DNA of 64,000 nt from Bosea sp. RAC05 (lineage in GTDB: Bacteria > Pseudomonadota > Alphaproteobacteria > Rhizobiales > Beijerinckiaceae), in the NCBI RefSeq assembly GCF_001713455.1, contig NZ_CP016464.1:3024001-3088000 (forward strand), given 5' to 3'. The notes under the pieces are model-generated. The model was not told the origin of the DNA. It worked only from the letters and a program-made list of their open reading frames with translations, and did not search any database. This document shows positions 1 to 64,000 of this stretch, in pieces. The translations under genes were made by a program, and so were the position numbers. Numbering within the stretch: the stretch's first letter is position 1; each line of letters opens with the position of its first letter.

Positions 1-1
1 G

Positions 2-808
2 GGCGTCGCCGCTTTGCTGATCCTGAGGCTGCTGGCGCGCCACGATCTCTCGTCGGATACGCTCTCGGAGGCGGACCGCATCCATCTGCTGGCGGAGGCG
101 ACCAAGGCCGCCTATCGGCAGCGCGATGCCCTGATCTGCGATCCTGACAGCCGCCCGGTCGATGTCGACGCGCTTCTGTCGGACACCACCGTCGCGCACT
201 TGTCCGGCCTGATCGATCCACGACGCGCTTCGGAGGCCTCAACCTTCGACATGCCCGTGCATCGTGACACCGCTTATATCTGCGTCGCCGACCGCGACGG
301 GAATCTCGTCTCATTCATCAATTCGCTGTTCTTCGCGTTCGGCAGCGGCATTTATGCCCCCGACAGCGGCGTGCTGTTGCAGAACCGTGGCGCCGGCTTT
401 CGCCTGATCGAAGGCCATCCAAACGCGATTGCCCCCCGCAAGCGCCCCTTCCATACGATTATCCCAGGCCTTGCCCTCAAGGCGGGCAAACCAACCCTGG
501 CCGTGGGCGTCATGGGCGGCCAGTACCAGGCGACAGGACATGCCCATATCCTCTCGGCCGTGGTGGATCGGGGGCTCGACATCCAGGCTGCGTCCGATCT
601 GCCACGCAGCTTTGCCTTCGACGGGACGCTTCAGTTGGAGCCGACCGTCTCGCAGGAAGCCATCGATATCCTGATCTCCCGCGGCCATCGGACCATGATC
701 GTCGACGAACCCCTGGGGGGCTGCCAGGCGATCTATGTCGATCACGAGCGCGGCGTGATGTTCGGGGCCACCGATCACCGCAAGGATGGGGTGGCGCTGG
801 CCGTCTGA
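2..808 (+). CDS. Gamma-glutamyltransferase-family hydrolase, HpxW/YwrD-like (5' end outside window)
   Basis: The reading frame is open to the left edge, so the N-terminal part of the precursor is missing. What remains covers the end of the large subunit and the whole small subunit. The segment [15 protein letters not shown] matches the autoprocessing site of the GGT family, where the Thr becomes the N-terminal nucleophile. Later motifs ([40 protein letters not shown]) fit the subgroup of YwrD and HpxW, the latter being an oxamate amidohydrolase, better than classical glutathione-cleaving GGT. An HpxZ homologue lies 4.3 kb downstream on the same strand, and hpxW and hpxZ are also linked in Klebsiella. 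This supports an amide hydrolase acting in a ureide-like pathway. The exact substrate is inference. Confidence 0.85.
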
Positions 809-935
809 TCGCGACAGCAGACTGGTGCGACTACGCTCTTCTGGTTGCACGCCCCCCCTGACGCGACCGCGGTGACGTTGACGCATCGGGGGCAACATTG
901 TTCATTCGGCTTTGAACCGGTTCAAATTAGGTTTC

Positions 936-1880
936 ATGGCTCGATATGTCGCTTCACGCCTCCTGAGCCTGCTCCCGATCCTGTTCGGGGTTTCGGTCGT
1001 GACCTTTCTGCTGATGAGGCTGGTCCCGGGCGACCCTGTCATCGCCATGCTCGGCCTTGAGGCCGACCAGGCGGCGATTTCGGCCATGCGGCTGCGCCTG
1101 GCGCTCGACGACCCGCTGCCCCTGCAATACCTCCACTGGATATCACGCGTCATCACGGGAGATTTCGGCCGGTCGGTCCAGGGCGGGCGCGAGGTCCTGC
1201 CGCTCCTCCTGGGAGCGCTTGGCCCGACGGCGCTCCTGGCGACCGCGGCGTTGATCATCTCGCTGTTGATCGCGATCCCCGCCGGCATCGTCGCCGCGAC
1301 CAGGCGCAACAGCGCCGCCGATTACGGCGCCTCGCTCATCGCGCTGTTCGGCTTATCGATGCCGAGCTTCTGGCTCGGCATTCTTCTGATCCTGTCGCTG
1401 TCCATCGCCTATCCGATCTTCCCAGCCTCAGGGTACGTCTCACCCCTCGTCGACCCGCTCGCTCACTTGCGACATCTGACCCTGCCGGCACTGACGCTGG
1501 GCGCTGCTCTCGCCGCGGCCACGATGCGCATGACGCGGGCGACGATGCTGGAGATCCTGCGCTCGGATTTCGTGCGGACGGCCCGAGCCAAGGGGCTCGG
1601 CCCACGCGCGGTGGTGTGGGGGCACGCGCTGGCCAACGCTCGCATCCCGATCGTCACGCTGCTCGGCATCCAGCTGGGCCAACTCCTAGGCGGCGTCGTC
1701 ATTACCGAGACGGTGTTTTCCTGGCCCGGGATCGGCAAACTGACCGTGGATGCCATCTTCGCGCGAGACTACCCGGTGGTTCAGGGCGCCGTGCTGCTCA
1801 CCGCGACGCTGTTCGTCACGATCAACCTGCTCACGGATCTGCTCTACACCCTCCTCGATCCCCGGATCCGGCTCGCATGA
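936..1880 (+). CDS. ABC transporter permease, DppB/OppB type
   Basis: Inner-membrane permease of a peptide/nickel-class ABC importer. The N-terminus MARYVASRLLSLLPILFGVS is the usual first helix of DppB-type permeases, and FVRTARAKGLGPRAVVWGHA is the EAA-like loop that docks the ATPase. The length of 314 residues is standard. The ATG at 936 was preferred over the upstream in-frame TTG at 912 because it gives the family N-terminus. Its stop overlaps the start of the next permease (ATGA), so the two are translationally coupled. No ATPase gene is present in the window; it may lie upstream of position 1 or be supplied in trans. Confidence 0.92.
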   Translation: MARYVASRLLSLLPILFGVSVVTFLLMRLVPGDPVIAMLGLEADQAAISAMRLRLALDDPLPLQYLHWISRVITGDFGRSVQGGREVLPLLLGALGPTALLATAALIISLLIAIPAGIVAATRRNSAADYGASLIALFGLSMPSFWLGILLILSLSIAYPIFPASGYVSPLVDPLAHLRHLTLPALTLGAALAAATMRMTRATMLEILRSDFVRTARAKGLGPRAVVWGHALANARIPIVTLLGIQLGQLLGGVVITETVFSWPGIGKLTVDAIFARDYPVVQGAVLLTATLFVTINLLTDLLYTLLDPRIRLA

Positions 1881-2746
1881 GCGCTCCGGTCGAAGCCCTG
1901 TCGCCTCTGCCGCCGATGGGCTTCGCCCGCGTCGTGCGAGGCTTGCTTCGCGACCCGCGCTCGGCAGCGGGGCTGGGTTTGGTTCTGCTCGCTGTCGTGG
2001 CCGCTGTCTTCGCAGGCTGGCTTGCCCCCTTCGATCCCGAAGCGCCGGACTTCATCAACACGCTGTCGCCACCCGGCTCGGCCCACTGGTTGGGCACCGA
2101 TGACCTCGGGCGGGACGTTCTCTCGCGCATCATCTACGGCGCGCGCGCGTCGCTGTTCGTCGGCGTGCTCAGCGTCGTGGCGGCCGCGGCGATCGGCACG
2201 GTGCTCGGCTTGATCGCGGGCTATGCGGGGGGGCTCCCCGACACGCTGATCATGCGCGTGATGGACGTCATCTTCGCCTTTCCGAGCATTCTGCTGGCTC
2301 TCGCGATCACGGCAGTGCTCGGACCGAGCCTGACCAATGCTGTGCTGGCCATCGCGGTCGTGAATCTGCCGATCTTCGCCAGGCTGGCCCGTGCGCAGAC
2401 CCTCGTGGTGGCCCGGCTCGACTATGTCGAGGCCGCACGGTCGCTGGGCAGCAGCCACAGTCGGATCCTGCTTCGCACGGTGCTGCCGAATATTCTCGCT
2501 CCCGTCATCGTGCAAGGCTCGTTGCTGTTCGCGTCCGCGATCATCACAGAGTCCTACCTCTCGTTCCTCGGTCTTGGCGTTCAGCCGCCGACGCCGACCT
2601 GGGGCAACATGCTGCGCAACGCCATCGGCTTCATGGAGCTGGCGCCTTGGCTGGCCTGGTTTCCGGGCGGAGCCATCTTCCTCACCGTGCTCGGCTGCAA
2701 TCTGCTCGGCGACGGCCTGCGCGACCGTTTCGATCCCCGCGACTGA
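1877..2746 (+). CDS. ABC transporter permease, DppC/OppC type
   Basis: Second permease of the same importer, 289 residues. The N-terminal stretch RGLLRDPRSAAGLGLVLLAV, the motif HWLGTDDLGRDVLSRIIYGAR and the docking loop YVEAARSLGSSHSRILLRTVLPN are characteristic of DppC/OppC proteins. Translation starts at the ATG overlapping the DppB stop codon. The reading frame is open far upstream (to 1616), but that part lies inside the preceding gene in another frame and is spurious. It pairs with the upstream permease and the binding protein 27 bases downstream. Confidence 0.93.
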   Translation: MSAPVEALSPLPPMGFARVVRGLLRDPRSAAGLGLVLLAVVAAVFAGWLAPFDPEAPDFINTLSPPGSAHWLGTDDLGRDVLSRIIYGARASLFVGVLSVVAAAAIGTVLGLIAGYAGGLPDTLIMRVMDVIFAFPSILLALAITAVLGPSLTNAVLAIAVVNLPIFARLARAQTLVVARLDYVEAARSLGSSHSRILLRTVLPNILAPVIVQGSLLFASAIITESYLSFLGLGVQPPTPTWGNMLRNAIGFMELAPWLAWFPGGAIFLTVLGCNLLGDGLRDRFDPRD

Positions 2747-2773
2747 CCCCCCACCATGCAAGAGGAGAACACG

Positions 2774-4282
2774 ATGTCGATGACGACCCGGCGCCGCCTG
2801 CTGGCCCTTCTGGCTTCGGCCCCCATCGCCGCTTCTGCCCTCCCAGCCTGGGCGCAGGCCGCAAAGACCCTGACGGTCGGTATCGTCTCGGACCCGGTGA
2901 CGCTGGATCCGGCCATGATGGGGTCGTTCTTTGAGATCTCGGTGCAGTACAACCTGTTCGAGCCTTTGGTCCATGTCAGGCCGGACCTGACGATCGAGCC
3001 CGGTCTCGCCAGTGTCGAGACGCCGGACCCGCTGACCTACAATTTTGCGCTCAAGCCCAATCTGACTTTCCATGACGGCACGCCGATCGACGCGGCTGCG
3101 GCCAAAGCGAATTTCGACCGTGTCCTCGACCCGGCGCTCGGCTCTCCTCGCCGCAGCGAATTGGCCCCGGTCGATACCGTCACGGTCACTGGCCCGTTGA
3201 CGTTCACCATCAAGCTCAAGGCGCCCTACGCGCCGCTGCTGCAGGTTCTGTCGAACCGCGCGGGGATGCTGGTCTCGCCAACGGCCGTCAAGGCGCTGGG
3301 CGCCGACTTCGCGACCAAGGCGGTCGGGGCCGGGCCCTACAAGCTCGTCAGCTGGACGAAGAACGCCGAGCTCGTGCTCGAGGCGTTCCCAGGCTATTGG
3401 CGCGGTCCGGCGCCTATCGAGCGTGTCGTGTTCCGGCCGATCGCCGATGAGACCGTCCGGCTCGCCAACCTGCGCTCGGGCACCGTTCAGCTCGTCGACG
3501 CCGTGCCGGCCCAGTCTGTGAGTCAGCTCGCGCGCGAAGCCAGCGTGACGCTCAAGCAGGCGCCGGGCCTCGGTTTCAACGCCTTCTCCTTCAACACGAC
3601 GCGGGCGCCCTTCGACAACATCAAGATCCGCCAGGCGTTTACGACGGCGATCGACAAGCAGGCGATCCTGCGCGCTGTCTACTTCGGCACAGGCGCCATC
3701 GCGTCCGGCGGCATCCCACCGTCCATGGCTTGGGCCCACGATGCCGCCTTCGCGCCCTACAAGCCGAGCGTGGATGGCGCGAAGAAGCTGCTCGCCGAGG
3801 CAGGCGTCACGGCTCCGGTGCCGGTGACCATCACCGTCACGAACTCGCCCGTCCAAGTCCGCACGGCAGAGGTCCTGCAGGCACAGGCCAACGCGGCCGG
3901 GTTCAAGGTAGAAATCAAGCAGATCGACGCCACGAGCCTGATCACGGTGCTCAGGCAGAAGGACTTCGATCTCTGCATGTCCCCGTGGTCGGGCCGGACC
4001 GACCCTGACGGCAACCTGTTTAACTATTTCACCAAGACAGGCCCCAACAACTTCATGGGCTACCAGAGCGACAAGGTCACCGACCTTCTGGAGAAGGCCC
4101 GCAGCGCCCCGGTTCAGGCCGATCGCGCGAAGCTCTACCGCGAGGCTGAGGCGCAGATCGCGGCCGATGCTCCCATGCTGTTCCTGACGTTCCCCGCGAC
4201 GCTTCAGGCTTCGACGAAGGCTCTCGAATGGCTGCAGTATCCGGACGGCGCCTTCCGCCTGCAGTTCGCGAAGCTCGGCTGA
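2774..4282 (+). CDS. ABC transporter substrate-binding protein, family 5 (DppA/OppA type)
   Basis: Periplasmic receptor of the importer, 502 residues. The N-terminus MSMTTRRRLLALLASAPIAA is an export signal with a twin-arginine-like TRRRLL core, cleaved near PAWAQA. Family 5 signatures follow: LTFHDGTPIDAAAAKANFDR, the KAVGAGPYKL motif, and FDLCMSPWSGRTDPDGNLFN near the C-terminus. The ATG at 2774 is chosen because AGAGGAG lies 7 bases upstream; the in-frame ATG at 2756 overlaps that site. The ligand cannot be read from the sequence. Its operon partners (HpxW-like, HpxZ, kinases) suggest a nitrogenous or glycosyl compound rather than plain dipeptides. Confidence 0.92.
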   Translation: MSMTTRRRLLALLASAPIAASALPAWAQAAKTLTVGIVSDPVTLDPAMMGSFFEISVQYNLFEPLVHVRPDLTIEPGLASVETPDPLTYNFALKPNLTFHDGTPIDAAAAKANFDRVLDPALGSPRRSELAPVDTVTVTGPLTFTIKLKAPYAPLLQVLSNRAGMLVSPTAVKALGADFATKAVGAGPYKLVSWTKNAELVLEAFPGYWRGPAPIERVVFRPIADETVRLANLRSGTVQLVDAVPAQSVSQLAREASVTLKQAPGLGFNAFSFNTTRAPFDNIKIRQAFTTAIDKQAILRAVYFGTGAIASGGIPPSMAWAHDAAFAPYKPSVDGAKKLLAEAGVTAPVPVTITVTNSPVQVRTAEVLQAQANAAGFKVEIKQIDATSLITVLRQKDFDLCMSPWSGRTDPDGNLFNYFTKTGPNNFMGYQSDKVTDLLEKARSAPVQADRAKLYREAEAQIAADAPMLFLTFPATLQASTKALEWLQYPDGAFRLQFAKLG

Positions 4283-4292
4283 GCTGATCCCC

Positions 4293-4319
4293 GTCGGCGC
4301 GCGTGATACGCGCGCCGAC
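4293..4319 (+). terminator. Perfect hairpin after the binding-protein gene
   Basis: A 12-bp perfect stem (GTCGGCGCGCGT paired with ACGCGCGCCGAC) with a 3-base loop begins 10 bases after the binding-protein stop. A pyrimidine-rich CTCCCTCTTT follows, but there is no clean T run. Placed between a binding-protein gene and the rest of an operon, it fits an mRNA-stabilising or partly terminating hairpin that raises receptor levels over downstream enzymes. That role is inference. Confidence 0.55.
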
Positions 4320-4349
4320 CTCCCTCTTTATCGACGAGATCACGACACC

Positions 4350-5120
4350 ATGGCCAAGCGCATTCTCCTGGCCGGCGAGAGCTGGACCTCGACCGCAACC
4401 CACATCAAGGGCTGGGACCAGTTTCCATCGGTCACGCATCACCGCGGGGCCGACGCTTTCATCGCCGCATTGTCGGGAGGAGACTATGTCTTCGACTACA
4501 TGCTCTGCCATGAGGCGGCGGAGGGGTTTCCATCGACTCCAGCCGCGCTCGACGCCTATGATGCGATCATTCTCAGCGATATCGGAGCCAACACGCTCCT
4601 CCTGCCACCGCAGGTCTGGATCCATTCGCAGCGTGCGCCCAACCGCCTGAAGCTGCTGCGCGACTATGTCGAGCGCGGCGGCGGTCTCATCATGGTCGGC
4701 GGCTATTACAGCTTCCAGGGGATTAACGGCGCGGCCCGATACCGGAACACGGCCGTCGAAGCCGTGCTGCCCGTCTCGATCCATCCCTATGATGACCGCC
4801 TTGAGCTGCCCGAGGGCATTCATCCCGTCGTTGCCCAAGGCGCAGCGGATCATGACGTCCTCGCCGGCCTGCCGACGGAACTGCCCTATCTGCTCGGCGT
4901 CAACGAGACCGTGTTGAAGCCCGGCGCCAAGGCCCTTCTGACCTTGCCGCCCGAAGAGGGCGGGCACCCGCTGCTGGCCATCGGCGAGGCCGGCCGCGGC
5001 CGCACCGCCGCCTGGACGACCGACATCGGCCCGCACTGGCTGCCGAACGAGTTTCTGGCCTGGCAGGGCTTCAGGCCGCTGTGGATGCAACTGCTCGACT
5101 GGGTCGTCCGCAAGGGGTGA
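4350..5120 (+). CDS. Glutamine amidotransferase class I-like protein (DUF1355 / PF07090 type)
   Basis: A 256-residue protein with the N-terminus MAKRILLAGESWTSTATHIKG and the internal segments AYDAIILSDIGANTLLLPP and YVERGGGLIMVGGYYSFQGI, typical of the class I GATase-like family once called DUF1355. The fold is that of a glutaminase, but no clear nucleophile-elbow Cys is seen at the usual place (the motif reads MVGGYYSF). It may therefore bind rather than hydrolyse. It starts 67 bases after the binding-protein gene and ends 7 bases before hpxZ, so it belongs to the operon. Function unknown; membership in this family is well supported. Confidence 0.8.
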   Translation: MAKRILLAGESWTSTATHIKGWDQFPSVTHHRGADAFIAALSGGDYVFDYMLCHEAAEGFPSTPAALDAYDAIILSDIGANTLLLPPQVWIHSQRAPNRLKLLRDYVERGGGLIMVGGYYSFQGINGAARYRNTAVEAVLPVSIHPYDDRLELPEGIHPVVAQGAADHDVLAGLPTELPYLLGVNETVLKPGAKALLTLPPEEGGHPLLAIGEAGRGRTAAWTTDIGPHWLPNEFLAWQGFRPLWMQLLDWVVRKG

Positions 5121-5127
5121 CGCCGTA

Positions 5128-5532
5128 ATGAGCGAGAAGACGCCTGCGATGACGATCGACCAGGAGGCGGTTGTGGCGGAGGTGGCGGACGCCTTCGCCG
5201 GCTATGAGCAGGCGCTGATGGGCTACGATCCGGCGGCACTGGACGGCTTCTTCTGGAGCGATGACCGCGCAGTCCGTTTCGGCATTGCCGAAAACCTCTA
5301 TGGCCATGCGGCCATCGCGGCCTATCGGCGTACCCGCACCTCCGTCCCGCAGCGCGTGCTGTCCAATACGCGCATCATCGCGATCGGTCGCGATGCGGCG
5401 GCCGTCAGTACCGAGTTCCGCTATCCCGGCGATCCTCGGATCGGACGACAGAGCCAGACCTGGGCCCGTATGCCGGAAGGCTGGCGCGTCGTCGCAGCGC
5501 ATGTCTCGTTCCAAGAAGACGTCGAACGCTGA
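5128..5532 (+). CDS. hpxZ: HpxZ-like protein (DUF3225, SnoaL/NTF2 fold)
   Basis: 134 residues. The block LDGFFWSDDRAVRFGIAEN followed by GHAAIAAYRRTR and the C-terminal WARMPEGWRVVAAHVSF is the DUF3225 pattern found in HpxZ of the oxalurate branch of purine degradation and in AtzH-like proteins. The family has an NTF2-like cone fold, and AtzH is known to be a small hydrolase-pathway protein. The hpxWXYZ group of Klebsiella links it with an HpxW amide hydrolase, and an HpxW-like gene lies at the left edge here. No HpxX or HpxY amidase is visible in between, so the pathway is not simply the Klebsiella one. Confidence 0.8.
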   Translation: MSEKTPAMTIDQEAVVAEVADAFAGYEQALMGYDPAALDGFFWSDDRAVRFGIAENLYGHAAIAAYRRTRTSVPQRVLSNTRIIAIGRDAAAVSTEFRYPGDPRIGRQSQTWARMPEGWRVVAAHVSFQEDVER

Positions 5533-5560
5533 CGATCTGGTGAGGGAGGGACATGTTCGG

Positions 5561-6799
5561 GTGGTAGACAGGCCTGAGATCCGCCGCTCGGGAGAACCAA
5601 CCATCGATGACGTTGCGCGACATGCGGGCGTCTCGAAGGGGACGGTGTCGCATGTGCTGAGCGGCAAAATCCGGGTTTCGCCGCAAACGCGCGCGCGGGT
5701 CGAGGGCGCGATCCGCGACCTCGCGTTCCAGCCTGCTGAAGCGGCCCGCTCGTTGACCGCGCGAAAGCGGCTGGCCGATGGTGAGCGCCATGCTCCGGCC
5801 CATGTCCCGCGCCTGACGACCGTCGGCTACGTGTCGGTCGACTTTACGGCCCAGCTGGACCGCCTGCCCCGCCGCGAGGAACGGCGGCTGTCGCGCGCCA
5901 TTGGCAAGACGATCGGCGGGCCTGCCGCGAATGTCGCCGCCGTTGCCGCCGGCATCGGTCCGCCCTTTCCCATATCGGCCTCGATCCTCACCGCCATCGG
6001 CGTCGATCAGGACAGCGACTGGGCCACCGCCGAGCTCTGGGGGCGCCGCGTGGACGTCATCACGCCCCCCGAGCGGCGCAGTGGCCGCGTGAACCGGGCG
6101 CTGGTCTTGGTCGAGGCGGATGGCCGGCGCACCATCGTCAACGAGCCTTCGCTGCTGGCCGAGGTCGATGTCGAGCATTTCCTCGCCACGACCGACGCCA
6201 AGCCACTGACCTGGTGCCTCCATTTCGAGGGCTATCAGGTGCCAAGCCGGATGGCGGCTGTGGCCGCCGCCCGCAAGGCCGGCTTCGTCGTGTCGATGCA
6301 GGCGACTGGCATGCCGCCCGATTGGCTGGCCGCGCATCATGCGACAGCGTTTGGCGCCTTCGACATCATGGTTCTGCATCGCGAATCCCTGACCCAGATC
6401 GAGCCCGCGGCGGCCACCGTCGAAGCCGGTATCGAGGCCCTTGCCGCCCTCGCTTGCCGCACACCGGTTTGGCCGCGCCTCGTCGTGGTGACGCTGGGCG
6501 AAAGAGGCGCTGTCGCTGTCGCAGGGGACGGCGCCTTGAGCTACGCAGCCGCGCCTGCTGTGGAGGTTGTCGATCTCACCGGGGCGGGCGACGCCTTCGT
6601 CGGTGCGCTCCTCGCGGCCGTGCTCAACGACGCCCCGACCGATATGGCTTTGCGCCTCGCCTGCGCCGCCGGCAGCCTGCAAACCACCCGCTATGGCGCC
6701 CAGGAGGTTCTCCCTGGTGCAGCGGCTCTCTCCCATCTCGCCGGAATGCCGACAGCGGCATTCGCGGCCCTCACAAACGGACCGGAACCGATCTCGTGA
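5561..6799 (+). CDS. LacI-type HTH fused to a PfkB-family sugar kinase
   Basis: With the GTG at 5561 (GGAGGG 10 bases upstream) the product has 412 residues. Residues 13-60 are a LacI helix-turn-helix: PTIDDVARHAGVSKGTVSHV, then a hinge-like SLTARK. Instead of a periplasmic-binding-like sensor, a ribokinase/PfkB domain follows, with GKTIGGPAANVAAVAAGIG near 130 and the anion-hole motif TGAGDAFVGA at 340-349, whose Asp344 is the expected catalytic base. The protein would bind DNA and either phosphorylate or sense a sugar. In-frame alternatives are ATG 5501 and GTG 5540. Its last codon overlaps the GTG of the next gene. Autoregulation of this operon is a reasonable inference. Confidence 0.85.
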   Translation: MVDRPEIRRSGEPTIDDVARHAGVSKGTVSHVLSGKIRVSPQTRARVEGAIRDLAFQPAEAARSLTARKRLADGERHAPAHVPRLTTVGYVSVDFTAQLDRLPRREERRLSRAIGKTIGGPAANVAAVAAGIGPPFPISASILTAIGVDQDSDWATAELWGRRVDVITPPERRSGRVNRALVLVEADGRRTIVNEPSLLAEVDVEHFLATTDAKPLTWCLHFEGYQVPSRMAAVAAARKAGFVVSMQATGMPPDWLAAHHATAFGAFDIMVLHRESLTQIEPAAATVEAGIEALAALACRTPVWPRLVVVTLGERGAVAVAGDGALSYAAAPAVEVVDLTGAGDAFVGALLAAVLNDAPTDMALRLACAAGSLQTTRYGAQEVLPGAAALSHLAGMPTAAFAALTNGPEPIS

Positions 6800-7638
6800 A
6801 CACGTCGATCTTTCGCGCAAAAACGTCAGCCGTGCAGCGTCTCTTCGGTCGCGACAAGGCCGTGATCGGTGTCATCCATTCGCTGCCGCTGCCTGGGTCC
6901 CCCCATTATGATGGCGCCAATGTCGAGGACATCTATGCCTTCGCCTGCGATGAGGCCGAGCGCTACCGCGATGGCGGGGTCGATGGACTGATCGTCGAGA
7001 ACCACGGCGACATTCCGTTCGCCAAGCCCGACGAACTCGGCCCCGAAACGGCCGCCTGTATGGCCGTGATGGCCGACCGCGTCCGGCGTGCGAGCGGCCT
7101 GCCGATCGGGATCAATGTGCTTGCCAATGGTGCAATCTCCGGGATCGCTGTCGCCAAGGCTGCCGGCGCCGGCTTTGTCCGCGTCAATCAGTGGGCCAAC
7201 GCCTATGTCGCCAATGAGGGTTTCATGGAGGGCAAAGCGGGTGCAGCCGCGCGTTATCGATCGTGGCTCAGAGGCAGCGACATCGCGATCTTCTCCGACG
7301 TCCACGTCAAGCACGGGGCCCATGCGATCGTCGCCGACCGCAGCTTGCAAGAGCTGACGCGCGACTCCGAGTTCTTCGATGCCGACGCGGTGATCGTAAC
7401 AGGCCAGCGCACGGGCGATGGTGCCAATCTCCAGGATCTCGCCACGGTCCGTGGCGCGACGTCGCTTCCGGTTTTGGTCGGCAGCGGCGTGACTCCAGAC
7501 AACGTCACCGCCATCTTGGACCACGCCAACGCGGTGATCGTCGCCAGCGCGCTCAAACATGGCGGGAGCTGGTGGAACGCCGTTGACCCTGTCCGCCTTC
7601 GGGCCTTCATGGCCGTCGTCGAGCAAGCACGGGCATGA
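6796..7638 (+). CDS. BtpA/SgcQ-family TIM-barrel protein
   Basis: 280 residues starting at a GTG that overlaps the preceding stop (GTGA). Family marks are VIGVIHSLPLPGSPHYDG at the N-terminus, DGLIVENHGDIPF, INVLANGAISGIAVAKAAGA, FVRVNQWANAYV, IFSDVHVKHGAH and VLVGSGVTPDNV. BtpA was named for a role in photosystem I accumulation in cyanobacteria. Most family members, such as SgcQ, sit in sugar gene clusters and are predicted TIM-barrel enzymes of unknown reaction. Here it is translationally coupled on both sides to PfkB-family kinases, which suggests it acts on the phosphorylated product of one of them. Confidence 0.88.
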   Translation: MNTSIFRAKTSAVQRLFGRDKAVIGVIHSLPLPGSPHYDGANVEDIYAFACDEAERYRDGGVDGLIVENHGDIPFAKPDELGPETAACMAVMADRVRRASGLPIGINVLANGAISGIAVAKAAGAGFVRVNQWANAYVANEGFMEGKAGAAARYRSWLRGSDIAIFSDVHVKHGAHAIVADRSLQELTRDSEFFDADAVIVTGQRTGDGANLQDLATVRGATSLPVLVGSGVTPDNVTAILDHANAVIVASALKHGGSWWNAVDPVRLRAFMAVVEQARA

Positions 7639-8534
7639 GCCGCGTCGTCGTCTTCGGCAACGCTTCGCTTGACATCATCCTGACGCTGGAGGCGTTCCCG
7701 AGCGCTGGAGAAACGGTGCTGGCGCGCGAAGTCCTCACCTGCGCGGGCGGCAAGGGCCTCAACCAGGCGCTGGCCGCCGCGCGGTTCGGTCATCCCGTTC
7801 ATTTCGCCGCCGCGATCGGACATGACAACGCAGCAACCCTGATACAGGCGGCGTTGGCGACAGAACAGGGCCTGTCCACGCGCTGGCTCTTTCGCAGCCT
7901 CGCCACCGACATGTCGTCGATCTGGCTCGACGGCACGGGCGAGAACATGATCTCAAGTTCGAACTTCTGCGCACACTCGGTGACCGCAGCGGACGCGGAG
8001 CGCGAGCTCGCGACTCTGCACTCAGAGGATTGGTTGGTGCTCCAGGGCAACCTCACGCTTGATGCCACCAGGGCCGCCATTGGCATGGCCCAGCGGGCTG
8101 GCGCACGGGTTCTGCTCAACACGGCGCCTATGCAGGGCTGGATGCGGGATGTCGTTCCTCTGGTCGATGTTCTCGTCGCCAACACCGTTGAAAGCAGCCA
8201 GATGACGGGCCTTGACGCCGAGCCAGCCGTCGCGGCCTTGCTTGAACTCGGTGCCGAGCACGTCGTTGTGACGCGAGGCTCGACGGGCGCGAGCTGGCGC
8301 AGCCGCGATGTCGCAATCGACCTGCCTGCACCGCACGTCGTCGCTGTCGATACTGCGGGGGCTGGAGACATGTTCGTTGGCAGCCTGGCCGCCAGTCTTG
8401 CCAACAAGCAGCCGCTGCCTCAGGCCTTGGAGAGAGCTATCACGCTGGCCTCGTTCACCGTCACGAGGAAGGGTACGTCCACGTCATTTCCCTCGCGCGA
8501 GGAGGTCACGCGCCTGAGCCCTTTCCGGCATTGA
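7635..8534 (+). CDS. Ribokinase-like PfkB-family carbohydrate kinase
   Basis: 299 residues; the ATG overlaps the BtpA stop (ATGA). The N-terminus VVVFGNASLDIILTLEAFPS and CAGGKGLNQALAAARFG form the first PfkB signature, and VDTAGAGDMFVGSLAA contains the second, with Asp245 as catalytic base. The N[AS]D-x-E metal-linked region reads LVANTVESSQM. This is the second kinase in the operon, so one of the two may phosphorylate the sugar and the fused one may be mainly a regulator. It is the last gene of the operon. The true substrate (ribose, nucleoside or other) cannot be read from sequence. Confidence 0.9.
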   Translation: MSRVVVFGNASLDIILTLEAFPSAGETVLAREVLTCAGGKGLNQALAAARFGHPVHFAAAIGHDNAATLIQAALATEQGLSTRWLFRSLATDMSSIWLDGTGENMISSSNFCAHSVTAADAERELATLHSEDWLVLQGNLTLDATRAAIGMAQRAGARVLLNTAPMQGWMRDVVPLVDVLVANTVESSQMTGLDAEPAVAALLELGAEHVVVTRGSTGASWRSRDVAIDLPAPHVVAVDTAGAGDMFVGSLAASLANKQPLPQALERAITLASFTVTRKGTSTSFPSREEVTRLSPFRH

Positions 8535-9012
8535 CGTCGCCCGTTGGTTGAGAAACGTCACGGTGACAGGCGCTCTCGCCCTGTGCTGTTCCAGATCTCA
8601 AGGCGCTTGGCGGCGGAAAGGTGGTCCTGGTGCTGGGCCAAGGCAGATAAGCGTCATCGAGGATCCCGTGAGGCGGACCGACGACCCCATCGGCCGACTG
8701 CATGTTGTCTTGACGCAGGACCGTCCGTCAGTGGTGGAGCAGGCCAGGGCCTTGAGCTGCTGCGGTGCCTGTGCGCACGGCAGCAGGTCGATCTGGCTTT
8801 GCGGGTCGACGCCGATGAGCTTGCAGGTTTCGACAAGCGAAGCGATCACAGACCATGGCTCGCCGCCGCCATCAGCGTTGCGACTTCCACCGCGCCATTC
8901 GCGCCACTGTGGACCGGAAATCGTCGACATCCGCCACTGTTTGAAGCCTGCTGGCCTCGCACTTCGCTCGAACGTCCGCTTCATGGCAAAACCGCGACGT
9001 CCGGAAGGCGCG
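8535..9012. other. Gene-free stretch between convergent transcription units
   Basis: No convincing intact gene lies here. Open frames on both strands overlap one another and show no coherent family signature except for one short piece, an IS66 transposase remnant on the minus strand listed separately. The stretch looks like decayed mobile-element DNA at the junction of the catabolic operon and the mrp/two-component operon. No clear terminator was seen after the last kinase. Confidence 0.5.
8775..8870 (-). pseudogene. IS66-family transposase C-terminal remnant
   Basis: Minus-strand translation reads EPWSVIASLVETCKLIGVDP then QSQIDLLPCA. This closely resembles the conserved IS66 (TnpC) C-terminus, where a W-x-VIASLIETCKLNGVDP block is followed by about 15 residues and then SRIDELLPW. 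Those intervening residues are missing here, so even this fragment carries an internal deletion. No upstream transposase domains, tnpA, tnpB or terminal repeats are recognisable. Confidence 0.6.
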
Positions 9013-10317
9013 CTATCTGTCAGCGACCGCCGAGGAGCGCCGCTTCCAGAGCGTCGTCCGAGATACGCCAAGTAGCTTGGCGGCCTCTCCAACATTCCCG
9101 CCCGTCTGCACGAGGGCCTTCTCGATGACGGCGGCGTCTGCGGCAGCTCGCGCGCGCGAGAGGTCGGTTTTCGGCAGATCAGCGAGCCGTTGTTCGGGAA
9201 AGAGGTCGGCGGGGCCGATCAGGGGTCCATCAACCATGACGCCCGCGCGGGCAATCCGGTTCCGCAGTTCGCGCACATTGCCCGGCCAGTCATGGTTCAC
9301 CAAGGCGAGGCGCGCCTCCTCGGCGAATTGCTTCGCCTCCGCGCCTTGCTGCTTCGATTCGTCGAGAAAACGCCGGGCGAGCGGCAGGATCTCATTGACT
9401 CGTTCGCGCAGCGGCGGGATCGCGAAGGTCAGCACCGAGAGGCGGAAGAATAAGTCGTCGCGGAATCGCCCGTCCCGGCGCATCCGATTGAGGTCGGCAT
9501 TCGTGGCAGCGACGATCCGTCCCCGAAACTCGCCATCCCGCGTCGCGCCGACAGGACGGAACCGTCCGTCCTGAAGTACTCGCAGCAGCGCGGCCTGCAG
9601 CCGCAGGTCGAGCTCGCCGATCTCGTCAAGAAAGAGAGTGCCAGCTCCGACCTCCTCGAAATGTCCGACATGCGCCTCCACGGCTCCGGTGAAGGCTCCG
9701 CGCCGATGGCCGAAGAACTGGCTTTCGAGCAGATCCTTGGGGATCGCTCCGCAATTTACGGCGACGAACGGCTCGGCCGACCATGGCGAGGCCTCGTGGA
9801 GACGCCTGGCCGCCACCTCCTTGCCGACGCCGGTCTCACCCGTCATCAAAACCGGCAGCCTGGAGCCGGCCGCGCGCTCTAGCTGTTTACCGAGCACCGC
9901 CATTGCGCCCGATGGAACCTCTGTTACCTCGGCTTGCGGGCTCTCGGCGGATGAACGCAGCCTCGCGCGAATGCGCCCGACGAGATCGTCGACATCATAA
10001 GGCTTGGTCAGATAGTCGTCGGCACCAGCCTTCACGAGACGTACCGCCTGCTCGACCTCGCCATAGGCGGTCGCGAAGACGATTGGGGTGAGCCCGAGAA
10101 AGCTTTGTGCCCGGCGATAGAACTCCTCGCCCGACCCGTCAGGCAGGCGGATGTCGCACAGCACGAAGGCCGGGCTGCGTCGCCGCATCGCCGCGAGCGC
10201 CGAGCGCAAGTCCTGCGCCCAGATCGGCTCGAACCCTTCGAGCTTCAGGCGCTGCGTGATCGCGCCCCCCAAGACCTGATCGTCCTCGACGACGAGGATG
10301 ACGGGACCGCGGATCAT
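9013..10317 (-). CDS. Sigma-54-dependent response regulator (NtrC/DctD type)
   Basis: 434 residues with the three NtrC domains. The receiver domain occupies about 1-120, with the acidic pair EDD at 11-13 and phospho-acceptor Asp55 in CDIRLPD. The AAA+ domain has Walker A GETGVGKE at 160-167, the sigma-54 contact loop GAFTGA at 207-212 and Walker B LFLDEIGE. The C-terminal Fis-type helix-turn-helix is GNVGEAAKLLGVSRTTLWKR. The intact GAFTGA shows it should activate sigma-54 promoters. Its start overlaps the stop of the sensor kinase by 4 bases. The pair follows the mnh genes directly, so the antiporter operon is a likely target. Confidence 0.95.
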   Translation of the reverse strand: MIRGPVILVVEDDQVLGGAITQRLKLEGFEPIWAQDLRSALAAMRRRSPAFVLCDIRLPDGSGEEFYRRAQSFLGLTPIVFATAYGEVEQAVRLVKAGADDYLTKPYDVDDLVGRIRARLRSSAESPQAEVTEVPSGAMAVLGKQLERAAGSRLPVLMTGETGVGKEVAARRLHEASPWSAEPFVAVNCGAIPKDLLESQFFGHRRGAFTGAVEAHVGHFEEVGAGTLFLDEIGELDLRLQAALLRVLQDGRFRPVGATRDGEFRGRIVAATNADLNRMRRDGRFRDDLFFRLSVLTFAIPPLRERVNEILPLARRFLDESKQQGAEAKQFAEEARLALVNHDWPGNVRELRNRIARAGVMVDGPLIGPADLFPEQRLADLPKTDLSRARAAADAAVIEKALVQTGGNVGEAAKLLGVSRTTLWKRRSSAVADR

Positions 10318-11807
10318 GACTGCCGTTCCTCAGATCCCAGCGGCAGCGTCAGCGTGACCGTTGTGCCGGTCTGCGGCGAGGCGTCGATCCCGATCCGCCC
10401 GCTCAGCCGTTCAACGAGACGGATCACGATGCCAATCCCAAGACCGGGACCCTCGAGGCCATCTGGACCTTGCTCGTAGACGCGAGCGAGCGAGGGCGGG
10501 ATGCCTTCGCCGGTATCAGATACAGCGAGCAGCAGCGAGGCCTGTCCGATACGGGCCGAAAGGCCGACGCGGCCGCCCTGAGGCGTCGCTCGCATCGCGT
10601 TGAGCAGGAGATTCAGCAGCACCTGCCGGACCTCCAGCGCCGGAACGGGAAGGCTCTCCGGCAGGGCCACATCAAAAAGCAGCGTTACCTTCCGCGCCCG
10701 GCTGTCCGCCTCGACCAGCAGGCGAAGATCGTCAAAATCCCGGCGCGTCAGCGGACGCCAATCCGCCTGAGGACGGTAGCTCGCGAGCGTCGCGTCGACG
10801 ACCTGCCCCAGCGCATCGACCCCACGATCCAGGAAGCCGAGCGTCTCATCGCGCGTCGGCGCCTGGTCGCCGAAACGGCGAAGCGTCGATATTGCGGTGC
10901 GCATGCCCGCCAGCGGATTGCGGACCTCGTGCGCGATCACGGCCGCGAGCTGACCGAGATCGGCCTTACGCTGCTGTTCTGCCATATGCGCAAGCATGCT
11001 CTCCCGCTCGCGACTGGCGTGGACCATGGCATTGAAGGCGTGGAACATCATCCTCGACGAGTTCTCATCCGGCATAGAGGCAGCCTCGATCGGCTTGGGG
11101 GTGCCCAAGGCTGCCTGATAGAGGCGTTGCGCGATGATCGTCACTGGCTGCTGGATCCGGCGCATCATGAAGAAACCGGCGATCGCACAAAGCCCCGAAA
11201 AGACAAGGTCAGCAAAAAACAGGAGCCAGCGCAGCCATTCGCGGTCACCTTGGAACCCAGACGCGTCGAGATGGGCAGCCACCTTCCCGTAGGACCGGTC
11301 GCCGATCTGCAGGGATCGCCAGAACCAGACGCTTCCGTCGTCGCGCCGGAGAACCCCGGCCGGCTGTGCCGTGATCGCGCCCGGCAGCGGTTGCGGAGTG
11401 CCGGTCTCGTCTCGCGCCAGGGTGATAACGGTCTCGCGGGAATCGACGAAGCCGACCTGCCGCTCGATGATGCCCTCGTGGAACGAAAGAGCCCGGCGCA
11501 ATGCGTCCTCGATCGCCGCAGCGTCTCCAGTCCGTGCATAGGGAAGCACGGCGGCAGACAGGCCGTCCAGATAGACTTGCCCCAGCAGTTCGGTCTGCCG
11601 CTCGCTATGACGCGTCATCACAAACAGCGCGGCCTGGGTCGAGGCTACGGCCGCGAGAAAAATCATAGCTGCCGCGGCGAGCGGCAGCCGGATCGCGACC
11701 GGCAGCTCGGCGATCGAGAATTTCAGGGTTCGCTCCCGAACCGGGTGGGTTGAACGCGGACCCGAGGTCGTCTTAGCCGAAGATGACAATCGGGGAGGCG
11801 CGCTCAT
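10314..11807 (-). CDS. Membrane sensor histidine kinase
   Basis: 497 residues from the ATG at 11807. Transmembrane helices lie at about 38-66 and 192-215 and enclose a periplasmic sensor region of about 125 residues. A linker leads to the H box GQLAAVIAHEVRNPLAG, with phospho-acceptor His293. The N box is LLLNAMRATPQGG, G1 is SDTGEGIPPS and G2 is GLGIGIVIRL. The first 35 bases overlap the 3' end of the MnhG-fusion gene and the end overlaps the response regulator, so kinase and regulator are tied to the antiporter operon. The stimulus is unknown; ion or pH stress would fit the neighbours (inference). A longer frame to 11948 lies entirely inside mnhG. Confidence 0.93.
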   Translation of the reverse strand: MSAPPRLSSSAKTTSGPRSTHPVRERTLKFSIAELPVAIRLPLAAAAMIFLAAVASTQAALFVMTRHSERQTELLGQVYLDGLSAAVLPYARTGDAAAIEDALRRALSFHEGIIERQVGFVDSRETVITLARDETGTPQPLPGAITAQPAGVLRRDDGSVWFWRSLQIGDRSYGKVAAHLDASGFQGDREWLRWLLFFADLVFSGLCAIAGFFMMRRIQQPVTIIAQRLYQAALGTPKPIEAASMPDENSSRMMFHAFNAMVHASRERESMLAHMAEQQRKADLGQLAAVIAHEVRNPLAGMRTAISTLRRFGDQAPTRDETLGFLDRGVDALGQVVDATLASYRPQADWRPLTRRDFDDLRLLVEADSRARKVTLLFDVALPESLPVPALEVRQVLLNLLLNAMRATPQGGRVGLSARIGQASLLLAVSDTGEGIPPSLARVYEQGPDGLEGPGLGIGIVIRLVERLSGRIGIDASPQTGTTVTLTLPLGSEERQS

Positions 11808-12939
11808 CGGACTTTGCACGCCGCGACGAGTTGATCCAGCCGGGATGCCCCTGATTGCCATGTATGATGACATCGGCGGCGAGCGGTTGCTGTCGGCTTT
11901 CGATGCATGGCGGATCTCTTCTTTCGGCTGCGAACACTGGCAGTACAAAATCCGTTACGGCGGCTGTGTCGACGCCTTCCGCGGCGCGGATTGCCAGCCG
12001 AGCATCCGGCCACGGATCGGTGGCGAGAAACCAAGCGAGCGTCCGGTCGCTGTGGGGTGTGCCGTCATGCAGAAAGACGATGCGCTCGATCGAACTCGTC
12101 GATGCTCCGACCGCCGCCAGCGGAAAGATGCCGCGCATGACGAGATGGGCTAGCGGGTCCGTGACGCCATCGCCGGCGCCGTGGTCGAACCAATGATGAG
12201 CGTCGATCAGCACGAGGCCTCGCGGCGGCAAGTGTGAGCGCAGGAACCTCGCGGGATCGCCCTCGTCGAGCTTTATGTCATAGGGAATGCCGGTCTGCGT
12301 GACCGCCGCCTCGAACCGTTCGACGCTCGCGGCGAGCCTGTGCCTGGCCTGTTCGATGCGTTTCGTCCGCAGACGCGACGCATAGTGATTGCCGCCGAGC
12401 GGAACCGGGCCGACATGGGCCAACATTTTCGTATCGATGATGGCCATGGCCCTGATCTCGCCGTTATGAGCCTTCGCCAGATCGATCGCCCGTGCCACGA
12501 TTTCATCGCCGAGTGGGCTCGACGACAGCGCGACGACGACGCGAAACCGCTCTGGCTCGACTCCCGACCGTCCAGGAGCGGGCACGTGGCTCACCGAAGG
12601 TCGGTCGAAGGAGCCGCGCTTCAGCGCTCCAGCCAGCTCGTCGCCGCTCGTGCCGGTCCAGAGAGGCACGCCGCCGACATAGCCGGCACGCGCGAGCAAA
12701 TGGCCTGCGATCGGCGTGGTCACCAGCAGGAAGCCGACGCCCAGCACGACCTTTACCCAGACGTCGAGTGAAGGATAGGCGAAGGCGACGCCGATCAGGA
12801 CCAGGCCGCAGCCGGCCACGCCGGCCTCGGTCGCAGCATGCATGCGCATGAAAAAATCGGGTAGGCGCAGCACGCCCGCCGCCGCGATGAGGCAGATTGT
12901 GGCGCCGACGACGAGAAAAAGTGACGACAGCCAGAGCAT
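11773..12939 (-). CDS. mnhG: Mrp antiporter subunit G fused to a universal-stress-protein-like domain
   Basis: 388 residues. Residues 1-95 are a complete MnhG/MrpG subunit with three helices (VGATICLIAAAGVLRLPDFF, then MRMHAATEAGVAGCGLVLIG and LGVGFLLVTTPIAGHLLARA). Ordinary MnhG ends near residue 110-130. Here a cytosolic region of about 250 residues continues: FRVVVALSSSPLGDEIVARA, IRAMAIIDTKM, KLDEGDPARFL, then a second repeat-like half IERIVFLHDGTPHSDRTLAW. This resembles tandem UspA-type nucleotide-binding folds. The fusion is in one uninterrupted frame with normal base composition. It may let the antiporter sense nucleotides or stress (inference). It follows mnhF by 2 bases and overlaps the sensor kinase start. 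Confidence 0.85.
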   Translation of the reverse strand: MLWLSSLFLVVGATICLIAAAGVLRLPDFFMRMHAATEAGVAGCGLVLIGVAFAYPSLDVWVKVVLGVGFLLVTTPIAGHLLARAGYVGGVPLWTGTSGDELAGALKRGSFDRPSVSHVPAPGRSGVEPERFRVVVALSSSPLGDEIVARAIDLAKAHNGEIRAMAIIDTKMLAHVGPVPLGGNHYASRLRTKRIEQARHRLAASVERFEAAVTQTGIPYDIKLDEGDPARFLRSHLPPRGLVLIDAHHWFDHGAGDGVTDPLAHLVMRGIFPLAAVGASTSSIERIVFLHDGTPHSDRTLAWFLATDPWPDARLAIRAAEGVDTAAVTDFVLPVFAAERRDPPCIESRQQPLAADVIIHGNQGHPGWINSSRRAKSDERASPIVIFG

Positions 12940-12941
12940 CG

Positions 12942-13235
12942 TTAGCGCTCCTCTTCGTTGATCGATCCGCGTTCGATGAAACCGGCGAAGGCCACCGTCG
13001 TCAGAAAGCCGACCAGTGCCACGCCCAGAGCGATGTCGAGAAAGGCGGCGGACCCCGACGCCACGACGGCGATCCCCGTGGCCGCGACACCAAGCAGACT
13101 CAGCATGTCGAGGGCGACCACGCGGTCCGGCCCTCCCGGGCCTCGCACGATGCGCACCCCGGCGCAGACCAGCGCAGCCAGCACGAGCAGCGCCGCAAGC
13201 ACGACCGCGACCTGGTGGATGGATTCGGCGCTCAT
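12942..13235 (-). CDS. mnhF: Mrp-type cation/proton antiporter subunit F
   Basis: 97 residues, the usual size. Three predicted helices contain the family motif RIVRGPGGPDRVVALDMLSL, followed by GIAVVASGSAAFLDIALGVA and FLTTVAFAGFIERG. The start at 13235 overlaps the end of mnhE. A longer open frame upstream lies inside mnhE and mnhD. It is a small accessory membrane subunit of the hetero-oligomeric Na+(K+)/H+ antiporter complex and is required for assembly of its partner subunits. Confidence 0.93.
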   Translation of the reverse strand: MSAESIHQVAVVLAALLVLAALVCAGVRIVRGPGGPDRVVALDMLSLLGVAATGIAVVASGSAAFLDIALGVALVGFLTTVAFAGFIERGSINEEER

Positions 13236-13564
13236 GGCAGAACCTCCTTCACTCTGCGCTCGAAGCCATCCTTGATTTGCCGGACGCTGAGGTCCGATAC
13301 GTTCATCACATGGACGTAGAGGGTCGCGCGGTCCTCGCTGACGTGCAGACTCACCGTGCCCGGCGTCAGCGTGATCATGTTGGCGAGCAGGGTGATGCCG
13401 GCGTCGCTTTTGACATCGAGCGGGACGGCGAGGATGGCTGATCGACTGGCTCGCTGCGGGTCTAGGACGGTGAGCGTCACCTCCTTCACCGAGAGCGCCA
13501 GTTCCTTCAGGAAGAGGCCAGCCAGCCGCCCCCAGGCGAGCGCGGCGTTCGCGAAAGCCTTCAT
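13232..13564 (-). CDS. mnhE: Mrp-type antiporter subunit E
   Basis: 110 residues, shorter than the roughly 160 of many MnhE proteins because the two N-terminal helices are reduced. The conserved C-terminal part is present: VPLDVKSDAGITLLANMITL, TPGTVSLHVSEDRATLYVHV. Start and stop overlap mnhD and mnhF by 4 bases each, showing translational coupling. MnhE is the subunit in the Mrp complex that contributes to the interface between the A and D arms. Confidence 0.9.
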   Translation of the reverse strand: MKAFANAALAWGRLAGLFLKELALSVKEVTLTVLDPQRASRSAILAVPLDVKSDAGITLLANMITLTPGTVSLHVSEDRATLYVHVMNVSDLSVRQIKDGFERRVKEVLP

Positions 13565-15099
13565 GGCCGGGCCTCCGCCGTGCGCTGCGCGCCAGGCCCG
13601 AGCACCGCCTCGATGTAGGAACTCTTGTCGAGTAGCTGCTCGCCCGCACGGAGCGAGAAGGCGACGAAGGGTTCGGCCATCAGACCGATCGTCAGGGTGA
13701 TTGTGGCGAGCAGAACGATGGGCGTCAGCATCGTGCGGCGCGTGCCGGCATCGGTGAGCCAGCGCTGCATCGCGGCGGTGCTCTCGGCCGGAGCGGCTTT
13801 CCAGAAGGCTTCGTTCCAGATCTTCAGCATCGAATAGAGTGTCAGCACGCCGACCGCGAGCGCAGTCGCCGCCAACAGAGCATGGCCGGCGTCGATGCTC
13901 GCCTTCACCACCACGAATTTCGACCAGAAGCCGGAGAGCGGAGGCAGTCCCGCCAGCGAGAGCGCCGGTATCAGGAACAAGACGCCAAGCCAGGGCAGCG
14001 TGCTGTAAAGCCCCCCGACCCGCTTAAGCTCGAAGGAGCCGCCGGCGCGGTTGATGACGCCCGCCAGTAGGAACAGGTTCGCCTTCACCACGATGTGGTG
14101 GATGATGTAGAGGATCGCGCCGCCGATCGCGAGCGGAGTGGCGACGGCAATGCCGAGCAGCATGTAGCCGATCTGGCTGATGATATGGAACGACAGGATC
14201 TTTCGCACGTCGAAATGCGCCGCCGCTCCCAGGACGCCGCTGACCATCGTCAACACGGCGATGATGCCGATGATCGGCGCCGTGAAGCCCTGCGAGAGAT
14301 CGAAGAGGAGCGTGAAGCTCCGGATGATGGCGTAGACGCCGACCTTGGTCAGCAGCGCGGCGAAGATCGCCACAATCGGCGCCGAGGCGGTGTGATAAGA
14401 GGCAGGCAGCCAGAAGAACAGCGGGAACACCGCCGCCTTCGAACCGAAAGCAACGAGGAATAGCACCGCGATGGTGGTGACCAGCCCTTGGTTCTCCACA
14501 TTGGGCAACAGTCGCGCGATGTCGGCCATATTGAGGCTGCCAGTCAGCCCGTAGAGGAAGGCTACGCAGATCAGGAAGAGCGTTGTCGCGACGAGGTTGA
14601 GGGTGACGTATTTGACCCCCGCGTCGAGCTGCTCGCGCGTGCCGCCGAGCGCCAGCAGGCCGAACGACGAGATCAGCATGACCTCGAACCAGACATAGAG
14701 GTTGAAGATGTCGCCGGTCAGGAAAGCGCCGGTAACTCCCAGCAGCAGGCCCTGATAAAGCGGATGGTAGAGTGCGGCCTCGCGCGAGTCGGCGTCATCG
14801 ACCAGACCATAGATGCCGACAGCGACCGCCATCAGCCCGGTGATGACCACCATGGCGGCGGATAGCATGTCACCAACGAAACTGATGCCGAACGGCGCTG
14901 CCCAGCCTCCGAACTGCTTCGCCAGCACGGTGCCGTCCCCAGTCGCCGCGAGCAGTGCGACGGACGACAGCAGGAGCCCGGCGCTCGCGGCGAGGCTGAC
15001 GATTCGCTGAGCGCGCGGCCTCCGCCACAAGATGCAGCAGAGCGCGACGCCCAAAAGGGGCCAGAGGATCGGCATCGATAGAAGGAGATGGGTGCTCAT
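13561..15099 (-). CDS. mnhD: Mrp-type antiporter subunit D
   Basis: 512 residues, a NuoL/M/N-like proton-channel protein with about 14 helices. Conserved stretches include YHPLYQGLLLGVTGAFLTGD, IFNLYVWFEVMLISSFGLLA (the functional Glu on helix 5), FGSKAAVFPLFFWLPASYHT and LAGLPPLSGFWSKFVVVKAS. It is one of the two large transporting subunits of the Mrp antiporter, homologous to respiratory complex I antiporter-like subunits. Coupled by 4-base overlaps to mnhC and mnhE. Confidence 0.95.
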   Translation of the reverse strand: MSTHLLLSMPILWPLLGVALCCILWRRPRAQRIVSLAASAGLLLSSVALLAATGDGTVLAKQFGGWAAPFGISFVGDMLSAAMVVITGLMAVAVGIYGLVDDADSREAALYHPLYQGLLLGVTGAFLTGDIFNLYVWFEVMLISSFGLLALGGTREQLDAGVKYVTLNLVATTLFLICVAFLYGLTGSLNMADIARLLPNVENQGLVTTIAVLFLVAFGSKAAVFPLFFWLPASYHTASAPIVAIFAALLTKVGVYAIIRSFTLLFDLSQGFTAPIIGIIAVLTMVSGVLGAAAHFDVRKILSFHIISQIGYMLLGIAVATPLAIGGAILYIIHHIVVKANLFLLAGVINRAGGSFELKRVGGLYSTLPWLGVLFLIPALSLAGLPPLSGFWSKFVVVKASIDAGHALLAATALAVGVLTLYSMLKIWNEAFWKAAPAESTAAMQRWLTDAGTRRTMLTPIVLLATITLTIGLMAEPFVAFSLRAGEQLLDKSSYIEAVLGPGAQRTAEARP

Positions 15100-15515
15100 C
15101 GGGCCGGCTCCGTGGCGCGATGAGCGGGGGACGGGCGCTCCGCGGGTAATGGCGGTAGCCCTGTGGGCGCCTTTGGTTCCGCGTCTCTTAGTTCCTCGGT
15201 GTCGAGCGTGTGGAAGCGGCGATGTGCGCTCTCAAACAGGATCACCGTGAAGGCTATCAACGCAAAGGAGATCACGATTGCGGTCAGGATCAGCGCCTGC
15301 GGCAGTGGATTGGCGCCGCCCACGAGAGCCTCGGCGCCTCCCGGAACCAACGGGGGGGTGCGCGACCCCATTCGGCCGGCCAGGAAGATTGAGAGATTGG
15401 CCGCATTGCCGAGCACGAGCAGGCCGAGCACGATCCGCAGCACGTTTCGCGACATGACGAGATAGGCCGAGGCTGCGACGAGGACGCCAAACGCCAGCGC
15501 GAAAACGGGCTCCAT
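15096..15515 (-). CDS. mnhC: Mrp-type antiporter subunit C
   Basis: 139 residues, NuoK-like with three helices: FALAFGVLVAASAYLVMSRN, VLRIVLGLLVLGNAANLSIF and PLPQALILTAIVISFALIAF. The last one carries the DPLPQALVLTAIVI-type family motif. The C-terminal tail of about 40 residues is Pro-rich and hydrophilic. The start at 15515 is the ATG two bases after the mnhB stop; the longer frame to 15632 lies within mnhB. Its end overlaps mnhD. Confidence 0.93.
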   Translation of the reverse strand: MEPVFALAFGVLVAASAYLVMSRNVLRIVLGLLVLGNAANLSIFLAGRMGSRTPPLVPGGAEALVGGANPLPQALILTAIVISFALIAFTVILFESAHRRFHTLDTEELRDAEPKAPTGLPPLPAERPSPAHRATEPAR

Positions 15516-15517
15516 GG

Positions 15518-15916
15518 TCACTCCTCCAAGTAATTGGCGAGAAAGGTCAGGACCGCGCCGATGACGCACAGATAGACCCCCACGTCGAAGACGAGCGTCG
15601 TGCCAAGCGGTAGGCCACCCGGGAATGCCCATTGATGCTGCAGAAACGGCTCGGCGAGGACGAGGCCCGGCAGCCCCGACAGCAAAGCGAGTGTCAGCCC
15701 TATGCCGATCAGGGCCTTCGGCGAGATCCTGAGCAGGCTCACCAGGGCGTCGCGGCCGCGTGGCAGGCTGTGAACAGCGATTCCGGCAGCCGCAATCAGC
15801 CCGCCGATGAAGCCGCCACCGGGCTCGTTGTGGCCACGCAGCAGCACATAGACCGAGAACAGCAGGGCGACCGGCAGGACAATGCGGCTGCTTGTGAGCA
15901 GGATCAGCGAATTCAT
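15518..15916 (-). CDS. mnhB: Mrp-type antiporter subunit B (MnhB domain)
   Basis: 132 residues with four helices. The family mark is [20 protein letters not shown] near the N-terminus, and the C-terminal [20 protein letters not shown] is typical. MnhB is a separate gene here, as in seven-gene mrp operons, rather than fused to subunit A as in the six-gene pha type of some rhizobia. The start overlaps the mnhA stop by 4 bases. Confidence 0.93.
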
Positions 15917-18213
15917 TGGGCGTCTCCGGAGGTGGCGCGCCTCAGACCGGCGATGACGGCCGCGGCCGCGATGGCCGCCAGCCCGAGCACGGCGATCTCA
16001 CCGAGCGTATCCAGAGCACGGAAGTCGACGATGATGACATTGACGAGGTTGCGGCCATGAGCTTGTGGCACGCTCTCCGCCCGGAAGAAGTCTGACAGGC
16101 GCGCGTCGAACGGCTGCGCTAGCACCGACAGCATGACTAACGTCGCCGTAAGCCCCGCTGCTAGCGCGATCGCGCCGTCGCGCAGCTTCTCGTCGCGCCG
16201 CCGATAGTCGCTGTCGCGGAATGGCAGGCGTCCGACGATCGCCAGCAGGATCACGATCGCTAACGCCTCGACCGAGAACTGGGTGAAGGCGAGGTCCGGC
16301 GCTCCCTGGAACAAAAACAGCAGCGCAACTGCGAAGCCGACGAGACCGGCCGCGGTGATGCCCGCGACGAAATTGCGCGCCCGAAGCAAGGCGAAGGTTG
16401 CCGCTACGAGAAGCACCGCTATGACGAGTTCGGGCTGCCAAATTCCAGCAAAGCTCGGCAATGCGAAGCCGCCTTGCGTGATCAGAGTGGCAAAGCCGGC
16501 AAACGCGGCCACCGCGACGGTGTAGCCGGTGTAGCTGCGAAGGCTACCGGACTGGATGGCGCTCGTCTGCCAACGCGCCACGTTCTGCAGGCCTTCCATG
16601 GCCTGGTCGTAGACGCGATCTGGGCCCCACAAAGCGATCTTTTCGATGCCGCTCAAACGCGTCCGGATGCGCGTCCAGCTCCCGAAAGCCGCGATGCCGA
16701 GCGCGAGCGTCAGGAGACTGAGCATCAGCATCGGCGTAAATCCGTGCCAGAGGGCGAGCTCGTAGTCGATCGGATGTCCCGCGACCGCGGCAGCAGCCGG
16801 CAAGATCAGGGCGTCGCTGACGAGCCAGGGCGCGAGCCCGAAGACCAGGCCGAGCGAGGCGAGTACTGATGGGCCCGCCAGCATGGCGATGCCGGGGTCA
16901 TGCGGCTCTGTCGGCGTGGCCCTTCTGCTGCCGGCGAAACAGCGCCAAGAAACGATGCAGGCGATCACCACCATCACCGCGTTGGCGACGAGCGCGACAG
17001 AGACCACCAGCCAAGAGGCGGAGGCGGCAAGGCCCGTTTCGTAGACCAGTTCCTTGGCGGCGAAACCGATGAAGGGCGGCAGGCCGGCCATGGAGAGGCT
17101 GCCGGCGCAAGCTACGAGCGCTGTCAGCGGCATCGCATGGCGCAGGCCGCCCAGCGCAGACGAATCCCGCGTGCCGGTCTGGTGGTCGACGATGCCCGCG
17201 ACGAGGAAGAGGCAGGCCTTGTAGAGCGCGTGGACAACCAGGAAGGTTACGACCGCTATGGCCGAGAGATCGCCCGGGATGCCGATCATCAGCACCAGCG
17301 TTCCCAGCGAGATGATCGTCGAATAGGCCAGTACGCGCTTGAGATCGGTCTCGCGAAGCGCAAGCACCGCGCCGACGAGCATGGTCAGGCCGCCGAATCC
17401 GGTTAGCAGCAGCACCCAGGTCTGGTGCCCCTCAAAGACCGGGCTCAGCCGCGCCAGCAGATAGATTCCGAGCTTGACCATGGTAGCGGAATGCAGGAAC
17501 GCCGACACGGGGGTCGGCGCGACCATGGCGTTGGCAAGCCAGGGGTGCAGCGGCGCCTGCGCCGACTTGGCGAAGGCGCCGGCCGCCAGCAGGCAAATGA
17601 TTGTCGGCGCCAAGGGGTGCTGGGCAATCTCGGCCTTGCGCGCAATCAGGCCGGAGATGGAATAGCTTCCGGTGATCTGGCCGAGCAGGATCGCACCCGC
17701 AAGCATGGCGAGCCCGCCGCCCACCGTAACGAGCAACCCCTGCTGCGCCGAACGGCGCGAGGCCGCCTTCTCCGGCGAGAAACCGATCAGCAGGAAGGAG
17801 GTCAGGCTGGTCAATTCCCAGAAGACGACGAGCAGCAGCAAGTCGTCCGCTAGAACGGCGCCGAGCATCGCAGCCATGAACAGTGTCAGAACGGCATAGA
17901 AGCGCGGCAGGCGCGGGTAGGTCTTCAGGTAGAGCGAGGCGTAAAGGAAAACGGCCGTCCCGACGCCGGTAATCAGCAACGCGAAGACGAGCGAGAGCCC
18001 ATCGAGCCGGAAGGCTGCGGTAATGCCCAGCGACGGAATCCAGTCGCGAGTGGCCGAAACGGCCTGTTCTGCCCCGACCAGCGGCACAAGGTTCAGAAAG
18101 CAAATGGCCAGCAAAAGAGGCACGCAGGCGACGAACGCCGACGAGCGGCCGCCGAGCCAAGCTGCGAGCGGCGCCGAGGCGAAAGCGATGAAGACGACGA
18201 GTGCGAGATCCAT
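15913..18213 (-). CDS. mnhA: Mrp-type antiporter subunit A
   Basis: 766 residues, first gene of the operon. The N-terminal two thirds are NuoL-like ([40 protein letters not shown], then [19 protein letters not shown]). The last 200 residues contain the MbhD/MbhE-like part with [20 protein letters not shown] and [20 protein letters not shown]. It forms the larger ion-translocating arm of the complex. A moderate AGGA lies just before the ATG. A possible sigma-54-like element sits 32-46 bases upstream of the start codon, which would make sense because the same operon ends in a sigma-54 activator. Confidence 0.95.
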
Positions 18214-18520
18214 TCCTGCCCGATCCGTTTCGGGTTCGGGAACTGGAAGAAGCGTGCCAATGACTCATTCGACTGAAAGAGCTGAAAATACAACGGCTTG
18301 CACACATGGCAAGCGAGCGCAGTCGCCAGCGGCGTTCACCAGACTGAACACGGTGCCGGTACTTGGTTGAGATAAGCGAACGCCATGTCGTCTGCGCGCG
18401 CCGGAGGCAGGTTCACCCATGTCGTTCACCCGATGTCGCGATGTCCGGTATTGGGCAGACGCTCAACGTCAGGAACTGGCGCGAACCTTCCTGATGGTTA
18501 CAGACCAGTGAGTCAGCCGG
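18214..18520. other. Upstream region of the mnh operon, bounded by an insertion sequence
   Basis: About 307 bases without a credible gene. It lies between the mnhA start (minus strand) and the insertion sequence, and should hold the mnh promoter. The part next to mnhA (18214-18320) has a lower GC content than its surroundings and includes the sigma-54-like element listed separately. Nothing else recognisable was seen in 18320-18520. Confidence 0.5.
18245..18259 (-). promoter_or_regulatory. Possible sigma-54 promoter for mnhA (imperfect)
   Basis: Reading the minus strand, TGGCAC is followed by GCTTC and TTCC. The -24 element matches the sigma-54 consensus TGGCAC exactly and the GG-to-second-pair spacing of 10 bases is right, but the invariant GC of the -12 element is CC. 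It would start transcription roughly 20 bases before the mnhA ATG. The idea is supported mainly by the co-transcribed sigma-54 activator; the -12 mismatch keeps confidence low. Confidence 0.3.
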
Positions 18521-19335
18521 CTAGGCTTCGTGGACAAAGGGTAGCCAGAGTTTGACTGCGGCGATGGCGACGAATCCGAGGTAAGATTTCTTGCTCTTGT
18601 CGTAGCGTGTTGTGACGCGCCGCCAGTTCTTGAGCTTGCGGAACAGTCGCTGGATCAGATTGCGCCACTTGTCTTTCTCGGCATCGTGCGGCGCAGGGTT
18701 CTTGCGGTTGCGCTTGGCCGGTATGCCGGCCTCGATCTCGGCTTTCGCCAACTCCTCGCGAATGGCGTCGGCATCATAGCCCTTGTCGGCCAGCAGCGCT
18801 TCGATCTTGTCGGCGACCATCCACAGCAGCGGCGCGAAGCCCTTGACGTCGTATGTCTCTCCGCCCGTCAGGACGAAGCCGAGCGGGCGGCCTTTGGTAT
18901 CGCAGCGGGCATGGAGTTTGGTGGTGAAGCCGCCACGCGATCGACCAACCGCCTCTGTTTGCTGAGTCCCCTTTTTATGCCGACTGCGCAGTGATGCGCC
19001 CGGACGACGGTTGAGTCGATCATGTCGGCGGAGGGGTCTCGCTCGACCATTTCCGCCAGGCTTTCCAGCATGGCGTCGAAGACACCGACCTCCAGCCAGC
19101 GCCGGTAGCGGCGGAAGACGCTGTTCCATTTGCCGTCATCGTCGGGGAGAGGCCGCCACTGCGCGCCCGTCCGCGCCAACCACATCATGCCCTCAAAGTA
19201 GCGGCGGTCGTCCTGCGCCGGTCTGCAACTGCGCCCGTGTTCGGCCGGCAGCAAAGGCCCAATCAACGCCCATTCCTCGTCCGTCAAACCGATCCGCTCG
19301 CCCAAGGCTTTCTCCAAAGAGAAGCCTTGAATCAA
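18521..19335 (-). CDS. IS5-family transposase, two overlapping frames joined by a -1 frameshift
   Basis: Frame one runs 19335-18868, beginning MIQGFSLEKALGERIGLTDE, and carries the first DDE block (DSTVVRAHHCAVGIK). Frame two runs to 18521 and carries FTTKLHARCDTKGRPLGFVL, LLADKGYDADAIRE and the C-terminal KNWRRVTTRYDKSKKSYLGF. The frames meet at an A5G4 run around 18968-18976. A -1 slip there restores the family junction (GIK followed by KGTQQTEAVGRSRGG). Programmed frameshifting of this sort is known in IS427-group elements. The joined product would be about 270 residues, the normal length, so the element may be active. Confidence 0.85.
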
Positions 19336-19370
19336 TCCGCTAATCTCAGGTCAAGCTTTGTCCACGAGGC
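18525..19370 (-). mobile_element. IS5-family (IS427-like) insertion sequence
   Basis: An 846-bp element with terminal inverted repeats: GCTTCGTGGACAAAG at the left and its complement GCCTCGTGGACAAAG at the right, one mismatch. Both ends are flanked by CTAG (18521-18524 and 19371-19374), consistent with a 4-bp target duplication. It holds a two-frame transposase. The insertion sits exactly at the stop codon of the neighbouring methyltransferase gene, whose TAG is kept by the duplicated CTAG. The transposase itself also takes its TAG stop from the other CTAG copy. Confidence 0.85.
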
Positions 19371-19862
19371 CTAGCCGCGCCGCCTGTAGGCGAAGTAGCG
19401 CCCCTCCGGGACGCCCTCGGGCAATGCGAGCGCTTCGAGCCCCGGATGCTCGATCGCCCAGCCGCTGACGACCAGCGCCGCGGGCGCCGCCAGCGCGACC
19501 ACATGTTGTGGCAGCCAGGCGAACAGGATGCGGTCCCGCTCGGGCACGCCGGTCGTCACATCGACATGGATCAGCGCGGCGCAGCGGCCATGGCGCGCGA
19601 CGAAGGCCGGCAGCGTCTGCGCCATGTCGCCCTCCACCAGCCTGTCAGCTGGCGGCATCGAGTCGGGATTGGGGCTGACGTCACGCTCGAAGACATGGAT
19701 CGCCCGCCCCGGCAGCCGCTCGCGCAGATGATCATAGGTGCGGCCATTGCCGAGGCCGAGTTCCAGCACGAGCCCGTCGCGCCCGGCGATCGCCGCCGCC
19801 GCCCAGTCGAGCATGCGGCGCTGCGCCTCGAGGCGGCGGATGAAGCTGTCGAGGCGGCTCAT
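19371..19862 (-). CDS. Small class I SAM-dependent methyltransferase-like protein
   Basis: 163 residues from the ATG at 19862. The glycine-rich SAM-binding motif I is LVLELGLGNGRTYDHLRERL, followed by an acidic end of strand 2 (IHVFERDVSP) and the motif ALIHVDVTTG. The family usually annotated as class I SAM-dependent methyltransferase in Hyphomicrobiales matches in size and pattern. The substrate is unknown. An open frame extends upstream to 20036 without family resemblance. The stop codon is the TAG within the CTAG repeat left by the adjacent insertion sequence, so the product is probably full length. Confidence 0.75.
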   Translation of the reverse strand: MSRLDSFIRRLEAQRRMLDWAAAAIAGRDGLVLELGLGNGRTYDHLRERLPGRAIHVFERDVSPNPDSMPPADRLVEGDMAQTLPAFVARHGRCAALIHVDVTTGVPERDRILFAWLPQHVVALAAPAALVVSGWAIEHPGLEALALPEGVPEGRYFAYRRRG

Positions 19863-20073
19863 GCACGGGCTCCGATCCGGACGGCAGGCGCACCCGTCCG
19901 CGAAACCCCGGATAGCAGCGCAGCGTCGCAGGCCGATAGCCCGGCCATCGGCGGGCTTGTCAGCGCCCCCGCCCGGTGGCCTTATCGGTGTTGATCCAAC
20001 CGTCGTCCCGCCTTGCGGGCGGCCAGCGGCCGCCAAGAGCCGTCGTCATGTCTCCAGGGAGGTAACCGTCTTC

Positions 20074-21051
20074 ATGATCCGATCACGTGCTTTCGTGACT
20101 CTCGCCGCCGCGGCCGGGCTTGGCCTCGCGGCGGCCGGCACCGCCAGCGCCCAGGCCTGGCCGCAGCGACCGATCACCTTCATCGTGCCCTTCCCGGCCG
20201 GCGGCGGCACCGATGCCTTCGCCCGGCCGCTCGCCGCGCAGCTGGACCAGCAGCTCGGCCAGCGCATCATCATCGAGAATCGCGGCGGGGCCGGCGGCAC
20301 CGTCGGCGCCTCGGCGGCGTCCAAGATGGCGCCCGACGGCTACGGCTTCTTCGTCGGCGCCGCGCACCACGCCATCGCCCCGGCGCTCTATCCGAAGCTC
20401 GACTACAACATCCAGACCGACTTCATCCCGATCGCGGTGATCGCGCAGCCGCCGCAGGTCATCGTCGTCCACCCGAAGGTCGAGGCCAAGACAGTGGCGG
20501 AACTGATCGCCTTCGCCAAGGCCAACCCCGACAAGCTGAACTACGCCTCGGCCGGCAACGGCACGACGCATCATCTCGCCGGCGAATTGTTCAAGCTGCA
20601 GACCAAGACGAACCTGACGCATGTGCCCTATCGCGGTGCCGGGCCGGCGCTGCAGGACATCGTCGCCGGGCAGGTCGACGTGCTGTTCGACGGGCTGGGC
20701 TCGTCGGCGCCGCAGATCCAGAGCGGGCGCCTGCGCGGGCTCGCGGTCGCCGCCCCGACGCGTTCGGAGGCGATCCCCGACGTGCCGACCGCCAAGGAGG
20801 CGGGGCTGGAGAATTACGAGGTCGCGACCTGGTATGCGCTCTGGGCGCCCAAGGGCACGCCGCCGGAGATCGTCACCCGCATGCGCGCCGAGGTCGCCAA
20901 GGCGCTGCAATCGCCAATGATCACGGAAGCCTGGAAGAAGAACGGCTCGCCCATTCCGACCCTGGCCGGCGATGATTTCGGCAAGTTCGTCGCGACCGAG
21001 GTCACTCGCTGGGGCAAGGTCGTCGCCGACGCGCAGGTCAAGCTGGAGTGA
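20074..21051 (+). CDS. Tripartite tricarboxylate transporter substrate-binding protein (Bug/TctC family)
   Basis: 325 residues with an N-terminal signal peptide cleaved after TASAQA. Family motifs are WPQRPITFIVPFPAGGGTDA, ENRGGAGGTVGASAASKM, NYASAGNGTTHHLAGELFK and HVPYRGAGPALQDIVAGQVD. AGGGAGG lies about 10 bases before the ATG. Bug proteins are periplasmic receptors for carboxylates and related ligands. No TctA or TctB membrane genes are adjacent, so this is one of the orphan receptors common in this group and may serve transport or sensing. Confidence 0.93.
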   Translation: MIRSRAFVTLAAAAGLGLAAAGTASAQAWPQRPITFIVPFPAGGGTDAFARPLAAQLDQQLGQRIIIENRGGAGGTVGASAASKMAPDGYGFFVGAAHHAIAPALYPKLDYNIQTDFIPIAVIAQPPQVIVVHPKVEAKTVAELIAFAKANPDKLNYASAGNGTTHHLAGELFKLQTKTNLTHVPYRGAGPALQDIVAGQVDVLFDGLGSSAPQIQSGRLRGLAVAAPTRSEAIPDVPTAKEAGLENYEVATWYALWAPKGTPPEIVTRMRAEVAKALQSPMITEAWKKNGSPIPTLAGDDFGKFVATEVTRWGKVVADAQVKLE

Positions 21052-21099
21052 GCCGGGCGCCGGCAGCGGCAACCGACCGCCCTGCCCGCGCCTGCTGAA

Positions 21100-21663
21100 T
21101 CAGCACTCCGCCTCCTCGTCGCCCGCGCCGTCGACCACCGCGCGGGCGATCGTCATACTGAAGCCCGCACGCGCCAGGGCCGCCAGATCCTTCTGGCGGG
21201 TGGCGGCCCGGTCACCGCGGCTCCAGGGTCCCAGCCGCTTGCGCCGGGCCGCCTTGCGAGCGGCCGCGAGCTCATCGTCCTCACTGGTCGCGCTCGCCGC
21301 CTGCGCCAGTTCCCGGCCAACGCCCTTCGCCGACAGGCTCGCCGCCACGGCCCGAGCCGAGCGCCCCTTGCGTTTCAGGGTCGCCGCGCGGGCCTGGGCG
21401 AAGCGCTGGTCGTCGACGAGACCGGAGGACACGCAGCGCGCCACCACCTCATCCAGCATCGCCTCGAAGGTGGACGGATCCTGCTCATGATGCCGGCAGC
21501 TCACCGCGACCTTGCGCGCCAGCACGCGGCGCAGCTGCGCGGCCGGCGCGGCATAGCGCTCGAGATAATGCATCGCCGCGCGCTGGAGATAATCGGGCGT
21601 GATCTTGCGTGGCGCGCGTCGCTCGGGCCGTCCCCCGTCGGAGCGCCCTCCTCCGAAGGCCAT
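21100..21663 (-). CDS. recX: Regulatory protein RecX
   Basis: 187 residues; RecX controls RecA filament dynamics. The repeated three-helix units are visible: AMHYLERYAAPAAQLRRVLA, then VVARCVSSGLVDDQRFAQAR and the helix AVAASLSAKGVGRELAQAAS. Alphaproteobacterial RecX proteins often have the long N-terminal basic segment and the KITPDYLQRAAMHYL entry seen here. It starts one base into the arfB stop codon, so the two minus-strand genes form a unit. RecA is not in the window. Confidence 0.9.
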   Translation of the reverse strand: MAFGGGRSDGGRPERRAPRKITPDYLQRAAMHYLERYAAPAAQLRRVLARKVAVSCRHHEQDPSTFEAMLDEVVARCVSSGLVDDQRFAQARAATLKRKGRSARAVAASLSAKGVGRELAQAASATSEDDELAAARKAARRKRLGPWSRGDRAATRQKDLAALARAGFSMTIARAVVDGAGDEEAEC

Positions 21664-22082
21664 CAGTCGGTGCCGGGCCGGGAGCGCCCGGCCTTGATCG
21701 TCGAGCGCTTGTCCTTGGAGACCAACCTGCGCTCCTTCGAGGCCTTGGTCGGCTTGGTCGGGCGGCGCGTCTGGGGCCGCACCGCCGCCTCGCGGATCAT
21801 CTCGAGCAGGCGCTCCAGCGCCTCCTCGCGGTTGCGCTTCTGGCTGCGCTGGGCCTGCGCGACGATCACGATGACGCCGTCCTGAGTCAGCCGGCTGCCG
21901 GCAAGCTTCATCAGCCGGATCGCGACTTCGTTGGGCAGCGACGGCGAGCGGCGCGCGTCGAAGCGCAGCTGCACCGCGCTCGACACCTTGTTGACGTTCT
22001 GCCCGCCCGGACCGGAGGCGCGCACGAAGCTTTCCTCGATCTCGCTCTCGTCGATCGCAATGGACGGGGTGACTTGAATCAT
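21663..22082 (-). CDS. arfB: Alternative ribosome-rescue factor ArfB (YaeJ), peptidyl-tRNA hydrolase
   Basis: 139 residues. The catalytic GGQ lies in RASGPGGQNVNKVSSAVQLR near residue 27, and the C-terminal tail is rich in Lys/Arg (TRRPTKPTKASKERRLVSKD), which plugs the empty mRNA tunnel of stalled ribosomes. The length matches ArfB, not the longer RF1/RF2. The ATG at 22082 follows from the family start MIQVTPSIAIDE. A much longer open frame extends upstream on this strand through mazG and cysG, but it is antisense noise. Confidence 0.92.
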   Translation of the reverse strand: MIQVTPSIAIDESEIEESFVRASGPGGQNVNKVSSAVQLRFDARRSPSLPNEVAIRLMKLAGSRLTQDGVIVIVAQAQRSQKRNREEALERLLEMIREAAVRPQTRRPTKPTKASKERRLVSKDKRSTIKAGRSRPGTD

Positions 22083-22121
22083 GGGAGGAACCCTAGAGGA
22101 TTTCAGCGCGAGTTTCAGCCT

Positions 22122-22958
22122 TTGCAGCCCTCCCCCGATATCGCCCGCCTGATCGAGATCATGGCGGCCCTGCGCACGCCGGGCTCCGGCTGCCCTTGGG
22201 ATCTCGAGCAGGACTTCGCCTCGATCGCGCCCTACACGGTCGAGGAGGCCTATGAGGTCGCCGATGCGATCGCCCGCGGCGACAAGCTCGACCTCAAGGA
22301 CGAACTCGGCGATCTCCTGCTCCAGGTCGTGTTCCATGCCCGCATGGCGGAAGAGGAAGGCGCCTTCGCCTTTCCGGACGTGGTCGAGGCGATTACCGCC
22401 AAGTTGATCCGCCGCCACCCGCATGTCTTCGGCGAGGCGCGCGATCTCGCGCCCGAGCAGGTCAAGGCGCTCTGGCACCGCATCAAGGCGCAGGAGAAGC
22501 TCGACAAGGCGGCCGCCCGCCGGGCCGCTGGCTTGCCCGAAAAATCCGAGGACAAGGGGCTGCTGGCTGGCGTCACCCAGGGCCTGCCCGCCCTCACCCG
22601 GGCCTGGAAGCTGCAGGCGCGCGCCTCCACCGTCGGCTTCGACTGGAACGACGCCCGGCTCGTGCTCGACAAGATCCGCGAGGAGACGGCCGAGATCGAC
22701 GAGGCGCTGGCCTCGGGCGACAAGGCCGCGATCGCCGAGGAGATTGGCGACCTGCTCTTCGTCGTCGCCAACCTCGCCCGCCATGTCGACGCCGATCCGG
22801 AAGGCTGCCTCCAGGCCGCCAACGCCAAGTTCGAGCGCCGCTTCAAGGGCATCGAGCAAAGGCTGGAGGCGCAGGGGCGCACAGCCGCGCAGGCGGATCT
22901 CGCCGAGCTCGAGGCGCTCTGGCAGCAGGTCAAGCGGGACGAGAAGGCGGCGGGCTGA
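22122..22958 (+). CDS. mazG: Nucleoside triphosphate pyrophosphohydrolase MazG
   Basis: About 278 residues with two MazG repeats. The first has LIEIMAALRTPGSGCPWDLE, VEEAYEVADAIARGD and ELGDLLLQVVFHARMAEEEG; the second has REETAEIDEALASG and EEIGDLLFVVANLARHVDAD. The paired ExxE..ExxD metal sites are intact in both. It hydrolyses noncanonical or excess NTPs. The start is uncertain: TTG at 22122 gives the normal N-terminus and ATG 22161 would remove about 13 residues. It diverges from arfB across 39 bases. Confidence 0.9.
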   Translation: MQPSPDIARLIEIMAALRTPGSGCPWDLEQDFASIAPYTVEEAYEVADAIARGDKLDLKDELGDLLLQVVFHARMAEEEGAFAFPDVVEAITAKLIRRHPHVFGEARDLAPEQVKALWHRIKAQEKLDKAAARRAAGLPEKSEDKGLLAGVTQGLPALTRAWKLQARASTVGFDWNDARLVLDKIREETAEIDEALASGDKAAIAEEIGDLLFVVANLARHVDADPEGCLQAANAKFERRFKGIEQRLEAQGRTAAQADLAELEALWQQVKRDEKAAG

Positions 22959-23072
22959 CCGCGCCGCCGGTCCGTCATGGTTCGGTCCTTGCTTGCCGTG
23001 CCGGTGGCGCCGGCCGGAAGCGACGAAGGGACGGCGTGACAGGACGGGCGCGATGCGCCAGAGACGAAGACG

Positions 23073-24530
23073 ATGAGACAGAGACGTCCCGAGGCCACCA
23101 GCGGCCGCCGCATCGAACCCCTCGCCACCCTGCCGCTGTTCCACAAGCTGGCGGGGCGCAAGGTCGTGCTCGTCGGCGACAGCGAGGGCGCCCTGTGGAA
23201 GGCCGAGCTCCTGGCGGCGACCGGCGCCGAGGTGGCGGTCTTCGCCGCCGAGGGCGCCGCCCATTTCACCGCGCTTGCCGCAGCCCCGCCCGCGGGCCGG
23301 GTCGTGGTCCATGCCCGCCCCTGGGAGCCAGGCGATCTCGCCGGCGCGGCGCTGGCGATCGGCGACATCGAGGACGCCAACGAGATCGAGGCCTTCGTCG
23401 CGGCGGCCCGCCTCGCCGGCGCGCCGGTCAACATCGTCGACAAGCCCGATTTCTGCGACTTCTCCTTCGGCACGCTGGTCAACCGCTCGCCGCTGATCGT
23501 GGCGATCTCGACCGACGGCGCCGCCCCGGTCTTCGGCCAGGCGATCCGCACCCGCATCGAGACCCTGCTGCCGGAGACGCTGAAGGCCTGGGCCCAGGCC
23601 GCCAAGGACTGGCGCCCGGCCGTGCAGGCGCGCGAACTGCCCTTCGCCATCCGCCGCGCCTTCTGGGAGCTGTTCACCGACAAGGCGATGGGCGAATCCG
23701 GCCGCCTGCCCGCGGATGGCGACCGGGCCGAACTCTTCGCCGCGCTGGAGCGCATCGAGGCGGCGCCCGGTCGCGGCCGGGTCTCGCTGGTCGGAGCCGG
23801 GCCCGGCGACCCGGAGCTCCTGACGCTGAAGGCGATCCGTGCCCTGCAGAGCGCCGACATCATCCTCTATGACGATCTCGTCTCGCCCGGCGTGCTCGAA
23901 CTGGCGCGGCGCGAGGCCAAGCGCATGATGGTCGGCAAGACCGGCTACGGCCCCTCGGTCAAGCAGAGCGACATCAACGCGCTGATCGTCTCGCTCGCCG
24001 GCCAGGGCAAGCATGTCGTGCGGCTGAAGGGCGGCGACCCCGGCATCTTCGGCCGCGCCGGCGAGGAGATCGAGGCCTGCCAGGCCGCGGGCCTGCCGGT
24101 GACCATCGTGCCGGGCATCTCGGCGGCCCAGGGCGCAGCGGCGGCGCTCGGCGTCTCGCTGACCCATCGCGACCATGCCAGGCGCCTGCAATTCGTCACC
24201 GGCCACGCCCGCAGCGGCGAGCTGCCGGAGGATCTCGACTGGCAGGCCATGGCCGATCCCCGGGCCACGACGGTGATCTACATGGCGCGCGCCACGCTTG
24301 CGGGATTCCGCGACCGCGCCATCGCGGCGGGCCTCGACCCCGCCACGCCAGCCATCGCCGTCCAGTCGGCGACACGGCCCGACGAGGCGCGCGTCCGGGC
24401 GACCATCGCGACCCTGCCGGAACGGCTGGCGGAGCTCCCGAAAGGCGGCCCGGTTCTGGTGATGCTCGGGCAGGCCCTGGGCGAGGCGCTCTCCGAAGCC
24501 GCCGTCTCGGCCGAGAGACGCCGCGCCTGA
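23073..24530 (+). CDS. cysG: Siroheme synthase CysG (precorrin-2 dehydrogenase/ferrochelatase + uroporphyrinogen-III methyltransferase)
   Basis: 485 residues, bifunctional. The N-terminal half (about 20-230) is the NAD-dependent dehydrogenase/chelatase: LPLFHKLAGRKVVLVGDSEG, PVNIVDKPDFCDFSFGTLVN, SPLIVAISTDGAAPVFGQAI. The C-terminal half (from about 237) is the SAM-dependent methyltransferase: VSLVGAGPGDPELLTLKAIR, ADIILYDDLVSPGVL, RLKGGDPGIFGRAGEE. It makes siroheme for sulfite and nitrite reductases, in keeping with the sulfur-related neighbours (OsmC protein, sulfurtransferase). The gap of 87 bases to the OsmC gene suggests a possible shared transcript. Confidence 0.95.
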   Translation: MRQRRPEATSGRRIEPLATLPLFHKLAGRKVVLVGDSEGALWKAELLAATGAEVAVFAAEGAAHFTALAAAPPAGRVVVHARPWEPGDLAGAALAIGDIEDANEIEAFVAAARLAGAPVNIVDKPDFCDFSFGTLVNRSPLIVAISTDGAAPVFGQAIRTRIETLLPETLKAWAQAAKDWRPAVQARELPFAIRRAFWELFTDKAMGESGRLPADGDRAELFAALERIEAAPGRGRVSLVGAGPGDPELLTLKAIRALQSADIILYDDLVSPGVLELARREAKRMMVGKTGYGPSVKQSDINALIVSLAGQGKHVVRLKGGDPGIFGRAGEEIEACQAAGLPVTIVPGISAAQGAAAALGVSLTHRDHARRLQFVTGHARSGELPEDLDWQAMADPRATTVIYMARATLAGFRDRAIAAGLDPATPAIAVQSATRPDEARVRATIATLPERLAELPKGGPVLVMLGQALGEALSEAAVSAERRRA

Positions 24531-24617
24531 GGCGGCGGCCATGCGCCCCGCCGTCTCGCCTCATTCTGTCCGGACGGCTATGCCAGAGTCGAAAGGGTCG
24601 AGGCTGGGAGACGAATC

Positions 24618-25052
24618 ATGAAGGCGCGCGCGCGTTGGGTCGAAGGCATGGCCTTCATGGGCGAGTCCGGCAGCGGCCATGCCGTCGTCATGGATGGCGC
24701 GCCTGAATATGGCGGCCGCAATCTCGGCATCCGGCCGATGGAGATGCTGCTGATCGGCCTGGCCGGCTGCACCGGCTTCGACGTCGTGCAGATCCTCAAG
24801 AAGGGCCGTGAGCCGATCACCGGCTGCGAGGTCGAGGTCGAGGCGCAGCGCGCCACGGAGGACCCCAAGGTCTTCACCCAGATCCATCTCGCCTACCGCA
24901 TCAGCGGGCGCGGCCTGTCGCGCGCCAAGGCCGAGCGGGCCGTCACCCTGTCGAAGGAAAAATACTGTTCGGCTTCGATCATGCTCGGCGCGACCGCGAG
25001 CTTCACCTACGCGATCGACATCGTCGACGAGCTCCAGGAGGCCGTCGCATGA
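24618..25052 (+). CDS. OsmC-family protein
   Basis: 144 residues. The pattern EYGGRNLGIRPMEMLLIGLAGCTGFDVV carries the first redox Cys (GLAGCTG) and KEKYCSASIMLGATASFTYA carries the second, as in the peroxidase family OsmC/Ohr. The variant KVFTQIHLAYRISGRGLSRA is that of the YhfA-like branch, whose role is less clear than Ohr. The ATGA overlap with the next gene couples it to a sulfurtransferase, pointing to thiol or sulfide metabolism. Confidence 0.9.
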   Translation: MKARARWVEGMAFMGESGSGHAVVMDGAPEYGGRNLGIRPMEMLLIGLAGCTGFDVVQILKKGREPITGCEVEVEAQRATEDPKVFTQIHLAYRISGRGLSRAKAERAVTLSKEKYCSASIMLGATASFTYAIDIVDELQEAVA

Positions 25053-25915
25053 GCGAGACCCCATTCGCCGGGCTGATCGCGCCCGAAGACGTGCTGGCAC
25101 GGCTGGGCGATCCCCGCCTCGTCATCCTCGACATCCGCTCCTCGATCGACGGCGGCGGCAAGGCCGCCTATGAGGCCGGCCACATCCCCGGCGCCGTCCA
25201 TACCGACTATGTTGCCGATGGCTGGCGCGCCAAGGTCGGCCAGGCGCCCGGTCTGCTGCCGTCGCTCGATCACGTCGCCGCGCTCGTCGGCCGGCTCGGA
25301 ATCACGCCGCATGACGACGTGGTCATCGTCCCCGCCGGCGTCAGCGCCACCGATTTTGCCGCAGCGGCGCGCATCTACTGGACGCTGAAGACCATCGGCC
25401 ATGGCCAGCAGGCCATCCTCGACGGCGGCTTCCGCGCCTGGACGGCCGATCCGGCCCGCCCGGTCGAGACCGGCCCCTCGCCGCAGCGCACAGCTCCGCC
25501 CTACCCGGTCGTGATGCAGCAGCGCCTGCGCAGCACGGCCGACGCCACGCTGGTGGCGTCGCGCAGCAAACTCGCGACCCTCGTCGACGCCCGCTCGACC
25601 AGCTACTTCGAAGGCCGCGAGAAGGCGCCGGAGGCGGCCCGTGCCGGCCATATCCCCGGCGCCGTGTCGCGCGACTATGCCGAGGCTTTCGATCCCGCCA
25701 CCGGCAAACTCAAGCCGCGTGACGCGCTGGCAGCGCTCTACGGCAGCATCCCCAAGGGCCCGGCGATCTCCTACTGCAACACCGGCCACACCGCCGCGCT
25801 CAACTGGTTCGTCATGTCGGAACTGCTCGGCCGCGAGGAGGTCGCGCTCTATGATGGCTCGATGACCGACTGGACGCAGGATCCCGAACGCCCGGTGGCG
25901 ACCGGCGCCGGATGA
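25049..25915 (+). CDS. Two-domain rhodanese-type sulfurtransferase
   Basis: 288 residues with two rhodanese repeats. The first (about 10-135) is inactive, since its loop reads VPAGVSATDFAAAARIYWTL without Cys. The second (about 165-283) carries the catalytic Cys243 in ISYCNTGHTAALNWFVMSEL. The CNTGHTA loop differs from both the thiosulfate type (CRKGVTA) and the mercaptopyruvate type (CGSGVTA), so donor specificity is left open. The start overlaps the OsmC stop. Confidence 0.92.
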   Translation: MSETPFAGLIAPEDVLARLGDPRLVILDIRSSIDGGGKAAYEAGHIPGAVHTDYVADGWRAKVGQAPGLLPSLDHVAALVGRLGITPHDDVVIVPAGVSATDFAAAARIYWTLKTIGHGQQAILDGGFRAWTADPARPVETGPSPQRTAPPYPVVMQQRLRSTADATLVASRSKLATLVDARSTSYFEGREKAPEAARAGHIPGAVSRDYAEAFDPATGKLKPRDALAALYGSIPKGPAISYCNTGHTAALNWFVMSELLGREEVALYDGSMTDWTQDPERPVATGAG

Positions 25916-26024
25916 GTCGCAACGACCGGCTCGGATTTGCCAAACAGCCTGAAAGCGTTCAAAGGAAGCGCGCGCGAGCCTCGGGCCGCGCCGCCTCCAT
26001 TCAGAGCTGTCGAGTTTGCCGCCG

Positions 26025-27344
26025 ATGAACGCCGTCGCGCCGAAGATTTCTTTCGTTTCGCTGGGTTGCCCCAAGGCGCTGGTGGATTCCGAGCGGATCA
26101 TCACCTCGCTGCGCTCGGAAGGCTATGAGCTCTCCAAGAGCCATGCGGGCTCCGACCTCGTCATCGTCAACACCTGCGGCTTCCTCGACTCGGCCAAGGC
26201 GGAATCGCTCGAGGCGATCGGCACCGCCATGGCGGAGAACGGCAAGGTCATTGTCACCGGCTGCATGGGCGCCGAGCCCGAGCAGATCCGCGACCGCTTC
26301 CCCAACCTGCTCGCGATCACCGGCCCGCAGGCCTATGAGAGCGTCGTCTCGGCCGTGCACCAGGCCCTGCCGCCGCGCCACGACCCCTTCGTCGATCTCG
26401 TGCCCGACCAGGGCATCAAGCTGACGCCGCGCCACTACGCCTATCTGAAGATTTCCGAGGGCTGCAACAACCGCTGCAGCTTCTGCATCATCCCGAAGCT
26501 GCGCGGCGATCTCGTCTCGCGGCCGATCGGCGAGGTGCTGCGCGAGGCCGAGAAGCTGGTCAAGGCCGGCGTCAAGGAACTGCTGGTGATCTCGCAGGAC
26601 ACCAGCGCCTACGGCCTCGACATCAAGTACCAGCCCTCAATGTGGCAGGACCGCGAGGTCCGCACCCGCTTCTTCGAGCTCGCCCGCGAGCTCGGCCAGA
26701 TGGGGGTCTGGGTGCGGATGCACTATGTCTACCCCTATCCGCATGTCGACGAGGTCATCCCGCTGATGCAGGAGGGGCTGATCCTGCCCTATCTCGACAT
26801 CCCCTTCCAGCACGCCTCTCCCAATGTTCTCAAGGCGATGAAGCGTCCGGCTCATCAGGACAAGACGCTCGACCGCCTGCGGAAATGGCGCGAGATCTGC
26901 CCCGACCTCGCCATCCGCTCGACCTTCATCGTCGGCTTCCCCGGCGAGACGGAAGAGGATGTCCAGTTCCTGCTCGACTGGCTGAAGGAGGCCAAGCTCG
27001 AGCGCGTCGGCGCCTTCAAATACGAGCCGGTCAAGGGGGCGCCCGCCAACGACCTCGGCCTCACCCTCGTCCCCGAGGAGGAGAAGGAGGCGCGCTGGCA
27101 CCGCTTCATGAAGGCGCAGGCCGAAATCTCGACGCGCATCGTCAGGAATCGCGTCGGCAAGCGCATCCAGGTGATCATCGACGAGGCCGGCCCGACCGTG
27201 GCCAAGGGCCGCTCGAAATGGGATGCGCCGGAGATCGACGGCAACGTCTATGTCGCCAGTCGCCGTCCGCTGCGCCCGGGCGACATCGTCTCGGTCAAGA
27301 TCGAGCGCGCCGACGCCTACGACCTGCACGGCGTCGCGGTCTGA
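26025..27344 (+). CDS. rimO: Ribosomal protein S12 methylthiotransferase RimO
   Basis: 439 residues from the ATG at 26025 (an in-frame TTG lies at 26016). The N-terminal methylthiotransferase domain binds one 4Fe-4S cluster through Cys in [22 protein letters not shown] and [10 protein letters not shown]. The radical-SAM cluster motif CxxxCxxC is in [20 protein letters not shown]-terminal TRAM domain follows ([31 protein letters not shown]). The KLRGD after the cluster and the DAPEIDG ending are those of RimO rather than MiaB. It modifies Asp88 of ribosomal protein S12. Confidence 0.96.
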
Positions 27345-27347
27345 GGC

Positions 27348-27683
27348 TCAGGACGGCCGGCAGATCCGGCGGATGACGCGGCCGTTGCGGTCCAGAGCCG
27401 CCGGCGCCGCCCCGCAGCCGTCCACCGACGTCGCTCCGGCATCGGCGCCACCCGTCTTCGGCGGCGTGTCGCAGCTCTCGCTCGGGCAGTCCGTTCGCGC
27501 CCGCCGCGGCTCGGAGGGACGCGTCAGGCGCGCCTTGTCCTCGGCGGCGATCGCCAGCGTCAGGCCGGGCGCCCCGGCCGGCAGCGTGACGCGGCCCTGG
27601 CGGCCGTTCTGCTGCGCGAGCGCAACCGTCGCGATGGTGAGCGAGGCGAGGAAGAAACCGCAGAGGCGAAGGGCGCGGGACAT
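27348..27683 (-). CDS. Small secreted protein of unknown function
   Basis: 111 residues from the ATG at 27683. The N-terminus MSRALRLCGFFLASLTIATV ends in ALAQQ, a good Sec signal peptide. The mature part is short and has two Cys-containing stretches (RTDCPSESCDTPPK and VDGCGAAP, then RRICRPS), so it may form disulfides in the periplasm. An alternative in-frame ATG at 27704 is preceded by AAGGAGGG at longer spacing. It converges on rimO with 3 bases between. No family recognised. Confidence 0.6.
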   Translation of the reverse strand: MSRALRLCGFFLASLTIATVALAQQNGRQGRVTLPAGAPGLTLAIAAEDKARLTRPSEPRRARTDCPSESCDTPPKTGGADAGATSVDGCGAAPAALDRNGRVIRRICRPS

Positions 27684-27750
27684 GGGCGTCACCCGAATGA
27701 GCATCAGCGTTCTGCTGACCCTCCTTCGTCGCGGCGGCACGCCAGCAGGT

Positions 27751-28821
27751 TCACATGGCCGGTGACACGGCAGCGCGCCGCGGCATCACCCTTCGTCCAA
27801 GCCACCAGCCGAAACGCTGCGCCAGCATGGCGAGCGCGATCGCATAGCCGATCAGCGCCAGCATCCAGCCGACCGCGCTCAGGCTAAACGCGCCCAGCAC
27901 CAGCGCCCCGCGCCCCAGCACCTTGAGGATTGCCCGCGTCGTCGTTCCCTTGGCCGCGCCGAGCCTGGCCGCCTTGCCGATGTCGCCCGCGTCCTCCGCG
28001 ACGGCGAGCACCTGGCGCAGCCCGCGCTGGCCCGTCCGGGTGTAGACGGCACCGGCATCCTGGCCGAGCGTGGCGAAGCGCGCCATCGCCGCCGGCTTGA
28101 CGATGCCGCCGGCCGCGACCCGCGCGGCCGCGAGGTCGAGGCGGGACGCCGCCGCCAGGCTCGCGTTCAGGGCCGGACGGTCGATTGCATCGACCGCCGT
28201 GCGCGTCAGGTTCGCGGTCAGAGCGGGCGAGAGGATCTTCGCCTTGCTCGCCGCCTTGACCGCGCTCAGGCCGTTGCGGGCCGGCAGCGAACCACCGAGG
28301 CTGACCCAGGTCGCGGCGCTGATGGCGAGCCCCGCCGCGGCGATGGCGAGCACGGTGCCGTCCGCCCCCTCCCCGCCGAGCCATTTGCGGCCCTCGACGG
28401 CGAGGTCGCGCAGATCGCCATAGCCGGTGACGTCGCCGACGAGCGCGCCGGCAAAGGCCGCGCCGCTCTCGCGGTCGCCGGCGAGGAAGCCCTGGCCGAA
28501 ATCGCTGACAGCCTGGATGATGGCGCCGTCCTTCAGTGCCTGCAGCCTTTGCCGCCGCTCTGCCGAGACCGGCAGGCCGCGCTCGGCCGCCAGCGCGAGA
28601 AAGCTCTCGGCGAGGTCCGTGTCGCGCGCGGCCAGCGCCGCGTCGATCTCGGCGTCGAGCCGGGCAGCGCTCAGCGCGCCCGCAAGGCGCAGGTCGGCCA
28701 GCGCAGCGGGATCCTCCGCTGCCGCGACCTCGCGCCAGTGCTGCACGCCCTGCGGCAGCACGAGCGACCCGGCCGCCGCCAGCGACAGCCCAAGCCCGAA
28801 GCCGAGCACCACCCGTTTCAT
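27751..28821 (-). CDS. Uncharacterised membrane-anchored protein
   Basis: 356 residues starting MKRVVLGFGLGLSLAAAGSL, a signal anchor, with GCAGGCGGA just upstream. The middle (about 40-300) is Ala/Leu/Arg-rich and predicted helical, with one hydrophobic segment (VLAIAAAGLAISAATWVSLG, near 170). The C-terminus has another (GALVLGAFSLSAVGWMLALI), followed by a basic tail. It resembles hypothetical proteins found as single genes in Hyphomicrobiales but I recognise no domain. It lies 67 bases upstream of the small secreted protein on the same strand, so the two may share a transcript. Confidence 0.65.
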   Translation of the reverse strand: MKRVVLGFGLGLSLAAAGSLVLPQGVQHWREVAAAEDPAALADLRLAGALSAARLDAEIDAALAARDTDLAESFLALAAERGLPVSAERRQRLQALKDGAIIQAVSDFGQGFLAGDRESGAAFAGALVGDVTGYGDLRDLAVEGRKWLGGEGADGTVLAIAAAGLAISAATWVSLGGSLPARNGLSAVKAASKAKILSPALTANLTRTAVDAIDRPALNASLAAASRLDLAAARVAAGGIVKPAAMARFATLGQDAGAVYTRTGQRGLRQVLAVAEDAGDIGKAARLGAAKGTTTRAILKVLGRGALVLGAFSLSAVGWMLALIGYAIALAMLAQRFGWWLGRRVMPRRAAVSPAM

Positions 28822-28948
28822 TCCGCCTGCGACCTTTGCCCGATGCATTCCGCCCGGCACCGGCCGGGGGAAGTTATGTAGCAAGCGATTTGGGCGAGAT
28901 TGCCGCCGAAGAGCGCGCACGAGAGCGTGCCCGAGTTGTCTCGGAAAC

Positions 28949-29048
28949 TCATCGTCACCCCGGGCTTGCCCCGGGATCCATCGGAGGGCTCCGGAGCCTG
29001 ATGATGGATCCCGGAGCGGCGCTGCTGCGCAGCTTGTCCGGGATGACG
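28949..29048. repeat. Imperfect palindromic intergenic repeat, family 1
   Basis: The left arm has TCGTCACCCCGGGCTTGCCC and the right arm GCTTGTCCGGGATGACGG, with an inner pair GGATCCATC / GATGGATCC. The whole can fold into a long interrupted hairpin. Such GTCATCCCGG-type repeats are common dispersed elements in alphaproteobacterial genomes. It lies upstream of the membrane protein and just after the pentapeptide-repeat gene. Confidence 0.7.
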
Positions 29049-29067
29049 GCGGTGGTTCCGTGAGAAC

Positions 29068-30567
29068 TCAACGCAGCCTGAAGCGGTTGCGCAGGGCGAG
29101 ACCGATGAGGAAGGCGAAGGCGAGCGCCAGCAGGGTCTGGAGACCGCCGACGATCTTCAGCCAGCCGGAAAGTCCGGCCAACATGTCCGCATCGAAAAAG
29201 TCCTTTCGGACGTTCAGCGGTGCGAGCATGTTGGCGAAGCTGAGCAGGGTGGCCTGCTTGAACGCGATGAACGGGCTGTCGAGGGTGAGGATGGCCGGGC
29301 ACGACCCCGCCCTTCCCGGCCAGCAGGCCGCCTGCACCATCGCCGCGATGCCTAAGACGAAAGTCGCAAGGAGGCCGAGCATCGGCCGAAAGATCGAGCG
29401 GCCATAGCCGCTGAAGAGATCATAGGCGCGATTCAGCAGCCCGGCCGGCGTGCTCCATCCCTCGACGACGCGACGGCAGCGCATCTCGCGCTCGAAGAAC
29501 TGCAGTTCGTCATCATGCTTCTTGAGCCGCTCCATCTCCTGCTTGAGCCGCTCATAGGCATAGATGTGTTCCTGGGCCTGCGCAGCATCGTCCGGCGGCA
29601 CCGGCCAACGAGCGCCATGCCACTGGGTCCCCTCATGCAGCGTCGCGCCATGAAAAAGCGGCGGGTTCAGGATAAACCGAGCGTCGGCGAAGCTGGTCGA
29701 GGATTGCAGCTTGGCGTTTCCGAACCATGCTTCGCCGGTAAAGGTCGCGCTCGCGAACCACGCATCGTTGGAGAACGTCGATCGACTAAACCATACATCG
29801 CCAAAAAAATCGACCTCTGAAAACTGAGCATAGTTAAGAAACGTAACGTCTGTATAACATGCAATATCAGAGAAACTAGATCGCCGAAAATCTACACTGC
29901 GATGAAATATAGTACTTTCAAACCAAACAGACTGGAATATTGAATCTGTAAAATGCGCATGCTTAAAGAAATTACGTTTCTCGAACCATGCATTTCGACA
30001 GAATTTTATATCGCAAAACGACGTGTATCCGTAGAACTCTACGCCTCTAAAATCCGCGAATTCAAAAAAAAGCGAATTGCTTAGGATAGCGTCACGAGAG
30101 AATTTCGCACCGGTAAAATGAATAATTCTAGTACTAAAAATGCCCTCCCAGATGATGGGTCGATCAAAATGGACGCTACTATAGTCAACGAATTGGCTTG
30201 GATCAGGTAATGGGACGACCGGTTGGGAGGGATTACGATCCGTCCATTGACGTCGCCAGCGCCGCTTCAGCGCCACCATTTCCTTAGCGGTGTACGGTGT
30301 GAGCTCTTGCTCCGAAAAGACGGGCTGACCTGAGTCCTCATGGCGCTCGCGTAAAATGTCGCGCTGCTTCTGACTGAGAGCGCCGGCTGCCCACTTGTTC
30401 CACGTCAGCCTGTTCTTGGCGTGGATTTCTTTGTCGAATGCTCCGTGTGTAGCCCCCTCCGGTTGCTCGCCATGCAGAGTCGCCAGCACATACCACGGGT
30501 TCTGGTTCGCCGGGGTCAGCGCCTGCGCCGGCTCGGGCGCAGCGTCGGGTGCAGGCGCATCGACCAC
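29068..30567 (-). CDS. Pentapeptide-repeat membrane protein
   Basis: About 499 residues. The N-terminal 110 residues are charged (KEMVALKRRWRRQWTDRN). From about 140 to 310 the protein is built of repeats with Phe at every fifth position (AWFEKRNFFKHAHFTDSIFQ), the quadrilateral beta-helix type. A coiled-coil-like stretch (YERLKQEMERLKKHDDELQF) and a region with C-terminal transmembrane helices (FRPMLGLLATFVLGIAAMVQ; LLALAFAFLIGLALRN) follow. The GTG at 30567 is preferred because GAGGG lies 6 bases upstream; the in-frame TTG at 30573 overlaps that site. The repeat section is strikingly AT-rich against its flanks, suggesting recombination. Function unknown. Confidence 0.8.
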   Translation of the reverse strand: MVDAPAPDAAPEPAQALTPANQNPWYVLATLHGEQPEGATHGAFDKEIHAKNRLTWNKWAAGALSQKQRDILRERHEDSGQPVFSEQELTPYTAKEMVALKRRWRRQWTDRNPSQPVVPLPDPSQFVDYSSVHFDRPIIWEGIFSTRIIHFTGAKFSRDAILSNSLFFEFADFRGVEFYGYTSFCDIKFCRNAWFEKRNFFKHAHFTDSIFQSVWFESTIFHRSVDFRRSSFSDIACYTDVTFLNYAQFSEVDFFGDVWFSRSTFSNDAWFASATFTGEAWFGNAKLQSSTSFADARFILNPPLFHGATLHEGTQWHGARWPVPPDDAAQAQEHIYAYERLKQEMERLKKHDDELQFFEREMRCRRVVEGWSTPAGLLNRAYDLFSGYGRSIFRPMLGLLATFVLGIAAMVQAACWPGRAGSCPAILTLDSPFIAFKQATLLSFANMLAPLNVRKDFFDADMLAGLSGWLKIVGGLQTLLALAFAFLIGLALRNRFRLR

Positions 30568-30576
30568 GGCCAACCC

Positions 30577-31551
30577 TCAGGGGATCAGCACGGTCGAACC
30601 CGTCGTGCCGCGGCTCTCCAGCGCGCGATGCGCGTTTGCAGCGTCCGCCAGCGCGAAGCGGGCGTTGACGGGCACCACGACCTGGCCGGACGCGACCGCG
30701 CCGAACAGGTTCGCCGCCATCTCGACCATGGTCGCGCGCTTGGCGATATGGGTGAAGAGCGTCGGTCGCGTCACATAGAGCGAGCCCTTGGGGCCGAGCA
30801 GGCCGAGATTGAACGGCTCGACCGTGCCGGACGCATTGCCGAAACTCGCCAGCACGCCGAAAGGCTGAAGGCAGTCGAGCGAGGGCAGGAAGGTGTCCTT
30901 GCCGACGCCGTCATAGACCACGGCGCAGAGCTTGCCGCCGGTGATCTCCTTCACCCGCGCGACGAAATCCTCCTCGCGATAGAGGATGACATGGTCGGCG
31001 CCATGCGCCTTGGCGAGCTCGCCCTTTTCCTTCGAGCCGACAGTGCCGATCACGGTCGCGCCCAGTGCCTTGCCCCATTGGCAGAGGATCAGGCCTGTGC
31101 CGCCGGCCGCGGCATGGACCAGGATCGTGTCGCCCGGCTTCACCTTGTAGGTCCGGTGCAGCAGATACTCCGCCGTCATGCCCTTCAGCATCATGCTGGC
31201 GGCGGCCTCGAAGGAGACCGCCTCCGGCAGCGCGACGGTGGAGTTGACCGCGACGATGCGCTCCTCGGCATAGGAGCCGAGCGTCGCGACATAGGCCACG
31301 CGGTCGCCCGGCTTGAACTCGGTGACGCCCGGCCCGACGGACACGACCTCGCCGGCCGCCTCATTGCCGGGCACGAAGGGCAGATGCGGGGCGGGGTAGA
31401 GCCCGGTGCGGAAATAGGTGTCGATGAAGTTGAGGCCGATGGCCCGGTTGCGCACCAGAAGCTCGCCCGGCCCCGGCGCCGGCAGCGTGATGTCCTCGAG
31501 CTGCAGCACCTCGGGCCCGCCGGTCTTGTGGATGCGGATCGCCTTGACCAT
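30577..31551 (-). CDS. NADPH:quinone oxidoreductase, zinc-independent MDR type
   Basis: 324 residues from the ATG at 31551 with GGGAG upstream. The N-terminal GroES-like domain has MVKAIRIHKTGGPEVLQLED and FIDTYFRTGLYPAPHLPFVP (quinone-reductase signature). The Rossmann motif is VHAAAGGTGLILCQWGKALG, followed by VIGTVGSKEK, which is NADPH-selective in E. coli QorA. The zinc ligands of alcohol dehydrogenases are absent. It lies 9 bases before the pentapeptide-repeat gene on the same strand. Confidence 0.92.
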   Translation of the reverse strand: MVKAIRIHKTGGPEVLQLEDITLPAPGPGELLVRNRAIGLNFIDTYFRTGLYPAPHLPFVPGNEAAGEVVSVGPGVTEFKPGDRVAYVATLGSYAEERIVAVNSTVALPEAVSFEAAASMMLKGMTAEYLLHRTYKVKPGDTILVHAAAGGTGLILCQWGKALGATVIGTVGSKEKGELAKAHGADHVILYREEDFVARVKEITGGKLCAVVYDGVGKDTFLPSLDCLQPFGVLASFGNASGTVEPFNLGLLGPKGSLYVTRPTLFTHIAKRATMVEMAANLFGAVASGQVVVPVNARFALADAANAHRALESRGTTGSTVLIP

Positions 31552-31702
31552 GTCGTCATCTCCCTGAACGTTGGGACAGGACCATAAGGGCTTGGCGCGG
31601 CTGCGCAACGGGGCCGCGGTGCAGCCGGCGCATCACGTCCCTGCGATCCTGCGACGCCCCGCCCCGTGGCCAATCCCGCCCGTCTGGCGTAACCAGAGCG
31701 GC

Positions 31703-32875
31703 ATGACGACACCGCGCAGGGATCAGGTCGACATCGCCATCGTCGGGGCCGGCGCCGTCGGGCTCGCGGCCGCGCTCGCGCTGGCCGAGGGCGGGCGCCG
31801 CATCGCCCTGCTCGGCCCTGTTCCGACCCATCGCGACGGCCGCACCGTCGCGCTGCTGGACGGCTCCTGGCGGCTGCTCGGTGAGTTCGGCCTGCACGAC
31901 GCGCTGGCCGACAAGGCCGCGCCGCTGGCGGTGATGCGGCTCGTCGACGACACCGGCAGCCTGTTCCGCCAGCCCCCGGTCGAGTTCCGCGCCTCCGAGG
32001 TCGGGCTGCCCGCCTTCGGCTGGAATGTCGAGAATGCCGAGCTGGTCGCAGCGTTGGCGGCCCGGCTCGCCACCACAGCCGGGGTCCGCCACGAACCCGG
32101 CCTGGTTTCCGGCATCGCGACCGACGAGGACGGCGTCCTGCTCTCGGGCGAGGGCTTTTCGCTGCGGGCGAGCCTCGTCGTCGGTGCGGACGGGCGCCGC
32201 TCGCGGGTGCGCGAGGCGGCCGGCATCGCCGCCCGCGACTGGGATTATCCGCAGAGCGCGCTGACAGCGATCTTCGCCCATGCCCGCGACCATCGCGACG
32301 TCTCGACCGAGTTCCACACCCGCAAGGGCCCCTTCACCCTGGTCCCCCTGCCCGGCCGCCGCTCCTCGCTGGTCTGGCTGCTCGATCCCGCCGAGGCCGA
32401 CGAGGTCGCGGCGCTGGACGACGCCGCCTTCGCCCGCCGCGTCGAGCGGCAGGCGCATTCCCTGCTGGGCGCGATGCGGCTCGACGGGCCGCGCGGCCGC
32501 GTGCCGATGGGCGGGCTCTCGGTCGAGCGCTTCGGCGCCGATCGCATGGTCCTCGTCGGCGAGGCCGCCCATGTCTTCCCGCCGATCGGCGCGCAGGGGC
32601 TCAATCTCGGCCTGCGCGACGTGATGGCTCTGCGCGATGCGGTGGACGAAACCTCCGATCCCGGCGCGCCGGCGGCGGTTGCAGCCTATGACCGGGCGCG
32701 GCAGGCCGATGTCCGCCTGCGCACCGGTGCGGTCGACACGCTCAACCGCACCCTGCTGACCGATCTGATGCCGGCCGATCTGCTGCGCGGCGCCGGATTG
32801 TTGGCGCTTTCCCGCATCGGCCCGTTGCGGCGGCTGGTGATGCGGCAGGGGCTCGCGGGCGGGATGCCGCGGTAG
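31703..32875 (+). CDS. FAD-dependent monooxygenase of the UbiH/UbiF/COQ6 family
   Basis: 390 residues. FAD-binding motifs: VDIAIVGAGAVGLAAALALA at the N-terminus, SLVVGADGRRSRVRE in the middle, and FGADRMVLVGEAAHVFPPIG with AQGLNLGLRD near 300. This set is that of aromatic-ring hydroxylases for ubiquinone synthesis. Which ring position it hydroxylates cannot be decided by eye. It is a single plus-strand gene, divergent from the quinone oxidoreductase and convergent with the CoA transferase. Confidence 0.9.
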   Translation: MTTPRRDQVDIAIVGAGAVGLAAALALAEGGRRIALLGPVPTHRDGRTVALLDGSWRLLGEFGLHDALADKAAPLAVMRLVDDTGSLFRQPPVEFRASEVGLPAFGWNVENAELVAALAARLATTAGVRHEPGLVSGIATDEDGVLLSGEGFSLRASLVVGADGRRSRVREAAGIAARDWDYPQSALTAIFAHARDHRDVSTEFHTRKGPFTLVPLPGRRSSLVWLLDPAEADEVAALDDAAFARRVERQAHSLLGAMRLDGPRGRVPMGGLSVERFGADRMVLVGEAAHVFPPIGAQGLNLGLRDVMALRDAVDETSDPGAPAAVAAYDRARQADVRLRTGAVDTLNRTLLTDLMPADLLRGAGLLALSRIGPLRRLVMRQGLAGGMPR

Positions 32876-32881
32876 CGCGCC

Positions 32882-34012
32882 CTACCCCAGCAACGCTTGC
32901 GTATCCGCGCCGCTGGCCGCGACCTCGCGCAAGGCCACAGCCTGCTCGCGGAACACCGGCGCCAGCGGCAGCGGCGTCGAGACCAGCCGGCGACCGCCGG
33001 GCTCCTGCGCCTGCGTGTCGAACAGCCCCCGCGCCGTCGCATGCGGATCGGCCACCGCCTCCTCGAGCGTGCGCACCACCGTGCAGCAGCAGTCGCGCGG
33101 CTCCAGCGTCTCGCGCCAGTGAGCGGCGGGCCGGCCGGCGATGATCGCCGCGATCGCCGCACGCGTGGCGTCGGGATCGATGCGGTCGTCGCGCAATGCA
33201 GGCGAAAGCCCGATCTCCTCGCAGAGCACGTCCCAAAACTTCGGCTCCAGCGCGCCCACGGCCAGGAACCAGCCGTCCTGCGTCGCATAGAGGCCGTAGC
33301 GCGGGCTTCCCCCCGTCAGCAGCGCCTCACCGCCTTCGGGATAACGCCCCGTGACCTGGCCCTGCGCCAGCCCGTACCAGGCGAAGGCCGGCATGGCGTC
33401 CGTCATGGCGATGTCGAGATGGCAGCCCTGTCCACTGCGCTCGCGCTGGCGCAGCGCCAGCAGGATGTTGAGCACGGCCGGCATCGTGCCGCCGGCGATG
33501 TCGGCGACCAGCGGCGGCGGCAGCGGCGGCGCCGCGCCGGCCCGCAGCGACTGGCCGAGCAGCCCGCCGACCGCCTGGTAGTTGATGTCGTGCCCGGCCT
33601 CCTGCGCGCGCGGACCGAACTGGCCATAGCCGCTGATCGAGCAATAGATCAGCCGCGGATTGATCGCCGACAGGGCCTCATGACCGAAGCCGAGCCGCTC
33701 CATCACGCCGGGCCGGAACTGCTCGATCAGGATGTCCGCCTGCGCGATCAGCGGCGTCAGCCGCGCCAGCGCATCCGGCGCCTTCAGATCGATCTCGACG
33801 CTCGCCTTGCCGCGGTTGAGCACGGCATAGGGCGCCGAGGTCTCGCCGAAGCGCGGCGGAAAGCGGCGCATCTCCTCCCCGCCCGGCCGCTCGATGCGGA
33901 TGATTCGGGCCCCCGCCTCGGCCAGGAACAGGCTCGCCATCGGCCCAGGCAGCAGGGTGGAGAAATCCAGGACCGTGAGGTCGTCCAGCGGCAGCATCGG
34001 CGTCCTGCGCAT
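32882..34012 (-). CDS. CaiB/BaiF-family CoA transferase (alpha-methylacyl-CoA racemase-like)
   Basis: 376 residues. Family marks are LTVLDFSTLLPGPMASLFLA, ARIIRIERPGG, LNRGKASVEIDLKAPD, then RLIYCSISGYGQFGPRAQEA and GHDINYQAVGG. The conserved Asp of type III CoA transferases sits in the GHDINYQA motif, as in alpha-methylacyl-CoA racemase. The start could also be ATG 33997 (MLPLDD). It probably moves or racemises acyl-CoA thioesters in branched-chain or xenobiotic acid metabolism; the substrate is unknown. Confidence 0.9.
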   Translation of the reverse strand: MRRTPMLPLDDLTVLDFSTLLPGPMASLFLAEAGARIIRIERPGGEEMRRFPPRFGETSAPYAVLNRGKASVEIDLKAPDALARLTPLIAQADILIEQFRPGVMERLGFGHEALSAINPRLIYCSISGYGQFGPRAQEAGHDINYQAVGGLLGQSLRAGAAPPLPPPLVADIAGGTMPAVLNILLALRQRERSGQGCHLDIAMTDAMPAFAWYGLAQGQVTGRYPEGGEALLTGGSPRYGLYATQDGWFLAVGALEPKFWDVLCEEIGLSPALRDDRIDPDATRAAIAAIIAGRPAAHWRETLEPRDCCCTVVRTLEEAVADPHATARGLFDTQAQEPGGRRLVSTPLPLAPVFREQAVALREVAASGADTQALLG

Positions 34013-34050
34013 CGCGATGCCCGGTCGGAAACGTCTCGCGGGTCCTCAAG

Positions 34051-34172
34051 CCCTCATCCTGAGGAGCCATTCCGAAGGGAATGGCGTCTCGAAGGATGGT
34101 CCCGGAGGCTCCCGAACCATCTGGAGCATCCTTCGAGACGCAAGCCCTGCGGCTTGCTCCTCAGGGTGAGGG
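34051..34172. repeat. Long palindromic intergenic repeat, family 2
   Basis: The outer arms CCCTCATCCTGAGGAGC and GCTCCTCAGGGTGAGGG are complementary with one mismatch, and inner arms GCGTCTCGAAGGATG and CATCCTTCGAGACGC are complementary and nearly symmetric. A long hairpin would form in RNA or cruciform DNA. It lies between two minus-strand genes (AEC transporter and CoA transferase). It is the pattern of a dispersed repeat family in this group; copy number must be checked in the genome. Confidence 0.75.
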
Positions 34173-34203
34173 CTGTCGATCGGCGAGCCGTCTCCCCGGG
34201 CGA

Positions 34204-35175
34204 TCAGGGGAAGAGGTCGGCCGCCATCCTGCCCGTCTTCACCAGCCACAGGAAGCCCGTCAGCGACACCATCGAGACGACGGTACCGATCAGGATGCAG
34301 GCCGAGGCGCGGTCGATGCCGACGCGGTACTGCGTCGAGATCATGAAGATGTTCAGCGCCGGCGGCAGCGCCGCCATGATCACGCCGGTGAAGATCCAGA
34401 TGTCGGGGAAATTGCCGATCGCCGAGAGCAGCACCCAGATCAGCAGCGGGTGCAGCACGAGCTTGATCGCGACCAGCACCGGCACTTCGGCCGGCAGCGT
34501 CTTCATCGGCCGCAGCGCCACGGTGACGCCGAGCAGGAAGAGCGCACACGGCGCGGCCGCCTGCGCCAGCCACAGCGTCATCTTGTCGAGCACCGAGGGC
34601 AGCTCGAAATGGGTCGCGCTCGCGAGGATGCCGAGCAGCGTCGCGACGTTGAAGGGATGCGTCGCGACCTGCCAGGCGACCTGCCGGGCGGTGTCGAGCG
34701 GGCTCTTCTTCTCGACCCCGGCCAGCGCCATCAGGAACGGGATGATCGAGAACAGCAGCAGGCTGTCGAAGACGAAGATCAGCACGAGCGGCGCGCTCGC
34801 GCCCGGGCCCAGCGCCGCCAGCAGCAGAGGCGGCCCCATATAGCCGATGTTGGAATAGGAGCCGGCGACGCCCTGCATCACCGCCTGCGGCAGGTCGCCC
34901 CGCGTCGCCCGCAGGCCCACCGCCAGCGACAGCATGAAGACCAGGAAGGTCGAGAGCGTCGTCGCCAGGATGAAGCGGCCATTGGCGAGCTCCGTCACCG
35001 GCTTGTCGGCGATCAGCCGGTAGAACAGCGGCGGCAGCGCAACATAGATCAGGAAGAACTGCAGCCAGACCAGCCCCGCCTCCGGCAGGCGCTTCCACCG
35101 GCCGATGACGAAGCCAAGCAGAATCAGCCCGAAGAAGGGCGCGACGAGATTGGCGATGGTGGCGAGATCGGCCAT
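34204..35175 (-). CDS. AEC-family (auxin efflux carrier-like) transporter
   Basis: 323 residues with ten predicted helices in two five-helix halves. The first half has IANLVAPFFGLILLGFVIGR and the motif GVAGSYSNIGYMGPPLLLAA, the crossover typical of AEC/PIN carriers (the E. coli YfdV and malonate MdcF group). The second half has APCALFLLGVTVALRPMKTL, the family repeat. Substrates in bacteria are mostly organic anions. Single gene with no metabolic partner next to it. Confidence 0.9.
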   Translation of the reverse strand: MADLATIANLVAPFFGLILLGFVIGRWKRLPEAGLVWLQFFLIYVALPPLFYRLIADKPVTELANGRFILATTLSTFLVFMLSLAVGLRATRGDLPQAVMQGVAGSYSNIGYMGPPLLLAALGPGASAPLVLIFVFDSLLLFSIIPFLMALAGVEKKSPLDTARQVAWQVATHPFNVATLLGILASATHFELPSVLDKMTLWLAQAAAPCALFLLGVTVALRPMKTLPAEVPVLVAIKLVLHPLLIWVLLSAIGNFPDIWIFTGVIMAALPPALNIFMISTQYRVGIDRASACILIGTVVSMVSLTGFLWLVKTGRMAADLFP

Positions 35176-35364
35176 GCGGTCGACAGTCCCAGCGGAGGCG
35201 CCGACCGCGAGAGGGATCGACCTGCCCGGCGCTGTTTAGCCGGTGCCGGCCCGCACGCAAGCGGCAACGGCGCCGGGGCGGGTGGCAGGAGATGCGGGCA
35301 GGACTGAGAACCTAGGAATAAATGGACGGATTATCGTCCTAGGCATTCTGTCGCAATTATATAC

Positions 35365-35392
35365 TTGACAAAGCAGGCCATGGGGCTATCTT
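35365..35392 (+). promoter_or_regulatory. Transposase promoter overlapping the left terminal repeat
   Basis: A consensus -35 TTGACA (35365-35370) lies within the terminal inverted repeat. It is followed at 16 bases by TATCTT (35387-35392), a good -10. Transcription would begin near 35400, just before the ribosome-binding site AGGAG (35402-35406) and the transposase ATG at 35413. The right-end repeat carries the same TTGACA pointing inward, towards the small minus-strand ORF. Confidence 0.65.
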
Positions 35393-35412
35393 CCTAATCA
35401 CAGGAGACAGCC

Positions 35413-36357
35413 ATGGCCGCCGCACTCGACAACCCGATTTTCACCGACGCCGACAAGGCCCGCGAGCATCTTGAAGCCCAGCGTTGGCCCAACGGCGTCG
35501 TCTGCGCTCAGTGCGGCAATGCCGACCCGTCGAAGATTCACGGCCTCAAGGGCAAGGCTCATCGCCCCGGCGTGTACCAGTGCGCCGAGTGCCGCGAGCA
35601 GTTCACCGTGACCGTTGGCACCGTCTTCGAGCGCTCCAAAATCCCGCTCAACAAGTGGATGCTGGCCGTCCACCTCATGACCTCCAGCAAGAAGGGCATC
35701 AGCGCCCATCAAATCCACCGCATGCTCGGCGTGACCTACAAGACGGCGTGGTTCATGTGCCATCGCATCCGCGAAGCCATGCGCGACGACAACCCGCCTC
35801 CGATGGGTGGCGACGGCCATATCGTTGAGGCCGACGAAACCTACTTTGGCGACAAGGAAGTCGTTGCCCAGCGCACCAAGCGCGGCAAGACCCGCATCGG
35901 CGGCAAGCGTGCCGTCGTCGCGCTGGTCGAGCGCGGCGGCTCGGTTCGTTCCTTCCATGTCAAAAGCGCCGACGCGACCACGATCCGCGAGATCGTCGTC
36001 ACCAACGTTCACCGCACCTCGGTTCTGCACACCGACGAGAGCAAGCTCTACACGAAGACCGGCACGGAGTTCGACGGCCACGAAACCGTCAAGCACACCG
36101 CTGGCGAGTATGTGCGCGGCATCGTGCACACCAACACCATCGAAGGCTTCTTCTCTGTCTTCAAGCGCGGCATGAAAGGCATCTATCAGCACTGCGCCGA
36201 GAAGCACCTGTTCCGCTACCTCGCGGAGTTCGACTTCCGCTACAACAACCGCACGAAGCTCGGCGTCTCCGACGTGATGCGCCGCGACAACGCCTTGAAG
36301 GGCATTGAGGGCAAGCGCCTCACCTATCGGCGGGCTGGTGAAGCCGCGCTCGCGTAA
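35413..36357 (+). CDS. IS1595-family (ISXO2-like) transposase
   Basis: 314 residues. An N-terminal zinc ribbon has Cys31/Cys34 (CAQCGN) and Cys57/Cys60 (CAECRE). The DDE-type core has Asp141 in EADETYFGDKE, Asp208 in VLHTDESKLY, and the family DDN(K) variant NTIEGFFSVFK (Asn241, Lys251). The C-terminal block RYLAEFDFRYNNRTKLGVSD is also typical. No internal stops or frameshifts, so the enzyme looks functional. AGGAG lies 6 bases before the ATG. Confidence 0.95.
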   Translation: MAAALDNPIFTDADKAREHLEAQRWPNGVVCAQCGNADPSKIHGLKGKAHRPGVYQCAECREQFTVTVGTVFERSKIPLNKWMLAVHLMTSSKKGISAHQIHRMLGVTYKTAWFMCHRIREAMRDDNPPPMGGDGHIVEADETYFGDKEVVAQRTKRGKTRIGGKRAVVALVERGGSVRSFHVKSADATTIREIVVTNVHRTSVLHTDESKLYTKTGTEFDGHETVKHTAGEYVRGIVHTNTIEGFFSVFKRGMKGIYQHCAEKHLFRYLAEFDFRYNNRTKLGVSDVMRRDNALKGIEGKRLTYRRAGEAALA

Positions 36358-36502
36358 GCAGCAAGCCAAGCGCATCCTGCGTAAGCGACGCTCCAAACGG
36401 TAAAATCGCGTGGACAACCGGCGCGGGCGTGGCGCCGGGCATGCTCGCGGACTCCACCTTTCGTTCTGGGCGTGTTCCCGTCGTGGGCGGCGAATCGAGA
36501 AA

Positions 36503-36527
36503 GGCCGGGCGCTTGCGGCACCCGGCC
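36503..36527. other. Hairpin between transposase and tRNA-like gene
   Basis: GGCCGGG (36503-36509) and CCCGGCC (36521-36527) form a 7-bp GC-only stem with an 11-base loop, ending 9 bases before the tRNA-like gene. There is no T run, so it is not a textbook terminator. It could insulate the tRNA-like transcript from transposase transcription or guide processing; this is a guess from position only. Confidence 0.4.
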
Positions 36528-36535
36528 CGTATCGA

Positions 36536-36623
36536 GGGCACGTAGCTGAACTGGAAGCCTCCGCAGGCGCACAGCACCGGATTCGTAATCCGGAGAATGT
36601 TGGTTCGAGTCCAACCGTGCCCG
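36536..36623 (+). tRNA. tRNA-Thr(CGU)-like gene with a 15-nt hairpin inserted in the D arm
   Basis: A complete cloverleaf can be drawn. Acceptor GGGCACG/CGTGCCC, 7 of 7 pairs; T8-A9; D stem GCTG/CAGC; A26; anticodon stem CCGGA/TCCGG with loop TTCGTAA (T33, anticodon CGT, A37); variable loop AGAAT; T arm GTTGG-TTCGAGT-CCAAC; discriminator G. The D loop has the expected AACTGGAA, but 15 extra bases (36557-36571), able to form the hairpin GCCT-CCGC-AGGC, sit before the 3' D stem. Without them the molecule is 73 nt, the standard size. CCA is not directly encoded (CCG follows; a CCA appears 3 bases later). Discriminator G is unusual for Thr. It lies within a transposon, so it may be a decoy or regulator rather than a working tRNA. 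Confidence 0.6.
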
Positions 36624-36654
36624 CCGCCATCCTCACTACGAGGCTGGAAGCGCG

Positions 36655-36804
36655 TCAATCCTTCTTTCCGTTGGATTGGGTCTTAATGTCCTTGACGGGC
36701 TTTTCAGCCCGCTTGGAATCGTCATGCGGTTTCGGCGGCGTCGCCAGCATCCGCTTTAGCACCTCGTCGCGGCGCTTCTCGTCAAAATCGGGATCAGCAC
36801 TCAA
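36655..36804 (-). CDS. Small hypothetical protein in transposon (49 residues, TTG start)
   Basis: Beginning at TTG 36804 the product reads MSADPDFDEKRRDEVLKRML, then ATPPKPHDDSKRAEKPVKDI and a basic tail ending NGKKD. The pattern DEVLKRMLATPPKPH resembles a small family of short, highly charged proteins common in alphaproteobacteria, of unknown function. It is too short for routine gene calling. Its TTG shares one base (36804) with the ATG of the plus-strand HEPN-motif gene, so the two are transcribed divergently from abutting starts. An antitoxin-like role is possible but unsupported beyond size and position. Confidence 0.5.
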   Translation of the reverse strand: MSADPDFDEKRRDEVLKRMLATPPKPHDDSKRAEKPVKDIKTQSNGKKD

Positions 36805-37367
36805 TGTCCATCTCCAGCCCGCAGATCGTCACCGAGGAACACATCGCCGCTTTCGGCTCCATCATACATTACTACGCGTACGCCGAGAGCGGGATAAAGA
36901 TCACATTGGCCGGCCTGTTAGACATGGACCTGAGGGAGATGCTCATCCTCTCTGAGCCATATTCGTCGATGAACCTAAGGACTGTCGCAAAAAGCATCGT
37001 GAAAGAGCGCCTGGGCCCTGGGAAGGAGGCCGACCAGTTCATCCAACTGATAGGCGAGCTTGGTACATTCGGACCGCTAAGGAACGCAATTGCTCATCAG
37101 CGCTGGACAAAAGGGGCAAGGCCCGGGTCGATCAGGCCATTTCACCTCGACATCAGATCCGGCTCGGCGCTCTTAAAAGGCCAAAGCGACACTGAGAAAG
37201 ATTGGACAGCCGCAGAACTTGCAGCCGAAGGCGACCGAGCGCGCAAGCTCAACGCATCCATCGTTCGCTACATGCAATCCAGCGGCATCATTGACCGCAT
37301 GGATCGGAAGCATGCCGCCAGAAGCTCCGCAACCGAATCGTCTGACGGCAGCTCGACCAACGATTGA
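36804..37367 (+). CDS. HEPN-motif protein carried by the IS1595 transposon
   Basis: 187 residues, predicted mostly helical. The segment LRNAIAHQRW contains R93-N94-x3-H98, the Rx4-6H signature of HEPN-domain RNases in which a polar residue follows the Arg. The N-terminal helix HIAAFGSIIHYYAYAESGIK with its acidic residue and the central loop-rich spacing are compatible with a HEPN four-helix bundle. Many HEPN proteins are toxins or effector RNases that cut tRNA or mRNA. Its base composition is lower in GC than the chromosome. Its 3' end overlaps the convergent small ORF by 100 bases. The family call rests on one motif. Confidence 0.6.
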   Translation: MSISSPQIVTEEHIAAFGSIIHYYAYAESGIKITLAGLLDMDLREMLILSEPYSSMNLRTVAKSIVKERLGPGKEADQFIQLIGELGTFGPLRNAIAHQRWTKGARPGSIRPFHLDIRSGSALLKGQSDTEKDWTAAELAAEGDRARKLNASIVRYMQSSGIIDRMDRKHAARSSATESSDGSSTND

Positions 37368-37480
37368 GCGTGCTCGTCACGCAGGAACCAATTCACAAAC
37401 TCAGAACGCCCCGCCTCGATCATCTCGGGCGTGACCTCGATTTCAGTGCCGGCCTGTCGTGTTTCAGGGTGATTCGTCAT
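37268..37480 (-). CDS. Small hypothetical protein at the right end of the transposon
   Basis: 70 residues from the ATG at 37480, starting [20 protein letters not shown] and continuing [20 protein letters not shown]. The VTPEMIEAG motif recurs in short accessory and phage-linked proteins of alphaproteobacteria; function unknown. The start lies 3 bases inside the right terminal repeat, whose TTGACA may serve as its -35. The longer frame to 37573 would run through the transposon end and is unlikely. It overlaps the HEPN-motif gene tail to tail by 100 bases. Confidence 0.55.
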
Positions 37481-37602
37481 GGCTGCTTTGTCAAGTATAT
37501 AATCGTCCATTCTGTCTCCCCACTCCCCTCTCTCGCCCAAGGGAGGATGGACGCGCCCCTTCCGCTCGGCCACATTCGCTGCACCGCAGCAGGGAGCGCC
37601 CG

Positions 37603-38652
37603 ATGACCACCAAGACGCCGCGCCAGTTCTTCCGGCCTCTCGCGATCGGCGCGCCCGAGCCCTTTCGGGAGCTGCCGCTGCGGCTCGAGCGGATGATCCA
37701 CTTCGTGCCGCCGCATCTGGAGAAGGTCCGCGCCAAGGTCGGCGACCTCGCGGGCCAGGTCGACATCGTGCTAGGCAATCTCGAGGACGCCATCCCCGTC
37801 GAGGCCAAGCAGGCGGCGCGCGACGGATTCATCGCCATGGGCCAGGCGGTCGACTTCGGCAAGACCGGGCTGTGGACGCGGGTCAACGCGCTGAACTCGC
37901 CCTGGTTTCTCGACGACATCACCGCGATCATGGCGGCGATCGGCGGCAAGCTTGACGTCGTGATGGTGCCCAAGGTCGAGGGCCCCTGGGACATCCATTA
38001 TGTCGACCAGCTGCTCGCCCAGTTCGAGGCGAAGCATTGTCTGCCCAAGCCAATCCTGATCCACGCGATCCTGGAGACGGCCGAGGGCGTCAAGAACGTC
38101 GACACCATCGCCACCGCCTCGCCGCGGATGCACGGCATGAGCCTCGGCCCGGCCGATCTCGCCGCCTCCCGGGCGATGAAGACGACGCGCGTCGGCGGCG
38201 GCCATCCCGAATACAAGGTCATCGCCGATCCCACATCCGATGGCGGCCCGCGCGCCGTCGCGCAGCAGGATCTCTGGCACTACACGCTGGCGAAGATGGT
38301 CGATGCCTGCGCGGCAGCCGGCATCAAGCCCTTCTACGGCCCCTTCGGCGATTTTGCCGACGAGGCGGCCTGCGAGGCCCAGTTCCGCAACGCCTTCCTG
38401 CTCGGCTGCGCCGGCGCCTGGACCCTGCACCCCTCGCAGATCGCCATCGCCAAGCGCGTCTTCAGCCCCGACCCCGCCGAGGTCGCCTTCGCGATGCGCA
38501 TCCTCGAGGCCATGCCCGACGGCTCGGGCGCGGTGATGATCGACGGCAAGATGCAGGACGACGCCACCTGGAAACAGGCCAAGGTCATCGTCGATCTCGC
38601 CCGGCAGGTCGCAGCCCGCGACCCCGATCTGGCGGCCCGCTACGGGATGTGA
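37603..38652 (+). CDS. mcl1: L-malyl-CoA/beta-methylmalyl-CoA lyase-type aldolase (HpcH/CitE family)
   Basis: 349 residues with the CitE-like TIM-barrel motifs: [20 protein letters not shown] (Mg-binding Glu), [54 protein letters not shown] and [20 protein letters not shown]. Residue choice and the long [20 protein letters not shown] segment match the Mcl1 type, which cleaves beta-methylmalyl-CoA to glyoxylate and propionyl-CoA in the ethylmalonyl-CoA pathway and handles malyl-CoA. It is slightly longer than the 318-325 usual residues. AGGGAG lies upstream. The transposon ends 94 bases before the ATG and may have displaced its promoter. Confidence 0.88.
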
Positions 38653-38659
38653 TCGACGG

Positions 38660-38709
38660 ATGCGTCAAAACGGTTGATTTTGACGCATTTGCGACGCAAT
38701 TCTCACGCA
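38660..38709. promoter_or_regulatory. Perfect inverted repeat with helically phased ACGCA repeats upstream of hspQ
   Basis: ATGCGTCAAAA (38660-38670) and TTTTGACGCAT (38678-38688) form an exact 11-bp inverted repeat with a 7-base spacer, 8 bases past the lyase stop. The right arm's ACGCA (38683) recurs in direct orientation at 38694 and 38705, exactly 11 bases apart, one helical turn. As DNA this looks like an operator with cooperative half-sites. As RNA the stem could act as a terminator for the lyase gene, but no T run follows. It lies about 65-115 bases before the hspQ start. Confidence 0.5.
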
Positions 38710-38774
38710 AGCGCGCAAGTTCAGGCTCGCTCGCGCCAAGACGGTGCACCACGGAGACGGTGCGCCACGACAGG

Positions 38775-39119
38775 ATGGATCGCTCACCCATGGAAGCACG
38801 TTCCGCCAAGTTCCGGATCGGCCAGGTCGTCAAGCACCGGGTCTACCCGTTCCGGGGCGTGATCTTCGACGTCGACCCGGTCTTCTCCAACACCGAGGAA
38901 TGGTGGCTGGCGATCCCCGAGCATCTGCGCCCGTCCAAGGACCAGCCCTTCTACCATCTCTTCGCCGAGAACGACGAGACGGAGTACGTCGCCTATGTCT
39001 CGGAGCAGAACCTCGTCATCGACGAGACCGGCCGCCCGGTGCGCCATCCGCAGGCGAAGGAATTCTTCCGCCGCGACCGCAAGGGCCGCTACCAGATCGA
39101 CCGCGCCGGGCTGAACTGA
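38775..39119 (+). CDS. hspQ: Heat shock protein HspQ
   Basis: 114 residues. The HspQ/hemimethylated-DNA-binding-like domain reads AKFRIGQVVKHRVYPFRGVI, FDVDPVFSNTEEWWLAIPEH, KDQPFYHLFAENDETEYVAY and VSEQNLVIDETGRPVRHPQ. HspQ in enterobacteria acts as a specificity-enhancing factor for the Lon protease. The start may instead be the ATG at 38790 (109 residues). A strong terminator follows at 39153-39182. Confidence 0.92.
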   Translation: MDRSPMEARSAKFRIGQVVKHRVYPFRGVIFDVDPVFSNTEEWWLAIPEHLRPSKDQPFYHLFAENDETEYVAYVSEQNLVIDETGRPVRHPQAKEFFRRDRKGRYQIDRAGLN

Positions 39120-39152
39120 CGCGCACGTCGCGGCTCACCCTCACCGGAAACG

Positions 39153-39182
39153 AAACAGGCCGCCCTCTCGGGCGGCCTGTTT
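39153..39182. terminator. Bidirectional rho-independent terminator between hspQ and ialB
   Basis: A 12-bp perfect stem AAACAGGCCGCC / GGCGGCCTGTTT with a 6-base loop (CTCTCG). The A and T edges give a short U-tail in both directions. It lies 33 bases after the hspQ stop and 22 bases after the ialB stop on the other strand, so it can end both convergent transcripts. Confidence 0.9.
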
Positions 39183-39204
39183 GCTAGTGGGGTCGCGCGA
39201 CCGC

Positions 39205-39948
39205 TCAGGGCTTGGGCGGGATCGCCGGCGCGGCGCCCGGGGCCGCATTGGCGCCGCCGCCGCCGAGCCGCTGGCGCAGCTCCTCCTGGCGCTTGGCCAG
39301 CTCGTCCTGAAGCTGCTTCTGCTGCTCTTCCAGCACCTTGGGGTCGATCGCCGCGCCGTCGAAGCCCTTGGCGAAATCGGTCAGCGGGATCGCGAAGGAG
39401 ACCTCGCGGGCGCCCTGGTTCTGGACGCTGACGCTCAGCGTGTTGCCCTTCTTCATCGAATTGATGAAGTCGTCCTTCACCTGCGCCTCGGCGAAGCAGC
39501 CGTTCGGGAAGCAGATGGCGAAGCGGCCCGGCGTCGGCTGGGCGGTGTCCACGCCGAAGCGGATGCCCGGCTGCAGCAGGAGGCCCAGCGGCATCAGGAA
39601 GCGCACGATCTTGTTCGGATCGCCCTTCACGTCATAGACCGCGACGGCGAGCACAGGCTGCCCCTGGTCCGAGACGAAGTCGCGGGTCGTGTAGCAGATT
39701 TCCTTGTTGGCGGTCTCGTCCTTGCCGCAGACCTTGGTCCAGGCGGTCTGCGAGGGCTCGGGCTTGACCTGCACCACGGTCGGGCCGGCGCCGGCAGGCG
39801 GCTGGGCGGGCTGAGCCGGCTGGGCCGGACGCGGATTGGCGGGACGCGGCTGCGCCTGCTGCGCGAAGGAGGCCATCGGGGCGAGGCCGATCGCCGTGCT
39901 GAGAGCGATGCTCAGGGCGCGGACGGACAGGCGAAACGAAGCGGACAT
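39205..39948 (-). CDS. Invasion-associated locus B (IalB) family protein
   Basis: 247 residues. A signal peptide (MSASFRLSVRALSIALSTAI, cut after SFAQQ) is followed by a Pro/Gln-rich linker. The IalB domain has WTKVCGKDETANKEICYTTR, LMPLGLLLQPGIRFGVD, FAICFPNGCFAEAQVKDDFI and SFAIPLTDFAKGFDGAAIDP. The three cysteine-bearing motifs match family spacing and suggest disulfides in the periplasm. A C-terminal Gln-rich coiled coil (KVLEEQQKQLQDELAKRQEE) is present. IalB was named in Bartonella; in free-living relatives its role is unclear. AAGGAA precedes the ATG. Confidence 0.92.
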   Translation of the reverse strand: MSASFRLSVRALSIALSTAIGLAPMASFAQQAQPRPANPRPAQPAQPAQPPAGAGPTVVQVKPEPSQTAWTKVCGKDETANKEICYTTRDFVSDQGQPVLAVAVYDVKGDPNKIVRFLMPLGLLLQPGIRFGVDTAQPTPGRFAICFPNGCFAEAQVKDDFINSMKKGNTLSVSVQNQGAREVSFAIPLTDFAKGFDGAAIDPKVLEEQQKQLQDELAKRQEELRQRLGGGGANAAPGAAPAIPPKP

Positions 39949-40184
39949 GTAGTTTTCCTTATCAGCGAATTCGGGATCACGACTTCGCAAGCCGCGCACG
40001 TCACCACCGGCAGCCCCATCGCATATCCCTGCCGGCCATCGCAAGCGGTGCATCAGGGGCGAATGCGGCGTGAGCATGACGTCTCCCTTCGGCTTTAGCC
40101 AGTTCCGTTGCGGGATTCCAGCCCGAATAGCTGACGGCGAGGCGGCCCGCCATGCTATCCTGTGCGCCAGAATCAGGTTGGACG

Positions 40185-42041
40185 ATGCATTTGCTTCACG
40201 CGGCCGAGACGGCATCCAGGGCCGCCGCCATGGCCCTCCTCGCCCTGCTGGCCCTGCTCGTCGCATCGGCCACGACGGCTCGCGCCGAATCGCAGCCGCC
40301 GTTCGACCACGCGATCGCGATGCATGGCGAGCCGGCCCTGCCGCGCGGCTTCGCGCATCTGCCCTACGCCGATCCGAGCGCGCCGAAGGGCGGACGCATC
40401 GTGCTTGGCCAGCAGGGCACCTTCGACAGCCTCAATCCGCTGGTCGTGCTCGGCGTCGCGCCCGACGCGGTGCCGCGCTATGTCCAGCAGAGCCTGCTGT
40501 TTCGCTCGGCCGACGAGCCCTTCACCGCCTATGGCCTGCTCGCCGCGCGGGTCGAGCTGAACGAGGCGCGCACCCGCCTCGCCTTCGAGATCGACGAGCG
40601 CGCCCGCTTCTCCGACGGCACGCCGGTGACGGCGCAGGACGTTCTCTTTACCTTCGAGATGCTGAAGACGAAGGGAAAGCCGTTTCATCGCTCGAGCCTC
40701 GGCCGTGTCACCAAGGCCACGGCCCCCTCGCCGCGCCGGGTCGAGTTCGAGCTCGGCGACGGCAGCAACCGCGAACTGCCGCTGGTCATCGGCGCCATGC
40801 CGATCTTCGCCAAACACGCCACCAATGCCGAGACCTTCGGCGAAACCAGCTTCAAGCCGGCGCTGGGCTCGGGCCCCTATGTCGTCGCCGACCTCGTGCC
40901 GGGCGCCACCATCACCCTGAAGCGGCGCAGCGACTTCTGGGCCGAGGACCACCCGCTGACGCGCGGGCTCTATAACGCCGATGAGATCCGCTACGATTTC
41001 TACCGGGATTCCAACGCGCTCTTCGAGGCTTTCAAGGCCGGGCTCTACGACGTCCGCATCGAGCCGGACCCGACGCGCTGGATGACCGGCTACGACGTGC
41101 CGGCCGTGCGCGACGGCCGCATCCTGCGCGAGACGCTGCATTTCGACGCGCCCAAGGGCATGACCGGCCTGGTCTTCAACACCCGCCGGCCCTTCTTCGG
41201 CGATGTGCGGGTGCGCGAGGCGCTGGCCATGATGTTCGATTTCGAATGGGTCAACCGCAACCTCTTCCACGGCGTCTACCGCCGGGCGGGCAGCTTCTTC
41301 TCGGATTCGACGCTGTCGGCCCTCGGCGTCCCCGCCAATGCGCGCGAGCAGGCGCTGCTCGCCGCCTTCCCCGGCGCGGTCCGGCCCGACATCCTCGCGG
41401 GAACCTGGACGCCGGCGGCGACGGACGGGTCGGGACGCGACCGCGAGCAGGCGCGCCGCGCGCTCGATCTGCTCAACAAGGCCGGCTTCGGCATGGTCGA
41501 CGGCGTGCTGCGGAGCATGAAGGGGGGCGATGCGCTCGCCTTCGAGATCACCGTCACCAACCGGCCGCAGGAGCGGCTGGCCCTGAACTATGCGCAATCC
41601 CTGGCCAGGCTCGGGATCCGCGTCGAGGTCCGGCTGATCGACGACGTGCAGTACTGGCGCCGGCTCTCCGCCTTCGATTTCGACATGATCCAGTGGACCT
41701 GGCCCGTCTCTGCCTCGCCGGGCAACGAGCAGATCGGCCGCTGGGGCTCGGCCAATGCTGGCCGCAAGGGCTCGCTGAACTATGCCGGCGTCACCGCGCC
41801 GGCGATCGACGCGACGCTGCAGGCCCTGCTCGCCGCCCGCGAGCGCGAGGATTTCGTCGCCGCCGCGCGCACGCTCGACCGGCTGCTGCTGTCGGGCTTC
41901 TACGTCGTGCCGCTCTACTACCTGCCGGACACCTGGATCGCCCATGGGCGCGACATCGTGCTGCCGGCCCGCAAGCCGCGCTATTTCCTGTCCACCGAAG
42001 TGCTGGCCCGCCGCCCCGCGGCGCCCGCGCCCGCGAACTGA
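40185..42041 (+). CDS. ABC transporter substrate-binding protein, YejA-like (family 5)
   Basis: 618 residues from the ATG at 40185 (the in-frame ATG at 40152 adds 11 residues ahead of the signal peptide). Signal peptide with core AAAMALLALLALLVAS, cut near TARAES. Features of the microcin C/oligopeptide-binding YejA type: AMHGEPALPRGFAHLPYADP, APKGGRIVLGQQGTFDSLNP, LVFNTRRPFFGDVRVREALA, then IDDVQYWRRLSAFDFDM and SPGNEQIGRW. No permease or ATPase genes adjoin. It is 12 bases upstream of an unusual AMP-binding-like gene. Confidence 0.9.
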   Translation: MHLLHAAETASRAAAMALLALLALLVASATTARAESQPPFDHAIAMHGEPALPRGFAHLPYADPSAPKGGRIVLGQQGTFDSLNPLVVLGVAPDAVPRYVQQSLLFRSADEPFTAYGLLAARVELNEARTRLAFEIDERARFSDGTPVTAQDVLFTFEMLKTKGKPFHRSSLGRVTKATAPSPRRVEFELGDGSNRELPLVIGAMPIFAKHATNAETFGETSFKPALGSGPYVVADLVPGATITLKRRSDFWAEDHPLTRGLYNADEIRYDFYRDSNALFEAFKAGLYDVRIEPDPTRWMTGYDVPAVRDGRILRETLHFDAPKGMTGLVFNTRRPFFGDVRVREALAMMFDFEWVNRNLFHGVYRRAGSFFSDSTLSALGVPANAREQALLAAFPGAVRPDILAGTWTPAATDGSGRDREQARRALDLLNKAGFGMVDGVLRSMKGGDALAFEITVTNRPQERLALNYAQSLARLGIRVEVRLIDDVQYWRRLSAFDFDMIQWTWPVSASPGNEQIGRWGSANAGRKGSLNYAGVTAPAIDATLQALLAAREREDFVAAARTLDRLLLSGFYVVPLYYLPDTWIAHGRDIVLPARKPRYFLSTEVLARRPAAPAPAN

Positions 42042-42053
42042 GAGACCTCGCCG

Positions 42054-43073
42054 ATGCGGGCCGGACCGGACGAAGCCGCTGCCCTCCTGGACGGCCTGCA
42101 TTTCGACACCCTGCTCCAGGCCCTGGCGGCCGGCCGCGGCTACGAGCCGGCGCTGCGCGATCCGCCGGGTCGTCAGGGCTGGAGCGACGCGATCCCCAGC
42201 TCCCAGAGCTTCGGACAGCTCCATGGCAGCGCCGACAGGCTGGCGAGGCTGCTGGCGGTCAACCGCGCCCAGCCCGGTGCGCGCGTCGCGATCCTGGCGC
42301 CGCTCGGGCCGGAGGCGATCGTCTCCGTGCTCGCCTGCCTGCGCGCGGGTCTCTCGCCCATGCTGCTGCCGATGCATGGCAACGAGCTGGAACTGCTGCG
42401 GCTGATCGAGGCCGCCGATGCCGTCATGGCGCTCGGCGTCTCCCGGGTCGGCCCGCTGCGGCCGCTGCTGATGCTGCGCGAGCTCGCGGTGCGCGCCTTC
42501 GGGACGCGCTTCGTCGGCGGCTTCGGGGCCGACATCCCCGACGGCATCGCGCCGCTCGACCGGCTGATGGACAGCGCCACCCTGCACCCGCTGCCGGAGT
42601 TCGACCAGCGCGCGCCCCTTCTGGTGGTCGACGCCATGACGCTGGCCGGCCCCCTTCCCGTCACCGAGCGCGACGTGCTCGCCCGCGCGCTCGAGATCTC
42701 GCGCCTGCTCAAGCCGATGGACTCCTCGCGGATCGTGACGACGCTGGTTGGCGGCGATCTCGCAGCGCTGGCCAGCGGCCCGGCCATGGCGATGCTGACC
42801 GGCGTCGAATTGCTGACGCTCGGCCTGTTCAGCCTCGGCGACCTCCAAGCCTGCCTCGCCGGGGGGCGCAATGTCCATCTCGTGCTGCCGGGGACGATGG
42901 AAGCGGCGCTCGCCCATTCGCGCCTGGCGAGTCACCCGGCGCTGGCGAGCCTCGTCTTCGTGCAGCGCCCGGCCGGGCAGCGCAGCCTGCCGGCGGTCGA
43001 CCGGGCCGACATCGCCATCGTCGACATCGACGTGACGACCGCCGCCGAGATCACGGTGAGCCGGCGGTCGTAA
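42054..43073 (+). CDS. Degenerate AMP-binding (acyl-CoA synthetase-like) protein lacking the P-loop and C-terminal domain
   Basis: 339 residues, about 60% of a normal synthetase. The early part aligns by eye with the N-terminal subdomain of ANL enzymes (LHGSADRLARLLAVNRAQPG, RVAILAPLGPEAIVSVLACL, RAGLSPMLLPMH). Where the nucleotide loop TSGTTGxPKG should stand, the protein reads LLVVDAMTLAGPLPVTERDV, without the Gly/Ser/Thr/Lys residues. The distal motifs (YGxTE, RTGD) and the C-terminal lid are absent. Adenylation activity is therefore unlikely; a binding or scaffolding role is possible. It closely follows the YejA-like gene and probably shares its transcript. Confidence 0.65.
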   Translation: MRAGPDEAAALLDGLHFDTLLQALAAGRGYEPALRDPPGRQGWSDAIPSSQSFGQLHGSADRLARLLAVNRAQPGARVAILAPLGPEAIVSVLACLRAGLSPMLLPMHGNELELLRLIEAADAVMALGVSRVGPLRPLLMLRELAVRAFGTRFVGGFGADIPDGIAPLDRLMDSATLHPLPEFDQRAPLLVVDAMTLAGPLPVTERDVLARALEISRLLKPMDSSRIVTTLVGGDLAALASGPAMAMLTGVELLTLGLFSLGDLQACLAGGRNVHLVLPGTMEAALAHSRLASHPALASLVFVQRPAGQRSLPAVDRADIAIVDIDVTTAAEITVSRRS

Positions 43074-43089
43074 CCGCCGAGACGGCGTC

Positions 43090-43173
43090 GTCATTGCGAG
43101 GAGCAGAGCGACGAAGCAATCCGAGGGGACGGCGAGCGGGCCGGCTGGATTGCTTCGCTGCGCTCGCAATGAC
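43090..43173. repeat. Palindromic intergenic repeat, family 3
   Basis: The left arm GTCATTGCGAGGAGCAGAGC continues GACGAAGCAATCC and the right arm begins GGATTGCTTCGCTGCGCTCG and continues CAATGAC. They are inverted copies with a few mismatches around a GC-rich centre. The pattern matches a widely dispersed palindromic repeat of alphaproteobacteria. It separates the convergent AMP-binding-like gene and mfd and may serve as a terminator-like hairpin. Confidence 0.75.
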
Positions 43174-43182
43174 GGTGGAGGC

Positions 43183-46731
<3,549 letters not shown>

Positions 46732-46740
46732 GAGGAATGC

Positions 46741-46821
46741 GTCATTCTCGGGCTTGACCCGAGAATCTCGGGACGAGAGGGCAATGAATTCAGAGATGGT
46801 CGGGTCAAGCCCGACCATGAC
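46741..46821. repeat. Palindromic intergenic repeat, family 4
   Basis: CGGGCTTGACCCG (46749-46761) and CGGGTCAAGCCCG (46801-46813) are exact inverted copies. Further symmetry is provided by GTCATTCTCG at the left and CGACCATGAC at the right. It lies between the sdhE stop and the mfd start, 10 bases before mfd, so it would be part of the mfd 5' leader if transcription starts at sdhE. Confidence 0.8.
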
Positions 46822-46848
46822 GCTTGCGCCGGCTTTCGCCCCGTCACG

Positions 46849-47145
46849 TCAGACGTGGATCGGCCGTTCGTGGTGGTGGAAGGCCTTCAGCCGGCGGAAC
46901 ACGGGGGTGTCGTAGTTCTCCGGCACCTCGGCCTCGCCCGTGATCCAGCTCAGAAGATCGCGGTCGAGCACCTCGATCAGCCGCTCGAACTCGTCCAGCT
47001 CGGCCTCGGAGAGCTCGCCGATATGGGCGTCCGCAAAGCCGCCCATGATCAGGTCGTTCTCGCGCATGCCGCGATGCCAGGAGCGGAAGAGGATCTTGCG
47101 GCGGCGGGGATCGAGGTCGGCGCTGGTGCGGGTCGAGCCACTCAT
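46849..47145 (-). CDS. sdhE: FAD assembly factor SdhE (succinate dehydrogenase assembly factor 2)
   Basis: 98 residues from the ATG at 47145. The family core is RRRKILFRSWHRGMRENDLI with the invariant RGxxE motif that binds the flavoprotein, followed by ELDEFERLIEVLDRDLLSWI. SdhE promotes covalent flavinylation of SdhA. It is divergent from recG, and mfd follows on the same strand, the common order in this class of bacteria. Confidence 0.95.
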   Translation of the reverse strand: MSGSTRTSADLDPRRRKILFRSWHRGMRENDLIMGGFADAHIGELSEAELDEFERLIEVLDRDLLSWITGEAEVPENYDTPVFRRLKAFHHHERPIHV

Positions 47146-47307
47146 GGGAGCCTCGGTTGGATGGGAAACCACGGGATGGTGCAATGACGATCGGGCCGGC
47201 CCCGTCGCGGAGCCTGCCGATGCGGGCTATATAGCCTCCGCATCCCGCGAAGTCAGCGGCCGAAGGGCGGCAAATCTTCGCACTCCTGACACAAGCCGAG
47301 TTGCTGC

Positions 47308-49387
<2,080 letters not shown>

Positions 49388-49410
<23 letters not shown>

Positions 49411-50110
49411 CCGGCGGGCGCGGGAGGCCCTTGGCGGCGACGGCGCCGGGCTGGATCAGCCCCGCCGACATGATCAGCTTGGCCCCGTCCTCGACCGAGA
49501 TCGTGAGCTCCACCACCTCGCGACGCGGCAGGTAGAAGAAGAAGCCCGTCGTCGGATTGGGCGTGCAGGGCAGGAAGACGCCGATCTGCTCGTCCCCATC
49601 CGGCAGGCGCCCGGCGATCTCGGGGGCCGCCTCCTGCGCGATGAAGACGATCGACCACATGCCGGGCTGGGGGAACTGCACCATGCCGACCTTCCGGAAC
49701 GAGGTTCCCGACTGCGAGAAGATCGTCTCGAAGACCTGCTTCACGCCCTTGTAGAGCCCGCGGACCACGGGCATCCGGTTGAGGATCGCCTCGCCCGCGT
49801 CGATCAGCGTGCGGCCGACGAGATTGGCGGTCATGAAGCCGAGCAGCGTCAGCCCGAGCAGCCCGATGATCAGCCCGAAGCCCGGGATCGGATAGGGCAG
49901 ATGCGTGTCGGGCCAATAGGCGGCCGGAATCAGCGGCTTGACCAGCCCGTCGACAAAATTGACGAACCACCACGTCACCGAGGCGGTGATGGCGAGCGGC
50001 GCCGCGATCACGAGGCCGGTCAGGAAATAGCGCCGCAGGCGCGTGCCGAAGCTCGGGTTCAGCAGGTCGGCCTGCGCGACGAGGCGTGGGTCCGGCGGTG
50101 TGGGCGTCAT
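49388..50110 (-). CDS. DUF502-family membrane protein
   Basis: 240 residues. Two N-terminal helices (FLTGLVIAAPLAITASVTWW; FGLIIGLLGLTLLGFMTANL) flank the family motif, followed by RMPVVRGLYKGVKQVFETIF, GTSFRKVGMVQFPQPGMWSI and the C-terminal FLPCTPNPTTGFFFYLPRRE. DUF502 proteins are widespread in Proteobacteria and plants (COV-type) with no defined biochemical role. The ATG at 50110 gives the family N-terminus; the frame upstream is noise. Divergent from the DUF454 gene. Confidence 0.9.
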
Positions 50111-50276
50111 GCGGCGGGTCCGATGGGTTGAAGGGCGCGAGCGTCGGGACGCGATGCGACAGACGTGCCAGCGGCACCGCCCGAATTCAAGGATCGCCGC
50201 GTCCCGTGCTTGCGAGCGGCGCCCGGACGGTGCTTTCGTGGCCACTGGAAACGGAATCAGCGGAGCTTCCCGGGCG

Positions 50277-50654
50277 ATGACGCGCCGCATCCACCGCTTC
50301 CGCCGTCCGCTGCTGTTCGCGGCCGGCTGGATCCTGACGGCGCTGGGGGCCATCGGCATGATCCTGCCGCTGATGCCGGGCACGATCTTCCTGATCATGG
50401 CCGCCTGGTGCTTCTCGCAATCCTCGCCGCGGTTCGAGGCCTGGCTCCTCGGCCATCCGCGGCTGGGGCCGCAGGTGCGGCGCTGGCGCGAGGCAGGCAC
50501 GATCGACCGCAGGGTGAAGCTGGTCGCCTGCGGCTCGATGCTGATCAGCTTCGCGATCCTGACTCGAACGAGCGCGCCGCCGATCGCTTTGTGGACGGCG
50601 GGGCTGTGCCTCCTCGCCGCCGGCCTTTATGTCGCGAGCCGGCCGGAACCCTGA
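50277..50654 (+). CDS. DUF454 (YbaN)-family small membrane protein
   Basis: 125 residues. The YbaN pattern is complete: LLFAAGWILTALGAIGMILP, LMPGTIFLIMAAWCFSQSSP, RFEAWLLGHPRLGPQVRRWR, EAGTIDRRVKLVACGSMLIS. Three helices in the inner membrane. Function unknown; the LPxxPxxxF-type segment is conserved in the family. GGAG lies about 12 bases upstream of the ATG. It converges on glmS across 19 bases. Confidence 0.88.
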   Translation: MTRRIHRFRRPLLFAAGWILTALGAIGMILPLMPGTIFLIMAAWCFSQSSPRFEAWLLGHPRLGPQVRRWREAGTIDRRVKLVACGSMLISFAILTRTSAPPIALWTAGLCLLAAGLYVASRPEP

Positions 50655-50673
50655 AGCCCGGTCGGGTCCAGCC

Positions 50674-52500
<1,827 letters not shown>

Positions 52501-52614
52501 GCGAAGACCTCTTCAGACGTTGCCGTTGGCCAACCGCATAGCGGTCCGGCACACCCACGCAAAATCACTCTAAATGTCGAACTATGAATGCGGGCTTGCG
52601 GAGATGGCCGTATT

Positions 52615-53988
52615 TCAGGGCTTTTTGGCGGCTGCCTTGCGCGCCTGCGCAGCGTCGCGGAAGCTCTTCGCCCAACCCTCCTTGGCGATCTGGCGCCCCC
52701 GGCCGAGCGCCAGGGCATCGGCGGCGACATCCTCCGTGACGACCGAGCCGGAACCGACGATCGCGCCCGCACCGATCGTGACGGGGGCGACCAGCGAGGA
52801 ATTCGAGCCCACGAAGGCCCCCGCGCCGATGGTGGTGCGATACTTGAAGAAACCGTCGTAATTGCAGGTGATCGTTCCCGCCCCGATATTGGCGTCGGCG
52901 CCGACCGTGGCATCGCCGATATAGGTCAGGTGGCTGACCTTGGCGCCCGCCCCGATCTCGGCGGCCTTGATCTCCACGAAATTCCCGACCTTGGCCTTCT
53001 CGGCGAGCTTGGCGCCCGGCCGCAGGCGCCCGAAGGGCCCCACGCTGGCGCCGGGCCCGACCTCGGCCCCCTCCAGATGCGAGAAGGCGTGGATCACGGC
53101 GCCATCGGCGAGGCTCACGCCGGGGCCGAACACGACATGCGGCTCGATCGTCACGTCGCGGCCGACCTGCGTGTCGTGGCTGAAGAACACGGTGTCGGGC
53201 GCCGTCAGCGTCGCCCCGGCGGCCATGACGGCGCGCCGCTTGCCGCGCTGGAACTCGGCCTCGGCCGCCGCCAGCTGGATGCGGTCGTTGACGCCCTGCA
53301 CCTCGCTTTCGGGCGCCAGGACGGTGGCGGTCGCCAGACTCCGGGCCCGCGCGATGGCGACCGCGTCGGGCAGGTAGAATTCCCCCTGCGCGTTGCTGTT
53401 CCCGATCGCGCCGAGCAGAGCCAGCGCCTCGTGCCCGTCGAGCGCCATCAGCCCCGCATTGCAGAGCGTGATCGCCCGCTGCGCCTCCGTCGCGTCCTTG
53501 TGCTCGACGATCGCCTCCAGCCCGGACTCGCGGACGACGAGGCGGCCATAGCCGGTCGGGTCGCGCGCCTCGAAGCCCAGCGCCACGACCTTCGCGCCGC
53601 CCGCCAGCGCGCCGCGCAGCGCGGTGAAGGTCTCGGGCCGGACGAGCGGCGTATCGGCGAAGGCGACGACGACATCGTCATAGCCGGCCGCCAGCGCCTC
53701 CCGGGCCGCCAGGACCGCATGGGCTGTGCCTTTCCGCTCGGCCTGAATCGCGATCTCGACCGAGGGCAGCAGCGCCTGGGCCGCGATCCCGACCTCCGGC
53801 CGGTCGGGCCCGACGACCACGACGATCCTGTCGGCTCCGGCCGTCGATAGCGCCGACAGGGCATGGCCCAGCAGCGAGCGCCCGCCGACCTCGTGCAGCA
53901 CCTTGGGGCGCTGAGAGCGCATCCGCGTGCCTTCTCCGGCCGCGAGGAGAATCGCCAGGCAGGACCGGGGGGACTGCATTTCGGTCAT
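52615..53988 (-). CDS. glmU: Bifunctional UDP-GlcNAc pyrophosphorylase / glucosamine-1-phosphate acetyltransferase GlmU
   Basis: 457 residues from the ATG at 53988, with AGGAAACG upstream. The nucleotidyltransferase half has [20 protein letters not shown] (signature GxGTRM) and [12 protein letters not shown]. The C-terminal half is a left-handed beta-helix with hexapeptide repeats ([20 protein letters not shown] then [20 protein letters not shown]). It makes UDP-GlcNAc from glucosamine-1-phosphate. The frame upstream of 53988 is not part of the gene. It is divergent from opgG across about 260 bases that must hold both promoters. Confidence 0.97.
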
Positions 53989-54248
53989 GATTGTCGTTTC
54001 CTTTGCCGGCCACGGCGCCCCTGCCGGCTCGGCCGCTTCGGGGTCGCGTCGGCGCATGGTGGTGTTGCAGAGGTGGTGGATAGCCGATCCCTTCGGCATT
54101 TGCCAAAGTTGGCGTGGCTGTTTGCGCGTCGAGCCGCGAGCCGCGACGCGAGGAGACGACCCATCCGCCAGAAATTACCGCCCCGGCCGCTTTTCATGTC
54201 ACCGGGAAATGCTCTAGAAGCGCGCAAGGACGAGGGCGTCGTCCGCGC

Positions 54249-55823
54249 ATGTTGGGTATGATGTCGAAACCTTTGAATCGTCGGCAGTTTCTCGAAGGTT
54301 CCGGCGGAGCCGCGGCTGCCACGCTGATCGCCGCTGGCGCTGCCCGTGCCCAGGCGCCCACGGCGCTCGCGGCGATCAACCAGTCCTTCCTGTTCGACGG
54401 CAAGCCGTTCGATCCGTCGCTCGTCATCGACACCGCGCGCATCCTCGCGCAGCGACCGGTCGTGCCGCTGGTGGCGACCGACCTGCCGGAGGGCTACGCC
54501 TCCCTCTCCTTCGACCAGTATTCCGGCATCCGGGCGCAGCCTGGCGCCCTGATCTGGGCCGGCGAGAATCGCGGCTTCACGATCGAGCCGCTCCATCGCG
54601 GCTATGTCTTCTCCAATCCGGTGAGCCTGTTCACGATCGAGGACGGCGCGGTCCGCCGGATCGCCTTCGATCGCTCCAGGTTCGACTATGGCCGGGTCAC
54701 GCCACCGGCGGGCAATGCCGATCTCCAGTTCTCCGGGATGCGCATCGCGACCGGTCTCGAGCGGCCCTTCGAGGTGGCGATCTTCCAGGGCGCGACCTTC
54801 TTCCGGGCCCTGGCGCGGGGGCAGAACTTCGGCGCGCTCGCCCGCGCCCTGATCCTGCGCCCGGGCGAGACCCGCGGCGAGGAGATCCCGTTCTTCCGCG
54901 CCTTCTGGATCGAGCGGCCGAGCCCGGCCTCGGGGCTGCTCGTCATCCACGCGCTGCTCGATTCCGAAAGCCTCACCGGCGCGCTGCGGATGACGCTGCG
55001 GCCCGGAGACGTCACCTTGATGGATGTCGAGATGACGCTGTTCGCCCGCCAGGCGCTCGATCACATCGGCTTCGGCTGCACCATGGGGACCTTCCTCTCG
55101 GGCCCGCAGAGCCGTCGCGGCTTCGACGACATCCGCCCGGCCGTTCATGAGATCTCGGGCGTGCAGATGCGCTCGGGCACCGGCGAATGGATCTACCGGC
55201 CGGTCAGCAACCCCGCGACGCTCCAGGTCTCGTCCTTCATGGACGCCAACCCCAAGGGCTTCGGCCTGGTCCAGCGCGAGCGCGACCCGGCGGCCTTCAT
55301 GGACGATGACCAGCGCTTCGAGCTGCGCCCCAGCGTCTGGATGGAGCCGCTGGGTGACTGGGGCGCCGGTTCGGTCCAGCTCATCGAGATCCCCAGCGAG
55401 TCGGACGTCAACGACAACGTCATCACCTATTGGCGCCCGCGCCAGCCGCTGGCCGCCGGCAGCGAAACCTCGATCGCCTATCGGCAGGCCTGGTGCTGGC
55501 AGCCGCCGGAGCGGCCGGGCCTCGCGCTCGCCACCCGCGTTCGGCAGGGCCGTGGCAGCCAGGGGCGGCGGCGGCGCTTCCTCGTCGACTTCACCGGCGA
55601 CAGGCTGGCCGATGCCGCCATGGTCGCCTCGACCCGCGCCAACATCAGCACCACGCCAGGCCAGATCCACAATATCCGGCTCTGGCCCTTCCCGGAGCGC
55701 AAGCTGATGCGCGTCGGCTTCGAGGTCGATCCCGGTACGGACAGCCTCTGCGAATTGCGCCTCGTCCTGCAGTCCGGCGGGCAGCCCGTCTCGGAAACCT
55801 GGTTGAACCGATGGACGTGGTGA
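54249..55823 (+). CDS. opgG: Periplasmic glucan biosynthesis protein, OpgG/OpgD (MdoG) family
   Basis: 524 residues. The N-terminus MSKPLNRRQFLEGSGGAAAA is a twin-arginine signal (RRQFLEG), as known for OpgD; OpgG of E. coli uses Sec, so the closer match may be OpgD. The mature domain has PLVATDLPEGYASLSFDQYS, GIRAQPGALIW, FRAFWIERPSPASGLLVIHA and the C-terminal WCWQPPERPG region. It shapes branched osmoregulated periplasmic glucans. ATGs at 54249, 54258 and 54261 are all in frame. The end overlaps opgH by 13 bases. Confidence 0.92.
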   Translation: MLGMMSKPLNRRQFLEGSGGAAAATLIAAGAARAQAPTALAAINQSFLFDGKPFDPSLVIDTARILAQRPVVPLVATDLPEGYASLSFDQYSGIRAQPGALIWAGENRGFTIEPLHRGYVFSNPVSLFTIEDGAVRRIAFDRSRFDYGRVTPPAGNADLQFSGMRIATGLERPFEVAIFQGATFFRALARGQNFGALARALILRPGETRGEEIPFFRAFWIERPSPASGLLVIHALLDSESLTGALRMTLRPGDVTLMDVEMTLFARQALDHIGFGCTMGTFLSGPQSRRGFDDIRPAVHEISGVQMRSGTGEWIYRPVSNPATLQVSSFMDANPKGFGLVQRERDPAAFMDDDQRFELRPSVWMEPLGDWGAGSVQLIEIPSESDVNDNVITYWRPRQPLAAGSETSIAYRQAWCWQPPERPGLALATRVRQGRGSQGRRRRFLVDFTGDRLADAAMVASTRANISTTPGQIHNIRLWPFPERKLMRVGFEVDPGTDSLCELRLVLQSGGQPVSETWLNRWTW

Positions 55824-57994
55824 CGGCGCCCCGCCCGGGCGAGGTCTCGACGCCCGCGCAGATGATCGCTCCGAGCCAGGAGCCGGCGACGCCCCCCGAG
55901 AACCGGCTGATCATGCCGGTCCAGTCCTTCCGCAGCTGGAAGGACGAGGATCGCCGCAAGCCGGCCGCGCCGCGCGCCTGGAAGACGCCGTGGTTGAAGC
56001 GGCTCTTCGTCTTCGGCGGCGGCCTCGCGCTGACCGGCTATGGCGCCTGGGAGATGTACAACGTCGTGTCGGTCAGCCGCACGACCTCGCTGCAGTACGT
56101 CCTGCTCGTGCTGTTCACGATCAATTTCTCCTGGATCGCGCTCGCCTTCACCAGCGCCGTCCTCGGCTTCCTCGGGTTGATCTTCGCCCGCTCGCGGACC
56201 GCCTATGCTGACACGCTGCAGCATCGCACGGTCGTGGTGATGCCGATCTACAACGAATCGACCGCCCGGACCTTCGCGGCGCTGGCGGCGATCCGCGAAT
56301 CCGTCGAGGCGACCGGGCTCGGCAGCCATTTCGACTATTTCATCGTCTCGGACACGACCAACCCCGACGTCTGGGTCGCCGAGGAGCGGGCCTTCCTGGC
56401 GCTGCGCGAGCGCCTGGGCCCGGATGCGCGGGTGTATTATCGGCATCGGCCGAAGAACCACCACCGCAAGGCCGGCAACATCGCCGACTTCGTCACCCGC
56501 TGGGGCGGCCATTACGAGCACATGGTCGTGCTCGACGCCGACAGCCTGATGACCGGGACCTGCATCGTGCGCCTCGCCGCCGCGATGGAGGCCGACCCCG
56601 ACGCCGGCATCATCCAGTCGCTGCCGCTGATCATCAACCGCAACACCTTCTTCGCGCGGCTCCAGCAATTCGCGGCCCGCGTCTACGGCCCCGTCATCGC
56701 GACCGGGCTTGCCATGTGGTCGGGCCGCGACGGCAATTACTGGGGCCACAACGCGATCATCCGCACCCGGGCCTTCGCCGACCATTGCGGCCTGCCCGAC
56801 CTCAAGGGCAAGCCGCCCTTCGGCGGCCATGTGCTCAGCCACGATTTCGTCGAGGCCGCCCTGATCCGCCGCGCCGGCTGGGCTGTCTACATGCTGCCGG
56901 ACCTGACGGGCTCCTATGAGGAGAGCCCGCCCTCCCTGATCGACGTCTCCGTGCGTGACCGGCGCTGGTGCCAGGGCAATCTGCAGCATTCGCGCATCAT
57001 CGGCGCCAAGGGCTTCGTCGCGCCGACGCGGCAGCACTTCGCCACCGGCATCATGGGCTACCTCGCCTCGCCCTTCTGGCTGCTGCAACTCGTCGTCGGC
57101 ATCCTGATCGTGCTCCAGGTCAGCTATGCGAGGCCGGAATACTTCACCTCGGAGTTCACGCTCTTCCCGGTCTGGCCGCGCTTCGACCCCGAGCGCGCCT
57201 TGAACCTCTTCGCCCTGACCATGGCGATCCTGCTGGCGCCCAAGCTGTTCGGGCTCTTGCTGACCCTGTTCGATTCCAAGCTCAGGCGGGCCGGCGGCGG
57301 CGCGATCCGGCTGGTGATCTCGGCGGTGATCGAGGTGCTCTTCTCGGCCTTCTTCGCGCCGATCATGATGCTGATCCAGTCCGGCTCGGTCTTCCAGATC
57401 CTGCTCGGCCGCGACACGGGCTGGAACCCGCAGCGCCGCGACGACGGCTCGATCCCGCTCAAGGACATCGTCCGCCGCCACCGGATGCACACCTTGCTGG
57501 GGCTCGTCACCGGCATCTCGGCCTTCCTGATCGCGACCTCGCTCTTCGCCTGGATGTCGCCGACCATCGTCGGCCTCGTGCTGGCGATCCCGCTCTCCTG
57601 GGCCTCGGGCCAGCTCGCCATCGGGCTCTGGCTCAAGCGCCGCAAGCTGCTCTTCACCCCCGAGGAGAGCGAGCCGCCGGCCGTCGCGCAGCGGGCCAAC
57701 GCGCTGCAGGCCGAATTCGCGGCAGCGGGCTATGACGACGCCGACGGGCTGCGCGCCCTGCATGCGGATCCGGCCCTGCGGGACGCGCATGAAGCCATGC
57801 TGCCCGAGGCCGCGCCGCGGCGGCGTGGCGAGATCGAGCCCGAGCGCGCCGTCGCCCAGGCCAAGCTCGTCGATGCCGAGACGATCGACGATGCCGCGAT
57901 CTGGCTGAAGCCGAAGGAGCGCATGGTCGTGCTCCACGACCGCGCGCTGGTGGCGCTGCTGGCCTCGCTGCCCGCCGGGCGGCCGGCGGGCTGA
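55811..57994 (+). CDS. opgH: Glucans biosynthesis glucosyltransferase OpgH (MdoH)
   Basis: 727 residues. Membrane helices near 60-115 precede a large cytoplasmic GT2 domain with HRTVVVMPIYNESTARTFAA, MVVLDADSLMTGTCIVRLAA (DxD), GHVLSHDFVEAALIRRAG and the acceptor motif VRDRRWCQGNLQHSRIIGAK (QxxRW variant). A cluster of C-terminal helices follows (FWLLQLVVGILIVLQVSYA and later ones). It polymerises the glucan backbone from UDP-glucose at the inner membrane. Translationally coupled to opgG. Confidence 0.95.
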   Translation: MDVVTAPRPGEVSTPAQMIAPSQEPATPPENRLIMPVQSFRSWKDEDRRKPAAPRAWKTPWLKRLFVFGGGLALTGYGAWEMYNVVSVSRTTSLQYVLLVLFTINFSWIALAFTSAVLGFLGLIFARSRTAYADTLQHRTVVVMPIYNESTARTFAALAAIRESVEATGLGSHFDYFIVSDTTNPDVWVAEERAFLALRERLGPDARVYYRHRPKNHHRKAGNIADFVTRWGGHYEHMVVLDADSLMTGTCIVRLAAAMEADPDAGIIQSLPLIINRNTFFARLQQFAARVYGPVIATGLAMWSGRDGNYWGHNAIIRTRAFADHCGLPDLKGKPPFGGHVLSHDFVEAALIRRAGWAVYMLPDLTGSYEESPPSLIDVSVRDRRWCQGNLQHSRIIGAKGFVAPTRQHFATGIMGYLASPFWLLQLVVGILIVLQVSYARPEYFTSEFTLFPVWPRFDPERALNLFALTMAILLAPKLFGLLLTLFDSKLRRAGGGAIRLVISAVIEVLFSAFFAPIMMLIQSGSVFQILLGRDTGWNPQRRDDGSIPLKDIVRRHRMHTLLGLVTGISAFLIATSLFAWMSPTIVGLVLAIPLSWASGQLAIGLWLKRRKLLFTPEESEPPAVAQRANALQAEFAAAGYDDADGLRALHADPALRDAHEAMLPEAAPRRRGEIEPERAVAQAKLVDAETIDDAAIWLKPKERMVVLHDRALVALLASLPAGRPAG

Positions 57995-58013
57995 CGCCGC
58001 CGGCGGGTCGCCG

Positions 58014-58418
58014 TCAGAAGCTCATCGCCGCCGCATTGATCACGCCGGCCGCCAAAGAGGCTGCGCCGAGAAACAGCGCCGCCGCGAGTTCGCCGGCCGC
58101 GATCCGCGCCGAGAGATTCGGCAGCACGATCCGCACCAGCACATAGACGATCAGCTGCACGATGATCGCGACCACGCCCCAGATCAGCAGGTCGGCAATC
58201 GTGGTCGAATGCACGACCGCGCTCGACAGCGGCAGGGCGAAGCCGGTCAGGCTGAGGCCCAGCGAGAGCGCCGCGGCGATGTTGTTCTGGCGGATCAGGC
58301 CGAACTCGTTATGCGAGGTCGCGACCGTGTAGACCGCGAGGTAGACGCCCACGAGTGCGAGCGACACCGAGAAGAACAGCGCGAAATCGGGGAGTTTCAG
58401 CAGCGCCTGCGCGATCAT
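58014..58418 (-). CDS. DUF350-family membrane protein (YjfL-like), copy 1
   Basis: 134 residues with four helices: FALFFSVSLALVGVYLAVYT, NIAAALSLGLSLTGFALPLS, IADLLIWGVVAIIVQLIVYV and LAAALFLGAASLAAGVINAA. The family motif HNEFGLIRQNN lies between helices 1 and 2. DUF350 proteins such as YjfL occur with DUF1190 and YjfC/YgiC. A second DUF350 gene lies 2.8 kb away in the same direction, with the partner genes between. The function of the family is unknown. Confidence 0.9.
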   Translation of the reverse strand: MIAQALLKLPDFALFFSVSLALVGVYLAVYTVATSHNEFGLIRQNNIAAALSLGLSLTGFALPLSSAVVHSTTIADLLIWGVVAIIVQLIVYVLVRIVLPNLSARIAAGELAAALFLGAASLAAGVINAAAMSF

Positions 58419-58460
58419 GATGGTGCGAATCCTGTGAGCCGTTGCCGCGGAGCCTGCCCC

Positions 58461-59345
58461 TCAACCCTGCTCGAAGGCAATGAGGCAGCCCATCGCCGCC
58501 TCGGCCGGCACCACGATCCGCTCCTCGCCCTGGCCGAAGGCGATGTCGGCCGTTTCCAGCCTCGCCGCCACGACGTCGAGATCGGGAACCGTGACGCAGA
58601 ATCCGAGGAAGCGGGCCGGCGTGGGATCCGGCTCGGCATGGTAGATTGCCTGCGCGGCCTCGGGGTCGAGCAGGTCGATGCGCCCGCGCGGCAGGGTCAG
58701 GACATAGTCCGCATTGCCCTCCAGCACCTCGGGGAAACCGGCGAAGCTCTGCAGGAAGCCGCGGTGCTGACCAGGATCGTCGGTGACGAGGATGGCGGCC
58801 GAGAGCGCGCTGGCGCCATTGGCGTGCTGCTGGAAGGCCGGGTTCCAGAAATTCTGCGGCTCGTGCTGCTGGCAGACGAAGAAGCCGCATTCCGGGGCCA
58901 GCGGATCGGCGGCGAAGGCCAGCGAAAACGCGACGCGCACGGTTGAGCCATCGGGCCGCTTCGCCTGGCGCTCGAAGAAGAACGGCTCGAAATCGCCGAT
59001 GCCGGCCGCGTTGAACGCGGTCGCATCCGCCTTGGCGTCGCGGCTTTCGAGGACCAGCATGGACAGGCCCTCGCCCCGCTCCAGGGCCTCGCGCACGAAC
59101 TGGCCGAAGGAAAACTGCCGCGGCGCCGGCGCCGGAATCGCCCCCGCATCGCCGATCGTGATCAACTCCAGGAACGCACCCGGAAACTGCACGATCCGGT
59201 TTTCCGTGCCCCAGGGATGGCGGTTGCGGGTCCCGACGGTGAAGCCGAGCGTCTCGTAGAAGGCCCCAGCGGCATCGAGATCGCGCACGCCGATGACGAG
59301 ATGGTCGAGGCCGCGGGGCGACAGGGCAGCGGTCGAATCGGACAT
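58461..59345 (-). CDS. VOC-superfamily (glyoxalase-like) protein
   Basis: 294 residues. The N-terminal beta-alpha-beta-beta module is GLDHLVIGVRDLDAAGAFYE followed by TLGFTVGTRNRHPWGTENRI and FPGAFLELITIGD, so the His and Glu metal ligands of the first module are visible. A second module runs from about 175. The arrangement resembles the glyoxalase-like domain 3 group (long two-module VOC proteins). Substrate unknown. It lies between the two DUF350 genes and may be unrelated to them. Confidence 0.85.
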   Translation of the reverse strand: MSDSTAALSPRGLDHLVIGVRDLDAAGAFYETLGFTVGTRNRHPWGTENRIVQFPGAFLELITIGDAGAIPAPAPRQFSFGQFVREALERGEGLSMLVLESRDAKADATAFNAAGIGDFEPFFFERQAKRPDGSTVRVAFSLAFAADPLAPECGFFVCQQHEPQNFWNPAFQQHANGASALSAAILVTDDPGQHRGFLQSFAGFPEVLEGNADYVLTLPRGRIDLLDPEAAQAIYHAEPDPTPARFLGFCVTVPDLDVVAARLETADIAFGQGEERIVVPAEAAMGCLIAFEQG

Positions 59346-59444
59346 GGGCATGGCTCTCGCAACGGCGGCAGGGGTGGCTGGACCATCCCTAGCAGTTCGG
59401 TGCCCGCCGGTCATGCGCCGCCACGGCGTGCCGGTGAGGCCCCC

Positions 59445-60614
59445 TCACCCCTCGATGTAGTGCGGCACGAAGCGCGAGCTGTTCTTGGTGATCGGCGAGA
59501 CATCCTCGCGCACGCACAGGCCGCAGGCCTGCGAGGCGACCAGCCAGGAGCCGAGGACGGCATAGCGCCCGTCCTGCGCGAACAGGTTCGGCGCCGCGTC
59601 CTGCAGGATGAAGCCTTCGGCGCCGTAGGGGCCGTCGTCGCTGTCGATCACGGTGCCGCGCTCGATCAGGGCGATGTTGGCGCCCTCGCGCGAATAGAGC
59701 GGCTTGCGGACATGGCGCGCCGAAAGCCCGGCGCAGCGCGGGTCGCCCTCGAAGAAGGCCGGCAGCAGGTTGGGATGGCCAGGCTCCATCTCCCAAAGAC
59801 AGGCCAGCAGGCCCTTGTTCGAGAGCAGCGCCTTCCAGGGCGGCTCGACGAACTGGCAGCGCGACGTGGCGAGGTTGGCGGCATAGCCCTCGCGGAACAG
59901 CCACTCCCAGGGATAGAGCTTGAACAGCGTCTCGATCGGCTGGTTGGCGCCGTCGCAGAAGCGCCCGTCCGAGAGCAGGCCGATCTCCTCGACATAGGTG
60001 AAGCGCGCATCGAGCCCGGCCTGGACGGCGCAGTCCATCAGGTAGTCGACGGTGCCCCTGTCCTCGGCGCTCGACTGGACGCAGGCGAGATGCAGCCGGT
60101 AGGGCGAGGGCTGGCGGAGTTGTCCGAACGCCGCGATCAGCCGCTCATGCAGCGAGTTGAACTGGTCGCATTCCGGGCGTAGCACGCCGCGCGCCATCGC
60201 CTGCTCGAGCCAGTCCCACTGCACCACAGCCGATTCGAACAGCGCGGTGGGCGTATCGGCGTTGTATTCCAGCAGCTTGGCCGGCCCCTTCCCGTCATAG
60301 GCGAGGTCGAGCCGGCCATAGAGGTTGCGGTCGCCGCGCCGCCAGCTCTCGCGGATGAAATCCCACTGTCCGCCGGGGATCGAGAGCCGGCTCAGGATTT
60401 CATCATCATCGATGGCTTTCTCGATGAAGGCGAAGCAGAGCTGCTCGATCGCATCCGTCGGCGCCTCGATGTCACGCTCGATCTGCTCGAGCGTGAAGGC
60501 ATAGGCGACGCTTTCGTCCCAGTAGGTCTGGCCGTCGATGGTGTGGAAGGCGAAGCCCAGCCGCTCGACCTCGGTCTGCCAGTCGGGGCGCGGCGCGAGG
60601 GGAACCCGGCGCAT
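59445..60614 (-). CDS. Glutathionylspermidine synthase-family ATP-grasp protein (YjfC/YgiC-like)
   Basis: 389 residues, matching YgiC/YjfC (about 386) rather than the two-domain GspS (about 620). Conserved parts: YWDESVAYAFTLEQIERDIE, GRLDLAYDGKGPAKLLEYNA, DTPTALFESAVVQWDWLEQA, then KLYPWEWLFREGYAANL, LSNKGLLACLWEMEPGHPNL and ILQDAAPNLF. The ATP-grasp fold is that of a peptide-bond-forming ligase; the amide product is not known for this branch. It is 1 base after the DUF1190 gene and thus co-transcribed with it. Confidence 0.92.
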   Translation of the reverse strand: MRRVPLAPRPDWQTEVERLGFAFHTIDGQTYWDESVAYAFTLEQIERDIEAPTDAIEQLCFAFIEKAIDDDEILSRLSIPGGQWDFIRESWRRGDRNLYGRLDLAYDGKGPAKLLEYNADTPTALFESAVVQWDWLEQAMARGVLRPECDQFNSLHERLIAAFGQLRQPSPYRLHLACVQSSAEDRGTVDYLMDCAVQAGLDARFTYVEEIGLLSDGRFCDGANQPIETLFKLYPWEWLFREGYAANLATSRCQFVEPPWKALLSNKGLLACLWEMEPGHPNLLPAFFEGDPRCAGLSARHVRKPLYSREGANIALIERGTVIDSDDGPYGAEGFILQDAAPNLFAQDGRYAVLGSWLVASQACGLCVREDVSPITKNSSRFVPHYIEG

Positions 60615-60615
60615 C

Positions 60616-61239
60616 TCAGGAGGACGAGGAGGAGGAATAGGACCGCGCCGTCGAGCCGAAGCCGCCGCGCGATGTCGTGGTGGTCGTCGTCGCGACGCCG
60701 GGCGACGAGCCGGAGCGCGCCACCAGAGCGGCGCCCGAGGTCGTCGAATAGGCGCGTGCCGACGAGGACGAGCCGCGGCCGCCATAGCCGCCCCCGCTGC
60801 TGCCGGAGGAGGATGAGCGCGCCTGCTGGCATTCGGGCGCCTGGCTGCCGGGCGGACAGGCCTGCTGCGTCGGCGGCAGCAGCGGCTGCGCCGCGCCGCC
60901 GCCTTGGGCGAGGCTGCGCGCCAGCATGAACCCGGCCAAGGCTGGAACCACCACCTGCGCCCCGTTCCAGACCGCGCTTCGGCAGGAGCCCGAGCCGTAT
61001 TCGGTCTCGCAGGCGCTGGTGCTGGTGAATTTCTTGGCGTCGCGCAGGTGGTTGGCGGTCGCTTCGTTGAAACGCTGCTCGCATTGGGTCGAGGTCAGCT
61101 GCCCGCCGGCACGGCACTCGGCGAGATTGGCGTAGACGAGGCTCTCCTCGCTCTGCTGCTGCGAGCCCGACCGGCCCCAATAGGTCGCCACGAGCAGAAT
61201 ACCCGCCGCCGCCAGGCCGATCTGGGTCGAGCGTTTCAT
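60616..61239 (-). CDS. DUF1190-family protein (YgiB/YjfM-like)
   Basis: 207 residues. The N-terminal helix MKRSTQIGLAAAGILLVATY could be a signal anchor. Four Cys are set in AECRAGGQLTSTQCEQRFNE and TSACETEYGSGSCRSAVWNG, the DUF1190 spacing of YgiB and YjfM. The C-terminal third is low-complexity Ser/Gly/Thr-rich, as in the E. coli family members. With the next gene it repeats the ygiB-ygiC and yjfM-yjfC pairing. Confidence 0.9.
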   Translation of the reverse strand: MKRSTQIGLAAAGILLVATYWGRSGSQQQSEESLVYANLAECRAGGQLTSTQCEQRFNEATANHLRDAKKFTSTSACETEYGSGSCRSAVWNGAQVVVPALAGFMLARSLAQGGGAAQPLLPPTQQACPPGSQAPECQQARSSSSGSSGGGYGGRGSSSSARAYSTTSGAALVARSGSSPGVATTTTTTSRGGFGSTARSYSSSSSS

Positions 61240-61249
61240 CGCTACCTCC

Positions 61250-61651
61250 TCAGGCCGTCATGCTGGCGGCGGCGAGCGTGCCTGAGATCACCGCGATCAC
61301 GGCGAGCATCACCGCCGAGGGCAGGCGATCCTCCTCGATCTTGCGCGACAGCTCGGGAATCAGGATCCGCGCCAGCCCATAGGCCCCGAACTGGATGATC
61401 ATCGCGGCCACCGCCCAGATCACGAGGTCGGGGATGCTGCTCGCCTGCGCGATCGCCTTTTCGAGCGGCACCGAGAAGCCGGCGACATTGCCGCCGAGCG
61501 CGATCGCCGCCGAGAGATTGCCACCGCGGATCAGCGCGATCTCGTCATGGGCGGTAAGACGCAGATAGATCGCGACGAAACAGGCGATCAGCGCGGCGCC
61601 GAGGACGAAGTAGAGAAGGAACGCGGGCAGCCCCGCCATCGAGATCACCAT
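61250..61651 (-). CDS. DUF350-family membrane protein (YjfL-like), copy 2
   Basis: 133 residues with four helices (LPAFLLYFVLGAALIACFVA, NLSAAIALGGNVAGFSVPLE, DLVIWAVAAMIIQFGAYGLA, VMLAVIAVISGTLAAASMTA) and the interhelix motif HDEIALIRGGN. It lies 10 bases before the DUF1190 gene, so DUF350-DUF1190-YjfC form one operon. The start MVISMAGLPA may alternatively be the ATG at 61639. It shares the family motif with copy 1 but the sequences differ substantially. Confidence 0.9.
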   Translation of the reverse strand: MVISMAGLPAFLLYFVLGAALIACFVAIYLRLTAHDEIALIRGGNLSAAIALGGNVAGFSVPLEKAIAQASSIPDLVIWAVAAMIIQFGAYGLARILIPELSRKIEEDRLPSAVMLAVIAVISGTLAAASMTA

Positions 61652-61795
61652 GCCGTCGCCCCCAGCGGATCGGGATCGTCCGGTCTCACTATACGTCAGT
61701 GGCCGGCCCGCGCCAGTGGTACGCGTCGGCGTTCCGCACCCGAGCGCGGGGGCGGACAAGACCGCGCATCCGCCCCGCCAGGACTCCCACCCTCG

Positions 61796-62770
61796 TCAGG
61801 GCCAGACAGGCATGCCATCCAGCCCGGCCGTCTCCGGCAGGCCGCAGATCAGGTTGGCGTTCTGCACCGCCTGACCGGCCGCACCCTTGCCGAGATTGTC
61901 GACCACGCCCATCGCGATCACCAGATTGCGCTCGGGATCGGCCGCATAGCTGACGAAGGCGAGGTTGGAGCCGGTCGCCCATTTCGTCTGCGGCGGCTTG
62001 TCGGTCACGCGGATGAACGAACGCCCGGCATAGAAGCGCCGGGCCGCCTCCAGGCACTGGCCCGTGGTGGCGCTCCCGCGACAATAGATCGTGGCGAGGA
62101 TGCCACGCGTCATCGGCACCAGATGCGGCGTGAACACCAGCCCGGCCGCGCTGCCGCCGCTCAGCGTCTCGATCGTCCTGGCGATCTCGGGCATGTGGAC
62201 ATGCCTGAGCAGCCCATAGGGCACGAGGTTCTCGTTGCTCTCGGCATAGCCGAATGTGCTGTCGCCACCCCGCCCGGCACCGGAGATGCCCGTCTTGACA
62301 TCGATGACGATGTTGCCGGGCTCGATCAGCTTGTCGGCCAGCAGCGGCGCCAGCGCCGTCAGCGTCGCGGCGGGGAAGCAACCGGGGTTGGCCACGCGGG
62401 TCTGCCCCTCGATCCGGTTTGGCCAGATGTCGGCCAGCCCATAGGCCCAGCCCTCGGCAGAGCGATGGTCACCGCCGAGATCGACGATCTTCACCGCCTT
62501 GGGGACGCGGGCCAAAGCCGCGGCCGAGGCGCCCGTGGGCAGCGACGCGAACAGCACGTCGAGAGGCGGCAGAGTCTCAGGATCCCACTTCGCGATCACC
62601 AGTTCGGCCAGCCTGGCCGGCACGCCCGGGAAGCGATCCACCAGGCGGCTGCCCGCGCTGCTCTCGCCCGCGGCGTAAACGAGTTCGAAGACCGGATGGC
62701 TGGCGATCAGGCGCAGCGCTTCGCCGCCGCCAAATCCGCTGATTCCGACAATGCCGACGCGAATGCTCAT
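61796..62770 (-). CDS. argC: N-acetyl-gamma-glutamyl-phosphate reductase ArgC
   Basis: 324 residues. The NADP-binding N-terminus is VGIVGISGFGGGEALRLIAS, and the catalytic Cys is in VANPGCFPAATLTALAPLLA. Also seen are DVKTGISGAGRGGD, FTPHLVPMTRGILATIYCRG and ATGSNLAFVSYAAD. It reduces N-acetylglutamyl phosphate in arginine synthesis. AAGGA precedes the ATG. Between it and pyrG are 325 bases holding a terminator-like hairpin and a candidate leader peptide rich in Arg (listed separately), suggesting attenuation. Confidence 0.93.
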   Translation of the reverse strand: MSIRVGIVGISGFGGGEALRLIASHPVFELVYAAGESSAGSRLVDRFPGVPARLAELVIAKWDPETLPPLDVLFASLPTGASAAALARVPKAVKIVDLGGDHRSAEGWAYGLADIWPNRIEGQTRVANPGCFPAATLTALAPLLADKLIEPGNIVIDVKTGISGAGRGGDSTFGYAESNENLVPYGLLRHVHMPEIARTIETLSGGSAAGLVFTPHLVPMTRGILATIYCRGSATTGQCLEAARRFYAGRSFIRVTDKPPQTKWATGSNLAFVSYAADPERNLVIAMGVVDNLGKGAAGQAVQNANLICGLPETAGLDGMPVWP

Positions 62771-62794
62771 GGTGATGTCCTTCTGGTCCTGGGC

Positions 62795-62820
62795 AAAAGA
62801 AAACCCCCGGAGCCGGGGGC
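62795..62820 (-). terminator. Terminator-like hairpin just upstream of argC
   Basis: On the minus strand CCCCCGG-CT-CCGGGGG is followed by TTTTCTTTT, an apparently good intrinsic terminator. It ends only about 25 bases before the argC ATG, too close for a separate promoter downstream of it. An alternative pairing uses the upstream AACCCCC run (62823-62829) with the same GGGGGTT. It may terminate pyrG transcripts or serve as the switch of an attenuator for argC. Confidence 0.65.
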
Positions 62821-62867
62821 TGCGGGGGTTCGGGACTGCGGGCCGAAGGCCGCTTCGGAGATTGAGC

Positions 62868-62981
62868 CTACGCAGAGGCCGTCATCACGCCAAAGGATGC
62901 TGATCGACGCGCAGCTCCGCGAGCCGCCGCTTGGGTGCAGCAGCGTCGGCGTCGGTCGACAAAGGTCGTGATCGGCAGCAT
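62868..62981 (-). CDS. Candidate arginine-rich leader peptide upstream of argC
   Basis: A 37-codon frame from ATG 62981 to TAG 62868 reads MLPITTFVDRRRRCCTQAAA then RGAARRSASFGVMTASA. It has four consecutive Arg codons and seven in all, and ends 48 bases before the terminator hairpin. This is the layout of amino-acid attenuators, and Arg is the end product of the argC pathway. Caution: no good ribosome-binding site is seen, and high-GC DNA yields Arg-rich frames by chance. Confidence 0.3.
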   Translation of the reverse strand: MLPITTFVDRRRRCCTQAAARGAARRSASFGVMTASA

Positions 62982-63095
62982 GTCCGGCGACGCGTGCCGC
63001 AAGGCACATCGGTCGTCAAGCCGAATGTCCGTTGTCCACCGGGAGGAACGGCTGACCGGCGCCGCATCAGGCTGCGACGGCCGTCCCCACCCGCC

Positions 63096-64000
63096 TCAGA
63101 CCAGCCGGCTCTGCACCATCGCGGCCTGGACGAAGCTCGCAAACAGCGGATGCGGCTCGAAGGGGCGCGATTTCAGCTCGGGATGATACTGCACGCCGAT
63201 GAACCAGGGATGGTCGGGGTATTCGATCGTCTCGGGCAGGAGCCCGTCCGGCGAGAGGCCGCAGAAGCTCATGCCCTGCGCCTCGAGCCGGTCGCGATAG
63301 CCCATATTGACCTCGTAGCGGTGGCGATGCCGCTCGGAGATCTCGGTGGTGCCGTAGATCTGCGCGATCTTGGAACCCGCCGCCAGCGTCGAGGCATAGG
63401 CGCCCAGCCGCATCGTGCCGCCGAGATTGCCGTCGGCCGCGCGCTGCTCGATCTCGTTGCCGCGCATCCACTCGGTCATCAGGCCGACGACGGGCTCGGT
63501 CGTCGGGCCGAACTCGGTCGAGTTGGCGTCGGTGATGCCGGCGAGCGAACGCGCCGCCTCGATCACCGCCATCTGCATGCCGAAGCAGATGCCGAAATAG
63601 GGCACCTTGCGCTGCCTGGCGAAGGTCGCCGCCTTGATCTTGCCCTCGGCGCCGCGATGGCCGAAGCCGCCCGGCACCAGGATGCCGTGGACATGCTCGA
63701 GGAAGGGCGCCGGGTCCTCCTTCTCGAAGACCTCCGACTCGATCCAGTCGAGATTGACCTTGACGCGGTTGGCGATGCCGCCATGCATCAGCGCCTCGAT
63801 GAGGGACTTATAGGCGTCCTTCATCCCCGTATATTTGCCGACGATGGCGATGGTGACCTCGCCCTCGGGGTTCTTCACGCGCTCGGAGATGCGCCGCCAG
63901 TTGGAGACGTCGGGCTCCTGGCTCGCATCCATCCCGAAGGCGGCCAGAACCTCGTTGTCGAGCCCCTCGGCGTGGTAGGACAGCGGCACGTCGTAGATCG
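63096..64000 (-). CDS. pyrG: CTP synthase PyrG, C-terminal part (5' end outside window)
   Basis: The frame is open through the right edge, so about 240 N-terminal residues (the ATP-dependent amidoligase domain) are missing. The visible part holds the linker ([40 protein letters not shown]) and the class I glutaminase domain: [20 protein letters not shown], nucleophile Cys in [39 protein letters not shown], and the His/Glu pair in [20 protein letters not shown]. It converts UTP to CTP using glutamine. Confidence 0.96.

Follow-up and report, generated by a model that had tools for sequence, protein, structure and literature searches.

Siguier et al. 2009 is reportedly the source for the transporter IS of the IS1595 family. 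According to passages of two papers on these elements (PMC11891212, PMC7986276), the family includes transporter IS (tIS) with passenger genes, and the passenger named there is a transcription regulator (ISNha5). As for the HEPN RNases, passages of Anantharaman et al. 2013 (PMC3710099) give as hallmarks R-polar-x3-H, an acidic residue in Ex3[KR], a motif at a helix end and high divergence, and also note HEPN domains in integron cassettes. Below we present an IS1595 transposon of Bosea whose cargo includes a HEPN-type protein, together with its relatives.

The element in the Bosea window

The window, that is the whole stretch of 64,000 nucleotides of Bosea sp. RAC05 analysed here, has at 35353-37508 a complete IS1595-family element with terminal inverted repeats (TIRs), an 8-bp duplication, a transposase and cargo. 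Its features are as follows.

35345..35352, no strand: left target-site duplication ATTCTGTC, with an exact copy at the right end; the site is uninterrupted in G018
35353..35376, plus strand: left TIR, core ATTATATACTTGACAAAGCAG at 35356-35376 (sequence)
35413..36357, plus strand: IS1595-family DDE transposase, 314 aa, single open frame (Pfam, NCBIfam)
36503..36527, minus strand: G+C-rich hairpin followed by TTTCT, terminator-like (read by eye)
36536..36625, plus strand: tRNA-like gene, anticodon CGT at 36584-36586, 3' end GCCGCCA (RF00005)
36655..36804, minus strand: small 'PPKPH' ORF of 49 aa that starts with TTG, with relatives in 45 of the 67 elements
36804..37367, plus strand: HEPN-type protein, 187 aa, with R93 at 37080-37082, H98 at 37095-37097 and E28-x3-K32 (motif, homologues, model)
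37268..37480, minus strand: small right-end 'TPEMI' ORF, 70 aa; relatives in 26 of 67 elements
37483..37508, minus strand: right TIR, core 37483-37503 (sequence)
37509..37516, no strand: right target-site duplication ATTCTGTC (sequence)

The anatomy and the insertion of the element are observed directly, and they bear out the preliminary description of this DNA, which had claimed terminal repeats with an 8-bp duplication, an intact IS1595 transposase, and cargo consisting of a tRNA-like gene, an R-N-x3-H protein and two tiny ORFs. The TIR core is a perfect 21 bp, the outermost bases differing by an indel, and the same 8 bp stand on both sides, while the empty site is found in G018, a Bosea relative with 95% identity. 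A comparison with empty sites, as had been proposed, shows that sites without the element have no cargo. The transposase matches DDE_Tnp_IS1595 (PF12762, E 8e-34), a zinc ribbon (PF12760, E 6.4e-11) and the NCBIfam model transpos_IS1595 (NF033547, E 5e-63) with 212.8 bits at a cut-off of 75. A promoter-like site is given by the pattern scan at 35365-35392, with its TTGACA inside the left TIR. The terminator-like hairpin, which is absent from the output of that scan and is also present in the G049 and G037 elements, would halt leftward transcription. The tRNA-like gene, the HEPN-type gene and both small ORFs all lie between the TIRs; the TPEMI ORF overlaps the HEPN gene tail-to-tail, and its start adjoins the right TIR. 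The own genome has a single full copy of the element; two further pieces, 29 and 41 bp long, look like chance matches. For related elements, 8-bp duplications are given in 51 rows, in which L005 and L019 are one element entered twice and the window's own duplication is not included. Two of the relatives, G047 and G049, likely derive from one ancestral transposase deletion; blastn runs unbroken over the deletion junction at 91%, the fine alignment there being ambiguous.

Cargo of related elements and the HEPN-type protein

On the whole, a recurrent frame is found in a mostly alphaproteobacterial clade of IS1595 elements, with the transposase, an opposite-strand PPKPH ORF and one effector slot; often a TPEMI ORF on the opposite strand closes it on the right. 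The counts refer to 67 TIR-bounded elements, obtained from 70 by removing L005 and L006 (duplicates of L019 and L020) and leaving out L007. A protein with RNxxxH is present in the cargo of 40 of them; with L007, whose one RNxxxH ORF (RNPIMH, minus strand) is doubtful, the total is 41 of 68. PPKPH and RNxxxH occur together in 35 of the 67 (Fisher 3.6e-5), and in 31 elements an RNxxxH ORF on the plus strand and the PPKPH ORF on the minus strand have starts no more than 400 bp apart. Among ORFs of at least 120 aa, 42 of 132 in the cargo have the motif versus 25 of 974 in the flanks (Fisher 4.6e-25), and with one element added 43 of 133 have it, where shuffling gives a mean of 1.9 and a maximum of 7. 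This recurrence is a direct observation far above the background, and the proposed link of HEPN-motif cargo to IS1595 holds in the clade. Conservation of all four cargo pieces, also proposed as a check, stands in part: the frame and a variable effector recur, while the exact four-piece combination is found in no other element. Other families among the 51 cargo ORFs scanned are DUF3800 (9), NYN (2) and PIN (2); single ORFs match C5 methylase, MT-A70 and HATPase families, and much of the cargo has no family match. In the open literature searched, where Siguier et al. 2009 is known via citing papers, no description of such cargo was found.

The HEPN-type protein of the window has both sequence hallmarks of the superfamily. 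In the 20 aligned sequences of its family, R93, N94 and H98 are invariant, which gives Rx4H in which R is followed by a polar residue (R93-N94-x3-H98), and in Ex3[KR] E28 is invariant and K32 occurs in at least 90%. R, N and H are likewise invariant in the family of the G037 effector, and the two families align at this motif (hhalign 76%, E 2.3e-5). Of 41 other cargo proteins, 18 score higher than any of the 250 decoys or 42 reversed sequences, and 11 of the 18 reach a probability of at least 19%. The AlphaFold2 model of the window protein (pLDDT 88.8) is helical and places the motif where a helix ends, and its structural matches include several solved HEPN structures. The HEPN-motif protein claimed earlier is thus borne out in its sequence motifs, and its model is helical; it may be an RNase with a defence role. 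No curated HEPN model matches it, and a plasmid search with it matched nothing. In the PDB sequence search, alignment A7 has no match and alignment A1 has two weak ones (E 0.25 and 0.28). No Pfam family is matched at 0.01 by the 35 members of A7, for which Pfam/PADLOC gives Csx1 in one member, CARF_HEPN in one member and one methyltransferase match. The HEPN-type effector of G049 recovers only itself in a word-based search of 5.8 billion proteins. A minimal nucleotidyltransferase, the partner in HEPN-MNT, has no match among the four main element ORFs scanned.

In one intergenic region, six Bosea species are directly observed to have six differing effector alleles, and none of the five others matches that of the window by blastp. 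The HEPN-motif effectors are extremely diverged.

The tRNA-like gene

Rfam RF00005 scores 61.6 bits at 36536-36623 with no non-standard pairs marked, and the acceptor (7/7), T (5/5) and anticodon (5/5) arms are all paired. The D-loop has 18 nt versus 3 in the Rfam model and holds an extra hairpin, GCCT-CCGC-AGGC (36557-36568). ARAGORN labels the gene Cys(aca), which we take as a mis-fold because a 5-bp stem CCGGA/TCCGG encloses TTCGTAA, with anticodon CGT (Thr).

Several origins and wider distributions were considered and rejected. Copying from a host tRNA does not fit: of the 65 own-genome tRNAs compared, from 67 matches, even the best (Arg tct) resembles the gene poorly. The own genome also has a tRNA array, with 18 tRNAs listed. 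An ancestral chromosomal origin, raised in the preliminary description as the opposing case, is not borne out: ARAGORN finds no tRNA at the element-free sites of G018, G009, G020, G062, G064 and G019, and blastn with the tRNA piece against 20 loci gives a match in G049 only. ARAGORN misses the tRNA of the G049 type, for which blastn therefore carries more weight. Nor is the gene common across the order: apart from the window's own genome, just 8 of 397 have short matches, seven in the hairpin stretch and one in the tRNA; tblastn finds no related transposase in these eight loci. In G051 (L100) a tRNA-Val lies near what is left of a transposase, and it matches the host tRNA-Val letter for letter.

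With the tRNA model applied to 92 loci, a tRNA is found inside only three elements (the window, G049 and G037), all in Bosea and each with a different HEPN-type gene dissimilar to the others, and none is found in the remaining HEPN-motif elements. ARAGORN relaxed to 90% gives extra matches in L008 and L039, and at 80% in most elements; these were not used. The tRNA is a rare extra and not the centre of the element.

Interpretation and comparison with known systems

We give about an even chance to the reading that this is a transporter IS of the IS1595 family, in which a fixed frame carries and swaps one stand-alone RNase-type effector, the tRNA-like gene being an addition of the Bosea lineage, probably under structural constraint and not linked to any particular HEPN. 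The frame would consist of the TIRs, the transposase, the opposite-strand PPKPH ORF and the right-end TPEMI ORF, and the slot would hold a single effector open to exchange. The cargo includes a highly diverged HEPN-motif protein in this element and in the majority of the counted relatives that have PPKPH. This effector may be a metal-independent endoRNase, inactive by default, which would be set off by infection or stress and cleave RNA of the host or of an invader. The turnover of the effector may mirror conflict with phages or other elements.

It is unlikely that the transposon is instead retained by toxin-antitoxin addiction, with a HEPN toxin and a divergent PPKPH antitoxin. The two genes are indeed divergent, often with overlapping starts; they occur together in 35 of 67 elements; and RNase toxins (PIN, once HEPN-MNT) are known Tn3-family passengers in passages of PMC7157771. 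However, 10 of the 45 elements with PPKPH lack RNxxxH, and an antitoxin should change along with its toxin, whereas the PPKPH regions of the other five Bosea elements share 58-81% identity with that of the window over 15-42 residues, yet their effectors have no blastp match to the window's effector. In G049, moreover, an in-frame stop interrupts the PPKPH ORF but the HEPN frame remains open, which makes PPKPH an unlikely cognate antitoxin. The co-variation with the toxin that marks a type II antitoxin is not seen for PPKPH beside HEPN, and an antitoxin elsewhere would be possible. Control of transposition or copy number, where HEPN would bind or cut RNA of the element (transposase message, antisense) and the small ORFs would be further regulators, is quite unlikely. 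Gene order is stable, 45 of 47 PPKPH ORFs and 26 of 26 TPEMI ORFs lying on the minus strand, which implies built-in opposing transcripts. Yet self-regulation would call for an effector that tracks the transposase, whereas the effectors sharing one site are unlike each other and other elements carry DUF3800, PIN or NYN.

Neutral hitch-hiking of randomly captured genes with no common role would agree with the lone methylase and HATPase matches and the cargo without family, but we hold it to be very unlikely, as one motif is enriched, several nuclease-type families occur, and R-N-H is invariant in two families; alignments A1 and A7 already suggest constraint on the effectors. Least probable of all is the tRNA-centred toxin, defence or maintenance module of the preliminary description, in which HEPN would cut tRNA and the element's tRNA would be a decoy, target or resistant substitute. 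It draws on the tRNA-cutting HEPN enzymes PrrC and RloC (passages of PMC3710099) and on the preservation of the gene: 40-base windows starting at 36500-36660 are identical between the Bosea window and G049 at 0.90-1.00, against 0.68-0.88 upstream and 0.42-0.85 downstream, and in G037 as in the window the acceptor (7/7) and T stem (5/5) are paired despite letter changes on both sides. The three tRNA-bearing loci among 92, each with its own HEPN, argue against such a module, as do the HEPN-motif elements without tRNA and the G037 copy, which misses a good 5-bp anticodon stem.

Returning to the exchangeable effectors of the transporter IS, these are, judging from sequence, probably defence or conflict toxins unpaired with the PPKPH ORF. 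More tentatively, and rather against the balance, this IS1595 clade might be specialised as a minimal carrier of orphan RNase effectors (HEPN, PIN, NYN, DUF3800), swapped so fast that alleles at the same site in neighbouring species are mutually unrecognisable; it would then be a mobile, polymorphic locus of RNA-based immunity or conflict, where the Bosea tRNA with its D-loop hairpin may shield translation from the effector. If true, the elements would offer a pool of candidate RNase effectors that are highly diverged and missed by curated models, a search rule (the slot from the PPKPH ORF to the right TIR) and a natural system for following conflict-gene swaps at one site between close species.

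Among known systems, HEPN superfamily RNases share R-polar-x3-H, Ex3[KR] and the divergence, and the predicted structure of the Bosea protein is likewise helical, whereas this protein has no partner nucleotidyltransferase and no curated HEPN model match, and its IS1595 link is not in the published passages of PMC3710099. Described IS1595 tIS share the transposase family, the 8-bp duplications and passenger genes within the ends; unlike them, the present elements have a recurrent HEPN-motif slot and two small frame ORFs, for which the published passages describe no case. Tn3-family toxin-antitoxin pairs likewise place RNase toxin families (PIN, HEPN) inside a transposon (passages of PMC7157771), but there a recognisable antitoxin accompanies the toxin, while in Bosea the small neighbour and the effector do not vary together. 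Tn7-like transposons (PMC8649781) also carry variable cargo including defence genes; in contrast, the related IS1595 elements are minimal, most of them measuring 2-4 kb, and have a single main slot for an effector.

The element and its shared site in Bosea

The element and its two small ORFs occupy the following positions:

35353..37508, IS1595-family element with a perfect 21-bp TIR core
36655..36804, minus strand, PPKPH ORF beside the HEPN-type gene
37268..37480, minus strand, right-end TPEMI ORF

The target duplication ATTCTGTC is exact on both sides, the IS1595 transposase frame is intact, and the empty site is present in another Bosea genome (G018), with joined flanks 95% identical. Therefore, the coordinates and anatomy in the preliminary description are right. 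The contig bearing the window is 4.9 Mb long and belongs to a genome with Bosea as its nearest kin; this genome has one full copy of the element, the only other matches being pieces of 29 and 41 bp. The joined flanks are matched somewhere in 66 of 67 Bosea genomes and virtually end to end in 15 (rows counted by hand).

Six Bosea genomes have an IS1595 element in one intergenic region, which separates two genes named by eye, one for an AEC-type transporter and one CoA-ester-lyase-like. Their effectors, namely the main variable cargo proteins, have these motifs:

Window, RNAIAH
G049 (Bosea sp. OAE506), RNYYIH
G047, RNQAIH
G046, RHWAVH
G060, RNRLVH
G037 (Bosea sp. BH3), RNEIAH

Among them there is one clear pair, G047 and G060 (27% over 203 aa, E 7e-11, blastp). 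G046 and G047 match at E 0.002 near the N-termini, in a stretch including sequence antisense to the small ORF, and the window effector has no blastp match better than E 1.9 to the other five. The window, G047 and G049 elements have a common left junction. Those of G046, G060 and G037 have separate duplications of their own. The alignment of G047 with G049 runs without a break through either end of the element, whereas the interiors are different, and this points to cargo exchange after insertion in this pair; for the window element, either cargo exchange or a separate insertion may apply. In six other Bosea genomes (L186-L191), the site has an ORF of another kind, with 371-396 aa.

Over 51 rows with a printed duplication (including one duplicate row), the favoured insertion consensus is TAGG-[A/T-rich 8 bp]-CCTA, and the shared region has paired CCTAGG motifs (window 35309-35352, between two divergent genes); thus part of the clustering at this site is explained by target choice. 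IS1595 elements are seen to strike the paired-motif region in different Bosea species and in both orientations.

Cargo of related elements

Starting from 80 transposase relatives (best 80 of 350) and the earlier loci, we find 70 TIR-bounded elements, 67 of which are used for counts. The PPKPH ORF is present in 45 of the 67 and the TPEMI ORF in 26; the minus strand has 45/47 of the PPKPH ORFs and 26/26 of the TPEMI ORFs. PPKPH and the HEPN-type motif RNxxxH occur together in 35/67, and in 31 elements the two ORFs are divergent with starts at most 400 bp apart. A different small plus-strand ORF is found in 20/67; it accompanies a large minus-strand cargo gene in a second sub-group (L050, L054, L055, L056, L058, L062, L070, L083, L090 and L095), with TIRs near GATATTATACTTGAC in several and DUF3800 in some, assigned by eye as the family scan gave totals only. 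At L213 (4553-6557), about 150 bp separates two IS1595-type transposases placed back to back, one of which adjoins a HEPN relative.

Overall, 42 of the 132 cargo ORFs with 120 aa or more contain RNxxxH vs 25 of 974 flank ORFs (Fisher 4.6e-25), and 40 of the 67 elements have at least one such ORF, a handful being doubtful. For 51 further cargo ORFs, the family matches are DUF3800 (9), NYN, PIN and DUF6932 (2 each), and PIN_10, PIN_3, HEPN, C5 methylase and MT-A70 (one each). With weak matches admitted (E up to 0.1), 42 cargo proteins, mainly with RNxxxH, match 14 Pfam families, six of them HEPN-type (MtlR, RiboL-PSP, Csm6, DUF4145, Abi_2 and Cthe_2314), and 14 PADLOC models, 11 being Csx1, CARF-HEPN or RTasHEPN. 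In profile comparison with the window family (the window's HEPN-type protein and its homologues), 18 of 41 other cargo proteins outscore all decoys and reversed sequences, with a probability of at least 19% for 11 of the 18; alignments are short in some of these (12 columns for L023, 30 for L019), and L043 among them has no motif. The remaining 23 are not above these controls. The G037 effector family (43 proteins including its own), in which the block RRNEIAHG is invariant in 35 aligned members, has a profile match of 76% to the window family.

The tRNA-like gene

The tRNA-like gene scores 61.6 bits in Rfam without non-standard pairs (acceptor 7/7, T 5/5, anticodon stem 5/5). Its D-loop has 18 nt vs 3 in the Rfam model, with an extra hairpin GCCT-CCGC-AGGC after AACTGGAA. 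The stems give the anticodon CGT (Thr), in place of the Cys called by ARAGORN, and close likeness to host tRNAs is not found among 65 compared. Of 92 loci scanned with a covariance model built on 29 host tRNAs, just three have a tRNA within an element, namely the window, G049 and G037; the other strong matches fall beyond the element's ends (L039, L042, L048) or, at L100, represent a host tRNA-Val adjoining a remnant. Among these loci, such cargo is thus confined to Bosea. The window and G049 tRNAs differ at the inserted hairpin and anticodon position 34 (CGT vs GGT). Between these two, identity in 40-base windows is 0.90-1.00 for starts at 36500-36660; it falls to 0.68-0.88 on the upstream side and to 0.42-0.85 on the downstream side, whose last windows reach into the different effector. 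The G037 copy is without the D-loop insert and a good 5-bp anticodon stem; its acceptor and T stems are kept, with base changes in both strands. The gene is therefore cargo of the element, probably under constraint. Separately, a tRNA gene array lies on a second contig of the window's genome (708,738 bp; 18 matches in 9 kb at 469,999-478,628), many repeating isoacceptors present elsewhere in the genome.

Interpretation and known systems

The constant parts of these IS1595 elements look like a vehicle, and the variable part resembles an effector taken for the most part from RNase-type families. We infer its RNase activity, trigger and target; the effector would act as a stand-alone RNase, active conditionally, in defence or conflict, a reading that we favour at about even chances. 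A toxin-antitoxin pair of the HEPN protein and PPKPH would fit less well, for the PPKPH region persists while the effector beside it changes, and in G049 the PPKPH ORF is broken by a stop despite an open HEPN frame; the stand-alone RNase is therefore favoured over it. Self-regulation of the element, neutral passengers, and the tRNA-centred module proposed in the preliminary description are likewise placed behind the stand-alone RNase.

In the parts of the literature covered by a search of one open library, we found no description of IS1595 elements with a HEPN slot that recurs and is hypervariable, nor of a tRNA inside an IS1595 element. IS1595 elements with passengers are already known as tIS (cited in PMC11891212, PMC7986276), RNase toxins are known as cargo of Tn3 transposons (PMC7157771), and HEPN domains are known in integron cassettes (PMC3710099).
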